A program made the position numbers and the translations under genes. A DNA stretch of 64,000 bases from contig JAITGO010000006.1 of assembly GCA_031280615.1 (NCBI GenBank), positions 124,001 through 188,000 of the forward strand, in the 5' to 3' direction. Shown piece by piece: positions 1-64,000 of this stretch. Below the pieces are notes generated by a model that saw nothing but the letters and a program-made list of their open reading frames with translations, searched no databases and was not told the origin of the DNA. Each line of letters starts with the position of its first letter. Position 1 is the first letter of the stretch. This DNA comes from Desulfobulbus sp. (GTDB lineage: Bacteria > Desulfobacterota > Desulfobulbia > Desulfobulbales > Desulfobulbaceae).

Positions 1-795
1 CTGACCATCCTGCTGAGCGGTCCGGTTGCCGCGGCCGAAGCCGAGCCCACCGAAACCCGGCCTTCGCAGGTCGATCCGGAAGTGCTCGCCGTCGTCTTTT
101 CCGGGGCCGAGATCCTGCACTATGCGGTCAGCTGGAGCGGCGGCCTCAAGATCGGCGATATCTACATGGATATCCACAAGCAGCAGGGCAGGGAAGACGC
201 CTATGCCATCTCGGCAAAGGTCAAGGATTACGGCCCGCTGGAGGTGTTTTATCCGGTGGACGACCGGTTCGTCTGCTTCGTCAGCGGGCCGATGAAGCTA
301 CCGTACCGCTACGAGGTCGAGCAAAAGGAGGGATTCGGCAAGAAAATTACCCGACTGACCCGTTACGATCAGGACAAGCGGATGGTTTGGTACCGGAAAA
401 ACAAGGAAGAGGAGCAACAGTTCGAGCTCACCGGTTCGGTTTACAACGAATTCGCCTCGTTCATCATCACCAGGGCCCTGGTGCTCCGCGAGGGTGAACC
501 CATTGTGGTTCCGACCTTTGCCGACAGAAAGCGGCATGAGGTGCAGGTGTCGCTCGTCAACCGGGAAGAGCGGGAAACCATGTTTGGCAAAAAAGCAACC
601 TTGGTGGTCCAGCCCAAAATGGAATTCAAGGGGCTGTACGAGAAAAGCGGCAACACCACCCTCTGGCTCACCGACGACCGGTGCAGGGTACCGGTGGAGA
701 TCCATTCCAGGATCGTGATCGGCTCGTTGGTGGCGGAACTGGTCGACTACTCCAATCCCGCCTGTCCCGAGTTGACCAAGGCGAAGAATCGTTGA
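1..795 (+). CDS. DUF3108-type exported protein, 5' end outside window
   Basis: The reading frame is open from base 1, so the true start lies upstream. The visible N-terminus (LLSGPVAAAEAEP) looks like the end of a signal peptide with an AxA-type cleavage site, so the protein is probably periplasmic or outer-membrane associated. The rest is a roughly 240-residue beta-rich protein: 'ILHYAVSWSGGLKIGDIYMDI' at the start and a late 'TTLWLTDDRCRVPVEI' segment are typical of DUF3108 proteins (outer-membrane-associated beta proteins of unknown function). A GTG at base 82 could be read as a start, but the upstream signal-like sequence argues against it. No enzyme residues are recognised. Confidence 0.75.
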   Translation: MTILLSGPVAAAEAEPTETRPSQVDPEVLAVVFSGAEILHYAVSWSGGLKIGDIYMDIHKQQGREDAYAISAKVKDYGPLEVFYPVDDRFVCFVSGPMKLPYRYEVEQKEGFGKKITRLTRYDQDKRMVWYRKNKEEEQQFELTGSVYNEFASFIITRALVLREGEPIVVPTFADRKRHEVQVSLVNREERETMFGKKATLVVQPKMEFKGLYEKSGNTTLWLTDDRCRVPVEIHSRIVIGSLVAELVDYSNPACPELTKAKNR

Positions 796-806
796 TGGTT
801 GAGAGA

Positions 807-832
807 TGGCCGACCGAACAACCGGTCAGCCA
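807..832. terminator. Convergent hairpin, possible terminator
   Basis: Ten-base arms at 807-816 and 823-832 (one G-T pair on the minus strand) enclose a six-base loop. The hairpin lies between the convergent ends of the DUF3108 gene and the downstream small heat-shock gene and overlaps the latter's stop codon. There is no T tract on either side, so intrinsic termination is uncertain. Confidence 0.35.
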
Positions 833-1224
833 AGTTTGACCTCGATTTTCCGTGGTTGCGCCGGCACAGCCTTGGGGAGGCGCACGGTGAGCACACCGTC
901 GGCCAGGGAGGCTGCGATTTTCTCCTGGTCGATGCTCTCGGCCACGGTGAACCGCCGGAGATAATGGCCGATTTCGTACTCCTCGAGGATAATCCGGCCC
1001 GGTTGTGCCTGAGGTGCCCGATGGCCCTGGATGGTGAGGATGTTGTCTTCCAGAGCCAGGTCGACCCCCTCCACCGTTACCCCTGGCATGTCGGCAATCA
1101 CCGTCACCTCGCGATCGGTTTCGTAGATGTCGACATGTGGGGCGAAGTAGGTCTCGTTTTTGGTATTTTCGCCGCCGGGCCGGGCCGTTTTCTTTTCCTG
1201 GACCTTCAATTCCTGTTCGCTCAT
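826..1224 (-). CDS. Hsp20-family small heat-shock protein
   Basis: This 132-residue protein is an ATP-independent holdase chaperone of the alpha-crystallin (Hsp20) family. The alpha-crystallin domain runs from about residue 28 ('HVDIYETDREVTVIADMPGV') to 'ADGVLTVRLPKA', the conserved end of the domain. The C-terminal tail is short and lacks a clear IxI anchor. The start is well supported by AGGAGGA a few bases before ATG. It lies 12 bases downstream of a second hsp20 gene and is probably co-transcribed with it, as in many deltaproteobacterial hsp20 pairs. Confidence 0.92.
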   Translation of the reverse strand: MSEQELKVQEKKTARPGGENTKNETYFAPHVDIYETDREVTVIADMPGVTVEGVDLALEDNILTIQGHRAPQAQPGRIILEEYEIGHYLRRFTVAESIDQEKIAASLADGVLTVRLPKAVPAQPRKIEVKLG

Positions 1225-1236
1225 GGCATCCTCCTC

Positions 1237-1695
1237 CTATTCGGCGGTGACTTGGATTTGGCGCGGGGTGACGGCGGAAGCCTTCATCAGGGTGATGGTG
1301 AGCATGCCGTCGACCAACCGGGCACCGACATGCTCCGCATCCACTTTGGTCGGCAGGGCGATGGCTCGGCTGAAGCCGCCGGATTGGATTTCACGGCGAT
1401 GATAGGAAATCCCGGCTTCGTTTTGCCGTCGCTCGCGCTTGCCCTGAAGGGTGAGGGTGTCCCCCTCGATGGACAGATCGAGATCCGACGCCTTGACGCC
1501 GGGCAACTCGGCGGTAACCACCAGCCGGTCGGCTTCTTCGTAAATATTGAGCGCCGGATAGACATTGGCCCGGCCCTGGCCCTTGCTCTTTTCGGCGTAC
1601 GACCGGGACAATTCGTCGAGTCCCTGGCGGATGCGCTCGAATTCGGCCCACGGGTTGCGGAATGTCGGCCGGTCTATGAAACGGACGTACGGCAT
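1237..1695 (-). CDS. Hsp20-family small heat-shock protein, first of a pair
   Basis: This is a 152-residue alpha-crystallin chaperone. The domain begins near 'YPALNIYEEADRLVVTAELP' and ends with 'LVDGMLTITLMKA'. The N-terminal 40 residues ('FRNPWAEFERIRQGLDELS') resemble the amphipathic oligomerisation arm of the family. The frame is open for 24 more codons upstream, but ATG at 1695 is preceded by AGGAGGTG at ideal spacing and is preferred. With the shorter hsp20 gene it forms a two-gene unit with a near-consensus promoter 50-80 bases upstream. Small heat-shock pairs often make hetero-oligomers; that is inference here. Confidence 0.92.
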   Translation of the reverse strand: MPYVRFIDRPTFRNPWAEFERIRQGLDELSRSYAEKSKGQGRANVYPALNIYEEADRLVVTAELPGVKASDLDLSIEGDTLTLQGKRERRQNEAGISYHRREIQSGGFSRAIALPTKVDAEHVGARLVDGMLTITLMKASAVTPRQIQVTAE

Positions 1696-1749
1696 GGCTG
1701 CACCTCCTGGTTGGGATTGTTGGGATTGAGGTTGGCGCGGTTTAGGAAA

Positions 1750-1777
1750 ATTGTAAGGTGCCGACACAACTTGTCAA
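1750..1777 (-). promoter_or_regulatory. Promoter of the hsp20 pair
   Basis: On the minus strand TTGACA (1772-1777) is followed after 16 bases by TACAAT (1750-1755), close to the sigma-70 consensus. The -35 hexamer sits in CCTTGACA, which also resembles the CTTGAA box of heat-shock sigma-32 promoters, but the -10 does not have the CCCCAT form. Transcription would begin about 50 bases before the preferred ATG. No CIRCE palindrome is visible. Confidence 0.6.
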
Positions 1778-1879
1778 GGATGCCGGCACGATCAAAAGAC
1801 GGTTGCATTTTGTGCCGGCAATGACCACAGTGGGCGGCAGCGATCGTCATGTTGTCTAATCAAGCAAAGGAGTGAAACA

Positions 1880-2770
1880 ATGAGCAAGGCTGTGCTGGCC
1901 ACCGATTGTCCGGATCTGCACCTGTTGCACCGGGGCAAGGTGCGCGATATGTACGAAATTCCCGGCCACCCCGATAAACTGCTGATGGTGGCCACCGACC
2001 GGATTTCTGCCTACGATGTGGTCATGGCCGATCCCATCCCCGGCAAGGGCAGGATGCTGACCGAGATTTCCCTGTTTTGGTTCAAGCTGCTGGCCGACAT
2101 CGTACCCAACCACCTGATCAGCGCCGAGATCGACCAATTTCCCGCGATCTGCCATCAGTACCGCGATCAGTTGGAGGGCCGCTCCATGCTGGTTAAGCGA
2201 ACCAAGGTGGTGCCAATCGAGTGCATTGTCCGGGGATATCTGAGCGGCTCGTTCTGGAGCGCCTACAAGAAAGATACGACTGTGTGCGGCTTTGCCCTGC
2301 CCACGGGGATGCGCGAATCGGACCGGTTTCCCCAACCGTTGTTCACTCCCTCCACCAAGGCCGAACAGGGCCTGCACGATGAGAATATTTCTCTTGAACG
2401 TATGCGGGAGGCGGTCGGAGCGGAGCTGACCGAAAAGATGGCGGCCGTCAGTCTGCAGCTCTACCAGCGTGCCGCCGATTATGCCCGCACCAAGGGCATC
2501 ATTATCGCGGACACCAAATTCGAGATGGGCCTGGACGGCGATACCTTGATCCTGGTCGACGAGGTCCTCACGCCGGATTCCTCGCGTTTCTGGCCGTTGG
2601 ACCAATACCAACCAGGCCAGGGCCAGCCAAGTTTCGACAAACAGTTTCTACGCGACTATCTCTCGGGCCTTGCCTGGAACAAGCAACCGCCGCCGCCGCC
2701 GGTTCCGGCGGACATTCTGGACAAAACCCGCCGCCGCTACCAGGAAGCCCAGGAACGGCTGACCCGCTGA
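1880..2770 (+). CDS. purC: Phosphoribosylaminoimidazole-succinocarboxamide synthase
   Basis: SAICAR synthase joins CAIR and aspartate with ATP in de novo purine synthesis. The 296-residue length matches the longer, yeast-like type of the family. Diagnostic segments are '[12 protein letters not shown]' at the N-terminus, '[12 protein letters not shown]', '[13 protein letters not shown]' and '[10 protein letters not shown]...[12 protein letters not shown]'. The start ATG has AAAGGAG eight bases upstream. It faces the S4 gene convergently with a 29-base gap. purB, another enzyme of the same pathway, lies a few kilobases away on the other strand. Confidence 0.97.
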
Positions 2771-2799
2771 TTCTTTTTCTTTTTTCGTCCGGCGCAAGC

Positions 2800-3060
2800 C
2801 TATCGATTTAGCCGGCCCTGTTCCGACCCGTTTTCCGGAGCGGAACAGGGCCGTGCCTCCACCCGCAACTCGACCCCAAGGCAGACGACCCGATCTCCGG
2901 GGTAGAGCTTGCGCCGCTTCCTTGCTTCCACCTCCCCGTTGACCGATGCCAAGCCTTGGCTGACCAGAAAGCGGGCCTCGCCGCCGCTGGCTGCCAGATT
3001 CTCCCGTTTGAGCAGCTTGTCCAATTCGATGTAGTCGGTATCGATGATCGCCGGTTTCAT
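2800..3060 (-). CDS. Small S4-domain RNA-binding protein
   Basis: This 86-residue protein consists almost entirely of an S4 fold: 'YIELDKLLKRENLAASGGEARFLVSQG' followed by 'ASVNGEVEARKRRKLYPGDRV'. Stand-alone S4 proteins (YbcJ/YaaA type) bind structured RNA and are often linked to ribosome work, but this one's target is unknown. It is the last gene of a run that includes miaB and a radical SAM enzyme, starting 87 bases after the latter. No strong Shine-Dalgarno is seen, only AAGAAG before ATG. Confidence 0.85.
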   Translation of the reverse strand: MKPAIIDTDYIELDKLLKRENLAASGGEARFLVSQGLASVNGEVEARKRRKLYPGDRVVCLGVELRVEARPCSAPENGSEQGRLNR

Positions 3061-3147
3061 GGCTTCTTGGGATGGAGGTTGGGCGCCGTTCCGGGGCCGC
3101 AGGCGTGTTTGGTTGATCCAGGAATAGGAATGTCGGGCGAGAATTGC

Positions 3148-4017
3148 TCACAGAGCCCGAAGAAATTCAGGCCGCAGCGACAGGTTGCCGACCAGAGCTT
3201 GATCGATCAGGTCAAGGGTCGCCGCCTTCTCTTCCGGCAATTTGGCCCGTACCGGAAGATAATTGGAGGCATGGTTGGCGTGGAACAGGCCGTTGCTCAG
3301 ATTGGTGGCGGCGATCATGGCGCGCAACTCGCCCAAAATAGCCAGGGGACCGGGGACAACGAAATCGCCGGCCAAGACGTCGGCGTGCAGCTTGGTCTGT
3401 GGTTCGATCATCAGGCTGAGTGCCCCCACATACTCCGGGTCGATGGCACTCAGCACCCGGCCGGTTTCCTCGGCATGCACCGGGGACCGATCCGGACCGG
3501 CAATACCGAGCAGCACGGTCACGGACAACTTGATGCCGGCTGCCTTGGCCTTGCCCGCCATGGCGATCATGTCCGCAGCGGTCGCCCCTTTATTGATGGC
3601 CGTCAAGGTATGGTCGTCACCGCTTTCCAGTCCCATGTAGGCGATCTTCAGGCCAAGGCGACGCAATTCCTCCAGTTCCTCGATGGTTTTCGCTTTGAGA
3701 CTCTTGCAATTGGCGTAAATGCCGACCCGGTCGAGATGGGGCAGTTTCTCCCGAATCCGAACGAGAATGGTCCGCAATCTGTTTTGCGGCAGGATCAGGG
3801 CATCGCCATCGCAAAGAAACAGTCGGCGGGCATGGGGGAAATGGCGGGCGGCATAGTCGATGTCGGCATAAACAATCTCGTCGGGAGTAATGGAAAACCG
3901 CTGTCCCTTATACATGCCGCAAAAGGTGCATTTGTTGTGCGAGCAACCGGTGGTGACCTGCAGCAGAATGCTGTTGGCCTCGCTGGGCGGCCGATAGACC
4001 GTGCCTTGATAATGCAT
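3148..4017 (-). CDS. Radical SAM protein with CX4CX2C cluster motif (paralogue 1)
   Basis: This 289-residue protein has the radical SAM fold of the COG1032/Elp3-like group. The cluster motif is GCSHNKCTFCG at residues 24-34, i.e. C-x4-C-x2-C instead of the usual C-x3-C-x2-C. It is followed by GMYKG, then 'LFLCDGDALIL', 'YMGLESGDD' and 'LLGIAGPD', which fit SAM-binding strands. Length is enough for a core barrel with a short C-terminal extension ('FHANHASNYLPVRAKLP'). The substrate is unknown. A same-length paralogue lies at 16450-17319. It sits between a PHP-domain gene (23 bases upstream) and the S4 gene. Confidence 0.88.
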   Translation of the reverse strand: MHYQGTVYRPPSEANSILLQVTTGCSHNKCTFCGMYKGQRFSITPDEIVYADIDYAARHFPHARRLFLCDGDALILPQNRLRTILVRIREKLPHLDRVGIYANCKSLKAKTIEELEELRRLGLKIAYMGLESGDDHTLTAINKGATAADMIAMAGKAKAAGIKLSVTVLLGIAGPDRSPVHAEETGRVLSAIDPEYVGALSLMIEPQTKLHADVLAGDFVVPGPLAILGELRAMIAATNLSNGLFHANHASNYLPVRAKLPEEKAATLDLIDQALVGNLSLRPEFLRAL

Positions 4018-4040
4018 TTGATTTTCTAATTATTAAGGTG

Positions 4041-4697
4041 TTAGTCGATTGAAGGCAGGCGCTCGACCAGGGCCGCCATGTTGCGCCGGACCAACTGGTA
4101 TTGCTCCCGGCTGAGTCCGGCCCCCAGCCCCACGGTTTCCGCCATGGCAGCGGTGAGGAAATCACCCGGTGCATGCGCGTCGGCATTGATGGCCAAGGGC
4201 GCATTGGCCAGGGTTGCCATCCGGGCCACATGGCCGTTGGTCAGGCTGTGCCCCTTGCGGCCGGACAATTCCAACAGGATATTGTTCTTTGCCGCCAGCT
4301 TCGCTTCCTCTTCGGTGATGAAACCGGGATGCGCCAGAACGTCGACGCCCGCTTCCAAAGCGGCCCGGTTGGTTCCCGGGACAACCGGTTCTACCGGGGT
4401 TTCGCCATGCACCACCACCAGCTGGGCCCCCAAGGCCCGCGATTCCCGAGTCAGGGGGGCGATCAAAGCTGGGGGCACATGGGTCAATTCGACCCCGACA
4501 ATCAGCCGGGTGGCCGTATGCGGATTCAAATCCCTGGCTGCCTTGAGCAGCGCCGGGATCAGGAGGTGAATATTGGAGGAATCGGCGTGGTCGGTGATGG
4601 CTATGGCCGTGTATCCGAGCACTTCGACCCGGCGAACGTGCTCGGCCGGAACCAGGGCGCCATCGCTGAAAAAAGTGTGGGTGTGCAGATCAATCAT
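4041..4697 (-). CDS. PHP-domain metal-dependent phosphoesterase
   Basis: This 218-residue protein starts with 'MIDLHTHTFFSDGALVP', the HxH-plus-SDG metal-binding signature of PHP phosphoesterases. It continues with 'AIAITDHADSSN', 'VGVELTHV', 'VVVHGETPVEPV', 'DVLAHPGFI' and a late 'PLAINADAHAP', giving the full set of His and Asp ligands. Relatives include histidinol phosphatases and nucleoside diphosphate phosphoesterases; the 'histidinol phosphatase-like' label is a family name and no his genes are nearby. It lies between miaB and radical SAM paralogue 1 in a tight minus-strand run. Confidence 0.85.
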   Translation of the reverse strand: MIDLHTHTFFSDGALVPAEHVRRVEVLGYTAIAITDHADSSNIHLLIPALLKAARDLNPHTATRLIVGVELTHVPPALIAPLTRESRALGAQLVVVHGETPVEPVVPGTNRAALEAGVDVLAHPGFITEEEAKLAAKNNILLELSGRKGHSLTNGHVARMATLANAPLAINADAHAPGDFLTAAMAETVGLGAGLSREQYQLVRRNMAALVERLPSID

Positions 4698-4730
4698 GTT
4701 GTTTTGGCACCTTGCGTCAAATTGTTACCA

Positions 4731-6086
4731 TCAGTTCTCAAGCACGCCTTTCAAGGAGTGCTTACCGGCGTGCTGGATGCGCACCGTGGCAAGATCGCCA
4801 GGAAGCAGAGAAGTGACCACATCCGAACAGTGCACCATGTGGTTACCCGCGGAGCGGCCCTTGAGGCCGGTCTCATTCACCCCCTCGATCATCACTTCAA
4901 CTTTTTTTCCTATCTGCTCACGGTTTCGCTCGAAAGAAATTGCATCCTGCCGTTCCTGAAACACCGCAAGCCGCGCGCTTTTTACCTCTTCTGGGATTTT
5001 ATCGCCGAATTCTGCGGAGCGAGTGTGGGGGCGGTCCGAATACTTGAAGGAAAAGGAGCCGTGAAACCGTACGCGATTGAGCAAGTCCATAGTCGCCTGG
5101 AAGTCATCGTCGGTCTCGCCGGGAAAACCGACAATGATATCGGTCGCTAGGGCAATGTCGGGCCGATATCGCCTGAGCAGCTCCACCTTTTCCAGATAGC
5201 TTTCCACCGTATATTTTCGGTTCATCCGGCGCAGCACCGCATTGGAACCCGATTGGACCGGCAGATGGAAATGAGGGCAAAGATTGTCGATCTCGGCAAA
5301 ACAACGCATGAGTTCTTCGGTGAGATCTTTGGGGTGGGAAGTGGTGAAGCGCAATCGCTGCACCCCTTTGATCGCAGCCACTTCCCGCAGTAATCGAGGA
5401 AAATCGACCGGTTGTTCGGCAACCTGGTTGGCGGTGCCATAGGAGTTGACATTTTGGCCTAACAGAGTGATTTCCCGAACTCCTTGCGACACCAGGATTT
5501 CCACCTCTTCCAGGATATCGGCCATTGGCCGGCTGATCTCACGCCCCCTGGTACCCGGAACCACGCAGTAGCTGCAGAAGTTGTCGCAGCCCTGCATGAT
5601 GGTGACAAATCGCTTGAAACCATACGCGGCCGCAGGAAGGGAAGGGGATGTATTGTTCAGGAGTTTCTGAAAAGGGGGGATGCTAAAGGAGGCTTCCATG
5701 TTGGTGGCGATCTCCTTGTTGGTCACCCCCTGGCTCAGGCGATCCAGCAGTTCCGGTAGCCGGTAGATTTGCTGGGTGCCCACGATCAGGTCGACATGGG
5801 GCATGCGCTCGCGAATCTGTTCCCCTTCCTGTTGGGCAACGCAGCCGGTCACGCCGAGGAGCAGCTTTGGATTTTTTTGCTTTTCCGGCCGCAGGGAGCC
5901 GAGCAGGGAAAAGACCTTCTGCTCCGCCTTCTCCCTGATACTGCAGGTATTGATCAGGATGAGGTCCGCACCTTTGGGTTCGGCGGTGGCGACATACCCT
6001 TCTTGGGCAAGCAGCTGTTCGATGATTTCCGAGTCCCGCTCGTTCATCTGACAGCCAAAGGTTTTAATGTACAGATTCTTGCTCAT
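4731..6086 (-). CDS. miaB: tRNA-2-methylthio-N6-dimethylallyladenosine synthase
   Basis: MiaB adds the 2-methylthio group to i6A37 of tRNAs that read UNN codons. The 451 residues show the UPF0004 domain ('IKTFGCQMNERDSE', 'INTCSIREKAEQK', 'GCVAQQEG') with three cysteines for the auxiliary cluster. The radical SAM motif 'MQGCDNFCSYCVVPGTRGRE' and a C-terminal TRAM domain ('GKKVEVMIEG...GDLATVRIQHA') follow. The start codon overlaps the DUF4911 stop by four bases, indicating translational coupling. miaA, which makes its substrate, is at 10250-11197. Confidence 0.97.
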   Translation of the reverse strand: MSKNLYIKTFGCQMNERDSEIIEQLLAQEGYVATAEPKGADLILINTCSIREKAEQKVFSLLGSLRPEKQKNPKLLLGVTGCVAQQEGEQIRERMPHVDLIVGTQQIYRLPELLDRLSQGVTNKEIATNMEASFSIPPFQKLLNNTSPSLPAAAYGFKRFVTIMQGCDNFCSYCVVPGTRGREISRPMADILEEVEILVSQGVREITLLGQNVNSYGTANQVAEQPVDFPRLLREVAAIKGVQRLRFTTSHPKDLTEELMRCFAEIDNLCPHFHLPVQSGSNAVLRRMNRKYTVESYLEKVELLRRYRPDIALATDIIVGFPGETDDDFQATMDLLNRVRFHGSFSFKYSDRPHTRSAEFGDKIPEEVKSARLAVFQERQDAISFERNREQIGKKVEVMIEGVNETGLKGRSAGNHMVHCSDVVTSLLPGDLATVRIQHAGKHSLKGVLEN

Positions 6087-6355
6087 GCCATCAACGCTCG
6101 ATCATCAGTGGATTGAGAAGGAAATGGGCTCAACTTTTCAGCCAATTCATTAAGAAGTCGCATGGTTGGCACCATATTGCAGTCAAGTGTCTGGATGCGC
6201 ACCAGGCCGCGTTCAACCGCAAGGGTGGAAAGGATGGCCAGCCCATCGTATCCTTCGAGGATAAAGCGGAGCCAGCTGATTTTTTCCGGTCGGATCAAGA
6301 GAAACCATTCAACGATCATAGGCATGGCAACGACGGGCTGGCTGGTATGGGACAT
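6083..6355 (-). CDS. DUF4911-family protein
   Basis: This 90-residue soluble protein has 'EWFLLIRPEKISWLRFILEGYDGLAILSTL' and 'GLVRIQTLDCNMVPTMRLLNEL', the pattern of DUF4911, a short family found next to purB or miaB in deltaproteobacteria. It is locked into the operon: its start shares a base with the purB stop (TAATG) and its stop overlaps the miaB start. The position suggests a regulatory or adaptor role near miaB, but nothing in the sequence shows an activity. Confidence 0.8.
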   Translation of the reverse strand: MSHTSQPVVAMPMIVEWFLLIRPEKISWLRFILEGYDGLAILSTLAVERGLVRIQTLDCNMVPTMRLLNELAEKLSPFPSQSTDDRALMA

Positions 6356-7800
6356 TAAACACTCAGAGATGCATCGACATCCTGGGCAACGATGTCTTTG
6401 TAACGCTCAAGGACCGGTTTGACCTGTTCTCGAAGAAATTCCGTTGTTTGCATGGAAGCACGGCCGGTAAATTGTTGATAATCGCCGATCAGGCTTTCCA
6501 ATTCCACCCGGTCGAAGGGGATACGGCTATCCCTGGCCAGCAATTCGAGCAGGTTGTTCGACTCGCCGTTATTCTTGACAGCAAGGCCGGATGCAACCGA
6601 ATGCTCCCGTATCACCTCATGCATTTCCTGTCGACTATTACCGCGTTCGACACAGGCCATCAGAATTTTTTCCGTGGCCATAAAAGGCAGCTCTTCGCGC
6701 AAATGTTTTTCGATTTGCTTTGGATACACAACCATATTGCTAGTGATATTGATGTACAACTTCAAGATGGCATCGGTCAACAGAAAGGCCTGTGCCATAT
6801 CCATCCGTCGAATGGCCGAGTCGTCCAGAGTGCGCTCAAACCACTGATTGGCTGCTGTTGCAGCAAAATTGATCGGCAATCCCATTAGTTTTCGAGCAAG
6901 ACCGGTCATCCGCTCGGCCCGCATCGGATTGCGTTTGTATGCCATGGCGGAACTGCCGACCTGTTTGCTCTCAAAAGGTTCTTCCTGCACCTTGAGGTTG
7001 GAGAGTAGCCGTAGATCGACCGCGAATTTGTGGGCAGAAGCGCCGATACCGGACAGGGTTTCCGCGGTTTTCATGTCAAGCTTACGGGGATAGGTTTGGC
7101 CGGTGACCGGAAAGGCTTCGTCAAAACCGATTTTTCGGGAAATTAACCGGTCGAGCTCGCGAACTTTTTCATGATTGCCATTGAATAGTTCGATGAAGGT
7201 GGCCTGGGTACCGACCGTTCCCTTGGCTCCCCTGGCCTTAATCTGGGTTTCCAGGTGTTCGATGTAATCAAGGTCCATCAATAAATCTTGGAGATACAGC
7301 GTATTCCTCTTACCTACGGTTGTCGGTTGTGCCGGCTGGTAATGGGTGTAGCCTAATGTTGCGATATCCTTGTTATTCTCACAGAAATTCGCGAGATTGG
7401 CGATTACTTTGAGCAAGGCCCCCTTAATCAATCGCAAGGCACGTTTCTGGATAAGCAAGTCCGTGTTGCAGACCACAAACTGCGATGTCGCGCCGAGATG
7501 GATGATCGGTTCGGCAAGCGGGCACTGTTGGCCGTAGGCAAAGACATGGGCCATGACATCGTGGCGAATTTCACGTTCTTTGGCGGCGGCCACATCATAA
7601 TCGATATCGTCAATGTGAGCCTTGAGCTCTGCGACCATCTCAGCGGTCACCGCTGTCAACCCGAGTTCGTGTTGGGCTTCGGCCAAGGCCACCCAGCATT
7701 TGCGCCAGTGGGTAAACTTGTATCGCTCGGAAAACAATTCTTGCATGGCACGGCTGGTGTAACGGGAAACCAAAGGTTCTTGATATATGTCACGATTCAT
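6355..7800 (-). CDS. purB: Adenylosuccinate lyase
   Basis: PurB splits SAICAR and adenylosuccinate, releasing fumarate, in purine synthesis. The 481-residue protein shows 'RHDVMAHVFAYGQQCPLAEPIIHLGATSQFV', the catalytic flexible loop 'GSSAMAYKRNPMRAERM' and 'GYTHYQPAQPTTVGKR' of the fumarase/aspartase superfamily. It is the first gene of a minus-strand run with DUF4911 and miaB. Only a weak ribosome site (GGCGAG) precedes ATG. A perfect inverted repeat lies 62-87 bases upstream and may control the operon. Confidence 0.96.
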   Translation of the reverse strand: MNRDIYQEPLVSRYTSRAMQELFSERYKFTHWRKCWVALAEAQHELGLTAVTAEMVAELKAHIDDIDYDVAAAKEREIRHDVMAHVFAYGQQCPLAEPIIHLGATSQFVVCNTDLLIQKRALRLIKGALLKVIANLANFCENNKDIATLGYTHYQPAQPTTVGKRNTLYLQDLLMDLDYIEHLETQIKARGAKGTVGTQATFIELFNGNHEKVRELDRLISRKIGFDEAFPVTGQTYPRKLDMKTAETLSGIGASAHKFAVDLRLLSNLKVQEEPFESKQVGSSAMAYKRNPMRAERMTGLARKLMGLPINFAATAANQWFERTLDDSAIRRMDMAQAFLLTDAILKLYINITSNMVVYPKQIEKHLREELPFMATEKILMACVERGNSRQEMHEVIREHSVASGLAVKNNGESNNLLELLARDSRIPFDRVELESLIGDYQQFTGRASMQTTEFLREQVKPVLERYKDIVAQDVDASLSV

Positions 7801-8507
7801 AAAAGCTCGCCTAATTAAATATTAAAAATAAAAGGAAATACATTTAGTTAAAAGACACATTTAACGCGTTATCTAAAAAACGCGTTATGGCTCAACATGT
7901 CGCTGTAAAGTAGAACTCACCAAATTTGTTAAATTACACCACCAAAACAACAAGGCCAAGTTTTATGTCCGTTGCATCTGCACCAAACCGAGAAACATCT
8001 CATAGTTCGGAGGCATGGCCAGTCAGATATGCGACAGAAAAAACAGTATCTGCGACAGGGAAGGGGAGATGTTTGTTAGCTCTATTCGTCAATTAAAGGA
8101 AATCAACTGCACATCAACAGATTGTCCGCAATCGAGCTTAAACATCTGGGCCGATCAACTTCTCAGAAAGAACACGGGTATCAGTTTGCCGCGAGACCTG
8201 AACGAGAGAACAGAAACTGTGTAACCATGTTTGCGTCTGCGTTGCAGCAAAATCGATCAAGGCAAGCTGGTCGAAATCGGGCAGCTTGATTTTTATGATT
8301 TAATCGCGAACTGTGGCATGGTTCTTCTTCGAAATTCAACCAATTTCGTTTGCAGCAAAGCAAATATCAACGGTTAAACACGGTGTTGTCTTAAGAACAG
8401 AAACCGTTGATTTAAATTTCAGTGTCTGGTTATACAGCCTCAGCTTTATACAACATTAAAATGTCGCATAATATATATTATGTTAAATTTTGTTTAATAT
8501 ATTTATA
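7801..8507. other. AT-rich gene-free gap between purB and recJ
   Basis: About 700 bases without a convincing gene, clearly richer in A and T than the flanks. It holds the purB leader with an inverted repeat at 7862-7887, two direct copies of TMTGCGACAG 21 bases apart (8028-8037 and 8049-8058), two copies of AGAACAGAAACYGT (near 8208 and 8394), and a 16-base perfect palindrome CATAATATATATTATG at 8467-8482. The longest frame (8015-8224, plus) has SD-like GGAGG only one base before ATG and no recognisable fold, so I do not call it. A small RNA or mobile-element residue cannot be excluded. Confidence 0.6.
7862..7887. promoter_or_regulatory. Inverted repeat upstream of purB, candidate operator
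   Basis: Nine-base arms TAACGCGTT (7862-7870) and AACGCGTTA (7879-7887) flank an eight-base AT spacer. Each arm contains the self-palindromic AACGCGTT, so the site also reads as two identical half-sites 16 bases apart. It lies 62-87 bases before the purB ATG, a sensible place for an operator. It does not match the E. coli PurR or Bacillus PurBox consensus as I know them. Confidence 0.45.
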
Positions 8508-10235
8508 TCAGGATGATACAAGCATGGTTGCCTGGAGTTGGTTCCGCTCCACCCCTCTGAACCATGAGCGCTTCAAACGGAACAACACATCGGCCGGCTT
8601 GGTTGTGTCGAGGTGAGGCTGCCCCAGATGAAAGCCGATGCCCGGGAAGATCCGCCCCTGTCCTTGAAGGTGGAACATCAGGTGCCCGTTCCTTTTTTTA
8701 GGAGCAATCAACTGCTGTTCTGGTAGTAAAAAAATGGGCTCCGGATTACCCTCCCCAAACGGTTGCAAGCGTTGCACGGCTTGCATCAGACGGTCGGTCA
8801 GCATTGAGGCATTGGGCAGACAATAATCGATCCAAACTTGATTCATTGTTTGCAATTTGCACTCCAACATGCCGATGTTTTGGTTAAAATCATCGGCAAA
8901 ACTTTCCAGGTTTTCTTGTTTTATAGTCAAGCCGATTGCCATGGCATGACCGCCGAATTGTTCAATCCATTGATCGCAGCGAGTAAGTATTTGGAAAAGA
9001 TTGATCCCTTTGACAGAGCGCCCAGATCCCCGGATGATCCCCCCTGCCCCACCCTTGTGCTCATCGGCAAAGACAAGTACCGGCCTTTGGTGCTTGTCCA
9101 CCAGCCTGGATGCGAGGATGCCCAGAACCCCGGCATGGCACTGAGGCTGGTAAACGACCAATCCGTTTCTGCCGGCCTCCACTTGTTCGGCGCAGACTGC
9201 TTCTGCCGATGCCAATTCGTCGATTTCAAGTTGCTTTCGAGCGCTGTTCATTTGCTCCAATGTGCTGGCAGCATTCTGGGCGCTTTCCATGTCGTTGGCC
9301 AGCAAAAGCGCCAATCCTGTTTCCGGTTGCCCCAGCCGGCCGGCAGCATTGATTCTGGGCGCCAATTTGTATGCAATATCTTCCGAGAGAATCTCGCGTT
9401 TTCCCATCCCGGCATGTGAATAGAGAGAAAGGAGTCCGGGACGGTCGGTTGCGGTCAACACTTCAAGTCCCGCTCGAACCAAAATACGATTCACCCCGGT
9501 CAGTGGCACCACATCGGCAACCGTGCCCAGTGCCACCAAATCGAGATACTGCTTCAAGTTGATGCGGATTCCCATCGCCTTGCGTAGTGCCATGAGCAGA
9601 TAAAATGCCACGCCCACCCCGGCCAGCGTCGAGTAAGGAAAATTGCATCCCGGTTGCTTGGGATCAAGAATCGCGTCGGCGTCGGGCAGCACGCCCCGTG
9701 GTTCATGGTGATCGGTAATGACGACCCGGAGTCCTCGCTGCCGGGCATAAGCAACCTCCGCCACGGCCGAAATACCGCAATCGACCGAAATCAATACCCC
9801 GCCCTGTCCTGGCCTTTGCGCTATCAGTCGGTCGATGGAATCGATGGACAAGCCATAGCTTTCCTGCAATCGATTAGGGATGTGGGAATAGGTTTGCCGG
9901 CCCAGTTCCCGGAAAAAGGAAACCAGCAGTGCCGTGGCGCTGATCCCGTCGACGTCGTAATCGCCATGGATGAAAATCGGTTGGTCATTGTCGCAGGTTG
10001 CGAGAATGCACGCCACGGCCTCGCGCATTCCTTTCATGGATTCCGGCGGCGGCAACATGCTCAACTGAGGGCACAGAAACTCTTTCGCCTTTTCTAAGGT
10101 ATCGATATTACGAGAAAAAAGAATTTCTCCCACCTGGGGGGCAAGGCCGAATTCCCTGGCAATCGCGTCACCGAACGCCCTTTCCTGATCGCTGCCGCTA
10201 CAGGCTACCGTATAATTTGGGTTGGCATGTATCAT
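8508..10235 (-). CDS. recJ: Single-stranded-DNA-specific exonuclease RecJ
   Basis: RecJ is a 5'-3' single-strand exonuclease of the DHH superfamily acting in RecF-pathway repair and mismatch repair. At 575 residues it has the normal length. 'IHGDYDVDGISATALL' gives the D92/D94/D96 metal cluster, 'VSVDCGISA'-like residues and DHH at 175-177 follow, and the DHHA1 segment appears as 'GGHAMAIGLTI'. Its start is 15 bases after the miaA stop, without a strong Shine-Dalgarno, and it is the last gene of the lysC-cimA-HhH-miaA-recJ run. The stop codon lies at the border of the AT-rich gap. Confidence 0.95.
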   Translation of the reverse strand: MIHANPNYTVACSGSDQERAFGDAIAREFGLAPQVGEILFSRNIDTLEKAKEFLCPQLSMLPPPESMKGMREAVACILATCDNDQPIFIHGDYDVDGISATALLVSFFRELGRQTYSHIPNRLQESYGLSIDSIDRLIAQRPGQGGVLISVDCGISAVAEVAYARQRGLRVVITDHHEPRGVLPDADAILDPKQPGCNFPYSTLAGVGVAFYLLMALRKAMGIRINLKQYLDLVALGTVADVVPLTGVNRILVRAGLEVLTATDRPGLLSLYSHAGMGKREILSEDIAYKLAPRINAAGRLGQPETGLALLLANDMESAQNAASTLEQMNSARKQLEIDELASAEAVCAEQVEAGRNGLVVYQPQCHAGVLGILASRLVDKHQRPVLVFADEHKGGAGGIIRGSGRSVKGINLFQILTRCDQWIEQFGGHAMAIGLTIKQENLESFADDFNQNIGMLECKLQTMNQVWIDYCLPNASMLTDRLMQAVQRLQPFGEGNPEPIFLLPEQQLIAPKKRNGHLMFHLQGQGRIFPGIGFHLGQPHLDTTKPADVLFRLKRSWFRGVERNQLQATMLVSS

Positions 10236-10249
10236 CCGGCCTGTTCCCG

Positions 10250-11197
10250 TCAGGAATTGAGAAAGCGGTCGATGGTCGCAAGAACCGTATCGGGCCGCTC
10301 AACCTGATGCCAGGCAACTTGTTGTTGGTTCCTGAACCAGGTTAACTGGCGTTTGGCATAGCGGCGGGTGTCTCGAATCAAGGTGGAGAGAGCGGTTTGG
10401 TGGTCACAATCCCCGGCAAGATAGGTAAGCATGTGCCTATAGCCGATCGATTGCATCGAAGGGAGTTCGCTTCCGTATCCCCGGGCCAGCAGTCCTTCAA
10501 CTTCTTGAGCAAATTCGTCGCGCATCATGGCGATTGAACGTTGTCGAATGCGATCGTAAAGCACTTCACGCTCGCAGTTCAATCCCACCAAGAGCAGCCG
10601 GGAAAACCGCGATTCGGCCCGGTGTTGGGGTTGATTGCGGACATGCTGCGACCAGGGGATGCCGGTGGCATGAAAAATTTCAAGCCCCCGCAGCAGGCGC
10701 TGCGTGTCGTTGACGTGGATCCGTTCACCGCTTTCCCGATCCACGCCCATGAGTTCCCGGTACAAGGCTGCCCTCCCCTCCTGCTCGAGGCGTTGACGTA
10801 GATTGGCTCGAATGTGATCCGGGACTTTAATTATGTCGAACATGCCACTGATTAAGGACGAAAGATACAGTCCGGTACCACCGGTGAGCAATGGCATGTG
10901 GCCACGGCCGTGGATACTGGCGATGGCCGCTAGGGCGTCCTGGACGAATCGAGCCGCATCGTACTGCTCGTCCGGATCGACCATGTCGATCAAGTGATGT
11001 ACCACCTGCCGTTGTTCCTCCTGGCTGGCCTTGGCGGTGCCGATATCCATGTATCGATACACCTGCATCGAATCCATGGAGATGATCTCGCAGCAAAATT
11101 GGGACGCAATCCGGAGCGACAAGGCGGTCTTGCCGATGGCAGTGGGACCGACCAGGGCCAGGACCGGCGCGGCAATTGCGGGCGCGGTGGCAATCAT
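10250..11197 (-). CDS. miaA: tRNA dimethylallyltransferase
   Basis: MiaA transfers dimethylallyl from DMAPP to N6 of A37 in UNN-reading tRNAs. The 315 residues carry the P-loop 'LVGPTAIGKTALS', 'IISMDSMQVYRYMDIGTAK', 'VVHHLIDMVDPDEQYDAARF', 'GGTGLYLSSLI' and 'IGYRHMLTYLAG', all family signatures. Its start overlaps the upstream HhH gene's stop by four bases. The C-terminus 'RYAKRQLTWFRNQQQVAWHQ' is also typical. Its product is the substrate of MiaB, encoded about 4 kb away. Confidence 0.96.
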   Translation of the reverse strand: MIATAPAIAAPVLALVGPTAIGKTALSLRIASQFCCEIISMDSMQVYRYMDIGTAKASQEEQRQVVHHLIDMVDPDEQYDAARFVQDALAAIASIHGRGHMPLLTGGTGLYLSSLISGMFDIIKVPDHIRANLRQRLEQEGRAALYRELMGVDRESGERIHVNDTQRLLRGLEIFHATGIPWSQHVRNQPQHRAESRFSRLLLVGLNCEREVLYDRIRQRSIAMMRDEFAQEVEGLLARGYGSELPSMQSIGYRHMLTYLAGDCDHQTALSTLIRDTRRYAKRQLTWFRNQQQVAWHQVERPDTVLATIDRFLNS

Positions 11198-11712
11198 TCG
11201 AAACTGATCAAGGGTAAGAGTCGCTGCAGCGTGGCCGGCCCGATTCCTGGGACGGCCAGCAAGTCCTCAGCACCGTGTAATCGTCCTTTTTTCCGGCGTT
11301 CGTCCAGCAACAGCGCGGCGCGATGGGGGCCGATACCGGGCAGCATCATGAGATCTTCAAGGCGGCTCTGGTTGATCGGCAAGGGACAACGAAAAAACAA
11401 GGCAAACTCGGGGGGCAACGGGCACCAGTTGCTTAGATCGGAAAAACAGATAGATGCATCAGGATGATGAAAAGTTTGATGAAGCATTTCTCCACCCTCT
11501 CCATCCATTTGCCGGGAACGGCAATCGGCGGCAGGAATGTTGACCACCTGCCATCGTTCGGTGTGGGCCAGGCGTTCCACGGCATAAACCGGCGCATACG
11601 GAGGAGAGTGGGGTTGCAAAAGCGGCAAGCCGAGGATGCCGCACACCAAAAGAAAAAGGACAAGCACTTGCTTGTCCTTGCTGCTTTGCTTGTCCACGGC
11701 CGGACTCAGCAT
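11194..11712 (-). CDS. ComEA-like helix-hairpin-helix protein
   Basis: The 172-residue protein has one N-terminal hydrophobic segment (about residues 15-33, 'QVLVLFLLVCGILGLPLLQP') and a C-terminal pair of helix-hairpin-helix motifs: 'LEDLMMLPGIGPHRAALLLDERRKKG' and 'AEDLLAVPGIGPATLQRLLPL'. This is the ComEA arrangement of membrane anchor plus DNA-binding HhH. The central 70 residues are unlike ComEA and unrecognised. It overlaps cimA by seven bases and miaA by four. A DNA-uptake role is only a family suggestion; no other competence genes are in the window. Confidence 0.75.
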   Translation of the reverse strand: MLSPAVDKQSSKDKQVLVLFLLVCGILGLPLLQPHSPPYAPVYAVERLAHTERWQVVNIPAADCRSRQMDGEGGEMLHQTFHHPDASICFSDLSNWCPLPPEFALFFRCPLPINQSRLEDLMMLPGIGPHRAALLLDERRKKGRLHGAEDLLAVPGIGPATLQRLLPLISFE

Positions 11713-13301
11713 CGATGCTTTTCATCCTTCATCAGCTTGTAGTTGATGCTGTCCACCAAGGCCTGCCAACTTGCCTCGATGATATTGACCGACACCCCGA
11801 CCGTCCCCCAGCTCTCCTCCAGATCCTTGCTCTCCACCAAAACCCGAACCTTGGCGCCGGTGCCGTGCTCGCCGGTCAAGACCCGCACCTTGTAGTCCGT
11901 GAGGTCCATCTCTTCAAGATTCGGATAAAATCTGACCAAGGCCTTGCGCAGGGCGCGATCTAGGGCGTTCACCGGTCCCTCGCCCATGGAGGCGGTGTGC
12001 ACTTCACTGCCATTGACATAGAGTCGGATGGTGGCCTCGGTTATCGGCTGCTTGGCCTTGTCGTGGTTGTGGTGCAGCACTCGAAAGGCCTCGAGCTGGA
12101 AAAATTCCCGTTGCAATCCCAAGGATCGGCGCATCAAAAGTTCGAAGCTGGCTTCGGCAGCTTCATATTGATACCCCTGATTTTCCAGATTTTTCAGTTC
12201 GCTGACGATGGCTGCCATTGTCGGATCGTCCTGGTCGATGTTCAGCCCGTATTTTTGCGCTTTCATCAGGACATTGGCCTTGCCCGACTGGTCGGAGATG
12301 AGCACCCGGCGCGCGTTGCCGACCTTTTCCGGGGCAATGTGCTCATAGGTCATGGGGTTGCGCTGCACGGCGCTGACATGGATGCCGCCCTTGTGGGCAA
12401 AGGCCGATTCGCCCACATACGGCTGATAGCGGTTGTGTGGCAGGTTGGCCAGTTCGTCAACCATGCGGGCCGTGGTGTACAACTGGTCGATCCGCTTACC
12501 CACCTTGCACTCCAGCCCCATTTTGAACACCAGGGCCGGGATGATCGAGGTCAGATTGGCGTTGCCGCAGCGTTCGCCGAATCCGTTGATTGTTCCTTGG
12601 ACATGAGTTGCTCCGGCATGCACGCTCATCAAGGCGTTGGCCACGCCGGTTTCGGAATCGTTATGACCATGGATACCGATGCGGACCTGGCTGCCCTGCT
12701 CGACGCGGTATTGCATTACCCTTTGCACGATTTCCGGGATCTGGTGTGGCAAGGTGCCGCCGTTGGTGTCGCAAAGCACGATGGTTTCGGCGCCGCCGGC
12801 AATCGCCCTGCCCAAGGTGGCCAGGCAATATTCGCGGTTATTTTTAAATCCGTCGAAGAAGTGTTCGGCATCGTAGATCAGGTGCTGGACACGGGGCCGC
12901 AGATACGCAAGCGAGTCCTCTATAAGTTGCAAGTTATCTTCAAGTTCGATCCGTAACGCATCGATAACGTGAATATCCCAGCTTTTGCCGAAGATGGTGA
13001 CCGCCGGGGTCCGGGCCGCGAGCAGGGCCTGGAGATTGGCATCGTCTTCCGGTTTCTTGTGAAAATGGCGGGTCGAACCAAAGGCGGCCAGTTTCGCCTG
13101 CTTGAGCTCCACATCCTGCATCCGCTTGAAGAAATCGACGGCCAGGGGATTGGAACCCGGCCAGCCGCCTTCGATGAAATCAATACCGATCCGGTCGAGT
13201 TGCCGGCAGACCTTGATTTTATCGTCGACCGAGAGATTGAAATTCTCGGCCTGGGTTCCATCCCGCAGGGTGGTATCGTACAGCTCGATGACTCTGGCCA
13301 T
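11706..13301 (-). CDS. cimA: (R)-citramalate synthase
   Basis: CimA condenses pyruvate and acetyl-CoA to citramalate, the entry to threonine-independent isoleucine synthesis. The 531-residue protein has 'DTTLRDGTQAENFNLSVDDK' and 'GIDFIEGGWPGSNP' of the DRE-TIM group, 'CDTNGGTLPHQ', 'GIHGHNDSETGVANAL' and 'QGTINGFGERCGNANL', with a C-terminal regulatory LeuA dimer domain. 'GGWPGSNP' and 'FAHKGGIHVSAVQRNP' separate it from LeuA and homocitrate synthase. It follows lysC after 11 bases, linking aspartate-family and branched-chain synthesis in one transcript. Confidence 0.94.
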   Translation of the reverse strand: MARVIELYDTTLRDGTQAENFNLSVDDKIKVCRQLDRIGIDFIEGGWPGSNPLAVDFFKRMQDVELKQAKLAAFGSTRHFHKKPEDDANLQALLAARTPAVTIFGKSWDIHVIDALRIELEDNLQLIEDSLAYLRPRVQHLIYDAEHFFDGFKNNREYCLATLGRAIAGGAETIVLCDTNGGTLPHQIPEIVQRVMQYRVEQGSQVRIGIHGHNDSETGVANALMSVHAGATHVQGTINGFGERCGNANLTSIIPALVFKMGLECKVGKRIDQLYTTARMVDELANLPHNRYQPYVGESAFAHKGGIHVSAVQRNPMTYEHIAPEKVGNARRVLISDQSGKANVLMKAQKYGLNIDQDDPTMAAIVSELKNLENQGYQYEAAEASFELLMRRSLGLQREFFQLEAFRVLHHNHDKAKQPITEATIRLYVNGSEVHTASMGEGPVNALDRALRKALVRFYPNLEEMDLTDYKVRVLTGEHGTGAKVRVLVESKDLEESWGTVGVSVNIIEASWQALVDSINYKLMKDEKHRC

Positions 13302-13312
13302 GGTATCGGGTG

Positions 13313-14554
13313 TTATTCGGCTTCTTCCACCGGTAGATTGTCTTTATCCAGAGCAAAGGCGTCGTGCAGGGCCCGAACCGCCAATTCGGTGTATTTCTCG
13401 GCAATGATGCAGGAAACCTTGATTTCCGAGGTCGACACCATCATCATATTGACCCCTTCCTTGGCCAGGATCTGGAACATGGTCGAGGCGATCCCCGGAT
13501 GGTTGCGCATGCCAACGCCGACAATCGACACCTTGGCGATACTCTCGTCCCCGCTCACGGCCTGGGCACCGATATCGGCCGCCACCTTTTTCAACAGTTC
13601 CATGGCCCGATCGTAGTCGCGTCGCAGGACGGTGAAGGTCATGTCGGTCAGGCGACCATCGGTGGTGTTTTGGATGATCATGTCGACCAGGATACCGGCA
13701 TCGGAAATGGGCAGAAAGACTTTTGCCGCGATTCCGGGTTGATCGGGAACCTGTTTAATGGTGATTCGAGCTTCGTTCTTGCTGTAGGTAATGCCGGAAA
13801 CCAGCATGGATTCCATGATCTTGTCCTCCTCGACAACCCAGGTGCCAATGTTTTCTGAAAAAGTGGAACGGACATGTACCGGCACGGAGAACCGTTTCGC
13901 CAGTCCAACCGACCGGATATCCAAGACCTTGGCCCCCAAACTGGCCAACTCCAGCATTTCGTCGTAGCTGATATAATCGATTTTCCGAGCTTGCGGGCAG
14001 ACGTTGGGATCAGTGGTATACACACCCTCGACATCGGTGAAGATTTCGCAGGCATCGGCCCGCATCGCCGCTGCCAGGGCCACGGCGGTGGTATCGGATC
14101 CGCCCCGTCCCAAGGTGGTGATATCCCCGGAATCGGTCACGCCCTGAAAACCGGCGATGACCACTATTTTCCCCTGCTCGAGGTGTTTGTTGATCAGGTC
14201 CGGATCGATCGAATAAATCCGGGCCTTGGTGTGCATGTTGTCGGTGTGGATGGCAACCTGGTCGCCCAGCAATGAGACGGCATCGCCCCCCATTTCCTTG
14301 ACCGCCATGGCAAACAACGAAACCGTCACCTGTTCGCCGGTGGCCAGCAGCATGTCCATCTCCCGTTGGTCGGGGATGTGCTGCATGGCCAGGGCCAGGC
14401 CGGTTAGCCGGTCGGTCTCGCCGGACATGGCCGATAGCACGACCACCATGCGGTTGCCTTGCCGGTGGTTTTTCAGCACCCGTTGCGCCACCGTCTTGAT
14501 TTTATCCGTGGAACCCACCGAGGTCCCACCAAACTTTTGAACGATCAATGCCAT
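13313..14554 (-). CDS. lysC: Aspartate kinase
   Basis: The enzyme phosphorylates aspartate, the first step to lysine, threonine and methionine. From 'MALIVQKFGGTSVG' it has 413 residues, the usual size for a monofunctional enzyme. Kinase signatures include 'VVVLSAMSGETDRL', 'GFQGVTDSGDITTLGRGGSDTTAVALAA' (in parts) and 'CEIFTDVEGVYTTDP'. Two ACT domains fill the last 150 residues ('VPDQPGIAAKVF', 'GVGMRNHPGIASTMF'), predicting feedback inhibition. The frame is open 44 codons further upstream, but that stretch is not conserved kinase sequence. No strong Shine-Dalgarno is visible. Confidence 0.95.
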   Translation of the reverse strand: MALIVQKFGGTSVGSTDKIKTVAQRVLKNHRQGNRMVVVLSAMSGETDRLTGLALAMQHIPDQREMDMLLATGEQVTVSLFAMAVKEMGGDAVSLLGDQVAIHTDNMHTKARIYSIDPDLINKHLEQGKIVVIAGFQGVTDSGDITTLGRGGSDTTAVALAAAMRADACEIFTDVEGVYTTDPNVCPQARKIDYISYDEMLELASLGAKVLDIRSVGLAKRFSVPVHVRSTFSENIGTWVVEEDKIMESMLVSGITYSKNEARITIKQVPDQPGIAAKVFLPISDAGILVDMIIQNTTDGRLTDMTFTVLRRDYDRAMELLKKVAADIGAQAVSGDESIAKVSIVGVGMRNHPGIASTMFQILAKEGVNMMMVSTSEIKVSCIIAEKYTELAVRALHDAFALDKDNLPVEEAE

Positions 14555-14799
14555 GATTGTGTCCGCACAAAAAAGGGATAACATACTGAAAATGTAAAGG
14601 GAAAGGCCGCAAACCCGCCAGAGTGATGGCCCCGACGCTTTTGCTCGCCAGACCGCCGACGCAGAAGGCGCGGGCAGGTGCGTCACTACGCCATCAAAAA
14701 TGGAGTGAAGAATTTAAGACGTATTTTTAAATTTGCAACATCTATCCATTTTCAGTACATACGAGGACAATTTTCCCGTTTCCGTGCCCAACCGTTACC

Positions 14800-15264
14800 A
14801 TGTCCGCATCCGATCTGCATATCGTCCTGGTGGAACCTGAAATACCGCCCAACACCGGTTCCATTGCCCGCCTGTGCGGCGCCACCGACACCGTTCTCGA
14901 CCTGGTGCATCCTTTGGGTTTTTCTGTCGACAACAAGCATCTCAAACGGGCCGGGCTCGATTACTGGCCCCATGTCCGGATCAACAATTGGGATAACTTC
15001 GAGGCCTTTCTGCAGGATCAAGACGAACGGCATCTGTATTTTCTCACCACCAAAACCAACCGATCCTATACCGAAGTCCGGTTCAAACCCGGCGATAAAC
15101 TGATCTTCGGCAAGGAGACAAAAGGCTTGCCGGAAAATATTCTGGCACTGTATAGTGACCGCTGTTTAACAATCCCCATGAGCAATCCCCATATCCGCAG
15201 CCTCAATCTCGCGATGGCCGCGGGTATCGTTCTTTATGAAGCCCTGCGGCAGATTCGCCGATAA
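14800..15264 (+). CDS. trmL: tRNA (cytidine(34)-2'-O)-methyltransferase
   Basis: TrmL is a SPOUT-class methyltransferase that 2'-O-methylates the wobble base of tRNA-Leu isoacceptors. The 154-residue length is right. 'LHIVLVEPEIPPNTGSIARLCGAT' forms the N-terminal strand with the conserved Asn/Arg. 'LIFGKETKGLPE' and 'IPMSNPHIRSLNLAMAAGIVLYEALRQ' form the trefoil knot and SAM site. The start has no clear Shine-Dalgarno. serC follows after 44 bases on the same strand. Confidence 0.95.
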   Translation: MSASDLHIVLVEPEIPPNTGSIARLCGATDTVLDLVHPLGFSVDNKHLKRAGLDYWPHVRINNWDNFEAFLQDQDERHLYFLTTKTNRSYTEVRFKPGDKLIFGKETKGLPENILALYSDRCLTIPMSNPHIRSLNLAMAAGIVLYEALRQIRR

Positions 15265-15308
15265 TTGTATTTTCAATCACCCCTTCTGTTCCAAGGAGAA
15301 GAACACCA

Positions 15309-16391
15309 ATGCCCGAACGAATTTTCAATTTCAGCCCCGGTCCCGCTACCCTGCCCCCTGCCGTGCTTCAGGAAGCGGCGGCCGATATCGTCAACTTCAA
15401 GAATTCCGGCATCGGCCTGATCGAACTCAGCCACCGTTCCAAGGCCTTCATGGCCGTGGCCGAGGAGACCGAAGCCCTGATCCGGGAATTGATGGGCATT
15501 CCGAACAATTACAAGGTGCTCTTTCTCCAGGGCGGCGCTTCGAGCCAATTCTTCATGGTGCCCATGAACCTTTTGGGCAGCGGCCAGAAAGCCACCTACC
15601 TTAATACCGGCGTGTGGGCGAAAAAGGCGATCAAGGAAGCCAAGCTGTTCGGCCAGGTGGAAGTCGCCTATTCCAGCGAGGAGATCACGTACAAGCGCGT
15701 GCCGCGCGATGACGAATACACGGTTTCGGCCGACAGCCAATACCTGTATTTTGTCACCAACAACACCATTTACGGGACCCAGTTCCCCACCATGCCCGCC
15801 AAGGACATCATGCTGATCGCCGACATGTCCTCGGATATTTTGTCCCGGCCGGTGGATGTCTCCAAATTCGGGTTGATCTTTGCGGGTGCCCAAAAAAACA
15901 TGGGCCCGGCCGGGGTGACCGTGGCGATCGTCCGAGAAGATCTGCTCGACCGAGTCGGCGACAAGGTGCCGACCATGCTCAAATACAAAACCCATGCGGA
16001 CAAGGACTCCATGTTCAACACTCCGCCCTGCTTCTCCCTCTACTGTGTCGGCCTGGTCATGCGCTGGCTCAAGCAGATGGGCGGCGCGGCAGCCATCGAG
16101 AAGATCAACCGCGAAAAGGCGGCGCCGCTGTACGAGGCGATCGACAGCCTTGCGCTGTACCGGGGCCATGCGGAGAAGGAATCCCGTTCCCTGATGAATG
16201 TCACCTTCAATCTGCCCACGCCGGAGCTGGAGGCGCAATTCATCCGCGAAGCCGGTGCCATCGGGCTCGACGGACTCAAAGGACATCGTTCGGTGGGCGG
16301 CTGCCGCGCCTCGATCTATAATGCCTTTCCCAAGGAAGGTGTGGAAAAACTGGTGGCCTTCATGGCCGATTTCGCAAAGAAAAACGGCTGA
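15309..16391 (+). CDS. serC: Phosphoserine aminotransferase
   Basis: SerC converts 3-phosphohydroxypyruvate to phosphoserine using glutamate and PLP. The 360-residue protein begins 'RIFNFSPGPATLPPAVL' and shows 'ELSHRSKAF', 'LQGGASSQFFMVPMN' and 'FGLIFAGAQKNMGPAGVTVAIVRE', where the Lys after AQ is the PLP Schiff-base lysine, plus 'KTHADKDSMFNTPPCFSLY'. AAGGAGAAG lies nine bases before ATG. serA and serB are not in the window. Confidence 0.97.
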   Translation: MPERIFNFSPGPATLPPAVLQEAAADIVNFKNSGIGLIELSHRSKAFMAVAEETEALIRELMGIPNNYKVLFLQGGASSQFFMVPMNLLGSGQKATYLNTGVWAKKAIKEAKLFGQVEVAYSSEEITYKRVPRDDEYTVSADSQYLYFVTNNTIYGTQFPTMPAKDIMLIADMSSDILSRPVDVSKFGLIFAGAQKNMGPAGVTVAIVREDLLDRVGDKVPTMLKYKTHADKDSMFNTPPCFSLYCVGLVMRWLKQMGGAAAIEKINREKAAPLYEAIDSLALYRGHAEKESRSLMNVTFNLPTPELEAQFIREAGAIGLDGLKGHRSVGGCRASIYNAFPKEGVEKLVAFMADFAKKNG

Positions 16392-16449
16392 TTGCACTCT
16401 GCCGCCCGGACCGTGGCCGCCCGCCGCGGTCCGGGCTTGCCCGCTGCCC

Positions 16450-17319
16450 GTGGACTATCAAGGCGACATCATCCGCCCGCCCAGCGAGGCCTTTTCCCTG
16501 ATCCTCCAGGTCTCGACCGGTTGCTCCCACAACCGGTGCACCTTCTGCGGCGCCTACCGCGACAAACCCTTTCGGATCAAGCCTTGGCAACAAATCGAGA
16601 CCGATCTCGACTTTGCCGCCACCTGGTGCCAGCGCCACACCACCTTGTTTCTTGCCGACGGCGATGCCCTGGCCCTGCCCCATGTGCAGTTGATCGCCCT
16701 GCTGGAGCGGATCCGGCATAAACTGCCGTGGATCCGCCGGATAAGTTCCTATGCCACCTGCCAGAACATTCTGGCCAAAACCGATGCCGAACTCACCGAC
16801 TATAAACGATTGGGGCTGAGCCGGCTCTACATGGGGCTGGAAACCGGCCACGACCCCACCCTGCGGTCCATTGCCAAGGGTGTCGACAGCGTCCAAATGA
16901 TCGAGGCCGGCCAGCGGGTCCGCAATGCCGCTATTTTCCTGTCGATCACCTGTTTGTTGGGCATTGCCGGAACGGAAAATTCGCTTGCCCATGCAAGCGC
17001 CACCGCCCGCGTGCTCAGCCGCATGCAACCGCATCAAATCGCGGTTCTCACCCTGATGCTGCTTCCCGATACTCCGCTGTACCGACTAATGCGCGCCGGG
17101 CGCTTTGTCCTGCCCGACCCTGTCCAACTATTTCAAGAATTGCACTGTCTGTTGGAGCAACTGGAGCCGTTTCGCACCCAGTTTCATGCCAATCACGCCT
17201 CGAATTATTTTTCCTTAAGCGGCCGCCTGCCCAAGGATCGAGCAGGCATGCTGGCCACCATCGAGCGGGCCGTGGCCGGCTTGCTGCCACTCAAGCCGGA
17301 GTTGTGGCGCGCCCTCTAG
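16450..17319 (+). CDS. Radical SAM protein with CX4CX2C cluster motif (paralogue 2)
   Basis: I take GTG at 16450 as start because it gives 289 residues, exactly the length of the paralogue at 3148-4017, and the N-termini align (VDYQGDIIRPPSEAFS against MHYQGTVYRPPSEANS). The frame is open upstream inside serC, but that part is out-of-frame serC sequence. The cluster motif is GCSHNRCTFCGAYR with C-x4-C-x2-C spacing. 'LFLADGDALALP', 'YMGLETGHDPTLRSI', 'CLLGIAGTEN' and 'FHANHASNYFSLSGRLP' parallel the first copy throughout. Function unknown. It lies 58 bases after serC with no clear Shine-Dalgarno. Confidence 0.85.
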   Translation: MDYQGDIIRPPSEAFSLILQVSTGCSHNRCTFCGAYRDKPFRIKPWQQIETDLDFAATWCQRHTTLFLADGDALALPHVQLIALLERIRHKLPWIRRISSYATCQNILAKTDAELTDYKRLGLSRLYMGLETGHDPTLRSIAKGVDSVQMIEAGQRVRNAAIFLSITCLLGIAGTENSLAHASATARVLSRMQPHQIAVLTLMLLPDTPLYRLMRAGRFVLPDPVQLFQELHCLLEQLEPFRTQFHANHASNYFSLSGRLPKDRAGMLATIERAVAGLLPLKPELWRAL

Positions 17320-17376
17320 ACAGGCTGCAATCAACTTATTCAAACAGACAATTACCAAAAACACTTCACTTGCCGG

Positions 17377-18495
17377 ATGAACGCACAAACACCGAAAACC
17401 GACCTCAAAAATCTCACCCAGGAGCAACTGGTCCGTTTTGTCGAATCCCTGGGCCAGCCCTCATTCCGGGGGCGACAACTGCTGGCCTGGATCTACAAGC
17501 CCGGCATCGCCGATTTTTCCCAGATGACCGACCTGGCCAAGGAATTCCGCGCCGTTCTCGCCCGTTCGGCGACCATGAGCCGGTTTGACGATTACCGAGT
17601 GGAATGTTCTCGCGACGGCGCGGTCAAATTCGCCTTTCTCCTGGAAGATGGACGATTGATCGAGTCGGTGCTGATTCCCGAGGAGGATCGCAACACCCTC
17701 TGCGTCTCGTCGCAGGTGGGCTGTGCTATGGGCTGTGGCTTTTGCCTGACCGGCACCATGGGGTTCATCCGCAACCTGAGCACCGCGGAAATCGTCAACC
17801 AGGTCTGCGCGGTCCGGGATTGGACCCTGGCCCACGATCGAGGTCCGCTCACCAACCTGGTGTTTATGGGGATGGGCGAGCCGCTGGCCAATCTCGACCA
17901 TCTCCTTGACGCCATCTCCATTTTCACCGAACAGCGCGGCCTGGATTTTTCCAATCGGCGGATCACCGTCTCCACCTGCGGACTGGTGCCGCAAATGAAG
18001 AAACTCGGCGACCTCACCGACGTCAACCTGGCGGTTTCCCTGCACGCGGCGAACGATGAAGTCCGGAGCAGGCTGATGCCGGTCAACAACCGCTATCCCA
18101 TTGCGGAATTGGTCGAAACTTGCCGGAGTTACCGCCAGAAGCGGCGAAAACGGATCATGTTCGAATACACCCTGCTCGCAGGCATCAACGACAGCGACCG
18201 CGACGCGGAACAGCTGGCCTCGCTCTTGCGGGAGGTACCGTGCAAGATCAACCTGCTGGCAGTGAACCCCGCCGGTAATCCTGCTTTTGCAAGCCCCAGT
18301 CCGGAACGGATTCTCCGTTTTCAGCTCATCCTACGCAACCGTGGCTATACGGTCTTTATCCGTCAAAGCAGGGGGGAGGACATTGCCGCTGCCTGCGGCC
18401 AATTGGCTGGCAAGGGGTGGGAGGGAACGGGGAAAGAAAAGAACGGAACAGCGAGTGGATGCGAGACTGGCGGCCCGTCGCCGCTCACTCCTTGA
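17377..18495 (+). CDS. rlmN: 23S rRNA/tRNA adenine-C2 methyltransferase
   Basis: RlmN methylates C2 of A2503 in 23S rRNA and A37 of some tRNAs by a radical mechanism. The 372 residues include 'SFRGRQLLAWIYKPG', the cluster motif 'QVGCAMGCGFCLTGTMGF', 'NLVFMGMGEPLANLD', 'SLHAANDEVRSRLMP' and 'FEYTLLAGINDS'. A C-terminal Cys in 'SRGEDIAAACGQLAG' corresponds to the methyl-carrying cysteine. The last 25 residues after 'GQLAG' (KGWEGTGKEKNG and on) are a low-complexity tail beyond the family end, and the gene overlaps the convergent PATAN gene by 11 bases. Confidence 0.95.
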   Translation: MNAQTPKTDLKNLTQEQLVRFVESLGQPSFRGRQLLAWIYKPGIADFSQMTDLAKEFRAVLARSATMSRFDDYRVECSRDGAVKFAFLLEDGRLIESVLIPEEDRNTLCVSSQVGCAMGCGFCLTGTMGFIRNLSTAEIVNQVCAVRDWTLAHDRGPLTNLVFMGMGEPLANLDHLLDAISIFTEQRGLDFSNRRITVSTCGLVPQMKKLGDLTDVNLAVSLHAANDEVRSRLMPVNNRYPIAELVETCRSYRQKRRKRIMFEYTLLAGINDSDRDAEQLASLLREVPCKINLLAVNPAGNPAFASPSPERILRFQLILRNRGYTVFIRQSRGEDIAAACGQLAGKGWEGTGKEKNGTASGCETGGPSPLTP

Positions 18496-19075
18496 GGAAG
18501 GTACCGAAGGTGAAATTGCCTTCGTTCAGTTGAATTCGGCTGAGCAGGGAATTGTAGTCTTCATCGGAGGTGCTCATGCCTCCCTTGCCCCAGGAGTACG
18601 ATCCGCCGACCCGTTCCCCTTCGTTGAAAAACAGGGTGCCGCCGTCGTTCTTCTTGATCAGCTGCACATCGATGAATCCGGAAAACTGTTTCTGCTTGAG
18701 GCGGAAGATGAGGTCGGGCAAGGGAATTTCGGTCGATTTCAGCGAGGCCTTGGCCCGCTGGAACGGCTGCATCTGCGCCCAAAAGAAAATGGCGTTGGGG
18801 TCGAGCTGAAAGACCCTGACCGAGTATATGGAACCGTAGAAGGCGCTACGGGCGGTTTCATGGGTAGCGGCAAAGCTTGCCTGTTGGCCTTTTTCCTGGA
18901 GCAGATTGCTGATCACCTCGTATTCATTGAAGTAGATCATCATCTCCAAGTTGGGCGACAGGCAATGCACTCCCCCTGAGCCGATCTCGCCCTGCATGTG
19001 TTCGATGAATCGCTCCAGGTGCAGGTAATAGCTGTTCAGCCCGTCCAGGTAGGGCTTTTCGCGCGGTAGCAGCAT
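18485..19075 (-). CDS. PATAN/DUF4388-like protein
   Basis: This 196-residue protein has an unrecognised N-terminal half ('YLHLERFIEHMQGEIGSGGVHC...'). Its C-terminal part runs 'LPDLIFRLKQKQFSGFIDVQLIKKNDGGTLFFNEGERVGGSYSWG' with a final 'NEGNFTFGTFLKE'. The strand pattern 'sG.i.v...ggtl.f..G..vg.s' is that of PATAN (DUF4388), usually attached to two-component or gliding proteins in deltaproteobacteria. No signal peptide or catalytic motif is seen. It is divergent from nothing close: the zinc-ribbon gene lies 43 bases upstream on the same strand, so the two may be co-transcribed. Confidence 0.6.
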   Translation of the reverse strand: MLLPREKPYLDGLNSYYLHLERFIEHMQGEIGSGGVHCLSPNLEMMIYFNEYEVISNLLQEKGQQASFAATHETARSAFYGSIYSVRVFQLDPNAIFFWAQMQPFQRAKASLKSTEIPLPDLIFRLKQKQFSGFIDVQLIKKNDGGTLFFNEGERVGGSYSWGKGGMSTSDEDYNSLLSRIQLNEGNFTFGTFLKE

Positions 19076-19118
19076 GGATTAACAGTGTCGGTGCGACCGA
19101 TCTCTTCTTGGGGAGAGA

Positions 19119-19304
19119 TCAGGCCGATTCATTGCCGGAACCGGTGGAGCCGAATGTGGCGTTCGGGGCATGGGTTCCGTTCTTCTGCTTCACCACCACG
19201 ATGATATGGCCGCACTCCTGGCAGGAAAAACGGGCCCGTTCCCCTTTCATCTTGGATTCGTCAATGTTGTATTTTTTGGAACACTCTTCGCAAATCGCCA
19301 GCAT
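19119..19304 (-). CDS. MJ0042-type zinc-ribbon protein
   Basis: The 61-residue protein starts 'MLAICEECSKKYNIDESKM' and contains 'RFSCQECGHIIVVVKQ', giving two CxxC knuckles in the MJ0042 zinc-ribbon arrangement common in deltaproteobacterial regulators. The tail is short, polar and disordered. I choose ATG at 19304, with GGAGAAGG just upstream, over a TTG nine codons earlier. In other genomes this ribbon is often the N-terminus of larger PATAN or PilZ proteins; here it is free, next to a PATAN-like gene. Function unknown. Confidence 0.7.
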   Translation of the reverse strand: MLAICEECSKKYNIDESKMKGERARFSCQECGHIIVVVKQKNGTHAPNATFGSTGSGNESA

Positions 19305-19500
19305 ATCCTTCTCCAAGCGCTGAAATTCCAATCCACGGGCTATCGGCCCTCGTGCCCCTTGTCCGGTCGTGGTATTAGTTATTGTTATATGGTGTTACCG
19401 GGCGCCGGTCAAATTAAATTTTAACAAATCAAGAAGTTGCTTGATCGTTCCGATTGATGGTGGCAAGCGGGTGCCGCGTCTTGCCTCTGTCGGCCACTGC

Positions 19501-20076
19501 TCAGCCGTGGATCTTTTTCAACAGCCAAGTCATGTTGCCACCCAGGTCGCGCATGGTGGCGATCCCTTCCCTGTCTTCGGCCACCTCGCCTTTCTCCCGG
19601 CCCATCCCGATGTTCCAATACGACGAACCGACCACGATCATCTGGCTGATGGTAAAGAAATGGTTGATGGAGTCAAAGGCATGCACTCCGCCCGCCCTGC
19701 GCTGGGTAACGATGGCGGCGCCCAGCTTGCGCTTGAACAGATCGCCATTGGCCCGCGCAGTCATGGCGGCCCGGTCGATCAACGCCTTGGTTTCGGTGGA
19801 GATATCGGCGATGTAGGTGGGCGAGGCCATGACAATGGCCTCGGCTGTCTCCATTTTCTCGATGCAGCTGTTGATGCAGTCGTCGGTCACGACGCAGCGC
19901 CGGTTTTTGTTCTTGAAGCACTGGTAGCAGGCGATGCAGCCATGGGGATGTTCACCGGACAGTTGGACCAACTCGGTGGAAATCCCTTCCTTTTCGAGTT
20001 CCTCGAACAGATAGCCGATCATCATCGCGGTATTGCCGTTTTTGCGGGCGCTGCCGTTGAAGGCGACAACATGCAT
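19501..20076 (-). CDS. Flavodoxin-fold NAD(P)H-dependent reductase with cysteine-rich loop
   Basis: The 191-residue protein has the FMN-binding loop 'VVAFNGSARKNGNTAMM' and 'VMASPTYIADISTETKALIDRA'. Between them is a cysteine-rich insert, 'GCIACYQCFKNKNRRCVVTDDCINSC', typical of iron-sulfur flavoproteins and the NADPH-dependent FMN reductase group of anaerobes. ATG at 20076 is preceded by AGGTG at good spacing; an ATG four codons earlier overlaps that site. A relative lies at 60644-61216. The neighbours do not reveal the electron partner. Confidence 0.85.
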   Translation of the reverse strand: MHVVAFNGSARKNGNTAMMIGYLFEELEKEGISTELVQLSGEHPHGCIACYQCFKNKNRRCVVTDDCINSCIEKMETAEAIVMASPTYIADISTETKALIDRAAMTARANGDLFKRKLGAAIVTQRRAGGVHAFDSINHFFTISQMIVVGSSYWNIGMGREKGEVAEDREGIATMRDLGGNMTWLLKKIHG

Positions 20077-20495
20077 CTCACACCTCATTCCGTAATAGCG
20101 TCTTTTGCCTGGCGCGGCGTCGCCTTGGCCAGACAGAGGTTGGGTCTTCTTTCCGCAGGTTGGGCGACTGGTTTCCGCTTAACGGGTCTTTCGGTAAAAT
20201 GCAAGCAAATTACCGGGCAGCAAACATTCCCGGCCATTCCCGCTCTGCCCGCTTCTCAAAAAAAAGCGGTCGCCACCGACTTTCGCCGGCCCCACCGCGA
20301 CCTGTCGCATTCGGAAGCCACCTCGCAGGTATTGTTATAAATTACCAATTTTTTATTGACAGAGCGGATGCGGTATATTTCCATCTGCGAACATATGCCC
20401 GCCAGGAAAGGAGCGATTCCCGACCGCGGCGGCCTGAGAGCAACAAGGACAGGCCAGACGCCTGACTTCATAAACCCAATCGAGTAGGGGTACCC
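20077..20495. other. Divergent gap before the LysW-like gene
   Basis: This 419-base stretch separates a minus-strand flavodoxin gene from the plus-strand LysW-like gene. I see no gene in it. A short AT-rich tract holds TTGACA (20356-20361) and TATATT (20374-20379), but the 12-base spacing is too short for a normal sigma-70 promoter, so I do not call one. The distal part is GC-rich. The LysW-like start is preceded by TAGGGG. Confidence 0.5.
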
Positions 20496-20732
20496 ATGGC
20501 TGTTGATAAAGAGCACGATGAAGAAGATGTCCAGGTCGAGGAGTGTTCGATCTGTGGCGGCGACATCATCGTGGATGGCTTTTGCGAGGAAGAGGATATT
20601 GTCTACTGCAACGACTGCGAGGCCGAATTCATGATTCGGACGCTCGATCCCCTGCGCCTCAAACTGCTCGATGACGATATCGATGCAGATCTCGATGAAT
20701 CTGATGACCGTTACGACGAGGAATATGACTGA
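20496..20732 (+). CDS. LysW-like acidic zinc-ribbon protein
   Basis: This 78-residue, highly acidic protein has cysteines at 17/20 and 38/41 (CSIC and CNDC) in one zinc ribbon. It is followed directly by 'AEFMIRTLDPLRLKLL', which closely matches LysW/ArgW, the amino-group carrier protein of the AAA-type lysine and arginine routes ('AELEVV.LDPLRLE'). Classical LysW ends in EDWGE, whose last Glu carries the substrate. Here the tail is longer and ends DESDDRYDEEYD, without the WGE end. So the fold is LysW-like but carrier function is doubtful. A ureohydrolase-fold gene follows after 66 bases. Confidence 0.8.
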   Translation: MAVDKEHDEEDVQVEECSICGGDIIVDGFCEEEDIVYCNDCEAEFMIRTLDPLRLKLLDDDIDADLDESDDRYDEEYD

Positions 20733-20798
20733 CAGACTCTCGTCTTCAAGCCAAGGACCCTCTGTTATTATGAATTTGCGCTTTTGAGGTGTTGACGA

Positions 20799-21638
20799 AT
20801 GAATTTCCTCAATTTATCGGCAAAAAAGCCTCCGTACAACCAGGTCAAAGCCGTTATCCTGCCTATCCCCTACAGTGGCACCGGCCGCATTCCCGGCATG
20901 GACAAGGGACCGGAAGCCATTCTCCAGGCCTCGCAGATGCTGTCGGACTACGATGTCGAGACCAACACCGACCTCAACGAGTTGAGTCCGCAAACCCTGG
21001 AGCCCCTGGTCTGTCCGGACAACCGGCAGGACGTTCTGGATGAGATTGCCAACCAAAGCAGCACCCATTTCAAGAAAGGTAAACTGGTCGCCGCCATCGG
21101 TGGCAGCCACTTGATCACCGAGGGATTGGTCCGTGCCGCCCTGGCCCAGGACAACAATCTCAGCGTTCTCCACCTCGGCGCCCACCCGCACCTGATCGAT
21201 CCGATCGCGCCCGACGAACCCGATGTCATGGCGCGGGTCCAGGAAAAATGCATGGTGTCCCATATCGGCATCCGGAGCATGGCCAGGACGGAAAAAAGCA
21301 AAATCCATATCGACAACCTGGTCTTTGCCCGCGACATCTATAACAACGGCCTCAACGCCGCGGCCGATGCCATTGATGTGTTGAGTGAATCCGTATATCT
21401 GGCCATTCACCTGGACATTCTCGATCCGGCCTGCATGCCTGCGGTGGCCAAGCCCGAGCCCGGCGGCCTCGATTGGTACACGCTCAACAACCTGATCCGG
21501 ATGGTGGCCCGGGAAAAGGCGATCGTCGGCTTTGACGTCACCGGCCTGGTCCCCCAGAAAAACGGGCTGCATGCCCACCTGCTCGCCGCCAAGCTGGTCT
21601 ACAAAACCATGATCTGCTGCCTGCGCACCAGCCGCTGA
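20799..21638 (+). CDS. Arginase/agmatinase-fold protein with altered metal site
   Basis: The 279-residue protein follows the ureohydrolase fold throughout: 'VILPIPYSGTGRIPGMDKGPEAIL', 'AAIGGSHLITEG', 'VLHLGAHPHLID', 'AIHLDILDPACMPAV', 'PEPGGLDWYTLNNLIR' and 'VGFDVTGLVP'. In active members the motifs read GGDHS, DAHxD, DxDxxDP and DVVEVNP. Here His104, His129 and Asp206 are kept, but Gly127, His131 and His204 replace metal-binding Asp residues, and Gly249 replaces the catalytic Glu. It is therefore either a non-hydrolase or a metalloenzyme with a different centre. GAGGTG precedes ATG, and it is downstream of the LysW-like gene, probably one transcript. Confidence 0.88.
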   Translation: MNFLNLSAKKPPYNQVKAVILPIPYSGTGRIPGMDKGPEAILQASQMLSDYDVETNTDLNELSPQTLEPLVCPDNRQDVLDEIANQSSTHFKKGKLVAAIGGSHLITEGLVRAALAQDNNLSVLHLGAHPHLIDPIAPDEPDVMARVQEKCMVSHIGIRSMARTEKSKIHIDNLVFARDIYNNGLNAAADAIDVLSESVYLAIHLDILDPACMPAVAKPEPGGLDWYTLNNLIRMVAREKAIVGFDVTGLVPQKNGLHAHLLAAKLVYKTMICCLRTSR

Positions 21639-21655
21639 CCCGTCGATCGCCAGCA

Positions 21656-21696
21656 AACCCGGCCCGGACCCCGCCCAGGGGCGGCCGGGTTTTTGT
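21656..21696 (+). terminator. Terminator after the ureohydrolase-like gene
   Basis: Ten-base arms AAACCCGGCC (21656-21665) and GGCCGGGTTT (21684-21693) with a GC-rich interior are followed by a run of T. The facing MFS gene ends 125 bases away on the other strand, so the hairpin mainly closes the LysW-like/ureohydrolase unit. Confidence 0.8.
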
Positions 21697-21820
21697 TTGG
21701 TGGATGCATGCAAAAGGGCGCGGCACCGGTCCCCTTCCCTCCCCTGTTTGCCCTCACTACCCGCCGCAACTGCCCTCATTCATGTCCCGGCCGAGGGAGC
21801 GGCGGCTGGTGCCGATGGCC

Positions 21821-23023
21821 TCAATCGTCGCCTTTGCCGCCTTTGTCGGCCGGATGTACCGTCGCGACTGCCCGTTGCAGCCGGTACAGGCAGAACATGG
21901 CCCAGCCCACCATGGCAATGAGCCCGCCCAGAAACGCCCTCCAACCGAAATGCTCGTAAAGTACGCCCGGCGCGAAGGAGCCGACGGTGCCGCCGAGGTA
22001 GTAGAACGAGATGTAGACGCCGTTGGCAATGCCCTTCTTGCTTCGGGCCAGGGTGTTGACATAGCCGGAAAGCAGCGCGTGGGCCATGAACATGCCGGTG
22101 CAGAAGACGAACATGGCCGCGAACATGGTCGAACGGTCCGGGATCATGAAGCCGCCGATGCCCGCGACATAGAGCAACAGCCCGGCCATGGCCACCCGGA
22201 TTTCGGTGCCGAACAGGCGGATCAGCCGACGGACGTTGAGTGAGACCAGAATGCCCATCACATACCCGGAATACATGAGGCCGATACCGGTTTCGCCTAC
22301 GCCGGGATCGATAAGTTTGAGCTGGAACGGCAGAAAGTTGAGCAGGCCGGCGAACACGAAAAACACGGCAAAGATGGCGCAGTAAAGCCACAGGAATTGG
22401 GGCTGCCGTACCAGCTCCGCCACCTGGGCCATGGTGGGCCGGCTGTATGCCAGATTGGCGTCTTGTTTGAGATTACGCAGCAGGAAAAAGCCCCAGAGCA
22501 AAAGCAGGCCGAGCAGGAAGAAGAAAAAACGCCAGCCGAACAGATCGGTGAACAGGCCGGAGAGCAAGCGACCGAGGAAACCGCCCAGAATGGTGGCGGC
22601 GATGTAACGGGCCACGGCCGTCTGGATATCCTCCTTCGGGGCGGTGAACGAAATGTAGCTGACCAGCGAGGTTAAAATCGCCGGGATGGCCATACCTTGG
22701 ATGCCGCGCAAGATGAGGAGTAACAGGTAGTTACCGGTCAAACTGAAAATCAGTTCGAGCAGACCGAGCAGCAGGATGGCAATGCGGACGATCGTCCGGG
22801 CCGAAAACGATTCCAGCAACACGCCGTAGAACATTGGCGCAAACCCGAGCGGCAGCATCATCAAGGTGGTAAACAGGATGGCCTGAAAGGAGCTCAGGTC
22901 GAATTCCTGCTGGAAAACCGGCTGAATCGGCTGTGCCGCGTACAAGGTGCACAGGGTGACGACGGTGCAAAAGTAGATGGTGGCCAGGGGACCGTTGCGG
23001 TGGCTTGAAGCGGGCTTGGGCAA
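21821..23023 (-). CDS. Major facilitator superfamily transporter, YnfM-like
   Basis: The 400-residue protein has about twelve hydrophobic segments beginning at 'PLATIYFCTVVTLCTLYAAQP'. 'FDLSSFQAILFTTLMMLPLGF', the 'GVLLESFSARTIVRI' loop of motif-A type and 'LLILRGIQGMAIPAILTSLVSYI' match the YnfM/arabinose-efflux-like branch of MFS. The second half has 'GIANGVYISFYYLGGTVGSFAPGVLYEHFGWRAF'. The transported compound cannot be told. The gate-domain gene starts further upstream on the same strand, 72 bases apart. Confidence 0.87.
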   Translation of the reverse strand: MPKPASSHRNGPLATIYFCTVVTLCTLYAAQPIQPVFQQEFDLSSFQAILFTTLMMLPLGFAPMFYGVLLESFSARTIVRIAILLLGLLELIFSLTGNYLLLLILRGIQGMAIPAILTSLVSYISFTAPKEDIQTAVARYIAATILGGFLGRLLSGLFTDLFGWRFFFFLLGLLLLWGFFLLRNLKQDANLAYSRPTMAQVAELVRQPQFLWLYCAIFAVFFVFAGLLNFLPFQLKLIDPGVGETGIGLMYSGYVMGILVSLNVRRLIRLFGTEIRVAMAGLLLYVAGIGGFMIPDRSTMFAAMFVFCTGMFMAHALLSGYVNTLARSKKGIANGVYISFYYLGGTVGSFAPGVLYEHFGWRAFLGGLIAMVGWAMFCLYRLQRAVATVHPADKGGKGDD

Positions 23024-23095
23024 GGTCGCTCTCCTCGGGTCGGGTGCGTCGGTTGCGCGTTGCGGGCTGATGGCAATTAGCCGGAACTGCGCGTT

Positions 23096-24010
23096 TCAGC
23101 GGCGAACGACCCGGCCCAGGGCGGTCGTCCGGAACAGGCGCAGCAGCAGGCTGCTCAGCAACAGGGCCGCCGCTAGACGGACCCCGATTATAACCCAATA
23201 ACTGGCCCCGAACAGGACAAACAACAGCACATCCTCGACCAGCGAGTGGCAGATCATGAGAAAGGTGCCGATATAAAAAATATCCTCCCGGCTGAGCGTG
23301 CCCCGATCCGCTTCATGCAACAGGATGCCGGCCCCGTAGGTGATGCCGAGCAGCTGGCCGGCGACGATGGACAGGGCGGTGTTGACCCGGGCCAGGTGCC
23401 GACGCACCAGGGCGGTCGTTCGCAACAGGTCCATGGTCACGATGACCGCGCTGATCAAAAGGATGATCTTGGCGGCCAAAACCAGGGCGCTACCCAACGA
23501 ATGGACGAGCACCTGCCCCAGACCGGTGTATTGGGGTGCGGCGGTCGTGCCCGCCTGCTGGACCGAACCGAATAGCGATGCCGGCAGCATCAGTACCGAC
23601 CCGACCGCCAAACAAGCCCCGACGGTACGCAGCACCACGGAGTAAACGGTGGCGATGCCCAGCCGGGCCATGACGGCGCATTCCACCAGCATCGAATGGC
23701 AGACCCCGAGAAAAACCCCGAGAATGGTCCATTGGTACGGGGTCAGGCCCAACGGCGCGGCAAAGGCGATGCCGGCATAGATGTTGAGCAGTACCCCGCC
23801 CGCCAAGGCCATCGCCGCCTCGGGCGGCAGGTCGAAGAGTGCGGTCAGAGGCGCAAAAACAACGGTCAGGGGCCGCAGGGCATCGAAATAGAGCAGCAGA
23901 TCGGCGGCGATATGCAGCGGGACCACATATTTGAGAATCAGCAGCGCGCTGGCGACCGAGGAGCGGCAACTGGTGCGCAGGCGCGAAGATAAATGGCTCT
24001 GCTCGTCCAT
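23096..24010 (-). CDS. Nucleoside-recognition (Gate) domain membrane protein
   Basis: The 304-residue integral membrane protein has two related halves, each with a 'hydrophobic helix - GxLLxxxYG - CHSxxE' pattern: 'MALAGGVLLNIYAGIAFAAPLG...GVCHSMLVE' and 'AGQLLGITYGAGILLHEA...LMICHSLVEDVLL'. This doubled arrangement is the Gate/nucleoside-recognition family, also found in spore maturation proteins and nucleoside carriers. The substrate is unknown. It is divergently transcribed from the PflX-like radical SAM gene, 174 bases away. Confidence 0.8.
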   Translation of the reverse strand: MDEQSHLSSRLRTSCRSSVASALLILKYVVPLHIAADLLLYFDALRPLTVVFAPLTALFDLPPEAAMALAGGVLLNIYAGIAFAAPLGLTPYQWTILGVFLGVCHSMLVECAVMARLGIATVYSVVLRTVGACLAVGSVLMLPASLFGSVQQAGTTAAPQYTGLGQVLVHSLGSALVLAAKIILLISAVIVTMDLLRTTALVRRHLARVNTALSIVAGQLLGITYGAGILLHEADRGTLSREDIFYIGTFLMICHSLVEDVLLFVLFGASYWVIIGVRLAAALLLSSLLLRLFRTTALGRVVRR

Positions 24011-24184
24011 GTTTTTTGTCTGCGAGTTGAAGAAATCAGCCGGAAGGACAATCTGAACCGGTATACCGTAGATTGCGGCCGGGGACCAGTTGATTTCCGG
24101 ACAACCGCCACCGCGGGATACCCCGGGGGACTTTCGACCTCATTGTACAACCAGCCTTTTTTAGAGACGGAAACAATCGCGACC

Positions 24185-25129
24185 ATGCCGACTGCCATCC
24201 AACCGGATCTCTCCCCCTCTTCCCTGCAATCCTGCCGCATCTGCCCACGCGTATGCGGCTGCGACCGGACCGATGGCGATCATGGTTTTTGCCGGACCGA
24301 CGCAGGGATGAACATTGCCGCCATCACCCTGCACCGGGGCGAGGAACCGGCGATCAGCGGTCCCCAAGGTATTTGCAACGTGTTTTTCGCTCACTGCAAC
24401 CTGCAGTGCCGCTTCTGCCAGAATCACCAGATTTCCGGCAACCATCGGCCCGTCCCCACGGCTTTTCACTCGCCGGAACAGGCGGCCGAAGCCATTGCCG
24501 CCATTCTGGAAACCGGCGTCCACCGGCTCGGCTTTGTCTCGCCTTCGCACATGGTGCCGCAGATGGTGGCCATCATCGCGGCGGTGCGACGACGCGGCTT
24601 TCGCCCGATTGTGGTCTACAACAGCAACGGCTACGACCAAGTCCGGACCCTGCGAGCCCTGGAGGAGTGGATCGATGTCTATCTGCCGGACTGCAAATAC
24701 GGCAATCCGCACCTGGCCCGGACCTTGTCCGGCGCCGCCGATTATCCGGAAGTCGCGGCAGCGGCGCTGACGGAGATGTATCGCCAGAAAGGCAACATCC
24801 TCCATCTCGACGACAACGGCCAGGCGGAACGCGGGCTGATCGTCCGCCACCTGGTCTTGCCCGGCGCCGTGGCGAACAGTCTGCAGGTGCTCCGGTTTCT
24901 GGCGCACGAACTCTCGCCCCGCCTCACCCTATCGCTGATGGCCCAGTATCAGCCGACCGCCGCCATGGACAACTGCCCGCCGCTCAACCGGCCGCTTGCG
25001 CCGGCGGAGTACGAACAGGTGGTCGCCGAACTGGAACGGCTCGGTTTTACCAACGGCTGGCTGCAGGACATGGCCAGCGCCGGCCACTATAATCCCGACT
25101 TCAGCCGCCCCACCCCGTTCTCGGATTGA
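24185..25129 (+). CDS. PflX-like radical SAM protein
   Basis: The 314-residue protein has a cysteine-rich N-terminus ('CRICPRVCGCDRTDGDHGFCRTD') and then the radical SAM motif 'FFAHCNLQCRFCQNHQISG' (C-x3-C-x2-C). It continues with 'RLGFVSPSHMVPQM', 'VYNSNGYDQVRTLRALEEWIDVYLPDCKYGN' and 'HLVLPGAVANSLQVLRFLA', all characteristic of COG1313 (PflX), relatives of pyruvate formate-lyase activase with no settled substrate. I choose ATG at 24185, where family similarity begins; the frame stays open to 23993 inside the opposing gene. The ribosome site is weak. Confidence 0.85.
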   Translation: MPTAIQPDLSPSSLQSCRICPRVCGCDRTDGDHGFCRTDAGMNIAAITLHRGEEPAISGPQGICNVFFAHCNLQCRFCQNHQISGNHRPVPTAFHSPEQAAEAIAAILETGVHRLGFVSPSHMVPQMVAIIAAVRRRGFRPIVVYNSNGYDQVRTLRALEEWIDVYLPDCKYGNPHLARTLSGAADYPEVAAAALTEMYRQKGNILHLDDNGQAERGLIVRHLVLPGAVANSLQVLRFLAHELSPRLTLSLMAQYQPTAAMDNCPPLNRPLAPAEYEQVVAELERLGFTNGWLQDMASAGHYNPDFSRPTPFSD

Positions 25130-25294
25130 TCGTACAGATAAATAGATAAAATCGATTTCCCCTGCCCGGCGGCGTGTGCAATCCGTTGCGTTCCTCGGCC
25201 CAAATCTTTACACTACCGTCTATGTTTCGGGCGGCATCTTATCCGGCCGCCCAGCCAGACACGCACCCCGGTAACCGACATCAAGGAGACAACC

Positions 25295-27694
25295 ATGCCC
25301 ATAACCGGACGAATTCCCCTTTTTCTGCTGTTTTTCTGCTGGGTGCCGCTGCTGTTCGGCACCTGGGCCGCGGCCGATGACGATCAGGACGGCATTATGG
25401 TGGGCCGGATCGCGCATCTGGAAGGCAAGCTGCTGCGCTATGTCGCCGAAAACAAGGACTGGGTGGCAACGGTCCAGGATGCACCCTTCGGCCTGGAGGA
25501 CGCCCTGTACGCCGAAAACGGCACCAAGGCGGAATTCCTCCTGCCCAACCGGACCTGGATCCGGATCGGCGGCAACACCCAACTGCAAATGATCGCCCTC
25601 AATCCCGAGGCAACCACCGTCGACGTGGCTTCCGGCCTGGCCCGGATGTACAACAAGAACCGCGATGCGGTGATCAAGGCGACCACCCCGTTCGGCTACG
25701 TAGTCGCGCCGGAAGGCGCGGTTTTCGACCTGTATGTGGGGGACGATTCGATGGAATTGATCGCCGTGCGCGGCAATGTCGATTTCGTCCACGAGGCCAC
25801 CGGCAGCCGCTACGAGGTCCGGGAGCGGGATGCCTCGCTGATCGCCGACCGACGCGGTATTGCCCGCGGCAACGGAACGGTCGATGCGGCCTGGGACGAC
25901 TGGAACGGCCAGCGCGACAGTCTCTGGGCCAAGCGGCTGCGCTCCCAGAGTAAGGGGGCCGAATATCTGCCCGAGCAGATCCGCGACGAATCCTATGCCC
26001 TGGAAGAAAACGGGCGCTGGGAACGCGTCTATTACGAAGGCGATTATCGCAGCATGTGGCGGCCGACCAGGATCGATCCGGGCTGGCGCCCTTTTACCGA
26101 AGGCCGCTGGAGCGTCTACTATGGCGACAACTGCTGGATTCCGGCCGAACCCTTTGGCTATGTCACCCACCATTACGGCTCATGGGTGTGGGTCGATTCC
26201 TTCCGGAGTTGGTACTGGATGCCGCCGGTGGTCCGGATCGTCGACACCGCCCCCAGCCTGTTCATCGCCTTTGGCTGGTATCCGGGCCGGGTCGGCTGGA
26301 TTCACAGCGGCTCCACCATCGGCTGGGTCCCCCTGGCACCGAATGAGGACTACTACTGCCATCGCCCCTGGGGACGCCGAGGGGTGGTGATCAACCGTGG
26401 GCCTGCGATCAACCTCAATATCGATCGATACCGTTATCTCGACCGCGCGGTCATCGTTTCCGCCGACCGCCTCTACCGCGGCAACCGCTACACCCCATTT
26501 GTTCAACGGCTGAGCAGGACGGCCATTGTCAATAAATACAAGCCCGCCCCGGTGATCAACAAGAACGTCATCGGCAGCTACGATACCGACCGGCGACGGT
26601 TCACCTTCAACGACACCAAGGTGGACCGCAAGCCGCATGCCACCGTTCTCGGCCGGATCGACAATAATCGCCGGCTCTTCCAGAATGCCGGCCCTCTCGG
26701 CCGGGAGCAGATCCGCCAGGATCTCGACAAGGCCACTGTGACCGCGATACCGACGACAACGACCATCCGCGGTCCCTTGCTGAGCAACAAAGTGGTGGGT
26801 GCCGGCCAAGCCAACCAACCGGCCGAACGCGTTTCCTTCCCGACCCAGGAGTTGAAGCCCAAGGATCGCCAGCGGCAGCTCATGCACACCGGGCCCGAGC
26901 CAACCAACCAGCGCGGTGGCGGCGATGTCGGTCAGGGGCGGCCGATGCCGGGCCAGAAGGATGACTGGCGGCGGATGCGCTCAGCTCAGGACGCACGCGA
27001 CCGGGTAATGCAAGACACCGCTCCGGCGACACCTGCGGTTGAGACGGAAAAGACCTCCGGCGATCGGCGGCACGACCCGCAGGATCGGGATCGGGAAAGA
27101 GGCAATCTGGGGCCGCGCGAACCTGGGGATCAGGGAACCGAAAGGCGGATCAGGTCGCCTCGGGAGATGTCGCCCCAGGAAGGCGGCCCGTCTTTCCAGC
27201 AACGTCGGCAACCGCGCGACCCGGGAGCAAGCCGGCAGGAAGATCCCCGGAGACAACAGGAATTCCAACGCCGTCAGGACGACCAGCAGCGGATGCAACA
27301 AGAAAACATGCGTCGTCAGCAAGAAGATGGTCAACGGCAGCAACAACAGGAGGTCCAACGCCGTCAGGACGACCAGCAGCGGATGCAGCAGGAAAACAGG
27401 CGTCGTCAGCAAGAAGAAACACAGCGGCAGCAACAACAGGAGGTCCAACGCCGCCAGGACGACCAGCAGCGGATGCAGCAGGAAAACATGCGACGCCAGC
27501 AGGAAGAAGCCCAGCGGCAGCAACAGCAAGAGGTCCAGCGTCGCCAAGCCGATCAGCAGCGGATGCAGCAGGAAAATATGCGCCGCCAGCAAGAAGAAGC
27601 ACAGCGGCAGCAACAGCAGGAAGCACAGCGCCGGCAGGAAGAACAACAACGGATGCAGCAGCAAGGACCAGGCGCGGGACCGCAACGCCCATGA
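25295..27694 (+). CDS. FecR/DUF6600 secreted protein with Gln/Arg-rich repeat tail
   Basis: The 799-residue protein has a signal peptide (residues 1-28, 'FFCWVPLLFGTWAAADD') and a FecR-like beta domain at about 30-190 ('ENGTKAEFLLPNRTWIRIGGNTQLQM', 'GYVVAPEGAVFDLYV'). A DUF6600 region follows at about 245-355, rich in Trp/Tyr/Gly ('YYEGDYRSMWRPTR', 'WIPAEPFGYVTHHYGSWVW', 'IGWVPLAPNEDYY'). The last 200 residues are disordered and highly charged, ending in four and a half 30-residue repeats rich in Gln and Arg with coiled-coil character. It is probably a periplasmic or surface envelope protein. AAGGAG precedes ATG. Confidence 0.85.
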   Translation: MPITGRIPLFLLFFCWVPLLFGTWAAADDDQDGIMVGRIAHLEGKLLRYVAENKDWVATVQDAPFGLEDALYAENGTKAEFLLPNRTWIRIGGNTQLQMIALNPEATTVDVASGLARMYNKNRDAVIKATTPFGYVVAPEGAVFDLYVGDDSMELIAVRGNVDFVHEATGSRYEVRERDASLIADRRGIARGNGTVDAAWDDWNGQRDSLWAKRLRSQSKGAEYLPEQIRDESYALEENGRWERVYYEGDYRSMWRPTRIDPGWRPFTEGRWSVYYGDNCWIPAEPFGYVTHHYGSWVWVDSFRSWYWMPPVVRIVDTAPSLFIAFGWYPGRVGWIHSGSTIGWVPLAPNEDYYCHRPWGRRGVVINRGPAINLNIDRYRYLDRAVIVSADRLYRGNRYTPFVQRLSRTAIVNKYKPAPVINKNVIGSYDTDRRRFTFNDTKVDRKPHATVLGRIDNNRRLFQNAGPLGREQIRQDLDKATVTAIPTTTTIRGPLLSNKVVGAGQANQPAERVSFPTQELKPKDRQRQLMHTGPEPTNQRGGGDVGQGRPMPGQKDDWRRMRSAQDARDRVMQDTAPATPAVETEKTSGDRRHDPQDRDRERGNLGPREPGDQGTERRIRSPREMSPQEGGPSFQQRRQPRDPGASRQEDPRRQQEFQRRQDDQQRMQQENMRRQQEDGQRQQQQEVQRRQDDQQRMQQENRRRQQEETQRQQQQEVQRRQDDQQRMQQENMRRQQEEAQRQQQQEVQRRQADQQRMQQENMRRQQEEAQRQQQQEAQRRQEEQQRMQQQGPGAGPQRP
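27257..27667 (+). repeat. 90-bp in-frame tandem repeat
   Basis: Units begin at 27257, 27347, 27437, 27527 and 27617. The first four encode 30-residue copies of QE(F/V)QRRQxDQQRMQQENMRRQQEE..QRQQQ, and the fifth is partial. The copies differ by scattered substitutions, many synonymous, so they are not recent clean duplications. The 90-bp period keeps the reading frame, so unit loss or gain changes tail length by 30 residues. Confidence 0.95.
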
Positions 27695-27746
27695 CATCCA
27701 CCATGCAGTAAACGCCTGGCCCCACCAGGCACCAAGCGTTTTGATC

Positions 27747-27784
27747 ACGACGCCCCGGCTGCACAACGGGGCGTCGTTTTTTTT
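27747..27784 (+). terminator. Terminator after the DUF6600 gene
   Basis: An 11-base stem (ACGACGCCCCG 27747-27757 with CGGGGCGTCGT 27767-27777) and a nine-base loop are followed by seven T. It lies 52 bases after the stop codon. On the opposite strand the stem follows the end of the TauE gene but lacks a T tract on that side. Confidence 0.9.
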
Positions 27785-27808
27785 GGCTTTTGGAGCTTTG
27801 GTCTGTTG

Positions 27809-28612
27809 TCAGAAGATCAGGCCCCAAGCCATCTTGGCGGCGACCGCGTAGAGGAACAGGGCAAAAATACGCTTGAGTTTATCCACCGGCAAGGCATGGG
27901 CCAATTTGACGCCAATGGGTGCAGTCAACATGCTGGCGCACACGATGCCGACCAGGGCGGGCAGATAAACAAAGCCGAGGCTGTACGGCGGCAGATCGGC
28001 TCCCCCCAGGTTGTTGACGATATAGCCGGCAGCACCGGCAATAGCGATGGGAAAACCGATGGCGGCCGAGGTGCCGATGGCCCGGTGAGCGGCGACATTG
28101 CACCAAATCATGAAGGGTACCGAAAGGGAGCCGCCGCCAATGCCGACCAGGGCCGAGACCACGCCGATGAGCGATCCCATGCCGAACATGCCGCCGGTAC
28201 CGGGTAGATCGCGCGAGGCCGAGGGTTTTTTGTTGAACAGCATCTGAGTGGCGATCACAAAGAGAAACAGGCAGAAAAACCCCTTCAAAAAGCCGGTGGG
28301 CAACCGCGAGGCGACAAACGTGCCGGAAAAGGTGCCGATCAGGATGCCGGGGACGATCCGCTTGACGATCACCCATTCCACCGCACCGCGTTTGTGGTGG
28401 GCCATGAAACTCGAGATCGAGGTAAAAATAATGCTGGCCAGCGAGGTGCCCAGGGCGATATGCATGATCTGGTCGGGCTGAATGCCCTGCTTGGTAAAGC
28501 AAAAGACCAACATCGGCACGATCACCACCCCCCCGCCAACGCCCAGGAGACCGGCCAACACCCCGGCGATCAATCCCACAACCAGATACATCACGATAAT
28601 CTCTACAGACAT
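27809..28612 (-). CDS. TauE/SafE-family anion exporter
   Basis: The 267-residue membrane protein has about eight helices in two related halves: 'LVVGLIAGVLAGLLGVGGGVVIVPML' and 'SLIGVVSALVGIGGGSLSVPFM', the GVGGG hallmarks of the TauE/SafE family. Members export sulfite, sulfoacetate or other organic anions. The gene follows a GntR/FCD regulator after 18 bases on the same strand and should be co-regulated with it, so the inducer of that regulator is a hint to the substrate. Sulfite export would fit a sulfur-metabolising host, but this is inference. Confidence 0.88.
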   Translation of the reverse strand: MSVEIIVMYLVVGLIAGVLAGLLGVGGGVVIVPMLVFCFTKQGIQPDQIMHIALGTSLASIIFTSISSFMAHHKRGAVEWVIVKRIVPGILIGTFSGTFVASRLPTGFLKGFFCLFLFVIATQMLFNKKPSASRDLPGTGGMFGMGSLIGVVSALVGIGGGSLSVPFMIWCNVAAHRAIGTSAAIGFPIAIAGAAGYIVNNLGGADLPPYSLGFVYLPALVGIVCASMLTAPIGVKLAHALPVDKLKRIFALFLYAVAAKMAWGLIF

Positions 28613-28630
28613 GACCTGCTTCTCCTTGCA

Positions 28631-29407
28631 TCACTCCGAGATGTTTGATTTGGGTGGACGGATCGTGCCGTCCGGTTCTTCCCGCGCTACTTGCTGCGAT
28701 GTTTCCTGATGCTCGCCGAAGATGTGCCGTTCGATCTCGGCGATGTGCCGCTCCATGGCCAGGCTGGCCGCCGCCGCGTCCCTGGCCTCCAAGGCGTCAA
28801 TGATCCGCAGGTGCCCTTCCATCGAGGCTAACCGGCGTTCACTGGTCTGCAGCCAGACCGACCGGCTTTCGTTCACGATCGACTGAATGGCGGACATCAC
28901 CCGGGCAATCACTCGGTTGCCGGCACTTTCCGCCAGCACCTGATGGAACTCGGCGTCGAAACCGTCGGCGTCGCGGCCGACCGTCAAGGCCCGCTGTTGA
29001 TCGCAGACCAATATTTTCAACCGGTCTATGCCTTCGGCCGAAATCCGTCGAGCCGCCAGGGCGGCGATCGGTGGTTCGACCAATCGCCGAAACTCGACGA
29101 CTTCGTACAACAGGCCACTCTGTTCGCTGATGGCATCGGCAATGGCATCGGTGGACAAGGGGGTTTCGATGGCGGCCAACAAATAGGTGCCATCTCCTTG
29201 CCGGCTCTCGATAATGCCCCGCTCCGCCAGGGCCTGGAAGGCCTGCCGCAGACTGCTGCGGGACACCCCGAACATCTCCGCCATTTTTCGTTCGGGCGGC
29301 AGCTTGCTGCCCGGCTGCAGCTCGCCGTTACGGATCATGGCGCCAATCCGCTCGATCAGCACCGTGTAGGTGTACTTTCTGTCTTCTTTGGCAAGCGACG
29401 ATGTCAC
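28631..29407 (-). CDS. FadR-type GntR transcriptional regulator
   Basis: The 258-residue protein has an N-terminal winged helix ('VLIERIGAMIRNGELQPGSKLPPERKMAEMFGVSRSSLRQAFQAL') and a C-terminal FCD ligand domain. Metal-ligand candidates are Asp151 and His155 in 'FDAEFHQVLAESAGN', a His in 'MEGHLRIIDALEARD' and one in 'MERHIAEIERHIFG', as in LldR/PdhR-like regulators of carboxylate metabolism. The start is GTG with AGGAGGTG at ideal spacing. Two palindromic operators lie upstream, suggesting autoregulation together with the TauE gene. Confidence 0.92.
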   Translation of the reverse strand: MTSSLAKEDRKYTYTVLIERIGAMIRNGELQPGSKLPPERKMAEMFGVSRSSLRQAFQALAERGIIESRQGDGTYLLAAIETPLSTDAIADAISEQSGLLYEVVEFRRLVEPPIAALAARRISAEGIDRLKILVCDQQRALTVGRDADGFDAEFHQVLAESAGNRVIARVMSAIQSIVNESRSVWLQTSERRLASMEGHLRIIDALEARDAAAASLAMERHIAEIERHIFGEHQETSQQVAREEPDGTIRPPKSNISE

Positions 29408-29424
29408 GGCTCACACCTCCTGCT

Positions 29425-29440
29425 TATTGGTTAACCAGTA
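29425..29440. promoter_or_regulatory. GntR operator O1
   Basis: TATTGGTTAACCAGTA contains the palindromic core TTGGTTAACCA, matching the tGGTnnACCa pattern of FadR-type GntR regulators. It lies 18-33 bases before the GTG start of the regulator, overlapping the leader just upstream of the ribosome site, where binding would block transcription or translation. Confidence 0.7.
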
Positions 29441-29485
29441 ATACAAAAACACCTGGCGCACAAGCAAAATATACAACCATTGCAA

Positions 29486-29499
29486 ATTGGTTAACCAAT
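29486..29499. promoter_or_regulatory. GntR operator O2
   Basis: ATTGGTTAACCAAT is a perfect 14-base palindrome identical in its core to O1. The centres of O1 and O2 are 60 bases apart, close to six helical turns, so a regulator dimer at each could loop or bind cooperatively. It probably overlaps or borders the promoter. Confidence 0.72.
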
Positions 29500-29791
29500 A
29501 GTCGGGCCAAGTAAACCTGATACCGGCCAGCAAGACGCCAATATGGCGAAAAAACGTGCCTTTTGTCGTTCGATCCAGCCAATATCCTCGTCACTGTCTT
29601 GGGCAATGCCAATCATTTTGTCACACAAAATAACGCATAGGTTCCTAACAAGAATGATTGCGCTGTACTAGGATTGTTTGCCGACAACCAATTTTGAGGC
29701 AACCCCATGTGCGGTCAGGCACGGCGCAAGCACGACCATTGGGCCCGCTTCCTTGGCTCATTTTCACAACTCTTCACCGGTTTTGCGTATT

Positions 29792-29872
29792 GTGGCGCAT
29801 ATTTTGGTAGTTGACGACGATTTGCCGCTGACCCGGATGTTGGTCAACCATTTCGGACGGGCCGGCCTACCA
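29792..29872 (+). pseudogene. Response-regulator receiver fragment
   Basis: Translation from GTG at 29792 gives VAHILVVDDDLPLTRMLVNHFGRAG, the first strand, acidic pocket (DDD) and first helix of a receiver domain. The frame then turns into proline-rich sequence (LPVPPPEPFTPF) that no longer fits a receiver and stops at 29941. The Asp phosphorylation site and switch lysine are absent. It is a truncated remnant, probably related to the kinase fragment 270 bases further on. Confidence 0.65.
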
Positions 29873-30141
29873 GTTCCACCCCCAGAACCATTCACCCCTT
29901 TCCTTCCGCCTGCCGCTCTCTGCAAACATCCTGACGTTTAAGCCGCCCAAAGGATAGTTGGATCATGCTGCGGATCGATTATCGGGGATCGGAGTGTGGG
30001 CGGACTGAACAGGATGCCGGATACCGGCTGGTGTTCCACTTCAGTTGGAAGTGGACAATCGAGTCGTTTGCAGTAAGGACTGCGAAGGAGCCGCTTTGTC
30101 TTGAATTTTTGGAACTTCCGACAAGCATACACTAGACGTAT

Positions 30142-30234
30142 CTGGGCTATGCCACGATTATGTGTCCACGGGCATCTCTTCTGTCTCCCCAGAATAACGG
30201 ATCGGAATTCACTTTTTCAATCCATCTCTCCGAC
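30142..30234 (+). pseudogene. Histidine-kinase C-terminal fragment
   Basis: Directly after an in-frame TAG, translation gives LGYATIM, followed by NGSEFTFSIHLSD at 30196-30234. These resemble the G2 box (GLGLATI) and the closing strand (GSxFTFxI) of a HATPase_c domain, with the middle apparently degraded. It is too short and has no start, so it is called a relic. The stretch 29873-30141 between it and the receiver fragment shows no other recognisable coding sequence. Confidence 0.5.
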
Positions 30235-30236
30235 CT

Positions 30237-31115
30237 TCATCCGGTTGGCCAGAGTTGGGCCACGGTCACGGCCAGCAAGGTAAGGAAAAAGCCGGCGTTG
30301 AGCAACCACAGCGATAGGCGGGCATCGTCGGCGCGGCCACCCAGCAGCCGCTGGCCCGGAATCAGAGTCAGGAACAAGGCCATGCCCGCCAAGGCCAGAC
30401 GTGAGGCCGGCTGGAGCAGGTCGTCCAGGGCCAGGGTCAGTGCCGTCACCGCCAGGGCGGCGATCCAGACCAGGGCGATTCGCCTGAGCCGTGGGGCCGG
30501 AAACAAGCGGATCAACGAAGGTCGCTCCACGGCGCGGTAATCGTCGGCATGGCAGAGCAGGATCAGACAGAAGTGCGGAATTTGCCAGAGAAAAAAGAGT
30601 GAGAACAGCAGCCAGATGCGAGGCTCGGCAAGACCACCGCCGGCTGCGGTCCAGCCGATGAGTGGCGGTAGGCTGCCCGCCACACCGCCGGGAATCAGGG
30701 CGAACACCGTGACTTGCTTGAGCGGGGTGTAGAGGCCGTTGTACAGGATCAGGGCGGCAAGCCCCAACGAAAGCGGCAGGCCATTACTCCAGCCGTACCC
30801 GGCCAGAACGGCCAGGCCGCCGGTTGCCAGCATTGCACTGACGGCTAGGGCAGGGCCGGGGCGGATTTGGCCGGTGGCCAGGGGGCGCGCCCAGGTCCGG
30901 CGATACAACCGGTCGATCCGCGCCTCCTGCACGCTGTTGATCCCGGCGCAACCGCAGGCCAGAAACAATACCCCGCCGACCACGATGCCCAGGGCGGCAT
31001 CGAGTTGCGGCCGCTGCGCAATAAAGCCGAAACCGGCGGTCGCGGCCATCGGCAGACAGCGGGCCACCTTCAAGGCCTGGCTCCAGGCCAAGGCGGTGGC
31101 GGCCAGCCCGGCCAT
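30237..31115 (-). CDS. ctaB: Protoheme IX farnesyltransferase
   Basis: CtaB (CyoE) farnesylates heme b to heme o, the precursor of heme a for the oxidase. From ATG at 31115 it has 292 residues and about eight membrane helices. The UbiA-type prenyl motif appears as 'INSVQEARIDRLYRRTWARPLATGQI', with Glu in place of the first Asp. The second motif is 'DDYRAVERPSLIRLFP'. The frame stays open into coxB, but that part is shadow sequence. It follows coxB after seven bases and is last in the cox operon. A ctaA heme a synthase is not visible in the window. Confidence 0.9.
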   Translation of the reverse strand: MAGLAATALAWSQALKVARCLPMAATAGFGFIAQRPQLDAALGIVVGGVLFLACGCAGINSVQEARIDRLYRRTWARPLATGQIRPGPALAVSAMLATGGLAVLAGYGWSNGLPLSLGLAALILYNGLYTPLKQVTVFALIPGGVAGSLPPLIGWTAAGGGLAEPRIWLLFSLFFLWQIPHFCLILLCHADDYRAVERPSLIRLFPAPRLRRIALVWIAALAVTALTLALDDLLQPASRLALAGMALFLTLIPGQRLLGGRADDARLSLWLLNAGFFLTLLAVTVAQLWPTG

Positions 31116-31122
31116 CGGCCGG

Positions 31123-31719
31123 CTATTGCTCTTCCCGTTCCAGCCACGCGTCATACTCCCCACGCGGCACCACCTTGAGCTTGGCCAGCATTTTCGAATG
31201 GCCGATCCCGCAGTATTCGGCGCACATGATATCGAACTCCCCCGGATCGCCGCTCTGGAACCAGACATAGGTGGGCAAGCCCTTGACCGCATCGGCCTTG
31301 ACTCGGAAGGCGGGCAGAGAAAAGCTGTGGATCACGTCCAGGGAATTGATGTTGAGCTTGATCGGCGTATGTTCCGGCACCACCAGCAAATTCTCGGATT
31401 CCTTGTCGTTGGCGTAGACAAAGATCCAGGAAAACATCTGGGCCAACACCTCGATCTGCACCGCCCCGGCCGGGACGGCCCGCAGGCCGGTATAGGATTT
31501 CCACCCCACCGCGAACATCGACAGGGCAATAACCGTGGGAATCACGGTCCACAGCACCTCCAGCTGCCAGTTGCCGCGGATATCGGCCGGCTGGGGATGG
31601 CGGCTGCGGCGGTAGCGGACGACGAAATAGATCATGACCAGGGTGATGCCGGTCAGGAAAATGGCGGAAACGACGAGGATATACCAAAAGGCCCGATCTA
31701 TGCCGACTACAGGATCCAT
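31123..31719 (-). CDS. coxB: Cytochrome c oxidase subunit II
   Basis: This 198-residue subunit has two N-terminal membrane helices (about 12-35 and 53-75) and a periplasmic cupredoxin domain. The CuA centre is complete: His131, Cys166, Glu168, Cys170, His174 and Met177 in 'CAEYCGIGHSKM', so it should take electrons from a cytochrome c. There is no C-terminal haem c domain, unlike the caa3 fusions. It lies 19 bases downstream of the subunit IV gene and just before ctaB. Confidence 0.95.
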   Translation of the reverse strand: MDPVVGIDRAFWYILVVSAIFLTGITLVMIYFVVRYRRSRHPQPADIRGNWQLEVLWTVIPTVIALSMFAVGWKSYTGLRAVPAGAVQIEVLAQMFSWIFVYANDKESENLLVVPEHTPIKLNINSLDVIHSFSLPAFRVKADAVKGLPTYVWFQSGDPGEFDIMCAEYCGIGHSKMLAKLKVVPRGEYDAWLEREEQ

Positions 31720-31738
31720 GGTTCACGTTCCTCGACGG

Positions 31739-32023
31739 TTAGCGGAATGCCACATCCCAGAAAGTAAAGCTGATCATGATCGCCAAAAAGCCGATTGTGC
31801 CGAGAAAGGAATAGACCACCGCGCGGTTCTCGTAACGGAGGTGCATGAAATACAACAGCACCAGCGAGACCTTGGTACCGGCGATGCCCAGGGTCAGCGG
31901 CACGTTGAACCGCCCCAGGTCGACGTAGCTCATCGCCACGGTCAGGCCGGTGAGCGCCAACAGGGCGGCCAGGACCAGGGCCAGGGAGAGAAAGGAGGAA
32001 AGATGCTGTTCGCCGGAATCCAT
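31739..32023 (-). CDS. Cytochrome c oxidase subunit IV-type protein
   Basis: The 94-residue protein has three hydrophobic helices. 'DLGRFNVPLTLGIAGTKVSLVLLYFMHLRYENRAV' contains the K-x-x-L-V-x-x-F-M-H-L segment of the prokaryotic COX4 family. It is a small accessory subunit that helps stabilise the oxidase. Position between coxC and coxB with 15-19 base gaps supports the call. Confidence 0.88.
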   Translation of the reverse strand: MDSGEQHLSSFLSLALVLAALLALTGLTVAMSYVDLGRFNVPLTLGIAGTKVSLVLLYFMHLRYENRAVVYSFLGTIGFLAIMISFTFWDVAFR

Positions 32024-32038
32024 CGTGGCTCCTTGTAT

Positions 32039-32635
32039 TCACAGGATCAGGTAGAAAAGCGGAAAAACGAAAATCCAGATCAAGTCGACCAAATGCCAGT
32101 AGAGGCCTGAATTCTCCAGGATCGTCACCCGGTCCGCCGTGATCCGTTGGCGATGAACCAGCACCAAACTGAGCGCGAGCAGGCTCATGCCGATCAGCAC
32201 GTGCAGGCCGTGGAGGCCGGTGATGACGTAATACAGGCCGAAAAAGATGTTTTTTCCTGCCGGCGCCCCAGCCATGGCCGGAGAATTGGGATAGAGGCCC
32301 ACGGCAAACTTGTGGCCCCATTCAAAGTATTTATTCACCAGAAACAGGGCGCCGCAACCGAGCGAAACGGCCAGCAGCCCCATGCACAACCGCTGCGCCC
32401 GCTGCCGCAGCGCGGTCAGCGACGCGGCCACGGTGAAACTGGAGATCAGCAGCAGGACCGTGTTGGCCGCGCCGATCACCCGGTTCAGCTCGCGGCCGTT
32501 CTCGGCGAAAGCACGGGGGTATTCGTGAAAATAGGCGGCATAGAGGACGAACAGCCCCCCGAATAGGATGATTTCGGTATAGAGGAACAGCCACATGCCG
32601 ATGCGGCTGCCCGTCTGGTCATGCCCGCCGGCCAT
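32039..32635 (-). CDS. coxC: Cytochrome c oxidase subunit III
   Basis: The 198-residue protein has five membrane helices, the short form of subunit III. Key segments are 'GMWLFLYTEIILFGGLFVLYAAY', 'AANTVLLLISSFTVAASLTAL', 'GLYYVITGLHGLHVLIGMSLLAL' and the terminal 'SGLYWHLVDLIWIFVFPLFYL'. Glu in the first helix and the HGLHV motif are family hallmarks. It follows coxA after 14 bases. Confidence 0.94.
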   Translation of the reverse strand: MAGGHDQTGSRIGMWLFLYTEIILFGGLFVLYAAYFHEYPRAFAENGRELNRVIGAANTVLLLISSFTVAASLTALRQRAQRLCMGLLAVSLGCGALFLVNKYFEWGHKFAVGLYPNSPAMAGAPAGKNIFFGLYYVITGLHGLHVLIGMSLLALSLVLVHRQRITADRVTILENSGLYWHLVDLIWIFVFPLFYLIL

Positions 32636-32649
32636 GGTGCTTGCCCGTG

Positions 32650-34272
32650 TTATGACTTGCGCAAGATCTCTGTGAAATCATACGGATAATCCTGAATGTC
32701 AGGTTGGCGGAGGAAGTTGTGCAGCGGAGGCGGCGACGGCACGGTCCATTCCAGGGTGCATCCGCCCCAGGGGTTGGCCGGTGCCGCGATACGGGAGCGG
32801 AAGCTCAGCAGCAGGTTGACGAGCATCAGCGCAATCCCGGTGAACAGCAGGATGCCGCCGACAGTTGCCAGGGCGTTGCCCTGGGCGAATTGCGGCAGAT
32901 AGTCGTAGGAGCGCCGGGGCATGCCCATCATGCCGAGAATGAACATGGGCACATAGTGAAACAGGAAGCCCACCGTGGTCAGGGTGGCGGCGATATATGC
33001 CCGGCGGAAATTGTACATGATGCCGAACATCTTGGGCCACCAGAAATGCAGGGCCGCGAAGAAGGCGAAACCGGTGCCGCCGAACATGGTGAAATGGAAA
33101 TGAGCCACCACGAAATGGGTGTCGTGGACATGGATGTCCGGCCCGGCCGCACCCAACACCAGCCCGGTCAGTCCGCCGACTGAGAACAGATAGATGAAGA
33201 TCAGGGCGTACAGCAGCGGCGGGCTCATTTCGATCGAGGCCTTATACAGGGTGGAAACCCAGGAAAACACCTTGACCGCGGTCGGAATGGCCACCAGGAA
33301 GGTAAGCAGGGAAAAGACGAAGATCGCGGTGTCGCTCATGCCGCTGGTATACATGTGGTGCGCCCAGACCAGCGACCCGGCGATGGCGATGCCCATGGAG
33401 GAAAAGACGATCGCCTTGTAACCGAAGATGGCCTTGCGGGAAAAGGTGGGGATGATCTCCGAGACAACGCCCATGCCGGGCAGGATCATGACATAGACCG
33501 CCGGGTGGGAATACATCCAGAACAGGTGCTGGTAGAGGATGGGATCGCCGCCCCGGCCCGGATCGAACAGGCCGATATTGAGCAGCCGTTCGGCGATCAC
33601 CAACAGCAAGGTGATGGAAATGACCGGAGTGGCCAGCACCTGCACCCAGGCCGTGGCATAGAGCGACCAGGTGAAGAGCGGAATCTGCATCCAGCCCATG
33701 TTCGGGGAGCGCTTGCGATGCACGGTGGTGATGAAGTTGAGCCCGGTCAGCATCGAGGACATGCCCAGGATAAAGGCCGCGAACACCGTCATGGGCACGT
33801 TGTGCTTGGTGCCGATGCTGAAGGGCACGTAAAAGGTCCAGCCGGTATCGGGAAAGCCGCCGGCGGTGAACAGGGAGACAATCGCCAGCAGGCCGCCCAA
33901 GATGTACAAATACCACGAAAGCAGGTTGAGCCGGGGAAAGAAGACGTCGTCGGTCCCCAGCTGGATCGGCAGGAAAAAATTGCCGAAGATCGCCGGAATG
34001 CCTGGGATGACGAACAAAAAAATCATGATCACCCCATGAAGGGTGAAGGCGGAGTTGTAGACGCCGGCCGACATGATCGTCCGACCCATGGTCATCAACT
34101 CGAGCCGGAGCAGCAGCCCGATCACCAGGGCAAGGGCAAACCAGAACAAAACCGCCCACAAATACATCAGGCCCAGCCGCTTGTGGTCGTGGGTCAGCAG
34201 CCAGGCCTTGATGCCCGTCAGCCCGGCAGGCGCCGGCGTCTCGAAAAAGGAAGGTGTGGTCGCCATGGTCAC
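32650..34272 (-). CDS. coxA: Cytochrome c oxidase subunit I, A2 type
   Basis: This catalytic subunit reduces O2 and pumps protons. Of 540 residues, His79 is the low-spin haem ligand and HH305-306 plus His256 hold CuB. 'HDTHFVVAHFHFTMFGG' (His391 and His393) gives the haem ligands. The region 'FWMYSHPAVYVMILPG' has YS before HP instead of the GHPE glutamate, the signature of A2-type oxidases such as Thermus caa3. Tyr260 is the cross-linked tyrosine. The start is GTG at 34272, overlapping the SCO stop (GTGA); an ATG two codons on is an alternative. Confidence 0.96.
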   Translation of the reverse strand: MTMATTPSFFETPAPAGLTGIKAWLLTHDHKRLGLMYLWAVLFWFALALVIGLLLRLELMTMGRTIMSAGVYNSAFTLHGVIMIFLFVIPGIPAIFGNFFLPIQLGTDDVFFPRLNLLSWYLYILGGLLAIVSLFTAGGFPDTGWTFYVPFSIGTKHNVPMTVFAAFILGMSSMLTGLNFITTVHRKRSPNMGWMQIPLFTWSLYATAWVQVLATPVISITLLLVIAERLLNIGLFDPGRGGDPILYQHLFWMYSHPAVYVMILPGMGVVSEIIPTFSRKAIFGYKAIVFSSMGIAIAGSLVWAHHMYTSGMSDTAIFVFSLLTFLVAIPTAVKVFSWVSTLYKASIEMSPPLLYALIFIYLFSVGGLTGLVLGAAGPDIHVHDTHFVVAHFHFTMFGGTGFAFFAALHFWWPKMFGIMYNFRRAYIAATLTTVGFLFHYVPMFILGMMGMPRRSYDYLPQFAQGNALATVGGILLFTGIALMLVNLLLSFRSRIAAPANPWGGCTLEWTVPSPPPLHNFLRQPDIQDYPYDFTEILRKS

Positions 34273-35165
34273 GGGTCGAACTTCGGTTGATCGGTTGGTT
34301 TCCGGCGCAAAAACAGGGCCAGGCCTATTCCGCCCAGAACGAGCAACACCCCGCTGCCGATCTTCAGCACGGTCAGGACCTGCTGGGTCTGGCGGGGATT
34401 GGCGGGGAAGCAGAATTCCAGCAGGCGCCGGATGGAACTCGCCGGAGTGCCCTTGGCCGCCTCAGCCAGGGCCAGATCGACGTCACCGGAAATGAAGGAG
34501 CCGTACACGTACTTGATAATTCGCCCGTTGCGGTCGAGTGCCACCAGTGCCGAGGGATGGACAAAGGTGCCATCGTCCTTTTTCTGGAAGGCAAAGCCCA
34601 CGGCCTGGGTCAGCCGGGCAATGGCCCCGGAATCGCCGGTGAGAAACACCCAGGCGTCCTGGGGAAAATCCTTGCCCAGCAGGGCGACGTAGTTGGGCCG
34701 GACCTGGGCCGCGACCGCCGGAGTCTCCTCGGCGTCGAAGCTCAGGCTGATCGCCCGGAAACTGTCGATCCGGTGCCGGCTGCGGCGGATCGCATCGGCC
34801 AGGTTGGCCAATTCGAAGGAGCAGCCGGTGGGGCAGCGGTAGTAGACGGGCAAGAGCAGGATCGGCCGGTCGATCAGCTGGCGCAGGCTAACCCGCTCTC
34901 CCCGTTCGTTGCGGAACTCCAGGTCAAGCGGCACAGTGGCGCCGGTCTTCTCCTCCACCCAGAGGGCCGGGTTGACGGCCTTTTCCTCCGGCGACGGCTC
35001 CATTGGCTGGCTGTGGCCGTGGCCGGCATGCTCTTCGGCCGTCGGGGCGGCATCGTGATGGCTCTGGTGCCCATCCGGGCCGTGCCCCGGCGCCTGCGCC
35101 GGCCAAGCCAGCAGCAACAGAACCAGCAGCAGCGACAGCCGGCCGGTGGTCCGCCTTGAGCTCAT
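34269..35165 (-). CDS. SCO1/SenC copper chaperone
   Basis: The 298-residue protein has an N-terminal signal/anchor (residues 9-25) and a His-rich linker (residues 28-55, many H) that may bind copper. A thioredoxin-fold domain has Cys111 and Cys115 in 'YYRCPTGCSFEL' and His203 in 'GTFVHPSALVAL', the three copper ligands of SCO proteins. A C-terminal membrane helix ('VLKIGSGVLLVLGGIGLALFL') is less usual. Its role is CuA assembly in CoxB. It overlaps both neighbours by four bases. Confidence 0.92.
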   Translation of the reverse strand: MSSRRTTGRLSLLLVLLLLAWPAQAPGHGPDGHQSHHDAAPTAEEHAGHGHSQPMEPSPEEKAVNPALWVEEKTGATVPLDLEFRNERGERVSLRQLIDRPILLLPVYYRCPTGCSFELANLADAIRRSRHRIDSFRAISLSFDAEETPAVAAQVRPNYVALLGKDFPQDAWVFLTGDSGAIARLTQAVGFAFQKKDDGTFVHPSALVALDRNGRIIKYVYGSFISGDVDLALAEAAKGTPASSIRRLLEFCFPANPRQTQQVLTVLKIGSGVLLVLGGIGLALFLRRKPTDQPKFDP

Positions 35166-35704
35166 TTCTTGGCGCCGCTGTCCAGGTTGACGGTCACGGT
35201 GGTGGCGAACTGATGTTTGAGCTTGAAGGAATCGCGGTCAGGACCATAGGCGAGCATGACCTTGGTGTCGGCCTTGGGATCGATGACCCCGTCGTTGGGA
35301 TCGCCGCTCTTCAGCGGGATGGAGAATTCCAAGGTGGTGGTATTGCCGGTTTCGCTGCCGCCGATCACGGTGACGTTGTCGGTGCCGCCCCGGCTGACAT
35401 CCTGGCCGTGCATGGTGGGTTGGGTGCCGACATCGTCTGAAATCTCCACCTTGCCATCCTTGACATAACCGATGACGATGTTGGCGTCCTTCATGGTGTC
35501 GGTGGGATTGAAGCCGACCGCCACCCAGCCGGTGGTGGGAGCGGAAAGCTTGACGGCAAGGTTGTCGCCGGCAACGCTCCAGGCAAAGCTCATTTGGCCG
35601 GCGGTCAGCGAATGCTGATATTCGACGGCATGGAGATTGCCCGCAAGCAGCAGGGACAGGCTGGCGGCGCCCAGCAGGGCGAATGCGGATTTGGTCAAGG
35701 ACAT
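35162..35704 (-). CDS. Exported DOMON-domain protein
   Basis: The 180-residue protein has a clear signal peptide (to about residue 26, 'LLLAGNLHAVEYQH'), then a single DOMON beta-sandwich: 'MSFAWSVAGDNLAVKLSAPTTGWVAVGFNPTDTMKDANIVIGYV' and 'LEFSIPLKSGD'. DOMON domains bind haem b or sugars. A Met in 'TDTMKDA' and a late 'LKHQFATTVTV' His could be axial ligands, as in cytochrome-type DOMONs. AAAGGAGGT precedes ATG at 35704; an upstream in-frame start is not supported. Being inside the cox operon, it may deliver electrons to the oxidase. Confidence 0.85.
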   Translation of the reverse strand: MSLTKSAFALLGAASLSLLLAGNLHAVEYQHSLTAGQMSFAWSVAGDNLAVKLSAPTTGWVAVGFNPTDTMKDANIVIGYVKDGKVEISDDVGTQPTMHGQDVSRGGTDNVTVIGGSETGNTTTLEFSIPLKSGDPNDGVIDPKADTKVMLAYGPDRDSFKLKHQFATTVTVNLDSGAKK

Positions 35705-35833
35705 GGGATACCTCCTTTCAGTTTGAGGGATAAAGGATATCGACACCACCAGGTTTACTCATTGTTCCCGGCGCCGCTTGGGTCCGCGGACAGGATCTGA
35801 TGCACAAACCGCGGACCACGGGCCGCCCCGGAT

Positions 35834-36259
35834 TCAGCCTCCGTAGACCAGTTCGCCGCCGGAAAACCCGAGCCCGACGGCGCAGGCCAGGCAACCGCAG
35901 TAGATGAGAAAGAGCTTCTTTGCCTCTGCGTTCTGGGTATTGAGCCGGACGGAATAGGCCAGCAAGCCGGTCAGCGCCACTGCCAGCACCATCTTGACCA
36001 CGATCAGCGGACGGAACTGGCCGCCGTAGAGGTGCTGCCAGTCGAGCAGGCCGGCGACAATGGTCGGCACGATGAAAATCAGCGCCAGCACCGAACAGTG
36101 CAGGCAGGTTTTCTGAAAAGCGGTTTTTTGGGCGTACCAGTACAGGAAGCCGAAGAAAAAGCAGCCCATCACCATTCCCATGGGGATGTGGGTCAGGGCG
36201 GGGTGGAGGGGATGTTGAAACCCGATTTTAACCAGGAATGCGTACAATGACTCGATCAT
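35834..36259 (-). CDS. DUF2231-like membrane protein, first gene of the cox operon
   Basis: The 141-residue protein has four hydrophobic helices. 'FQHPLHPALTHIPMGMVMGCFFFGFLYW' carries the HPxHPxxxHxP signature of DUF2231, whose histidines may bind haem. The second helix has 'CLHCSVLALIFIVPTIVAGLLDWQ', and the C-terminal helix has CGCLAC. It is read in the same direction as the oxidase genes, 129 bases before the DOMON gene, with GAGGTGAGCT before ATG. Role unknown; a quinol- or haem-linked electron carrier is a reasonable guess. Confidence 0.8.
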   Translation of the reverse strand: MIESLYAFLVKIGFQHPLHPALTHIPMGMVMGCFFFGFLYWYAQKTAFQKTCLHCSVLALIFIVPTIVAGLLDWQHLYGGQFRPLIVVKMVLAVALTGLLAYSVRLNTQNAEAKKLFLIYCGCLACAVGLGFSGGELVYGG

Positions 36260-36292
36260 AGCTCACCTCGTTTGCTCAGGAATAATGTGTGG

Positions 36293-36319
36293 GCCGATGG
36301 CCTTGCGGGCGCCATCGGC
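36293..36319. promoter_or_regulatory. Inverted repeat in the cox operon leader
   Basis: Perfect nine-base arms GCCGATGGC (36293-36301) and GCCATCGGC (36311-36319) enclose nine bases. It lies 34-60 bases before the first ATG of the operon. It could be an operator or a leader hairpin, and there is no T tract that would make it a terminator. Confidence 0.4.
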
Positions 36320-36587
36320 GGCAAACAACACGATGCGCCACTTTTCCGCTAGGCCGGGAAGAAGGCGCGTAATTCGATCTGCAAGAAAACGTATCCGCCG
36401 GCAATAGGCTGTTGACCAACCCTGCCGCTCGCAGCCGCGTTTCTTGCTTTAAAGCATAAGGTTTGTTGATTGATTCCGCCTGGTTTTCCTTATGTTGAAC
36501 CCAAAAAAATTGCGAGGGAAAACGTATCGTATGGCATAAAAAGACGCAAAAACTCCCCTTGTTTTTCGGTTGGCGACCCGTAAAATC

Positions 36588-36629
36588 GGTTCAGGGTTCA
36601 GGGTTCAGGGTTCAGGGTTCAGGGTTCAG
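36588..36629. repeat. Six tandem copies of GGTTCAG
   Basis: Six perfect copies of a seven-base unit occupy 36588-36629 in non-coding DNA, followed by GGCATGG. The array ends 79 bases before the stop codon of the downstream regulator gene. Perfect heptamer arrays arise by slippage and could vary in copy number between strains. Confidence 0.95.
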
Positions 36630-36707
36630 GGCATGGAGTTTCATCCGCGCAGGCGCCGCTCACATGGCCGGTGGGCCGGTGCGGCGTCCGCCTCTTTCAA
36701 TAATGCC

Positions 36708-38090
36708 TCAAACCCGGATGCCATGCTTCTCGATCCGGTAGATCAGGGTGGGCCGGGAAATGCCGAGCAGCTTGGCGGCCTGGGTTTTGTTGGCGCCGCT
36801 CATTGCCAGCGCCTGGACGATCAAATCCTTGATCACCTCGTCAAGTTGAATTCCTTCGGGCGGCAGGCGCAGGTCCGGCACCTTGGGTGGCTGCCCCGCT
36901 TGGCCGCCGTGATACGGAAAGGCCAGAAAGGCCAGGTGGGCCGCCTCGATCTGTTCGCCGTCCTCCATCAACACCACCCGTTCCACGGCATTTTTCAACT
37001 CCCGGATGTTGCCCCGCCAGGGATACTGCACTAGCATTTTCCTGGCTTCCGGCGAGATCCCCCTGAAATTCTTGATGAATTTTTCATTGAACCGGTTCAT
37101 GAACAACTCGGTGAGCGGCACGATATCGGCCTTGCGCTCCACCAGCGGCGGCACATACACCCTGGCCACGTTCAGGCGGTAATACAAATCCTCGCGGAAG
37201 GTGCCCTCCTGGACCTGAGTCGCCAGGCTCTTGTTGGTGGCGGCGATCACCCGCACATCGACCTTTTTCTTCCGGGTGCCGCCCACCGGATAAAACTCCC
37301 GCTCCTCGAGAAAGCGAAGCAGGTTCACCTGGGCCGCCGGGTGCAGCTCGCTGACTTCGTCGAGCAGCAGAGTGCCGCTGTCGGCCATCTCGATCTTGCC
37401 TTTCTTGCCCTCCTGCAGGCCGCCGGTGAAGGCGCCCTTTTCGTAGCCGAACAACTCGCTTTCCAGCAGTTCCTTGCTGATGGCGCCGCAGTTGATGCCG
37501 ACAAAGGGCTTGTCGTAGCGGCTGCTGCGGTGGTGGATCATCCGGGCGACCACTTCTTTACCCACCCCGCTGCCTCCCTCGATCAGCACCGTGGTGTCAT
37601 AGCTGCGGGCCACCTTGTCGGCGAACTCGAACACCGCCTTGATGCCCTCGCTCTCGCTGACCACGTGCTCCAGCTTGAATGCCTTGAGATAAACCCGCCG
37701 CAGCTCCTGCACCTCCTTTTTCAGGCGCAGGTTTTCCAGGGCCTTTTCGATCACCAGCTCGAACATCTCGATTTCCAGCGGCTTGACTAGGTAATCGCTG
37801 GCGCCCTCCTTCATCGAGTGGATCACGGTTTTGACGTCCTCGTAGGCGGTCATCATGATGATCGGGGTATCGGCCCCCAACTTCTTGATCTGGTGCAGGG
37901 TTTCGATGCCGTCGATGCCCGGCAGACGGATGTCCAGCAGAATCAGGTCGATCGCGGTCTTCTGCAGCACCCGCAGGGCTTCTTCGCCGCTGCCGGCAAT
38001 CATGGGATCGTATTTCTCGGATAAAATGGCGAGCAGCGAGTTCTGGAGCAGGCGATCGTCGTCGACGATCAGGATCTTGTATCGGTGCAT
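36708..38090 (-). CDS. NtrC-family sigma-54 response regulator
   Basis: The 460-residue protein has a receiver (residues 4-118, phospho-acceptor Asp53, Lys104) and a AAA+ domain with Walker A 'EGGSGVGKE' (171-179). The sigma-54 contact GAFTG is at 219-223 and 'GTLLLDEVSEL' is Walker B. A Fis-type helix-turn-helix closes the protein ('NKTQAAKLLGISRPTLIYRIEKHGI'). It activates sigma-54 promoters when phosphorylated by its partner kinase, whose gene overlaps it by 22 bases. Targets are unknown; the divergent catalase and the cox operon are candidates by proximity only. Confidence 0.95.
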   Translation of the reverse strand: MHRYKILIVDDDRLLQNSLLAILSEKYDPMIAGSGEEALRVLQKTAIDLILLDIRLPGIDGIETLHQIKKLGADTPIIMMTAYEDVKTVIHSMKEGASDYLVKPLEIEMFELVIEKALENLRLKKEVQELRRVYLKAFKLEHVVSESEGIKAVFEFADKVARSYDTTVLIEGGSGVGKEVVARMIHHRSSRYDKPFVGINCGAISKELLESELFGYEKGAFTGGLQEGKKGKIEMADSGTLLLDEVSELHPAAQVNLLRFLEEREFYPVGGTRKKKVDVRVIAATNKSLATQVQEGTFREDLYYRLNVARVYVPPLVERKADIVPLTELFMNRFNEKFIKNFRGISPEARKMLVQYPWRGNIRELKNAVERVVLMEDGEQIEAAHLAFLAFPYHGGQAGQPPKVPDLRLPPEGIQLDEVIKDLIVQALAMSGANKTQAAKLLGISRPTLIYRIEKHGIRV

Positions 38091-40225
38091 CGCGGGCCCT
38101 CACTGAAATGGACCGGAAATTTCAGGGTAAAGGCCGTGCCCCGGTTTTTGTCGCTGGCCACGTCCACCGAGACCTGGTGCTGTTCCAGGATTTTGTGGAC
38201 AATGGCCAGGCCCAGGCCGGTTCCTTCCGGTTTGGTGGTGAAGAAGGGGTTGAAAATGCGGGAAAGATTGTCGCGGGAGATGCCGCTGCCCTGGTCCGAT
38301 ATCTGCAAAACCACCTGGTCGCCGCGCCGTCTGCCGCTCCGTTCTACTCGGCAGCGCACCCCGATGGTGCCGCCTTCGGGCATGGCTTCCATGGCGTTGA
38401 GCAACAGATTGACCAGCACCTGCTGAATCTGGTGGACGTCCATGATCACCGGCGGCAGGTTGTCCGGCAGCACGCAGCGGACCTCGACCCCCTTTTCCCT
38501 GAACTGGGAATCCATCAAGCCGATCGATCCTTGCACCACCCGGGCCAGGGAGTCGCTTTTCAGGGCCGGAAGCGAAGGCTTGGCAAAATCGAGCATGCCC
38601 TTGACCAGGGTCCTGATCCGGTCGATCCCCTCCTGGGTGTCGGCCAACAGGTTGCCGGCATCATGGGCCAGCGCGTTCTTCTTGGCCAGCAGTTGGACAT
38701 TGAAATTGATGCTGCTGAGCGGGTTACGGATTTCGTGGGCAATGCCCGCCGACAGTTGCCCCAGTGAGGTCAGCCGGTCGATGCGCCTGATCAGTTCTTC
38801 GGTCCGCTTTTCCTCGGTCAAATCGCGGATGATGAACATGGCCCCGATCAGGTTGCCCTGGTGATTGCGCAGTAGGGAGGAGGTGATCCCCAGGGCGGTG
38901 TCGGTACCGTCCTTGTGCGGGAGTTGGATTTCCTTGTTGTCGACCACCGCGTGCCGATCGATGGCTAAATCGACCAGTTGGACGATATCGTCGGAAAATA
39001 CCGCCTCGACCTTGGCCCCCAGCACGTACCTGCGCTTGAAGCGGAACAGCTCCTCGGTTTTGCGGTTCACCGAGGTGATCTCCTTTTTCAGGTTGATGGT
39101 CACCATGCTGGCCGGGGAGCTTTCCAGGATGTTTTCCCGGAAGTTGCGTTCGGTCATCACCTGGTCGTAGAGCCGCGCGTTTTTGATCAGGCTGGCGCAA
39201 TGGCCGGCAAAAATGAGCAGCAGCTTGAGGTCGTCCTCGGAAAAGGCCGCCCGGTCGGGGCTGGCGACGTGCAACACCCCGATCACCCGTTTGTCGCCGA
39301 TCAACGGCACGGAAAGCTGGGAAACAATGCCCGGAATGATTTCCAGGTAGCGGGGCTCGGTGCGGACATCGTCGGTCAGCACCGCAGTCCCGGTCTTGGC
39401 CACCCAACCCACCAGGCCGGCCCCGAGCTTGAGCCGCAAGTCGTAGGCGCTCTTCTCCCCTCCCCTGGCCGCAACCACACTGAGTTCGCGGCCTTCGTCG
39501 TCGAGCATGAAGAGTAGACAACAGGAGGCCCTGGTGATTTTGGTGGCACTGACGCTGATCACCTGGAACAGTTTCTCCAGATTGAAGGCGGCACTCGCCT
39601 TCTTGCCGATTTCCTGCAAGGTGAGCAATTGCTTGATCTTTTTTTTATTCTGTTCCTGCAACCGGGCATTTTCGATGACAATGCTGGCCTGGTTGGCAAA
39701 GGTCGAAAAGGCGGCCACATCCTTCCTGGTCATCACCAGCCTGTTGTCGCCCCGGTCGGCGGTGATCAGGCCGATCACGTCCTTCTTGATTTTCAGCGGC
39801 GCAGCCACGGTGGATACCCGCCGCATGATCTGGCTGACCTTGAGGTCGACCTCGCTCATCCGGGCATCGTCTTGATAATCCTTGACATAGATGGTCTTGC
39901 CCAGGCGGGCCACCTTGGTTTCGACGCAATCGTGGCTGAGGAGCCGGTAGGGAAAGCGCAGGGCCCGTTCCGAGTCGTCCGGGCTGAAGCCGTGGATGTA
40001 GCGGCACTCGAGCAGTTGCCGGTCGCGGTCGGTCAAGAAAATAGCCAGGCGCGTGAAATCGAACACATGCGATATTTCCTTGACGATCGCGGTGAGGATG
40101 GTGTCAAGCGAGATCGGCCGTGTCAGCAGGCTGGAAATCTTGTGGATGGAGGCCAGGAGCTTATCCTTGGTTTCCAGCTCATCCAGGTATCCGGGCGCCG
40201 TGCAGCCGGTCGGTTCCTTGGGCAT
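38069..40225 (-). CDS. GAF-GAF-PAS sensor histidine kinase
   Basis: The 718-residue soluble kinase has two GAF domains (about 20-190 and 205-350) and a PAS domain (about 365-480). A HisKA domain has His497 in 'GQLSAGIAHEIRNPLSSI', and the HATPase has 'NLLLNAMEAMPEGG', '[33 protein letters not shown]'. No membrane helix is seen, so the signal is cytoplasmic. It is the NtrB-like partner of the overlapping sigma-54 regulator. AAAGG precedes ATG. Confidence 0.93.
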   Translation of the reverse strand: MPKEPTGCTAPGYLDELETKDKLLASIHKISSLLTRPISLDTILTAIVKEISHVFDFTRLAIFLTDRDRQLLECRYIHGFSPDDSERALRFPYRLLSHDCVETKVARLGKTIYVKDYQDDARMSEVDLKVSQIMRRVSTVAAPLKIKKDVIGLITADRGDNRLVMTRKDVAAFSTFANQASIVIENARLQEQNKKKIKQLLTLQEIGKKASAAFNLEKLFQVISVSATKITRASCCLLFMLDDEGRELSVVAARGGEKSAYDLRLKLGAGLVGWVAKTGTAVLTDDVRTEPRYLEIIPGIVSQLSVPLIGDKRVIGVLHVASPDRAAFSEDDLKLLLIFAGHCASLIKNARLYDQVMTERNFRENILESSPASMVTINLKKEITSVNRKTEELFRFKRRYVLGAKVEAVFSDDIVQLVDLAIDRHAVVDNKEIQLPHKDGTDTALGITSSLLRNHQGNLIGAMFIIRDLTEEKRTEELIRRIDRLTSLGQLSAGIAHEIRNPLSSINFNVQLLAKKNALAHDAGNLLADTQEGIDRIRTLVKGMLDFAKPSLPALKSDSLARVVQGSIGLMDSQFREKGVEVRCVLPDNLPPVIMDVHQIQQVLVNLLLNAMEAMPEGGTIGVRCRVERSGRRRGDQVVLQISDQGSGISRDNLSRIFNPFFTTKPEGTGLGLAIVHKILEQHQVSVDVASDKNRGTAFTLKFPVHFSEGPRCTDTRS

Positions 40226-40641
40226 ATGTTTTTCCTTTGTTGGCTTGCCGTTACCTCATGGATTCCCTGCCGCTCAAGGCGGGACACTCTTTTTCCTTTC
40301 CCATGGATCGCCCGGAAAAATCAAATAAAAAAAGGCGGGTTGCGCAAAGAATGATTCGTTCTCCCCTATCGTCCATTCCCGGCCCGTTCCCTGATCGGAG
40401 AGCCAGCACGCTTCTGTGGGGCGAAGATAGCCAAGGACTGCCTCAAAACAGTTAGATTTTCAATACATAAAAATAAGTAGAAAATTTTACTTAATTTGCT
40501 ATTCTGATTGCAAGTCCGATTTTAAGATATTTTCCTATTTAGACTTGACAGGCATTATTGTTTTCGGTAGATTGGTCAACGTAGCCATGGAATCCGCTCC
40601 ATGGAAAAGCTCGCCAATAATCACAACGTAGGAGGAACAGG
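40226..40641. other. Divergent gap between kinase and catalase
   Basis: This 416-base region lies between divergent genes. The 200 bases next to katA are AT-rich and contain its promoter (40545-40573). The kinase side shows no clear promoter. No gene or RNA is recognised, and I see no PerR-type palindrome. Confidence 0.55.
40545..40573 (+). promoter_or_regulatory. Catalase promoter
   Basis: TTGACA (40545-40550) is followed by a 17-base spacer and TAGATT (40568-40573), a good sigma-70 match. Transcription would begin near 40580, about 60 bases before the catalase ATG. The -35 hexamer is a perfect consensus, so the gene may not need an activator. Confidence 0.65.
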
Positions 40642-42105
40642 ATGGACAACAGCAAAAAAAAGCTGACCACCAACGCGGGCGCTCCGGTTCCCGACAACCA
40701 GAATGTCATGACCGCCGGGCCGCGCGGGCCGCAACTGCTGCAAGATGTGTGGTTCCTTGAAAAACTGGCTCATTTCGACCGCGAGGTCATTCCCGAGCGC
40801 CGCATGCACGCCAAAGGTTCGGGGGCGTACGGCACCTTCACCGTCACCCATGACATCAGCTCCTACACCCGGGCCAAAATCTTCTCCCAGATCGGCAAGA
40901 AAACCGAATTGTTCGTCCGCTTCTCCACCGTGGCCGGCGAACGCGGTGCCGCCGACGCCGAGCGGGATATCCGCGGTTTTGCCATTAAATTCTACACCGA
41001 GGAAGGCAACTGGGATCTGGTCGGCAACAACACCCCAGTGTTTTTCCTCCGTGACCCGCTCAAGTTCCCGGATCTCAACCACGCGGTCAAGCGCGACCCG
41101 CGCACCAACCTGCGCAGCGCCAGGAACAACTGGGATTTCTGGTCCTCCCTGCCCGAGGCCCTGCACCAAGTGACCGTGGTGATGAGCGACCGCGGCATTC
41201 CGGCCACCTACCGACACATGCACGGTTTCGGCAGCCATACCTTCAGCTTCATCAATGCCAAAAACGAGCGGTACTGGTGCAAGTTCCACCTCAAATCGCA
41301 GCAGGGCATCAAGAACCTGACCGACGCCGAAGCCGAGGCCTTGGTCGGCCAGGACCGCGAAAGCCATCAACGCGATCTTTACGATGCGATCGAACGCAAG
41401 GAATTTCCCCGCTGGACCTTATATGTCCAGGTCATGACCGAGGATCAGGCCGCCAAGCTGCCCTATCACCCCTTTGACCTGACCAAGGTCTGGCTCCACG
41501 GCGACGCGCCCCTAGTCGAGGTAGGGGTGCTTGAACTCAACCGCAATCCGGAGAACTACTTCGGCGAAGTCGAACAGTCGGCCTTCAATCCGGCCAACGT
41601 GGTCCCGGGCATCAGCTTTTCGCCGGACAAGATGCTCCAGGGCCGCCTCTTTTCCTACGGCGATGCCCAGCGCTACCGCTTGGGCGTCAACCACCACCTC
41701 ATTCCGGTCAACAAAGCCCGTTGCCCCTTCCACAGCTATCACCGCGACGGCCAGATGCGGGTGGACGGCAATTACGGTTCAACCCTTGGTTATGAACCCA
41801 ACAGCTATGGCGAGTGGCAGGAACAGCCCGATTTTTCCGAGCCGCCGCTCAGCCTCAGCGGTGCCGCCGCCCATTGGAACGCCCGCGAGGACGACAACGA
41901 CTACTTCACCCAGCCGGGCAAGCTCTTCCGGCTGATGACCAAGGACCAACAAGAGGCCCTGTTCGGCAACACCGCGCGGGCCTTGGGCGATGCGCCCAGG
42001 GAAATCAAGATCCGCCATATCGGCAACTGCTTCAAGGCCGATCCCGAGTACGGCAAGGGCGTGGCCGCGGCGGTGGGCATCCCCATGAGCGAGGTGCCGG
42101 TGTAA
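40642..42105 (+). CDS. katA: Monofunctional haem catalase
   Basis: Catalase dismutates H2O2. The 487-residue length is that of small-subunit catalases. Active-site segments are '[15 protein letters not shown]' (distal His), '[21 protein letters not shown]' (distal Asn) and '[14 protein letters not shown]' (proximal Tyr haem ligand). A Met stands where most catalases have Val before HAKG. AGGAGG precedes ATG, a good promoter lies upstream and a strong terminator follows, so it is transcribed alone. Confidence 0.96.
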
Positions 42106-42143
42106 CCTGCGGCCTGGCCGGCAACGGCGATCGAGCAGGCAAC

Positions 42144-42180
42144 AACGGGCGGGTTGGCAAGGCGCCACCCGCCCGTTATT
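42144..42180 (+). terminator. Catalase terminator
   Basis: An 11-base perfect stem, AACGGGCGGGT (42144-42154) with ACCCGCCCGTT (42167-42177), extended inside by GGC/GCC, is followed by a short T-rich tail. It lies 38 bases after the catalase stop. Confidence 0.8.
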
Positions 42181-42267
42181 CGTTCCTGTCGACGGAACAT
42201 GCGAACAGTGCTATAGAACGGACGTTTTCCCCTTCAACCCCTTCAACCGAAAACACAGGTGAACAGC

Positions 42268-42771
42268 ATGCACGAGAACAGCATCAAACTCCTCAACCAG
42301 GCGGTGAGCGAAGAAATTGCCGCCTTGCACCAGTACATGTACTTCCATTTCCATTGCGACGATCAAGGTTACGATCTCCTGGCCGGTCTGTTCAAACGGA
42401 CCGCCATCGCAGAGATGCTTCATGTCGAGCGGCTGGCCGAGCGCATTCTTTTTCTTGGCGGCGATGTGGCAATGGTCAGCGCCGGCCCGGTTTCCTCGGT
42501 GCAGGATGTCAACGAGATGCTGGCCATGGCCCGGCAGATGGAATTGGACAGCGCCAAAAGCTACAACCTTTGGGCCAATGAATGCGGAACCAATGCCGAC
42601 AGCGTGTCGAAGAAGATTTTCGAGGATCTGGTGGTCGACGAGGAAGGCCATTACGATGCCTTTGACGTCGAGATGGGCAACATGAAAAAGTTCGGCGCCA
42701 ATTACCTGGCCCTGCAATCGATCGAACGGAGCAAGGCCCGGGCGCAGATGCCTCAGCCTACCGGCGAATAA
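42268..42771 (+). CDS. Bacterioferritin-like protein
   Basis: The 167-residue four-helix protein stores and oxidises iron. 'NQAVSEEIAALHQYMYFHFHC' has the first ferroxidase Glu. 'AIAEMLHVERLAERILFLGGD' aligns with the bacterioferritin [21 protein letters not shown] helix, keeping the Glu, the haem-binding Met and the His. 'VVDEEGHYDAFDVEM' supplies the EExH pair. I prefer ATG at 42268, with AGGTGA five bases upstream, over a GTG three codons earlier. Placed after catalase, it fits an oxidative-stress and iron-sequestering role. Confidence 0.9.
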   Translation: MHENSIKLLNQAVSEEIAALHQYMYFHFHCDDQGYDLLAGLFKRTAIAEMLHVERLAERILFLGGDVAMVSAGPVSSVQDVNEMLAMARQMELDSAKSYNLWANECGTNADSVSKKIFEDLVVDEEGHYDAFDVEMGNMKKFGANYLALQSIERSKARAQMPQPTGE

Positions 42772-43096
42772 AAAAACGGAACCAATCCCAGGCGGACGCG
42801 AGCAGCTTCCGGCCGACACCCACGCCCCTGGAACAAAAAAACCGTCTCCCCTCATGGAGAGACGGTTTTTTTGTCTTCAAGGCAACGGCCTGCCCGCAGG
42901 CGAGGCTTCCAGTTCCCCATCAAACACGATGAAGTGGGAGCGGGGTGGCTGTGCTTCCCGTTGACATTCGCCGCGCTCGTCGGACCGGCCGGAAAACATC
43001 TTGCGTTTGTGCAGGCCAAGGGGCGTGGCGCCCCATGCCTCCTTCGGGGCAACCGAGGATAACGCGATTCGACAACGCCGGAGTCACTGAAAAATT
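42772..43096. other. Gap between bacterioferritin and MgtC genes
   Basis: A 325-base convergent region. It holds the terminator at 42835-42872. The remainder is GC-rich with no frame that I can support. Confidence 0.55.
42835..42872. terminator. Bidirectional terminator
   Basis: The stem ACCGTCTC (42841-42848) with GAGACGGT (42859-42866) is flanked by six A on the left and seven T on the right, so it works on both strands. It closes the bacterioferritin gene and could also stop transcripts arriving from the MgtC gene. Confidence 0.88.
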
Positions 43097-43849
43097 TCAA
43101 TCCCCGGTCGGGGAAATGCGAAACGACCGGACATCGTCACGTTTTCGCAAGGTCTCCACCAAACTGGATATTTTATTGTGATCGATGGTGCCGATAGCCA
43201 TCTTGTACTCAAACAGACGGCCATCGTCGGAAACACGATAGCTCATGTTGGCCACGGTGAACCCATGGTCCATCAACAAGCTCCGCACCTCCTGTTCCGA
43301 CATCACCTTGTCGCGATCAAAGCACAAAATGTGATGCGCATAAAAATTTGAAGGCATTTTCGCCTCGATCCGGCGAAAAACCGACAAAACGCCCACGGTC
43401 AGCATCGTGGCGGCAATGGCCGGGAAATAGAAGCCCACCCCCAGGAGGATACCGATGGCAGCGGTTATCCAGATGGAGGCGGAGGTGGTCAAGCCGCGGA
43501 CACTGCGGCCCTCTTTGTAGATGACCCCGGCCCCCAAAAAACCGATTCCGGTCATGATTCCTTGGGCCATCCGGGTCGGATCGGTGCGCACCGTGTCCAA
43601 GGGCACGCCGGGTAGCCATTTCCATTGATAGTAGGTGATCATCATCAGCAGGCTCGATGCCAAGCACACCAGGGTATGGGTGCGAAACCCCGCCGGCCTG
43701 CCGTGATAGCTTCGTTCAAAGCCGATTATGCTGCCGACCACCAGGGCGGCCAGGAGGTGAATCGAAATCTGCACCCAATCGCTTTCCCACAAAACGCCGA
43801 GTTGGTGGATGTCAAAGGGCATGGCATACTCGCGGTAAATGGAGATCAC
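43097..43849 (-). CDS. MgtC/SapB-family membrane protein
   Basis: The 250-residue protein has an N-terminal membrane domain of four to five helices. 'LLAALVVGSIIGFERSYHGRPAGFRTHTLVCLASSLLMM' and 'GIMTGIGFLGAGVIYKEGRSVRGLTTSASIWITAAIGILLG' are the MgtC signature. A soluble ACT-like C-terminal domain follows ('EQEVRSLLMDHGFTVANMSYRVSDDG'). MgtC proteins modulate Mg2+ homeostasis and ATP synthase in some pathogens; the role here is unknown. A weak start context precedes ATG. Confidence 0.9.
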   Translation of the reverse strand: MISIYREYAMPFDIHQLGVLWESDWVQISIHLLAALVVGSIIGFERSYHGRPAGFRTHTLVCLASSLLMMITYYQWKWLPGVPLDTVRTDPTRMAQGIMTGIGFLGAGVIYKEGRSVRGLTTSASIWITAAIGILLGVGFYFPAIAATMLTVGVLSVFRRIEAKMPSNFYAHHILCFDRDKVMSEQEVRSLLMDHGFTVANMSYRVSDDGRLFEYKMAIGTIDHNKISSLVETLRKRDDVRSFRISPTGD

Positions 43850-43889
43850 GAAAAGAATCGATCATCTTCCCCCCCGGGGCGACAGACGA

Positions 43890-44441
43890 TCAATGGACAT
43901 GCCGCTTGACCCACGCCACATATCGATCCATCCAAGCTTGCAGCAAGGGCCTGCTCTCGGTGCCGATGCCGCCGTCGGCGGCGAACATCCCTTCCCGATA
44001 TTGAAGAAACGTCTCCGGTTGCCCCAGGGTCGGGACATCGAGATACGCCAACACGTTGCGAAGATGCTGCTGGGCTAGGGCCGTGCCGATCGCCCCGACC
44101 GAGACGCCGATCACCCCGGCGGGCTTGCCGGCCCACACGCTCTGGCCATAGGGCCGCGAGGCGATATCGAGGGCGTTTTTCAACACCCCCGGCATGGAAC
44201 GGTTGTATTCGGGGGTGACGAAAAGCAGGGCATTGGCCGCTCTGATCTCATCTTTCAACCGTTTGACGGCCGGGCCGTCCTGGCCGTCGTCATCCTGGTT
44301 GTACAACGGCAGATCGCCGATTTCCACCCGCTTGAAGACAAATTCCGGTGGCGCCAGTTTGGCCAATCCCTCGGCCAGGCGGCCATTGAACGAATCCTTA
44401 CGCAAACTTCCCACCACAACGGCAACGATGTACTTATCCAT
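43890..44441 (-). CDS. NADPH-dependent FMN reductase
   Basis: The 183-residue protein begins 'YIVAVVVGSLRKDSFNGRLAEGLAKLAP', the FMN phosphate loop of the ChrR/azoreductase-like group. It has 'ALLFVTPEYNRSMPGVLKNALDIASRP' and 'WAGKPAGVIGVSVGAIGTALAQQHLRNVLAYLD'. It probably reduces quinones, chromate or azo compounds with NAD(P)H, limiting redox cycling. ATG at 44441 has GAGGAGGA at ideal spacing; the longer open frame upstream is not supported. It lies near superoxide dismutase and catalase. Confidence 0.92.
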   Translation of the reverse strand: MDKYIVAVVVGSLRKDSFNGRLAEGLAKLAPPEFVFKRVEIGDLPLYNQDDDGQDGPAVKRLKDEIRAANALLFVTPEYNRSMPGVLKNALDIASRPYGQSVWAGKPAGVIGVSVGAIGTALAQQHLRNVLAYLDVPTLGQPETFLQYREGMFAADGGIGTESRPLLQAWMDRYVAWVKRHVH

Positions 44442-44672
44442 TCGATCCTCCTCACTATATGCGTCCCCGAAAAAAACAGCACCGCGAAAGCATGCTGCTC
44501 CCTGTACACAACAGAACCAAGGCCACGACGTAATAATTCCTCCCATTCCGGGATATACTACGCCGTGGCCGATGATTGTCAACAAATCATATATGGGGGA
44601 ATCAACCGATAGGGTCCCAATCCCCGGATCGGCCGCAAGAGGCGACAAACGCCCCTCATGGCCGGCATTGCC

Positions 44673-45278
44673 TCACTTGATGGCGGCAAGATAGTGTTCG
44701 TTGATTGTATCCCAGTTGATTACGTTGAAAAATGCAGCGACATACTCGGGCCGCCGATTCTGGTACAGCAGGTAATAGGCGTGCTCCCACACATCGAGGC
44801 CAAGCACCGGGGTCATGCCGGCCATAATCGGGCTGTCCTGGTTGGGCGTGGTCACAATGTTCAGGATGCCGTTGTCGACCACCAGCCAGGCCCACCCGCT
44901 GCCGAACAGCTTGACCGCGGTCGAGGTGAATTGCTCCCTGAACGCCTCCAGATTGCCGAACCGCTTGCCGATAGCCTCCACCACCGGCCCTTCCGGCCTG
45001 ATCCCGGTTTTGAGCGTTGGCCAGAAAAAGCTGTGATTGGCATGGCCGCCACCGTGATTGCGCACCTCGGTGCGAATGGATTCCGGCACCTCGCCGAGAT
45101 TGCGTAACAAGGCTTCGAGGCTCAGGTCGGCCAAGGCGACATGGTCCTTGAGCGCGGCGTTGAGGTTGGTGATATAGGCTTGATGATGCTTGCCATGGTG
45201 GATTTCCATGGTGCGGGCATCGATGAAAGGTTCCAGGGCATCGTAAGCATAGGGTAAGACGGGAAGTTTATGTTCCAT
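44673..45278 (-). CDS. sodA: Fe/Mn superoxide dismutase
   Basis: The 201-residue protein has metal ligands His27, His82, Asp162 and His166 ('[18 protein letters not shown]'). '[11 protein letters not shown]' and a Gln at 147 in 'TTPNQDSP' match the manganese type, though cambialistic use is possible. No signal peptide is present, so it is cytoplasmic. CGAGGT precedes ATG, and a promoter lies about 70 bases upstream. The sequence alone cannot fix the metal. Confidence 0.94.
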
Positions 45279-45587
45279 GACGTACCTCGCATTGGTATCC
45301 GTGGCAGATGATTCAAATTTTTATCGTTTTCTTTCTTACCCACAACCATAAATACCAACTACCAATTGTCAAATAATCGAAAATTTCTTTTTGTATATTT
45401 TGCTCCATCATATCGATTTAGCGAGCAAATCAGCATTGGCACCCAAACATTCGTGTCGCGGACATATGGCCCAAATCGCGGAGGGTGCGAGATCGGCCTT
45501 GCCAAGGGGCCGCATCCTCTCTACAATTTCCCGCTAACGAGAAGCATGCCTTTCGGGTGCGCGCCAACAGCACAAAAGGAAACCGAG
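45279..45587. other. Divergent gap between sod and thioesterase genes
   Basis: A 309-base AT-rich region with the sod promoter at 45345-45372. The frame of the thioesterase gene is open through most of it, but no start before 45588 has a ribosome site. Confidence 0.55.
45345..45372 (-). promoter_or_regulatory. Superoxide dismutase promoter
   Basis: On the minus strand TTGACA (45367-45372) is followed by a 16-base spacer and TATGGT (45345-45350). The -35 is a perfect match and the -10 agrees at four of six bases. The predicted start is about 60 bases before the sod ATG. Confidence 0.5.
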
Positions 45588-46634
45588 ATGACCCAACCAC
45601 GCGATACCGTCTATCACCGCAGCCTGCCCCTGGGCAGCGATCCGGCCCTGCGCCGCCGCTACATGGTGGTGGACGAACCCATCCAGGGCAACATGCGCTT
45701 CGGCCTGCTGCTGGAAATCCTCGACAAGGTGGCCGAGGAAGCCGCGCTGAACTATGTCAACCAATTCCACCCCACCGCCAGGGTGGTCACCGCCGCCATC
45801 GATAATATCGTGGTCCGCGATGCCGTCGATGTGACCCGCGACCTCACCTTTGCCGCCACCATCAATCAAATCGGCCGCAGTTCGCTTGAAATCGGCATCC
45901 GGGTGGAGCAGCCCGGCGACCCGGCCCTACACATCGCCTCCTGCTATTTCACCATGGTGGCGCGTTCCGGCTATGGCGAGGACGTCACCAGCGTCCCGTT
46001 GCCGCCGCTCGACTATGCCGACCCGGTCGAGAAACGGCGAGCCGGCAAGGCGCTTGCCCGGCGCGAGGAATATCGCCACCAGCAGGCGGCCCGCCTGGAG
46101 CCGCCCAACAAGAGCGAATATGCAATGCTCTCGGCCCTGCACCAGGCCCAGGACGACCCCGGCTTTTCCGGTCTGTTGTGCGGCCGGCTGGACGCCAGCG
46201 CCTGGGAACGAACCTATCCGGACCAGGAGAACGTGCCCTTCACCATCTTTGGCGGCTACCTGATCCGCCGGGCCTACGAACTCTCGTCGATCTGCTCGGA
46301 ACTGGTGGCGCCCCATCGGTCGATCATCGCCGGCGTCAACCGGATCAACTTTTTCCATCCGGTCCGCATGGGCGACAAGCTCCATTTCACCGCCCGGGTG
46401 GTCTATACCGAAGACAGTTATGTGTGCGTCGAGGCCGGAATCGAACGGCTCAGCCGGGACCGGACCGCCAAGGCCCTCTCCAACTCCTGCCTCTTCACCT
46501 TTGCCAACGTCGATACCGAACTCAACCACCACCCGGTTCCCGTGGTCCACCCGACCACCTATGCCGAGGACGGCAGATGCCTGGCGGCCCGCCGCAGCCT
46601 GCATACCCTGCTTCGCCACGACACCTTGATTTGA
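45588..46634 (+). CDS. Tandem-hotdog acyl-CoA thioesterase
   Basis: The 348-residue protein contains two hotdog domains of about 150 residues. The first has 'GNMRFGLLLEILDKVAEEAALNYV' and 'TAAIDNIVVRDAVDVTRDLTFAATINQIGRSSLEIGIRVEQPG'. The second has 'IFGGYLIRRAYELSSICSEL' and 'INFFHPVRMGDKLHFTARVVYTEDSYVCVEAGIE'. This is the BFIT/ACOT-like layout, which hydrolyses acyl-CoA to free acid. The start has AAAAGGA seven bases upstream. An ABC exporter follows after nine bases, so acids it releases could be exported, but that link is inference. Confidence 0.85.
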   Translation: MTQPRDTVYHRSLPLGSDPALRRRYMVVDEPIQGNMRFGLLLEILDKVAEEAALNYVNQFHPTARVVTAAIDNIVVRDAVDVTRDLTFAATINQIGRSSLEIGIRVEQPGDPALHIASCYFTMVARSGYGEDVTSVPLPPLDYADPVEKRRAGKALARREEYRHQQAARLEPPNKSEYAMLSALHQAQDDPGFSGLLCGRLDASAWERTYPDQENVPFTIFGGYLIRRAYELSSICSELVAPHRSIIAGVNRINFFHPVRMGDKLHFTARVVYTEDSYVCVEAGIERLSRDRTAKALSNSCLFTFANVDTELNHHPVPVVHPTTYAEDGRCLAARRSLHTLLRHDTLI

Positions 46635-46643
46635 GTATTTGCC

Positions 46644-47582
46644 ATGAACAGCAAAGGCGTGGATAACGCGGATTGCATTCTCCGGGTGAACAACCTGGGC
46701 AAACGGTTCAATGGCCTGGTTGCGGTGGACTCCGTTTCCTTTGCGGTGCGCACCGGCGAATGTTTCGGCCTGCTCGGGCCCAACGGCGCCGGCAAGACCT
46801 CGACCATCCGGATGATGTACGGCTTTTCTCCACCCAACTCCGGCACCATCAGCATTCTCGGGCTCGATATCGCCACCCAGTGGCGACTCATCCGGTCCCG
46901 GATCGGGATCTGCCAGCAAGACAACACCCTCGATCCCGACCTGACCGTTTTCCAGAACCTGTTGATCTTTGCCGGCTATTTTCGCATTCCCCGGCATCTG
47001 GCCAGCGAACGGGCCGAGGAATTGCTCCAATTCTTCGCCCTGGACAAAAAAAGGGAGGCCAAGGTGGGCGAGCTTTCCGGCGGCCTGGCCCGGCGGCTGA
47101 CCCTGGCCCGGGCACTGATCAACGATCCCGAGCTGATCATCCTCGACGAACCGACCACTGGGCTCGATCCCCAATCGCGGCATCTGCTGTGGGAACGGCT
47201 GCACGCCCTACGCGCCCGCGGCAAGACCTTCATCCTCACCACTCACTACATGGAGGAGGCCGCCCAACTCTGCGACCGGCTGGTGATCATGGACCACGGC
47301 CGGATTCTGGTGGAAGGAACGCCGGCCAGCCTGATCAACGAGCATGTCGGCCGCTCGATCATCGAAATCGACAGCCCGGAACGGGAAGGACTCCGCCAAT
47401 TCCTGCGCAGCCACCAGGTGGATTACGACGAGTTGGCCAACCGGTTCATCATCTACAGCAACGGCGATCTTGCCATCGAACAGGCGCTCCGCGAAGGATT
47501 CTGCAGCCGGCAGTGCACCTTCCGCTCCGCCACCCTGGAGGATGTTTTCCTTCGTCTCACCGGCAGGGAGCTGCGCGAATAA
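46644..47582 (+). CDS. ABC-2 exporter ATP-binding protein, NodI-like
   Basis: The 312-residue ATPase has Walker A 'GLLGPNGAGKTST', signature 'VGELSGGLARRLTLARALI', Walker B 'ELIILDEPTTGLDPQ' and the H-loop 'ILTTHYMEEAAQLCDRL'. Its C-terminal domain of about 80 residues ('EHVGRSIIEIDSPEREG...SATLEDVFLRLTGREL') matches NodI/DrrA-type exporters. The stop and the start of the permease overlap as TAATG. It powers the permease encoded next. Confidence 0.95.
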   Translation: MNSKGVDNADCILRVNNLGKRFNGLVAVDSVSFAVRTGECFGLLGPNGAGKTSTIRMMYGFSPPNSGTISILGLDIATQWRLIRSRIGICQQDNTLDPDLTVFQNLLIFAGYFRIPRHLASERAEELLQFFALDKKREAKVGELSGGLARRLTLARALINDPELIILDEPTTGLDPQSRHLLWERLHALRARGKTFILTTHYMEEAAQLCDRLVIMDHGRILVEGTPASLINEHVGRSIIEIDSPEREGLRQFLRSHQVDYDELANRFIIYSNGDLAIEQALREGFCSRQCTFRSATLEDVFLRLTGRELRE

Positions 47583-48367
47583 TGCTCGCCTTCACCAATC
47601 TTTCCTGGCGTTTTTTGACGGTCTGGCGGCGAAACCTGGTGGTTTACCGCAAAATTTGGAAGGTCAATTTTCTGGTGCCGCTCCTGGAGCCCGCCTTCTA
47701 CATCCTCGCATTCGGCCTCGGTTTCCAGGGGCTGATCGAAGGGCTGAGCTATGCCGGCCAGCCGATGGCCTACACCAAATTCATGGCTCCGGCCCTGATC
47801 GCCATCTCGATCATGTACAACTCGTTTTTCGAGACCACCTACGCCTCCTTTGTCCGGATGTATTATCAAAAGACCTTCGACGGCATGATGGCCACGCCGC
47901 TTTCGCTGGAAGAGATCATTCTGGCCGAAATCGTCTGGAGTGCCACCAAGGCCACCGCCGCCGCCTTGATCATGGCCGTGGTGCTGGGACTGTTCGGGTT
48001 CGTCGCTTTTCCCCAGGGGTTGCTGCTGCTTCCCCTGGCCTTTCTGGGCGGACTGGCCTTTGGCGCGGTGGGGATGTTCTTCACCGGCTTCACCCCGTCG
48101 ATCGACATGTTCAACCTGCCGATTTTTCTCTTCATCACCCCGATGTTCCTCTTCAGCGGCACCTTTTTTCCAACCGCGGGGCTGCCGGTCTGGGCCCAGC
48201 ATGCTGCCTATGCCTTTCCCCTGTACCATCTGGTGGAGTTGACCCGTTTCTGCTGCCTGGGTTTTTCGGAAACCAGTCCCTGGGCCAGCTTGGCCTACCT
48301 CTTTTGTTTTGCGCTGATTTTTCTGGTCGTCGGCCTGATGGCCATGCGGCGGCGGCTGATCAAGTAG
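47582..48367 (+). CDS. ABC-2 exporter permease, NodJ-like
   Basis: The 261-residue protein has six membrane helices. 'VWRRNLVVYRKIWKVNFLVPLLEPAFYILAFGLGFQ' at the N-terminus and 'FFETTYASFVRMYYQKTFDGMMATPLSLEEIILAEIVWSATKA' are hallmarks of the NodJ/ABC-2 family. 'FPLYHLVELTRFCCLG' is the typical helix-5 loop. ATG at 47582 is translationally coupled to the ATPase gene. NodIJ export lipo-oligosaccharides in rhizobia; here the cargo is unknown. Confidence 0.93.
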   Translation: MLAFTNLSWRFLTVWRRNLVVYRKIWKVNFLVPLLEPAFYILAFGLGFQGLIEGLSYAGQPMAYTKFMAPALIAISIMYNSFFETTYASFVRMYYQKTFDGMMATPLSLEEIILAEIVWSATKATAAALIMAVVLGLFGFVAFPQGLLLLPLAFLGGLAFGAVGMFFTGFTPSIDMFNLPIFLFITPMFLFSGTFFPTAGLPVWAQHAAYAFPLYHLVELTRFCCLGFSETSPWASLAYLFCFALIFLVVGLMAMRRRLIK

Positions 48368-48430
48368 GCGGCAAGCACGGGCAGCACAGCCTGCCGCCCG
48401 GCCATCGCCGCGTCATTGGGGAGGAGATAC

Positions 48431-49219
48431 ATGGCGCTTATTCACTGCCATTTCTTTTCGCAGGTCCTGGGATTGATGTCGGCCATGACCGTGATCCTGC
48501 CCGATCCCGGAACGGGCGGATGCCAGCGCGCCGGTTCCGCGGGACGACGGCGCTATCCGACCCTGTACCTGCTGCACGGTCTGTCGGACGACCACACCGT
48601 CTGGCAACGACGCACCGCCATTGAGCGTTATGTCGAAGGGATGGAACTGGCGGTGGTCATGCCAGCCGTGGGTCGAAGCTTTTATGCCGACATGCGCTCC
48701 GGCCCGCGTTATTGGACCTTCATCAGCGAGGAGGTACCCGCCGTTGCCCGCCACTCTTTTCCGCTCTCGACCAAGCGACAGGACAACTTCGTGGCCGGCC
48801 TGTCCATGGGCGGATACGGGGCCTTCAAGCTGGCCATGAGCTATCCGAGCCGCTATGCGGCAGCGGCAAGCCTCTCGGGAGTAATGGACATTGCCCGCCT
48901 CGCGCAAGACGACCAAGCCGCTGGCCTCGATGAGTTGCGCCAAATCTTCGGCGAGGCCGACACCCTGGCAAACAGTCCCAACGACCTGTTTTTTCTCGCC
49001 CAACGGATGGTACGGCAAGGCAAACCTCAGCCTTCATTGTATCAGTGGTGCGGCACCGAGGATTTTTTGTATGCGGATAATGTGCGCTTCCACCGGCACA
49101 CCGAATCGCTCGGAGTCGCGGTGCAGTATGAGGAAGGATCGGGCGGACACGAGTGGTCTTGCTGGGATGCGCGAATCCAAAAGGTCCTCGCCTGGTTGCT
49201 GGAGGCAGGCAGGACCTGA
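48431..49219 (+). CDS. Alpha/beta-hydrolase esterase, FrmB-like
   Basis: The 262-residue protein begins '[26 protein letters not shown]', the FrmB/esterase D-type start. It has '[26 protein letters not shown]', nucleophile Ser in '[15 protein letters not shown]' and His in '[14 protein letters not shown]'. Relatives are S-formylglutathione hydrolases and secreted acyl esterases; no glutathione-dependent dehydrogenase is nearby. ATG at 48431 has GGGGAGGAG upstream and is preferred over a TTG five codons earlier. It follows the permease after 63 bases on the same strand. Confidence 0.88.
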
Positions 49220-49290
49220 ACCGCGGCGGCATGAGACCCGGCCGCATCCAAAAGCAACCGCTGTCCATCGCAACCCCTGAGCAATCCGGC

Positions 49291-50730
49291 TCAATGGGGT
49301 TGGGACACATCGGCGGGCGGAGAGGGTTCGGCCATTTTTTTGGGCAGCAGGTAGAAGATCAAGGTGGCCAGGATCGAGCCGCCGCCCACCAGCATGAAGG
49401 TGGTTTGAAAGGCCGCCAGCACTTCCGGACTCCGGCTGTGCGAGGCGTCCACCGGCCCCACCAGCAGGCTCAGCATCAGCGCGGAAAACGAGACCCCGAA
49501 GCTAATGGCGATCTGCATCACCACCGAGAGGATGCTGTTGCCGCCGGCCGCGTGTTCCGTCGGCAGATCGATGAGCGTGACCGTGTTCATGGCCGTGAAC
49601 TGGATGGAATTGACCGCCCCGAACAGCACCAGATGGACAATGATCAACCAGTAGGGGGTATCGGCGCCGATGGTGGCGAACGAGGCGATGAAGCTGCCCA
49701 GGCACACGGTGTTGATCACCAGGATGCGACGGAAACCGAATCGTCGGATCATACCCGGCACGATCAATTTGCTGAATATGGCGCACAACGAACTGGGAAT
49801 CATGGTCAGTCCGGCCACCGCAGGGGAAAATCCCAGAGCCACCTGAAGCAGCAGGGGCAGAAGAAACGGCATGGCACCGCTGCCCAAACGGGCGAAAAAA
49901 TTGCCGGCAATGCCCACGCTGAAGCTGCGGATTTTAAAGACGGTCAGGGCGAACAGGGGATGCGCCGTGCGCCAGGCATGCAGGCAATAGCCGCCCAGGC
50001 TCGCCAGACCGCACGCCAACACGCTTAAGGTCAACGGCCAGGCGATTTCCAGCTCGCCCATCCCCTCGATTGCCACGGTGATGGCCGCCATCGCGGCGCC
50101 GAACAGGAAAAACCCCAGCCAATCGAAGGGATCGCTTTGGGTGCCTTCGGGCTCGGGCAGATATTTCATCGCCAGGATGCCGCCCACCAGCCCCACCGGC
50201 AAATTGATAAGAAAAATCCAGTGCCAGCTCACATATTGCACCAGGATGCCGCCCACCGCGGGTCCCAGCAGGGGGCCGATCATACCGGGGATGGTGATTA
50301 AACTCAGTACCTGGACCAATTGATGCCGGGGGAATACTCGCAGGACGATCAACCGCCCGACCGGGGCCATGAGCGCTCCGCCCACCCCCTGGACAATGCG
50401 GCTGAGCACCATTTGCTGCAAGGTCCCGGAGATGACGCACAAAAACGATCCCAGGCAGAACACCGCAATGGCGGCGATGAAAACCCGTTTGGTGCCGAAG
50501 CGGTCGGCAAGCCAGCCGGAAGTGGGAATCAGCATGGCCACGGTGATCAGGTAGGCAATCACCACCGATTGCATCCGTAAGGGACTGGCGTGCAAACTTT
50601 TGGCAATGGTGGGGATGGCCGTATTGAGAATGGTGCTGTCCAGCATCTGCATGAAAAAGGCCATGGCCACCAGCCAGGGAATAACACGCAGCGAACGTTC
50701 CGCCACAGGAGGGGATGTTTTCTGTTCCAT
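49291..50730 (-). CDS. DHA2-type multidrug efflux transporter
   Basis: The 479-residue transporter has about fourteen membrane helices. 'MQMLDSTILNTAIPTIAKSLHASPLRMQSVVIAYLITVAMLIPTSGWLADRFGTK' and 'LSRIVQGVGGALMAPVGRLIVLRVF' are the EmrB/QacA motifs A and C. It pumps toxic hydrophobic compounds out using the proton gradient. No MFP partner (EmrA) is encoded beside it, so it probably acts alone across the inner membrane. The start lacks a strong ribosome site. Confidence 0.92.
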   Translation of the reverse strand: MEQKTSPPVAERSLRVIPWLVAMAFFMQMLDSTILNTAIPTIAKSLHASPLRMQSVVIAYLITVAMLIPTSGWLADRFGTKRVFIAAIAVFCLGSFLCVISGTLQQMVLSRIVQGVGGALMAPVGRLIVLRVFPRHQLVQVLSLITIPGMIGPLLGPAVGGILVQYVSWHWIFLINLPVGLVGGILAMKYLPEPEGTQSDPFDWLGFFLFGAAMAAITVAIEGMGELEIAWPLTLSVLACGLASLGGYCLHAWRTAHPLFALTVFKIRSFSVGIAGNFFARLGSGAMPFLLPLLLQVALGFSPAVAGLTMIPSSLCAIFSKLIVPGMIRRFGFRRILVINTVCLGSFIASFATIGADTPYWLIIVHLVLFGAVNSIQFTAMNTVTLIDLPTEHAAGGNSILSVVMQIAISFGVSFSALMLSLLVGPVDASHSRSPEVLAAFQTTFMLVGGGSILATLIFYLLPKKMAEPSPPADVSQPH

Positions 50731-51177
50731 TTTGGATCCCGGACCGTTGTTGAAGGATCAATGCAATCAATCGAGACAATGAGATTGACCGAGAAATTTC
50801 CTTGTATATCCCCAGGTGCCGGCCGGAGTCTTTTTCCGTGCGGGACTGCGCCGTCGGTGCCGCTCCCCTGCCATTTGCCAGCTCGCCTGGTCCCGTAACT
50901 ATAAGGCGGCCGAAGAAAAAAGGACCGCTGCCCCTGCGTTTTCATGCATTTTCAAACAATCGTTGCCGCTGCAACCGGGACCAACCATCCGGAGCGGCCG
51001 CAGCCGTCGGGGGGCTGTCTTCTCCTGGCAACAATTTGTCGTGCGACCGCAGGGTTGCGAGTTGCCAAGGCGGTATGCGCATGCTATGAACGTGGAGATC
51101 ACCTTTCGTCGTTTCCGGCATGTCCGCCGCCGGGAACGGACCAATTACCAAGCGCGGCCGCACCGCCGGGAGGCCCC
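50731..51177. other. Divergent gap between efflux pump and membrane protein
   Basis: A 447-base GC-rich region. Several long frames run through it, but none has both a ribosome site and a recognisable protein. TTGACC near 50787 has TATATC only 14 bases on, too close for a good promoter. Nothing further is visible. Confidence 0.5.
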
Positions 51178-51651
51178 ATGATATCGGCACAGGAACTCGA
51201 CAAGGGGATGGTCATGCTCAAGACGATCTGGTATGCCCTGGCGGGGTCGCTGGTCATGTACGTCATTGCCGTTCCCTTTCTTCTGGGCGAGGCGGCGGCC
51301 AATGTGACAGCCGACTTCTACGGGCAATTGCGCCTGCTGCTGTATGCCGCCGCCGGAATGACCTTGGCGGTTTCCTGGCTGGCGCGACGGCTGCTGCTGG
51401 CGGCCAGGAAGCCGCCCGCCCCTTCCAAATCGCGCCAACACCCCGTGGTCCAGCGCTACACCACCGCCATGATCGTCACCCTGGCCCTGGTCGAGGCGAT
51501 TGCCCTGTATGGCCTCATTCTGTTTCTGGTGGGCAGGAATCCGACCGATCTGCTGCTGCTCTCAGCCCTGGCTGCAGCGGCGATGGTCTTCTATTTTCCG
51601 AAAAAAAACGACTTGATCGATTTGGCGGAAAAATTTCATCGCACCGATTGA
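51178..51651 (+). CDS. Small membrane protein of unknown function
   Basis: The 157-residue protein has four hydrophobic helices ('IWYALAGSLVMYVIAVPFLLGEA', 'LRLLLYAAAGMTLAVSWLARRLLLA', 'YTTAMIVTLALVEAIALYGLILFLVG', 'DLLLLSALAAAAMVFYFP') in the pattern of ATP synthase c-like or DUF-type membrane proteins. I do not recognise the family. ATG at 51178 has GGGAGG upstream. A terminator at 51706 closes it, so it is not clearly part of the following polysaccharide unit. Confidence 0.7.
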   Translation: MISAQELDKGMVMLKTIWYALAGSLVMYVIAVPFLLGEAAANVTADFYGQLRLLLYAAAGMTLAVSWLARRLLLAARKPPAPSKSRQHPVVQRYTTAMIVTLALVEAIALYGLILFLVGRNPTDLLLLSALAAAAMVFYFPKKNDLIDLAEKFHRTD

Positions 51652-51705
51652 TCTTGCCCGGCCCGACCGTATACTATATCTCCAGCCAGCGACCTTGCTG
51701 AAGAG

Positions 51706-51731
51706 ACCACGTTACCCACAGCGTGGTTTTT
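51706..51731 (+). terminator. Terminator before the polysaccharide synthase
   Basis: ACCACG (51706-51711) pairs with CGTGGT (51722-51727) around a ten-base loop and is followed by a T-rich tail. The stem is short, so it may be weak. It separates the upstream membrane protein gene from the 1157-residue synthase. Confidence 0.6.
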
Positions 51732-51830
51732 CTTGCAGCCTTGGCCTTGGTACAATGAAAACCAATGGCCCCTTAGCCTTACGCGACTTTCTTTTGACCG
51801 GCACCCTGCCGGAGGATCCCCCAAGTTGTC

Positions 51831-54800
51831 ATGAGCCACGCACCCCTGGATCGCGAATCCGACCATCCCCCTGCCCCGGGCAACGCCGTGGACAAGGAAT
51901 CCTTTGTCTTTCTCGACCGGCGCGGCAAGCGTTGGCCCCGATTTCGCCGCTTGATGTTCGCGGCCGGCCTGCTGGTGTTCGTTGCCATTGTCCTCTTTAT
52001 CCAGACACTGGTCCTGCCCTCCCCCTTTGCCGTGCCGCCGGCGGTGGAACAGCTGCTGCGCGCCAGCAAGGCCCAGCAGAGCAAAAAAACGATGCAGGAC
52101 AGCGAGCAGCCCGCCAAACGCTTGTGGCTGCACTATGCCAAGAAACACAAGGAGGGTAAAACCGAGCAAGCCGCTGCCGGTACGCGCCGCCATCCGGCGA
52201 CAGCCGGACACGACAAGACGGCCGAAGCCGCCGTGCCACCGATACGATCCGGGGAAATCAGGCTGGGATTCTACGAAAGCTGGAATCCGGACAGTCTCGA
52301 TTCCCTGAAGGAAAACCTGGAGAAACTCACCCATGTCTGCCCGGATTGGCTGAGTTTCGACGCCGAGGTCGGCAAGCTGAAATCGACGGCGGATCCGCAG
52401 TTGGTCGAGTCGATCCGGGAACAGGGCGCCATACTCATGCCCTTGCTCAGCAACCTCGGCCCCGGCGATGCCTGGATGGTCGAAGCCGTGGAATCCCTGA
52501 TCAACGGTCCGCTTGACCGGCAGGACCGATTCATCGCCCACCTCGTCGACACCCTTGCCACCATGCAGGCGGGCGGTGTGGTGCTCGACTGGCAGCAGAT
52601 CGATCCCAGCTACAAAGGCAACATGAGCGCCTTTCTCGCCAGGATCGCCGCCGCTCTGCACCGGGCCCACCTGGAGCTGTGGCTATGCGTCTCCACCGGC
52701 CAGGATCTCAAGATGTACGATCTCGACCGGATCGCCGGATCGATCGATCATTTCGTTGCCATGCTCCATGACGAGCATGCCGAGTCCGACAAGCCCGGTC
52801 CGATCGCCTCGCGCGAATTCTTCAATGGCTGGCTGTCGACCCTGGCCGGCGGCTACGGTTCCCCCGGCCAATGGGTCATTTCCCTGGGTACCTATGGCTA
52901 CGACTGGGCCGAGGGCAACAAGTCGGCGGAACTCCTCAGCTTTGCCGATGTGATGAGCCGGGCGAAACGCTCGGCGCAAACCACCTGCACCTTCAGCCGG
53001 CCCTCGCTGAATCCCCACTTTGTCTACGAAACCGGCCAAACCGTCCACACCATCTGGTTTCTCGACGCCATCACCTTCCTCAACCAGTTGACGGCGGCCC
53101 GGTCGTTCCACGTCGGTGGCATCGCCATCAACAAGTTGGGTACCGAAGACCCGGCCATTTGGGATGTCTTGGGGCTTGCCTTCGATACGCTGCCGTCCCG
53201 GGATCAACTGGCGCGGCTGGAAACCATCAAGCCCGGCGACGATATCGCCCAGATCGGCCGCGGCAACCTGATCAGCATCGAGGACGAACGGAGCGACGGC
53301 ACCCGCAGCATCCTGGTCGACAAAAAAGGCGGTGTCGGGGCGATGTTGACCGCAACCTACCAAACCTTTCCCGGCTACCTGACGATCATCCATCAGGGCC
53401 AGGGACCAAGCGACGGCGTGACCCTCACCTTCGACGACGGGCCGGACAAGAAATGGACCCCCCAGATCCTCGACATCCTCAAGGCCAAGCAGGTCAAGGC
53501 CACTTTTTTCATGATCGGCGCCAACATGGAAAAGCATCCCAAGCTGGTGCAACGCATCCTGAACGAAGGCCACATGATCGGGGTGCATACCTATAGCCAT
53601 CCCAATATCGCCCAGGTCTCCGAGGAGCGCGCCCACCTGGAATTCAACGCCACCCAACGACTGCTCGAATCGATCACCGGCCATTCCACCACCCTGTTCC
53701 GGCCGCCCTACAATGCCGACACCAATCCCCACGAGCAGGAGGAACTGGTGCCGATCAAGCTGGCGCAGCAGATGGGTTATCTCACGGTGACCGAGGACAT
53801 CGACCCGGAAGATTGGGACAAGCCCGGGGTCGAGGTCATGTTCGACCGCATCCAGCACGGCCGGATGCGCGGAGGCAACGTGGTCCTGCTGCACGATGCC
53901 GGCGGCGACCGCAGCCAGACCGTGGCGACCTTGCCGCTCATCATCGACTACCTCAACGCCCGGGGCGACCGGATTCTGTCCCTGCCGGAGCTGCTCGACA
54001 TCCCGGCCGTACAACTGATGCCCGCCGTGCAGGACAACCAACAGCCCGTCACCCGGATGATCAGCGACAGCGGCTTCACCGCCCTGCACGAGCTGACCAA
54101 TTTCTTCTGGGCCTTCATGATTCTCGCCACGGGCCTGACCGTGCTGCGAACCCTGGTGGTCTCCTGGCTGGCCATCCGCAGCCGGTGGCACGACGAGCGC
54201 AACAAGGACGATGGCCAATCCTTCTGCCCGCCGGTCAGCGTCCTGATTGCTGCCTATAACGAAGAAAAGGTGATCCACGACACCCTCCGCTCGGTGCTCA
54301 ACACCGACTATCCCGGCACCATGGAGGTGGTGGTGGTCGACGACGGCTCCCAGGACACCACCGCCGCGATTGTCGCCGCCATGGCCGAGGACGATCCCCG
54401 CATCTGCCTGATCCGCCAGGTCAATCTCGGCAAGGCCATGGCCCTGCGCAACGGGATGGAGGCAATCAGCCACGCCTTTGTGGTCAGCCTGGATGCCGAT
54501 ACCCAATTCACCCCCCAGACCATCGGCCATCTCATCCGGCCTTTTGCCGACCAGAAGGTGGGCGCGGTGTCCGGCCGGGCCAAGGTCGGCAACCCCAAGA
54601 CCCTGGTCGCCCGGTTCCAATCGCTGGAATACACCTGCGGCTTCAACCTCGATCGACGGGCATACCACCGGCTCAACTGCATCACCGTGGTCCCCGGCGC
54701 GGTCAGCGCCCTCCGACTCAGCGCCATCCAGGCGGTCGGCGGCATCAGCACCGAAACCCTGGCCGAGGACACCGACCTGACCCTGGCCCTGCACAAACAG

Positions 54801-55304
54801 GGCTACACCGTTCACTATGCGTCCCGGGCCGTGGCCTGGACCGAGGCCCCGGAAACGGTGCGTGCCTTTGCCAAGCAGCGGTTCCGCTGGGCCTTCGGCA
54901 CCTTGCAATGCCTTTGGAAACATCGCGAGCTGCTGTTCAACCCCCAATATCCGGCCCTTGGTTGGTTCAGCCTGCCCAGTGCCTGGTTTTTCAACATCAT
55001 TCTGGTCGCCCTGGGCTCGGTCATCGATCTAGCCCTGCTGCTGTCGCTGGCCCTGAGTCCGGCCAACTCGGCTCTCTATCTCTACTTTCTCGTTTTCCTT
55101 GCCGCCGATCTCTTGCTGGCAACGGTCGCCTGCCTGGTGGAAAGGGAGCCGCTGGCCCAGACCTGGCTGATACTGCCGATGCGATTCATCTATCGGCCGG
55201 TACTCAACATCGTGGTCATTCGGGCGATCCTCAGGGCCCTCAGGGGGGTGTGGGTCGGCTGGGGCAAACTCGACCGTACCGCCTCCGTTCCCTATCAAGC
55301 CTAA
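51831..55304 (+). CDS. GH18-like/polysaccharide deacetylase/GT2 fusion protein
   Basis: This 1157-residue protein combines three domains. After a cytoplasmic start and a membrane helix (40-62) comes a GH18-like barrel (about 140-450). A NodB/CE4 deacetylase (about 525-700) has 'LTFDDGPD', 'HTYSHPN', 'FRPPYNAD', 'DIDPEDW' and 'LLHDAGGD'. Then come a helix near 760, a GT2 domain (about 798-1040) with 'VSVLIAAYNEEKVI', 'DADTQF', 'AEDTDLTLAL' and 'QRFRW', and several C-terminal helices. The GT probably polymerises a hexosamine-type sugar inside, with the deacetylase acting outside. In the barrel the expected Glu of DxxDxDxE is Gln255, so chitinase activity is doubtful. A GH26 lipoprotein follows. 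Confidence 0.9.
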   Translation: MSHAPLDRESDHPPAPGNAVDKESFVFLDRRGKRWPRFRRLMFAAGLLVFVAIVLFIQTLVLPSPFAVPPAVEQLLRASKAQQSKKTMQDSEQPAKRLWLHYAKKHKEGKTEQAAAGTRRHPATAGHDKTAEAAVPPIRSGEIRLGFYESWNPDSLDSLKENLEKLTHVCPDWLSFDAEVGKLKSTADPQLVESIREQGAILMPLLSNLGPGDAWMVEAVESLINGPLDRQDRFIAHLVDTLATMQAGGVVLDWQQIDPSYKGNMSAFLARIAAALHRAHLELWLCVSTGQDLKMYDLDRIAGSIDHFVAMLHDEHAESDKPGPIASREFFNGWLSTLAGGYGSPGQWVISLGTYGYDWAEGNKSAELLSFADVMSRAKRSAQTTCTFSRPSLNPHFVYETGQTVHTIWFLDAITFLNQLTAARSFHVGGIAINKLGTEDPAIWDVLGLAFDTLPSRDQLARLETIKPGDDIAQIGRGNLISIEDERSDGTRSILVDKKGGVGAMLTATYQTFPGYLTIIHQGQGPSDGVTLTFDDGPDKKWTPQILDILKAKQVKATFFMIGANMEKHPKLVQRILNEGHMIGVHTYSHPNIAQVSEERAHLEFNATQRLLESITGHSTTLFRPPYNADTNPHEQEELVPIKLAQQMGYLTVTEDIDPEDWDKPGVEVMFDRIQHGRMRGGNVVLLHDAGGDRSQTVATLPLIIDYLNARGDRILSLPELLDIPAVQLMPAVQDNQQPVTRMISDSGFTALHELTNFFWAFMILATGLTVLRTLVVSWLAIRSRWHDERNKDDGQSFCPPVSVLIAAYNEEKVIHDTLRSVLNTDYPGTMEVVVVDDGSQDTTAAIVAAMAEDDPRICLIRQVNLGKAMALRNGMEAISHAFVVSLDADTQFTPQTIGHLIRPFADQKVGAVSGRAKVGNPKTLVARFQSLEYTCGFNLDRRAYHRLNCITVVPGAVSALRLSAIQAVGGISTETLAEDTDLTLALHKQGYTVHYASRAVAWTEAPETVRAFAKQRFRWAFGTLQCLWKHRELLFNPQYPALGWFSLPSAWFFNIILVALGSVIDLALLLSLALSPANSALYLYFLVFLAADLLLATVACLVEREPLAQTWLILPMRFIYRPVLNIVVIRAILRALRGVWVGWGKLDRTASVPYQA

Positions 55305-55322
55305 ACACGTTCAAAACAGCAC

Positions 55323-56471
55323 ATGATCCCCTCCATGCTCGTATCGAAGCGGCCGCGGGCCGCCTGTCTCCTGCTCCTGCTGTTGCTGTTGTCTCTTGGC
55401 ACCGGTTGCCGGGAAAAGGATACAACCGCAGCGGCGGAAAAGGGTCCGGCCGCGACCGACGGATCGCAGGCCCTGATCATGCCCCAAAACGCGGTCTATT
55501 CCGGCGCCTATGTCGATTTCGGCGAAGGAGAATCGCAGGTGACCTACGATGCCCTCACCGCCTTCGAACGGCTCACCGGCAAACCGCTGGCCGTGGTGGC
55601 GTTCGGCAATTTCTGGGGCGACCGCGCCTTTCCGGACAAGACCGTGCGCATCGTCGCAGGCTACGGGGCCGTGCCGCTGCTTTTCTGGTCGCCCTGGGAC
55701 AAGCCGTACAGCGAGGCACGGGGGCCGGACCGGTTCGGTCTGCGGGATATCCTTGCCGGCAAGTGGGACAAGTACATCGACGACTGGGCCGATGCGGCCC
55801 GGCAGTACGGCAAGCCGCTGCTGGTGGCCTGGGGATTGGAGATGAACGGCACCTGGTTTCCCTGGTCCGGCAAATTCTACGGCAACGGCAAGGTGGCCGG
55901 CCGCAAGGACGGCCGGAATGCGTACGAAGGCCCCGAGTTGTACAAGCAGACCTATCGCTATGTGGTCGACCGGGTCCGCGCCCGGAAGGCAACCAATATC
56001 CTGTGGGGCTTCCATGCCAACAATTTCAGTTCGCCCCGGGCCGCCTGGAACCGGATGGGCAACTACTATCCGGGCGCCCAGTATGTGGATTGGCTCGGCT
56101 TGAGCGTTTATGGCAAAATGGCCCGTTCCGAGGGATGGGCCGAGTTTGGCGACATGATGGCCGAACCCTATGCCGAAATCTGCAAACTGGACGCGGAAAA
56201 ACCCGTCTTTGTCGCGGAATGGGGGGTGGGCGAATATCCGCCCGGCGACAAGGCCGGGTTCATTGCCGCGGCCCTGCGGGATCTGCCCCGCAAGTACCCG
56301 CGCGTGCGGCTGGCCGTCTATTGGCACGAACGGTGGGAAAACAAGGACGGCTCCTTCAGCAACCTGCGGGTCAACTCCTCACCCGAGGCGTTGCAGGCGT
56401 ACCGGGAAGGAATCTCCTCTCCGCTTTGGCTCGGGCGGCCGCAGTTCGCACAACAGGCGGCCAAGCCCTGA
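55323..56471 (+). CDS. GH26-family glycoside hydrolase lipoprotein
   Basis: The 382-residue protein has a type-II signal with lipobox LGTGC near residues 25-29, so it is membrane-anchored. The barrel shows 'AYVDFGEGESQV', 'LLFWSPWDKP', the acid/base Glu in 'VAWGLEMNGTWFPWSG', 'NILWGFHANNFSSP' and the nucleophile Glu in 'PVFVAEWGVGEY', matching GH26, mostly beta-mannanases and beta-1,3/1,4-glucanases. It begins 18 bases after the synthase and is probably co-transcribed. It could trim the polysaccharide made by the preceding enzyme. Two ATGs (55323, 55335) are possible starts. Confidence 0.88.
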   Translation: MIPSMLVSKRPRAACLLLLLLLLSLGTGCREKDTTAAAEKGPAATDGSQALIMPQNAVYSGAYVDFGEGESQVTYDALTAFERLTGKPLAVVAFGNFWGDRAFPDKTVRIVAGYGAVPLLFWSPWDKPYSEARGPDRFGLRDILAGKWDKYIDDWADAARQYGKPLLVAWGLEMNGTWFPWSGKFYGNGKVAGRKDGRNAYEGPELYKQTYRYVVDRVRARKATNILWGFHANNFSSPRAAWNRMGNYYPGAQYVDWLGLSVYGKMARSEGWAEFGDMMAEPYAEICKLDAEKPVFVAEWGVGEYPPGDKAGFIAAALRDLPRKYPRVRLAVYWHERWENKDGSFSNLRVNSSPEALQAYREGISSPLWLGRPQFAQQAAKP

Positions 56472-56752
56472 CCGGCCTAGCTGCTCCTGCCTATACAGGC
56501 CACGCAGCAGATGTAGCGATACGAGATCTTTTACGCGCTCAAGGAAACGCAAATAGTGATTGAGCGGTGGCCTTGCCATGACAATATTACTATTGTCCGT
56601 CCCCACAGTGCCTGGGGAATCTCATTCACCAGCGCCGGATTCCGTATTTCGGCTCCTTTGGGGCTTCGCCGAAAGAGAGTATCGCCGTAAAAACTAACTT
56701 GGCAACTGGTTCGATTACAAGGGACAGGTCACGAATAAAACGGGAACTATAG

Positions 56753-59449
56753 ATGAAAACAATCCGTATGTGCCTGTTGGCTCCAATTTTATGCGCCGTA
56801 CTCCTCAGCGGACTCCTGATAGGGTATCTCTGCCTCCAGGCGAGCAGTAGGGTCATCCTCAGCGCCTCACAGAGCGATGGCCTCCGCTCCGCGCACAATC
56901 TATGCGTATCCATGGACCAGACGATCAACACCGCACGCCTCGATCTATCCTCGATTGCTGCGGAGCCCGGCGTCAAACGTCTGTTGCGGGACGAGGGGCA
57001 GGAAAACCCGGATGAGTTGGAAGAGGAAATGCGAGAGATGATCGAGCGTCAGCCGCTCTATAACAGCATGACCGCTTTGAACAGCCAGGGAGTTATCGTG
57101 GCCAGTACCTCCGGCAGCAGAGGAGGCAAGAGGGATGACAGGGACTATTTCCAGCAGTCCATGGCCGGACGTCCTTTCATCTCCGATGTGGAACAGAGTC
57201 GCCAGACGGGCCGGCTGGTGGTGTTCATTTCCGTACCGGTGCGCTCCGGTCTCAATGGAAAGGTTCTCGGCGTACTCCTGGCCGCTGTCCGGCTGGACGA
57301 GATCAATATCCACCACGTAGCTCCGGTAACCCTGCTGTATGAGCATGGATATGCCATGATTGTCGCCAAAACGGGCATGATCATAGGGCATCGGGACAGT
57401 GGAAGGCTTGGGGAAAAAATTCCAGAGTCTTTGTTGCAACGGCTTACAGCGATAAACGGCGAACGCGCCTCTTTCGAAGAGGAGCTGGACGGGCAGCGCA
57501 TGTTGTTTTTTACCGAACGGGCGCAAAACGTTGATTGGTGGTCTCTGATCGCCTGCCCTGCTACCGAATTCCACGCCCCGGTCAGTGAACTTGGTTGGAG
57601 AATCGCCTTGTTCATCGCTCTGGTCGTCCTCGGGTTGACGGCTGTCATTTGGTACTTTGTGCGCGAGGTGACGAACACCTTGAGCGATTGCATCCGATAT
57701 GCGCTCAAGGTGTCGCGGGGCGATCTGGACGCTGCACTGGCCGTGCGGGGCGAAGGTGAAGTAGGTGTGCTGGCCGGGGCGTTGCGCGACATGGTGAACA
57801 ATCTCAAAAACATGATTCTCCTTGCCGAGGGCAAGACCCTCGAGGCGCAGACCCATGCGGAACGGGCAGCCGCCGCTTCGTTGGAAGCCCAGCGCGCGAG
57901 CGCCGCCAAAAGCGACTTTCTGGCCACTATGAGCCATGAAATGCGCACCCCCATGAACGCCATCATCGGCATGACGGCAATCGCCCAATCCACCAGCGCC
58001 GATTTGGAGAAAAAAGACTATTGCCTGACGAAAATAGCGGAAGCTTCCCGGCATCTACTCGGCGTTATTAACGACATTTTGGATATGTCGAAGATTGAAG
58101 CCAACAAGCTTGAGCTGTTCTCTGTAGAATTCTCCTTCGAATCCATGCTGAAAAAGGTGACGGACATCATCAATTTTCGGGTGGAGGAAAAACATCAGAA
58201 ATTTACCCTGTATCTTGACCCGAAAATACCCGCGTTCCTGGTTGGCGATGAACAACGCCTGACACAGGTCATCACCAACCTGCTGTCCAATGCCGTCAAA
58301 TTTACGCCCGAAGGGGGCGGTGTGCATCTTGGTGCGTACCTGGAGGAAACCGACGCCGAAGGCATGTGCACATTGCGCATTGCCGTGAAAGACACCGGCG
58401 TGGGCATAGCCAAGGAGGAACAAGGCCGGCTGTTTTCATCCTTTGAACAGGCCGATGCCGGGGTGTCGCGCAAGTTCGGTGGCACCGGTCTCGGGCTTGC
58501 CATATCAAAGCGCATCGTGGAAATGATGGGCGGCTCCATCTGGTTGGAATCCGAACTCGGCCAGGGCGCCGTATTCACCTTCACCGTGCGGCTCATGCCG
58601 GGCAAGACAAGTCAGGCAAGCCTTCTCCGGCTGGGGGCAAACTGGAGCAATATCCGCGTGCTGGCAGTGGATGACGATCCGGTCATGCTGGATTATTTTC
58701 TGACACTGACACGGCAACTGGGCGTCACCTGCGACGTGGCCGCCTCCGGGGAGGACGCCCGCGCGTTGATTGAGAAAAATGGGCACTATGACCTCTATTT
58801 CGTGGACTGGAAAATTCCGGGCATGAACGGCATTGAACTGACCCAATGGATCAAGGGACATACGACGGAACCCTCCGTCATCTTCATGGTATCCTCCGCC
58901 GAATGGAGCATTTTGGAGAAGGATGCCAAAGCGGCCGGGGTCGAAAAATTCCTGTCCAAACCACTGTTCGCCTCGGGCATTGCCAATTGCATCAATGATT
59001 CTCTCGGCAAGGAGCCCATACTCCTGGCCCGGCAAGGAACGGACGACGACGTTCCGGACCTCGCCGGCTCTTGCCTGTTGCTGGTTGAAGATGTGATGCT
59101 CAATCAGGAGATCGTGCTGGCTCTGCTTGAACCGACCCATCTGACCATTGATTGCGCGGAGAACGGCGCAGAGGCGCTGCGCATGTTCAGCGAACTGCCC
59201 GAACGCTATGACATAATTTTCATGGATGTGCACATGCCCGAAATGGACGGATATGAGGCCACGCGCCGTATCCGTGCCCTGGATTGCCCACAGGCCAAAA
59301 CCGTGCCCATTGTGGCCATGACAGCCAATGTTTTTCGCGAGGATGTGGAACGATGCTTCACTGCCGGCATGAACGCCCATATCGGCAAACCACTGGATAT
59401 CGAAGAAGTGATGGATAAGTTGCGTTGCTATTTATGGGCAAACCAATAG
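56753..59449 (+). CDS. Hybrid sensor histidine kinase with two receivers
   Basis: This 898-residue protein has a membrane helix (7-29), a periplasmic dCache-like sensor (about 30-275), a second helix (about 283-303) and HAMP (about 304-357). HisKA follows with '[20 protein letters not shown]', then HATPase with '[14 protein letters not shown]' and '[20 protein letters not shown]'. Two receiver domains complete it ('[14 protein letters not shown]' near 685 and '[22 protein letters not shown]' near 825). The second receiver keeps its Lys in 'HIGKPLD'. An Hpt partner is not in the window. The upstream 281 bases show no clear promoter. Confidence 0.92.
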
Positions 59450-59578
59450 ATATGCCCTGTATTTGCTGGGCTTCACCGCCTTTGCAGCGATATGCTTTTA
59501 GGGGAAGGCGTACAGCCTCCACGCCGCTCTCCAACCAAGCGAGGCGGCCGTTTCCCACTTCCATAAGGAGTACATGTG

Positions 59579-60421
59579 ATGACTATGCGCACCGTACAAG
59601 ACATTATCACTGGCAGGCCCGGAATGGATGGAGCTGGCGTCAAACTCACGCGTGTGCTCAGCAACGGGACGGTCAAGGCCTTTGATCCGTTCCTCCTGCT
59701 CGATGCTTTTGACTCCACCAATCCGGACGACTACACAAGAGGCTTTCCCATGCACCCTCATCGGGGCATGGAAACTTTCACATATTTGGTGGAGGGCACC
59801 GTTGAGCACGAAGACAGCTTAGGCAACAAAGGCGTCATTCACAGCGGATGCTGCCAGTGGATGACGGCGGGCAGCGGTATTTTGCATCAGGAAATGCCAA
59901 AAGCGTCCCCGCATATGTTCGGCCTGCAACTGTGGATCAATCTGCCGTGTGCGAAAAAAATGGTCGCCCCCGCTTATCGGGATATTATCGCAAGCCAGAT
60001 CCCGGTGTTGCGAGAGGCATCCGCCGATATTCTGGTGGTCGCCGGGACGTACAAGGGAACTCCCGGAGCGGCCAAAAGCGATTACACACATCTCACCTTT
60101 CTTGATGTGACGGTCCAACCTGGCCAGGCTTGGAATCTGCCCACCGATCCGGAAGAGACACTTTTCATCTACACATTTTCGGGAGAATGCCATTTCGAAG
60201 GCACAAAACACCCCATCGGCCCTAAAAGGGCCGTTCTTTGCGGCGGCGGCGATTCGTTTTCCGTCACCGCATCGGAAGCCGGAGCCCGTTTTGTGCTGGC
60301 GGCTGGAAAGCCTCTCCACGAACCTGTGGAATGGGGAGGTCCAATTGTTATGAACACCGCGGAGGAACTTCGCACGGCCTTTATCGAACTGGACGAAGGG
60401 ACTTTCATCAAGCATGGGTGA
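59579..60421 (+). CDS. Pirin-family cupin protein
   Basis: The 280-residue protein has two cupin domains. The metal site is complete: 'FPMHPHRGMETFTYLVEG' supplies two His, and 'GSGILHQEMPKA' the third His and the Glu. 'VLSNGTVKAFDPFLLLDAFD' and 'FGLQLWINLPCAKKM' are pirin signatures. Bacterial pirins are quercetinases or redox-linked regulators. It starts 129 bases after the hybrid kinase with AAGGAG upstream; a GTG one codon earlier is an alternative. Confidence 0.95.
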   Translation: MTMRTVQDIITGRPGMDGAGVKLTRVLSNGTVKAFDPFLLLDAFDSTNPDDYTRGFPMHPHRGMETFTYLVEGTVEHEDSLGNKGVIHSGCCQWMTAGSGILHQEMPKASPHMFGLQLWINLPCAKKMVAPAYRDIIASQIPVLREASADILVVAGTYKGTPGAAKSDYTHLTFLDVTVQPGQAWNLPTDPEETLFIYTFSGECHFEGTKHPIGPKRAVLCGGGDSFSVTASEAGARFVLAAGKPLHEPVEWGGPIVMNTAEELRTAFIELDEGTFIKHG

Positions 60422-60643
60422 CTGTGTGCAACCGCTCGAATGGTATATCGCCCGATAGCACAGGAAACGGAGATTATGTCCTAAACGCTCTCATTTTGTG
60501 TCCTTTTTTCCGCACCAAGTCAAAACGGCCACGGGTGGTTTCCGAACCATACCGGTTCTTGACCCGTGCGTTCTTGGCCGCCATCCGCTATCATGTCGTG
60601 GCAAACCGTATTTGTTCCTGTTCCTTCTTCCCCCAAGGCAATC

Positions 60644-61216
60644 ATGAACATACTTCTCTTCAACGGCAGCCCTCGCAAACGCGGCAACACCGACCTGTTG
60701 CTGGAGCGCATCGAAACGGTCATCCATCGCTCCGGCTTCAAGGCCGAACAAATCGATCTGCCCCAACTGGACATCCATCCCTGCACCGGCTGCGGCCACT
60801 GCGAAACCGAAGGGGTGTGCATCTTTAAAGACGACATGACCCCGCTTTACGATAAGATCGAGGCCGCCCACCGGATCGTCATCGGCTCGCCCATCTATTT
60901 CTTCGGGGTCACGGCCCAGGCCAAGGCCTTCATCGACCGGTGCCAGGTTCTGTGGAGCCGTAAATACCTGCTCGGCGAAATTAAGCCGGAGCGCGAATAC
61001 CGGCACGGCTACATGGTCAGCGTTGCCGCCGCCGACAGTGACAAGATTTTCGAGGGCGCCCGCCGCACCATTCGCTACGCCTTCGATGCCATGGAATTCA
61101 CCTTCAGCGGCGAATTGCTGGCCAGAGGTGTGGACGGCAAGGGCGCGGTGGCCGGCAAAACCGAACTCCTGGCCGAGGCCGAACTGTTGGGCGCAACCAT
61201 TTGCCAGAAGCCTTGA
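60644..61216 (+). CDS. Flavodoxin-fold NAD(P)H oxidoreductase
   Basis: The 190-residue protein begins 'MNILLFNGSPRKRGNTDLLLERIE', the FMN loop. A cysteine-rich segment, 'HPCTGCGHCETEGVCIFKDDM', follows, then 'RIVIGSPIYFFGVTAQAKAFIDRCQVLWS', as in iron-sulfur flavoprotein-type reductases. I choose ATG at 60644, with AAGG just upstream; the longer frame is not conserved. It resembles the flavodoxin at 19501-20076. A secreted 620-residue protein gene starts seven bases after its stop. Confidence 0.9.
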   Translation: MNILLFNGSPRKRGNTDLLLERIETVIHRSGFKAEQIDLPQLDIHPCTGCGHCETEGVCIFKDDMTPLYDKIEAAHRIVIGSPIYFFGVTAQAKAFIDRCQVLWSRKYLLGEIKPEREYRHGYMVSVAAADSDKIFEGARRTIRYAFDAMEFTFSGELLARGVDGKGAVAGKTELLAEAELLGATICQKP

Positions 61217-61223
61217 ACGTGCC

Positions 61224-63086
61224 ATGAACAAACGCATCCGGGTTGGCGGGCCCGTGCTCGCCGCATGTCTGTTCCCGTTGATATTGGCACCAGGGCCGAC
61301 CCTGTCGGCGACGGATCGAAGCGTTTTGCCCGAATTGGCCGCCAGCTACCGTTTTCTGGTCAGCGATCGTCAGAACGGCGGCATCCTGTATACCGCCGGC
61401 GCCGGCGATCTGCGCGGCCAGCGCCTTCCCTTGAGTTTTCACGACAGCGCCGCCTACTGGGGCCGACACGTCTGTCCGACGGCCGACTGCACGGTGATCG
61501 ATCGCTACGATCCGCTGGCCTTTACCCTGTTGCCGCAAAAAACACCTGGCGGCGATCTCCAGACCGAACGGGTCAACACCCACAACGGCAGCAATATTTA
61601 CGATGCCGCGACCTGGCAGATAGCGGTGATGCTCGGCCACCGGCTCAACCACTTGCCGCTGGCCGAGGGCCAGGATGCCTATGGCTTGGTGAACGCCCAA
61701 AACCGACTGCTGGCGGCCGGCCATTACGGCGACAGCCGCCATCCCTCGCCCCTGCAGACCCGTGCCCGCTCGGTCGGATCGGTGTTCGTCTACAACCAGC
61801 AGCACATCGCCGAGGCCGCACGAGCCTACAGTTTCCGCATGCTCCCGCGGGATTGGCTCTCGCCCGATCCCTTTATCGACACGCCGTATGCGCGTTTCAT
61901 CACCGCCGCGAACCTACCGGCCGGCAACACCGACTATCGCCCCGGCGTGATCAGTTGGACCGACTGGAAACCGATCACCGGCGAAAACGCCTGGGCTTTT
62001 TTCATCGGCCCGCTCCAGGCCGCCCATCTCCACTTTGTCCATGGCCGCGCAGACGGCTATGTCCCCTTCCGCGAGCAGGCCGTGGCCAATGCCCTGGCAG
62101 TACTGCCGGCCTTCGCCGCCATGCAAGCGCCGCAGGGCGGGGTGTATTACGCCCCGGCAGGTACGGTCGCCAACCAAGGAGAGGAATTGGTCGATCCGTC
62201 GTTCGTCTCGGTGGAAAATACCTTCTCCGTCTACGCCGGCCTGCGCATTCTCGAAGCCACCCTGACAACCACTTTAAAGCGGGACGACACCCTTGCGCCA
62301 GCCGACAAGAAGGTCATTGCCGATGGGCTTCGCCTGTGCCGGGCCATGCTCCATGGTGGCCAGCTCGCCCCCGGACGTAGCACCGAGGGAATGCTCTCGT
62401 TTCTGAAAAAGTATGCCTGGCAGGATGGCGCCTTTGTCCAGGGCGGCCTGCTGGACAAGCCCGGCGCCGAAAGCCGGTGGCTGCCCAGCCTGTCCCCCAA
62501 GGCGGTCGATGTCAATACCTGGGGCGTTGCCGCATTAGAGCCAGCGGTGATCGACGATTGGTTCGGATTTGGTGCGAGCTTCACTACCTGGCAACAGGTC
62601 AAACGCTGGGGCGGCTACGGCACGGACACCGTCATCCGGGGGGTGGGGTTTTCCGACCAGGACGGCAACGGCCTCGGCCCGGACGAACGCTATCGCCAGG
62701 GGGTGCTGTCCGGGGAATGGACGGCCGGGGCCATCACCATGGTCCGGGCGATGATCGCCCATTACCAAGCCATCGACCGCGCTTCTCCCCAGGCACCGCA
62801 GGCCAGCCGCATGGTCGACCTTCTCCGCCAGGACGAACAGGCCATGCTGAGTGCCATGGACACTCTGCGAATCGACAACTATGCAGCAGCAGGTTTCCCT
62901 GGAACTCCCGAGCAATACGACCAACTGTTCACGCTCTCAACCAAGCCATACCTGTACGCCAGCAAGCGGTATCTCATCCCCTTTGGCTGGTACGCCAATC
63001 CCATTCCCAGCACCTGCGCCACCGCCTGGATGGTGATGGTGGCCAACCGCTACAACCCGTTTCTGCCAGGCGGCGGCCTCCGGTAA
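61224..63086 (+). CDS. Secreted protein of unknown function, alpha-barrel-like
   Basis: The 620-residue protein has a signal peptide (about residues 1-28, 'VLAACLFPLILAPGPTLSATD') and is exported. I do not recognise the family. The body is alpha-helical with Trp/Tyr/Gly motifs such as 'YDAATWQIAVMLG', 'WTDWKPITGENAWAFFIGPLQAA', 'VDVNTWGVAALEP' and 'LIPFGWYANPIPSTCATAWMVMVANRYNP'. These resemble (alpha/alpha)6-barrel glycoside hydrolases, suggesting sugar handling. This is a fold impression, not an assignment. It follows a flavodoxin gene after seven bases. Confidence 0.7.
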   Translation: MNKRIRVGGPVLAACLFPLILAPGPTLSATDRSVLPELAASYRFLVSDRQNGGILYTAGAGDLRGQRLPLSFHDSAAYWGRHVCPTADCTVIDRYDPLAFTLLPQKTPGGDLQTERVNTHNGSNIYDAATWQIAVMLGHRLNHLPLAEGQDAYGLVNAQNRLLAAGHYGDSRHPSPLQTRARSVGSVFVYNQQHIAEAARAYSFRMLPRDWLSPDPFIDTPYARFITAANLPAGNTDYRPGVISWTDWKPITGENAWAFFIGPLQAAHLHFVHGRADGYVPFREQAVANALAVLPAFAAMQAPQGGVYYAPAGTVANQGEELVDPSFVSVENTFSVYAGLRILEATLTTTLKRDDTLAPADKKVIADGLRLCRAMLHGGQLAPGRSTEGMLSFLKKYAWQDGAFVQGGLLDKPGAESRWLPSLSPKAVDVNTWGVAALEPAVIDDWFGFGASFTTWQQVKRWGGYGTDTVIRGVGFSDQDGNGLGPDERYRQGVLSGEWTAGAITMVRAMIAHYQAIDRASPQAPQASRMVDLLRQDEQAMLSAMDTLRIDNYAAAGFPGTPEQYDQLFTLSTKPYLYASKRYLIPFGWYANPIPSTCATAWMVMVANRYNPFLPGGGLR

Positions 63087-63111
63087 TCCACCGAGGCTTC
63101 GCCGGACAATA

Positions 63112-63143
63112 TTCCTGGCCGCGAATACTGCGGCGGCCAGGAA
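63112..63143. terminator. Convergent hairpin
   Basis: Perfect 11-base arms TTCCTGGCCGC (63112-63122) and GCGGCCAGGAA (63133-63143) lie between convergent genes and two bases from the corA stop codon. No T tract follows, so it may be a weak bidirectional terminator. Confidence 0.4.
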
Positions 63144-63144
63144 G

Positions 63145-64000
63145 TCACAGCCATTTTTTCCGCTTGAACAGGTGGATAAGAAACACGGGAAGCGCAATGA
63201 AAAAAATCCACAGCACCGGATAGGCCCAGCGCCAGTGCAATTCCGGCATGTAGTCGAAATTCATGCCGTACACCCCGGCGATGAAGGTCAGCGGGATGAA
63301 AATGGAGGCAAAGAGGGTCAGTACCTTCATGATCTCGTTCATGCGGTTGCTGACGCTGGACAGATAGATATCCAGCATGCCGTTGAGCAGGTCGCGGAGG
63401 GAATCCATGGTGTCGATCACCCGCAGGGTGTGGTCGAACACATCGCGGAAATAGGGCAGATTTCTTTCCTGGACCAGTGGGCTTTCACTCCGTTGGAGGG
63501 CAAGCAGCATCTCGCGCAGCGGCGCGATCGCCTTGCGGACCAACACCATCTCCCGCCTGAGCAACTGGATGGTGGCGAAAGTTTTCGGCTTCGGCTGGTG
63601 GAGGAGATCGCTCTCCGCAGCCTCGATCGCATCCTCCATGGTGTCGGCAAGGACAAAATAATTATCCACCGTCGTGTCCAAAATCGTGTAGGCGAGATAA
63701 TCAAGCCCCAAGATACGGATGCGCCCCTTGGCCCCGGACAGCCGCAGCTTGACGGCGTTGAACAGATCGTCGGCCGTTTCCCTGAAGGTAAAGAGCACAT
63801 CGGCGAACAGGAGGAGGCTCACCTGCTCATGGCGGACTTTCAGTGCCCGGCCGCTGCGCAGGACTTTCACCACCGCAAACAAATAGTCGTCAAATTCCTC
63901 GAATTTCGGGCGTTGATGGGTGTTGAGGATATCTTCCAGCACCAAGGGATGGACATTGAAATGGCGGCCGATGGCCTCGATCAGATCGATCATGTCCAAG
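63145..64000 (-). CDS. corA: CorA magnesium/cobalt transporter, N-terminus outside window
   Basis: The 3' part of a CorA-type channel, at least 285 residues; the frame is open past the window edge, so the N-terminus is missing. The cytoplasmic funnel helices run through 'ETADDLFNAVKLRL' to 'LVRKAIAPLREMLLALQRSESPLV', followed by 'FDHTLRVIDTMDSLRDLLNGMLDIYLSSVSNRMNEIMKVLTLFASIFIPLTFIAGVYGMNFDYMP'. YGMNF and a second membrane helix are the selectivity signature. It carries Mg2+, Co2+ or Ni2+. Confidence 0.93.
   Translation of the reverse strand, partial: LDMIDLIEAIGRHFNVHPLVLEDILNTHQRPKFEEFDDYLFAVVKVLRSGRALKVRHEQVSLLLFADVLFTFRETADDLFNAVKLRLSGAKGRIRILGLDYLAYTILDTTVDNYFVLADTMEDAIEAAESDLLHQPKPKTFATIQLLRREMVLVRKAIAPLREMLLALQRSESPLVQERNLPYFRDVFDHTLRVIDTMDSLRDLLNGMLDIYLSSVSNRMNEIMKVLTLFASIFIPLTFIAGVYGMNFDYMPELHWRWAYPVLWIFFIALPVFLIHLFKRKKWL

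Follow-up and report, generated by a model that had tools for sequence, protein, structure and literature searches.

An acidic LysW-like zinc ribbon and a pseudo-agmatinase form a conserved gene pair in Desulfobulbus with a possible role in polyamine control

Organization of the locus

The window, a stretch of 64,000 nucleotides of Desulfobulbus sp., contains two adjacent genes on the forward strand, which encode a small acidic zinc ribbon protein and a larger protein with a ureohydrolase fold. In order, the features of the locus are:

20349..20385, + strand: conserved upstream block TTTTTTATTGACAGAG-N8-GGTATATTTC, a probable promoter or operator, from the genus alignment
20496..20732, + strand: LysW-fold acidic zinc ribbon, 78 aa, with CxxC...CxxC, the tail DDDIDADLDESDDRYDEEYD and a match to PF21344
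20733..20798, + strand: intergenic gap, 66 bp, with GAGG ahead of the second gene and no stable fold
20799..21638, + strand: ureohydrolase-fold protein, probably a pseudo-agmatinase, 279 aa, from a PF00491 match, the residue table, the tree and Foldseek
21658..21694, + strand: probable intrinsic terminator behind both genes, a G+C-rich hairpin followed by a T run

Both open reading frames lie where the initial annotation had placed them, with 66 bases between them, and the single terminator that it had proposed for both genes is consistent with the probable hairpin and T run at about 21658-21694, behind the second gene. The stretch 21650-21702 has a folding energy of -29 kcal/mol (z -2.3), and 3 of 200 shuffled sequences were equally stable. 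The pattern scan by itself performs at about chance level, with 3 sites found and 2.1 expected; it gave no site on the + strand between the ribbon and ureohydrolase genes. The upstream block holds TTGACA (20356-20361) and TATATT (20374-20379) at an unusual spacing of 12 bp, and its TTGACAG core is present in 20 of 21 aligned genus rows. This TTGACA-N12-TATATT arrangement ahead of the ribbon gene is spaced more closely than an ordinary sigma-70 promoter. Between 10 and 32 kb of the window no Rfam family scored over its gathering score, and the reading as an RNA regulator was dropped on this ground.

Conservation of the gene pair in the genus

The ribbon is present in all 23 genus genomes and a whole ureohydrolase orthologue (52-100% identity) in 18 of them; a nineteenth orthologue, in G022, is cut by a contig end. 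In every one of the 18 whole copies the ribbon gene lies 64-87 bp upstream of the ureohydrolase gene, counting locus L016, where the ribbon itself is cut by a contig end. Three genomes carry the ribbon with no partner beside it (G001, G014 and G019, of which G014 is 74% complete), and G003, whose ribbon sits at a contig end, is outside the pairing count. The neighbouring genes differ between the genomes, with an FMN reductase, a sigma-54 protein, a hybrid kinase or an arylsulfotransferase upstream and an MFS transporter, YitT or PotA downstream; the pair has hence been kept while its flanks change. The tight pairing pointed out in the initial annotation is thus conserved across the genus genomes, and it exceeds chance.

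Purifying selection acts on the two genes. Among the pairs with dS < 2, which number 95 of 153 for the ureohydrolase and 33 of 153 for the ribbon, dN/dS has a median of 0.141 and 0.104, respectively. Simple gene decay was rejected in view of the median of about 0.14 and the whole reading frames.

The large protein has lost the agmatinase active site

The large protein resembles the agmatinase SpeB in fold, length, placement in the SpeB tree and structural match, the best Foldseek hit being agmatinase 3pzl (E 9e-21). Against the curated agmatinase model TIGR01230 it reaches 150.8 bits, below the cut-off of 174.3 that is passed by the relatives L051 (227.1) and L069 (195.4). The genome of the window (G000) contains this one PF00491 match at E <= 0.001 and no second; some other genus genomes also carry a canonical ureohydrolase.

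In arginase numbering, we take H101, D124, H126, D128, D232 and D234 to be the metal ligands and H141 and E277 to be the catalytic or substrate residues. The protein retains GGSH (His104), and it has GAHPH at 127-131 where canonical enzymes have DAHxD, IHLD at 203-206 for xDxD and DVTGL at 246-250 for DVVEL. When six relatives were aligned with the 18 copies of the genus, D124 was found replaced by Gly or Ala, D128 by His and D232 by His or Asn in all 18 copies, in which H141 is also lost and E277 is Gly. Unlike SpeB, the genus proteins have thus lost three of the six metal ligands and two catalytic residues. H126 and D234 are retained throughout and H101 in 15 of 18, the remaining three having Asn or Tyr. 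In four relatives (L022-L025) all eight residues are intact, and in L020 and L021 the six metal ligands are intact with H141 and E277 replaced. From the initial assignment of an arginase/agmatinase-fold protein, the fold stands (Arginase PF00491, 148.2 bits at a cut-off of 22) and the agmatinase active site does not. The residue pattern speaks against a function as agmatinase, and a ribbon that switches on the ureohydrolase as its activator, as had been suggested, appears unlikely given the loss of metal ligands and catalytic residues in all 18 copies.

By its position in the tree, the protein is related to true agmatinases. In this midpoint-rooted tree of 44 rows (where one gene appears twice, as L023 and L116) the copies of the genus group in a single clade with support 100/100, which joins L020/L021 at 98/97, and both fall within a 97/95 clade that also holds canonical agmatinases, among them L109 and L116. 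The simplest reading of the alignment and tree would be that the catalytic His and Glu were lost first and the metal site, with three of its six ligands, later.

Two further ureohydrolase types were observed. The genomes with L020 and L021 (G087 and G078, respectively) contain no LysW-like match, and they perhaps represent an independent non-catalytic use of a SpeB relative. A third, remote type on a long tree branch (L119, L120, L122; motifs DLDYFD and IDxTG) is clustered with SpeA, CASDH, CASDC and a LysW-like ribbon.

The ribbon differs from LysW-type carrier proteins

With 31.8 bits against Pfam Zn_ribbon_LysW (PF21344, cut-off 27), the small protein is indeed a LysW-like zinc ribbon, as annotated. 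The CxxC...CxxC pattern is invariant in both ribbon alignments (A1 with 9 rows, A2 with 16 rows), and the protein of the window, which has a net charge of -26, is the single ribbon match at E <= 0.001 in its genome. It shares with the LysW and ArgW carriers of Thermus and archaea the four-Cys zinc-ribbon fold, the acidic character and DP(L/I)RL after the second CxxC, and it matches LysW structures weakly in sequence (E 0.0007).

LysW and ArgW act via a C-terminal EDWGE that ends in the acceptor Glu, as described in an excerpt of PMC10433800. In contrast to these carriers, the ribbon has a longer and variable tail. The EDWGE end was found in none of 20 ribbon rows (18 from the genus, 2 from a sister genus), and further genus copies likewise end without it. 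The scores against TIGR01206 (23.9 bits, cut-off 53.2) and NF041070 (20.9 bits, cut-off 75) stay below the curated limits, and LysX (TIGR02144) reached its cut-off in none of the 23 genus genomes, all of which gave weak ATP-grasp matches. The polyamine and sigma-54 context described below also sets the ribbon apart from LysW and ArgW. The initial annotation had recorded the absence of LysX, which holds across the genus, and had considered the ribbon as a possible carrier. The carrier idea was rejected because of the C-terminus, the curated model scores and the lack of LysX over cut-off, which together speak against an amino-acid carrier function. An unfamiliar use of a LysW-like scaffold, as had been proposed, agrees with the conserved pairing and with the lack of any pointer to LysW-dependent lysine or arginine synthesis.

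The carrier type does exist in the phylum: LysW proteins that end in EDWGE were seen in L188 (G082), L161, L162 and L165.

Polyamine genes in the genus

Arginine decarboxylase SpeA scores over cut-off in 19 of the 23 genus genomes, at a separate locus. It is followed in L068, L069, L070, L072, L073 and L075 by genes of the carboxynorspermidine synthase/decarboxylase type, an assignment taken from the L068 copies, in which the synthase match is under and the decarboxylase match over cut-off. A gene like that for agmatine deiminase (AguA) occurs in 14 of the 23 genomes, that of the window included, with scores of 210-236 bits for full-length copies and 147 for a partial one, below the curated cut-off of 381.8. 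A gene resembling that for N-carbamoylputrescine amidase (AguB) adjoins it in L080, where the match is below cut-off, and in L082, where it was recognized by eye. Five genomes without AguA (G004, G011, G013, G014 and G022) have an additional SpeB-like gene, the active-site motifs of which were read for G011 and G014 only. The two are imperfectly complementary, since both are missing from G006, G008, G019 and G020, AguA occurs together with another PF00491 gene in G003, and one more PF00491 match is present in each of G001 and G015. The AguA-like gene in 14 genomes and the SpeB-like gene in five others suggest that the pseudo-agmatinase is probably dispensable for making putrescine. A requirement of the large protein for this purpose was judged unlikely, with the AguA-like gene in 14 of 23 genomes and SpeA with CASDH and CASDC elsewhere.

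In the single-contig genome G019, L074 and L041, SpeA occurs together with a LysW-like ribbon, and neither PF00491 nor AguA gave a match at E <= 0.001.

The pair itself is found next to genes for polyamine uptake in several relatives. It is followed by YitT, PotA, PotB, PotC and PotD in G007 and G015 and, in 5 of 18 short loci (L006, L008, L009, L015, L016), by PotA or by YitT and PotA. A full PotABCD set is present in L056, L058, L062 and L065, directly downstream of the pair in D. elongatus DSM 2908 (L062) and in L065. In G001 the ribbon lies ahead of YitT-PotABCD, and the ureohydrolase is absent there. PotD matches of at least 64% identity were found in 10 of the 23 genus genomes. The genome of the window gave no PotD match and no polyamine gene was seen beside its pair, so that the polyamine link rests on the relatives. 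The ribbon of another genus in the family (L050, L051, L052) is followed by a canonical SpeB and then by SpeA.

An order-wide ribbon family with polyamine and sigma-54 context

Matches to the ribbon alignment occur in 69 of 257 genomes of the order Desulfobulbales. We surveyed all 55 places or clusters outside the genus (46 genomes, including L188 with its true LysW) and compared them with 18 control stretches chosen by hand, of which 14 belong to the same genomes and 4 to genomes of the genus. Polyamine genes lie near the ribbon at 20 of the 55 loci, counting L043 with only a 27%-identity PotD match, and at none of the 18 controls; at the other 35 loci the fetched stretch contains no polyamine gene. 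An NtrC-type activator is near the ribbon at 30 of 55 loci vs 2 of 18 controls, and one or the other at 39 of 55 vs 2 of 18. Two query proteins came from L046 and L051, so these counts include self-matches, and stretches cut by contig ends were counted as misses. At 12 of the 55 loci, L046 included, the ribbon gene and an activator gene are divergently oriented, the activator sharing 69-100% identity with that of L046.

When the -24/-12 consensus that we assumed for sigma-54 was scanned for, 24 of 67 non-genus ribbon genes had such a site at 40-100 bp upstream; the rate was 0.48% in shuffled stretches and 1.96% in 561 other open reading frames. EDWGE is the end of L188 alone among these 67 genes. 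Within the genus, none of seven ribbon genes has a sigma-54-like site at 40-100 bp. When 300 bp were scanned, the best scores there (up to 23.0) lay more than 180 bp upstream, and a sigma-54 promoter in the genus was rejected, as the best-scoring sites are not at the usual distance. No close orthologue of the L046-type activator was found in the genus, with 38% the best identity among the matches listed, and a more distant NtrC-type gene is nearby at 2 of 7 genus loci.

By sequence, the ribbon thus belongs to an order-wide LysW-fold family that is often accompanied by genes for polyamine synthesis or uptake. At some loci it stands beside polyamine genes or sigma-54 activators, with the ureohydrolase absent from the fetched stretch. 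That the ribbon persists without its partner beside it, and sits with polyamine genes where there is no ureohydrolase, indicates a link to polyamine metabolism more broadly. Among 395 genomes of the phylum, a sample that includes genus members, 57 match a ribbon model, mostly weakly. Ten loci fetched outside the order comprise two clear ribbons near a sigma-54 activator (G320, G328), three proteins ending in EDWGE and five weaker matches, and polyamine genes were found at none of them. The association with polyamine genes thus characterizes a subset of the ribbon family within the order.

Two clusters, L109 and L117 (G125 and G094), hold about five different LysW-like ribbon genes beside a sigma-54 activator, an apparent expansion of the family.

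Possible function and alternative explanations

An artificially joined model of the pair gave a pTM of 0.70, about as expected from the ureohydrolase domain alone, with a linker pLDDT below 50. Both domains fold and an interface is not indicated in this model, which came without coordinates or an interface score. The pseudo-agmatinase copies have a mean charge of -4.0 vs -14.6 for the canonical ones; charge complementarity with the ribbon was given no weight, since ribbons without a partner are about equally acidic (-19 to -26). We regard a physical contact between the two proteins, for which the gene pairing is the one argument, as about evenly balanced.

The evolutionary and genomic statements on the pair can be made with high confidence. 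As to its function, we tentatively read the pair as a non-catalytic, polyamine- or agmatine-responsive module of Desulfobulbus that derives from a polyamine-synthesis locus, which is quite possible, if short of probable. The evidence points to a form of polyamine control that has not been described before and away from the lysine-synthesis carrier that the ribbon resembles. Neither protein would then still be a pathway enzyme. The dead agmatinase may still offer a pocket or surface to a ligand, perhaps agmatine or a polyamine, and polycations or a partner protein could attach to the Asp/Glu/Tyr tail of the acidic ribbon. By analogy to pseudoenzyme partners elsewhere, the two might adjust polyamine uptake or synthesis to the polyamine level. 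What we infer is that the proteins bind a ligand, that they touch and that they control uptake or synthesis. A wider form of this proposal, which we consider doubtful, sees in the LysW-fold ribbons of Desulfobulbales a family, so far unrecognised, of polyamine sensors or effectors, frequently transcribed from sigma-54 promoters next to dedicated activators; the Desulfobulbus ribbon would have taken on a dead agmatinase as its dedicated ligand-binding partner, and the system would be the bacterial equivalent of polyamine control by antizyme or prozyme.

Both genes could instead belong to a polyamine regulon and act independently, with a pairing left over from an older operon and no contact between the proteins. 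The three genus genomes that keep the ribbon without an adjacent partner would fit this, as would L114 and L128, where the ribbon accompanies Pot or SpeA in a fetched stretch that lacks a ureohydrolase, and the missing sign of an interface in the joined model. However, the pair is whole in all 18 genus copies though its flanks change, and the gene order is identical with a canonical SpeB in L050-L052 and L109, which makes independence unlikely.

Continued catalysis by the ureohydrolase would require a different reaction, with a new metal in a His-rich pocket (His129, His131, Asp206, often His104 and His204) and the ribbon as accessory. Besides the purifying selection on the gene, the His fixed at D128 and the retention of H126 and D234 in all copies are in line with such a site. 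At fourteen positions all genus copies share a residue that four canonical relatives lack, three of these residues being His (125, 131, 155); the genus-only histidines could thus mean a new function or even a new metal site. The variation at other pocket positions (H101 as Asn or Tyr in 3 of 18, D232 as His or Asn) and the loss of the catalytic His and Glu render a living enzyme improbable.

Still less probable is a role of the ribbon in supplying metal to SpeB-type ureohydrolases, as a metallochaperone, or in their assembly. Such a role has been reported of MetAB and GhaAB with nickel ureohydrolases, whose genes are adjoined by metal chaperone genes in the systems covered by an excerpt of PMC11271267, and the ribbon adjoins ureohydrolases with intact metal motifs elsewhere, e.g. 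in L051, L109, L111 and L118. Against this role, it is kept in all genus genomes although the partner there lacks metal ligands, and the stretches fetched around L040, L114 and L128 show it near Pot or SpeA genes and contain no ureohydrolase. That the ribbon serves as an amino-group carrier, binding an intermediate by its C-terminus, is highly improbable, as the LysW fold, the net charge and the weak match to LysW structures stand against the lack of EDWGE in the genus copies, their variable C-termini and LysX over cut-off in none of 23 genomes.

Precedents and implications

The non-catalytic module that we favour has partial precedents. MetCb of metformin hydrolase likewise has a ureohydrolase fold without the binuclear metal centre and a gene paired with that of its partner; its partner is the active ureohydrolase MetCa, whereas the genome of the window has no second PF00491 match (PMC11271267, in excerpt). 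The arginase-like protein of Trypanosoma brucei is also an inactive ureohydrolase, and the trypanosome polyamine prozymes are inactive paralogues of polyamine enzymes with a regulatory role. The trypanosome case differs in being eukaryotic and in that the prozyme activates an active paralogue, and a zinc ribbon partner is not mentioned in the part of the source considered (PMC10820115). In open-licence PMC full text, agmatinase was not found together with LysW, Desulfobulbus or zinc ribbon, and papers that combine LysW and polyamines were judged off-topic. Searches of the same collection, which were not aimed at polyamine control in sulfate reducers, revealed no comparable protein-based polyamine control system.

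Family names alone would file the ribbon with the amino-acid carriers and the large protein with arginase and agmatinase. The series from canonical to catalytically broken to metal-less SpeB within one order makes a good case of an enzyme becoming a pseudoenzyme. If it is true that the ribbon family senses or obeys polyamines, it would represent protein-based polyamine control in sulfate reducers.
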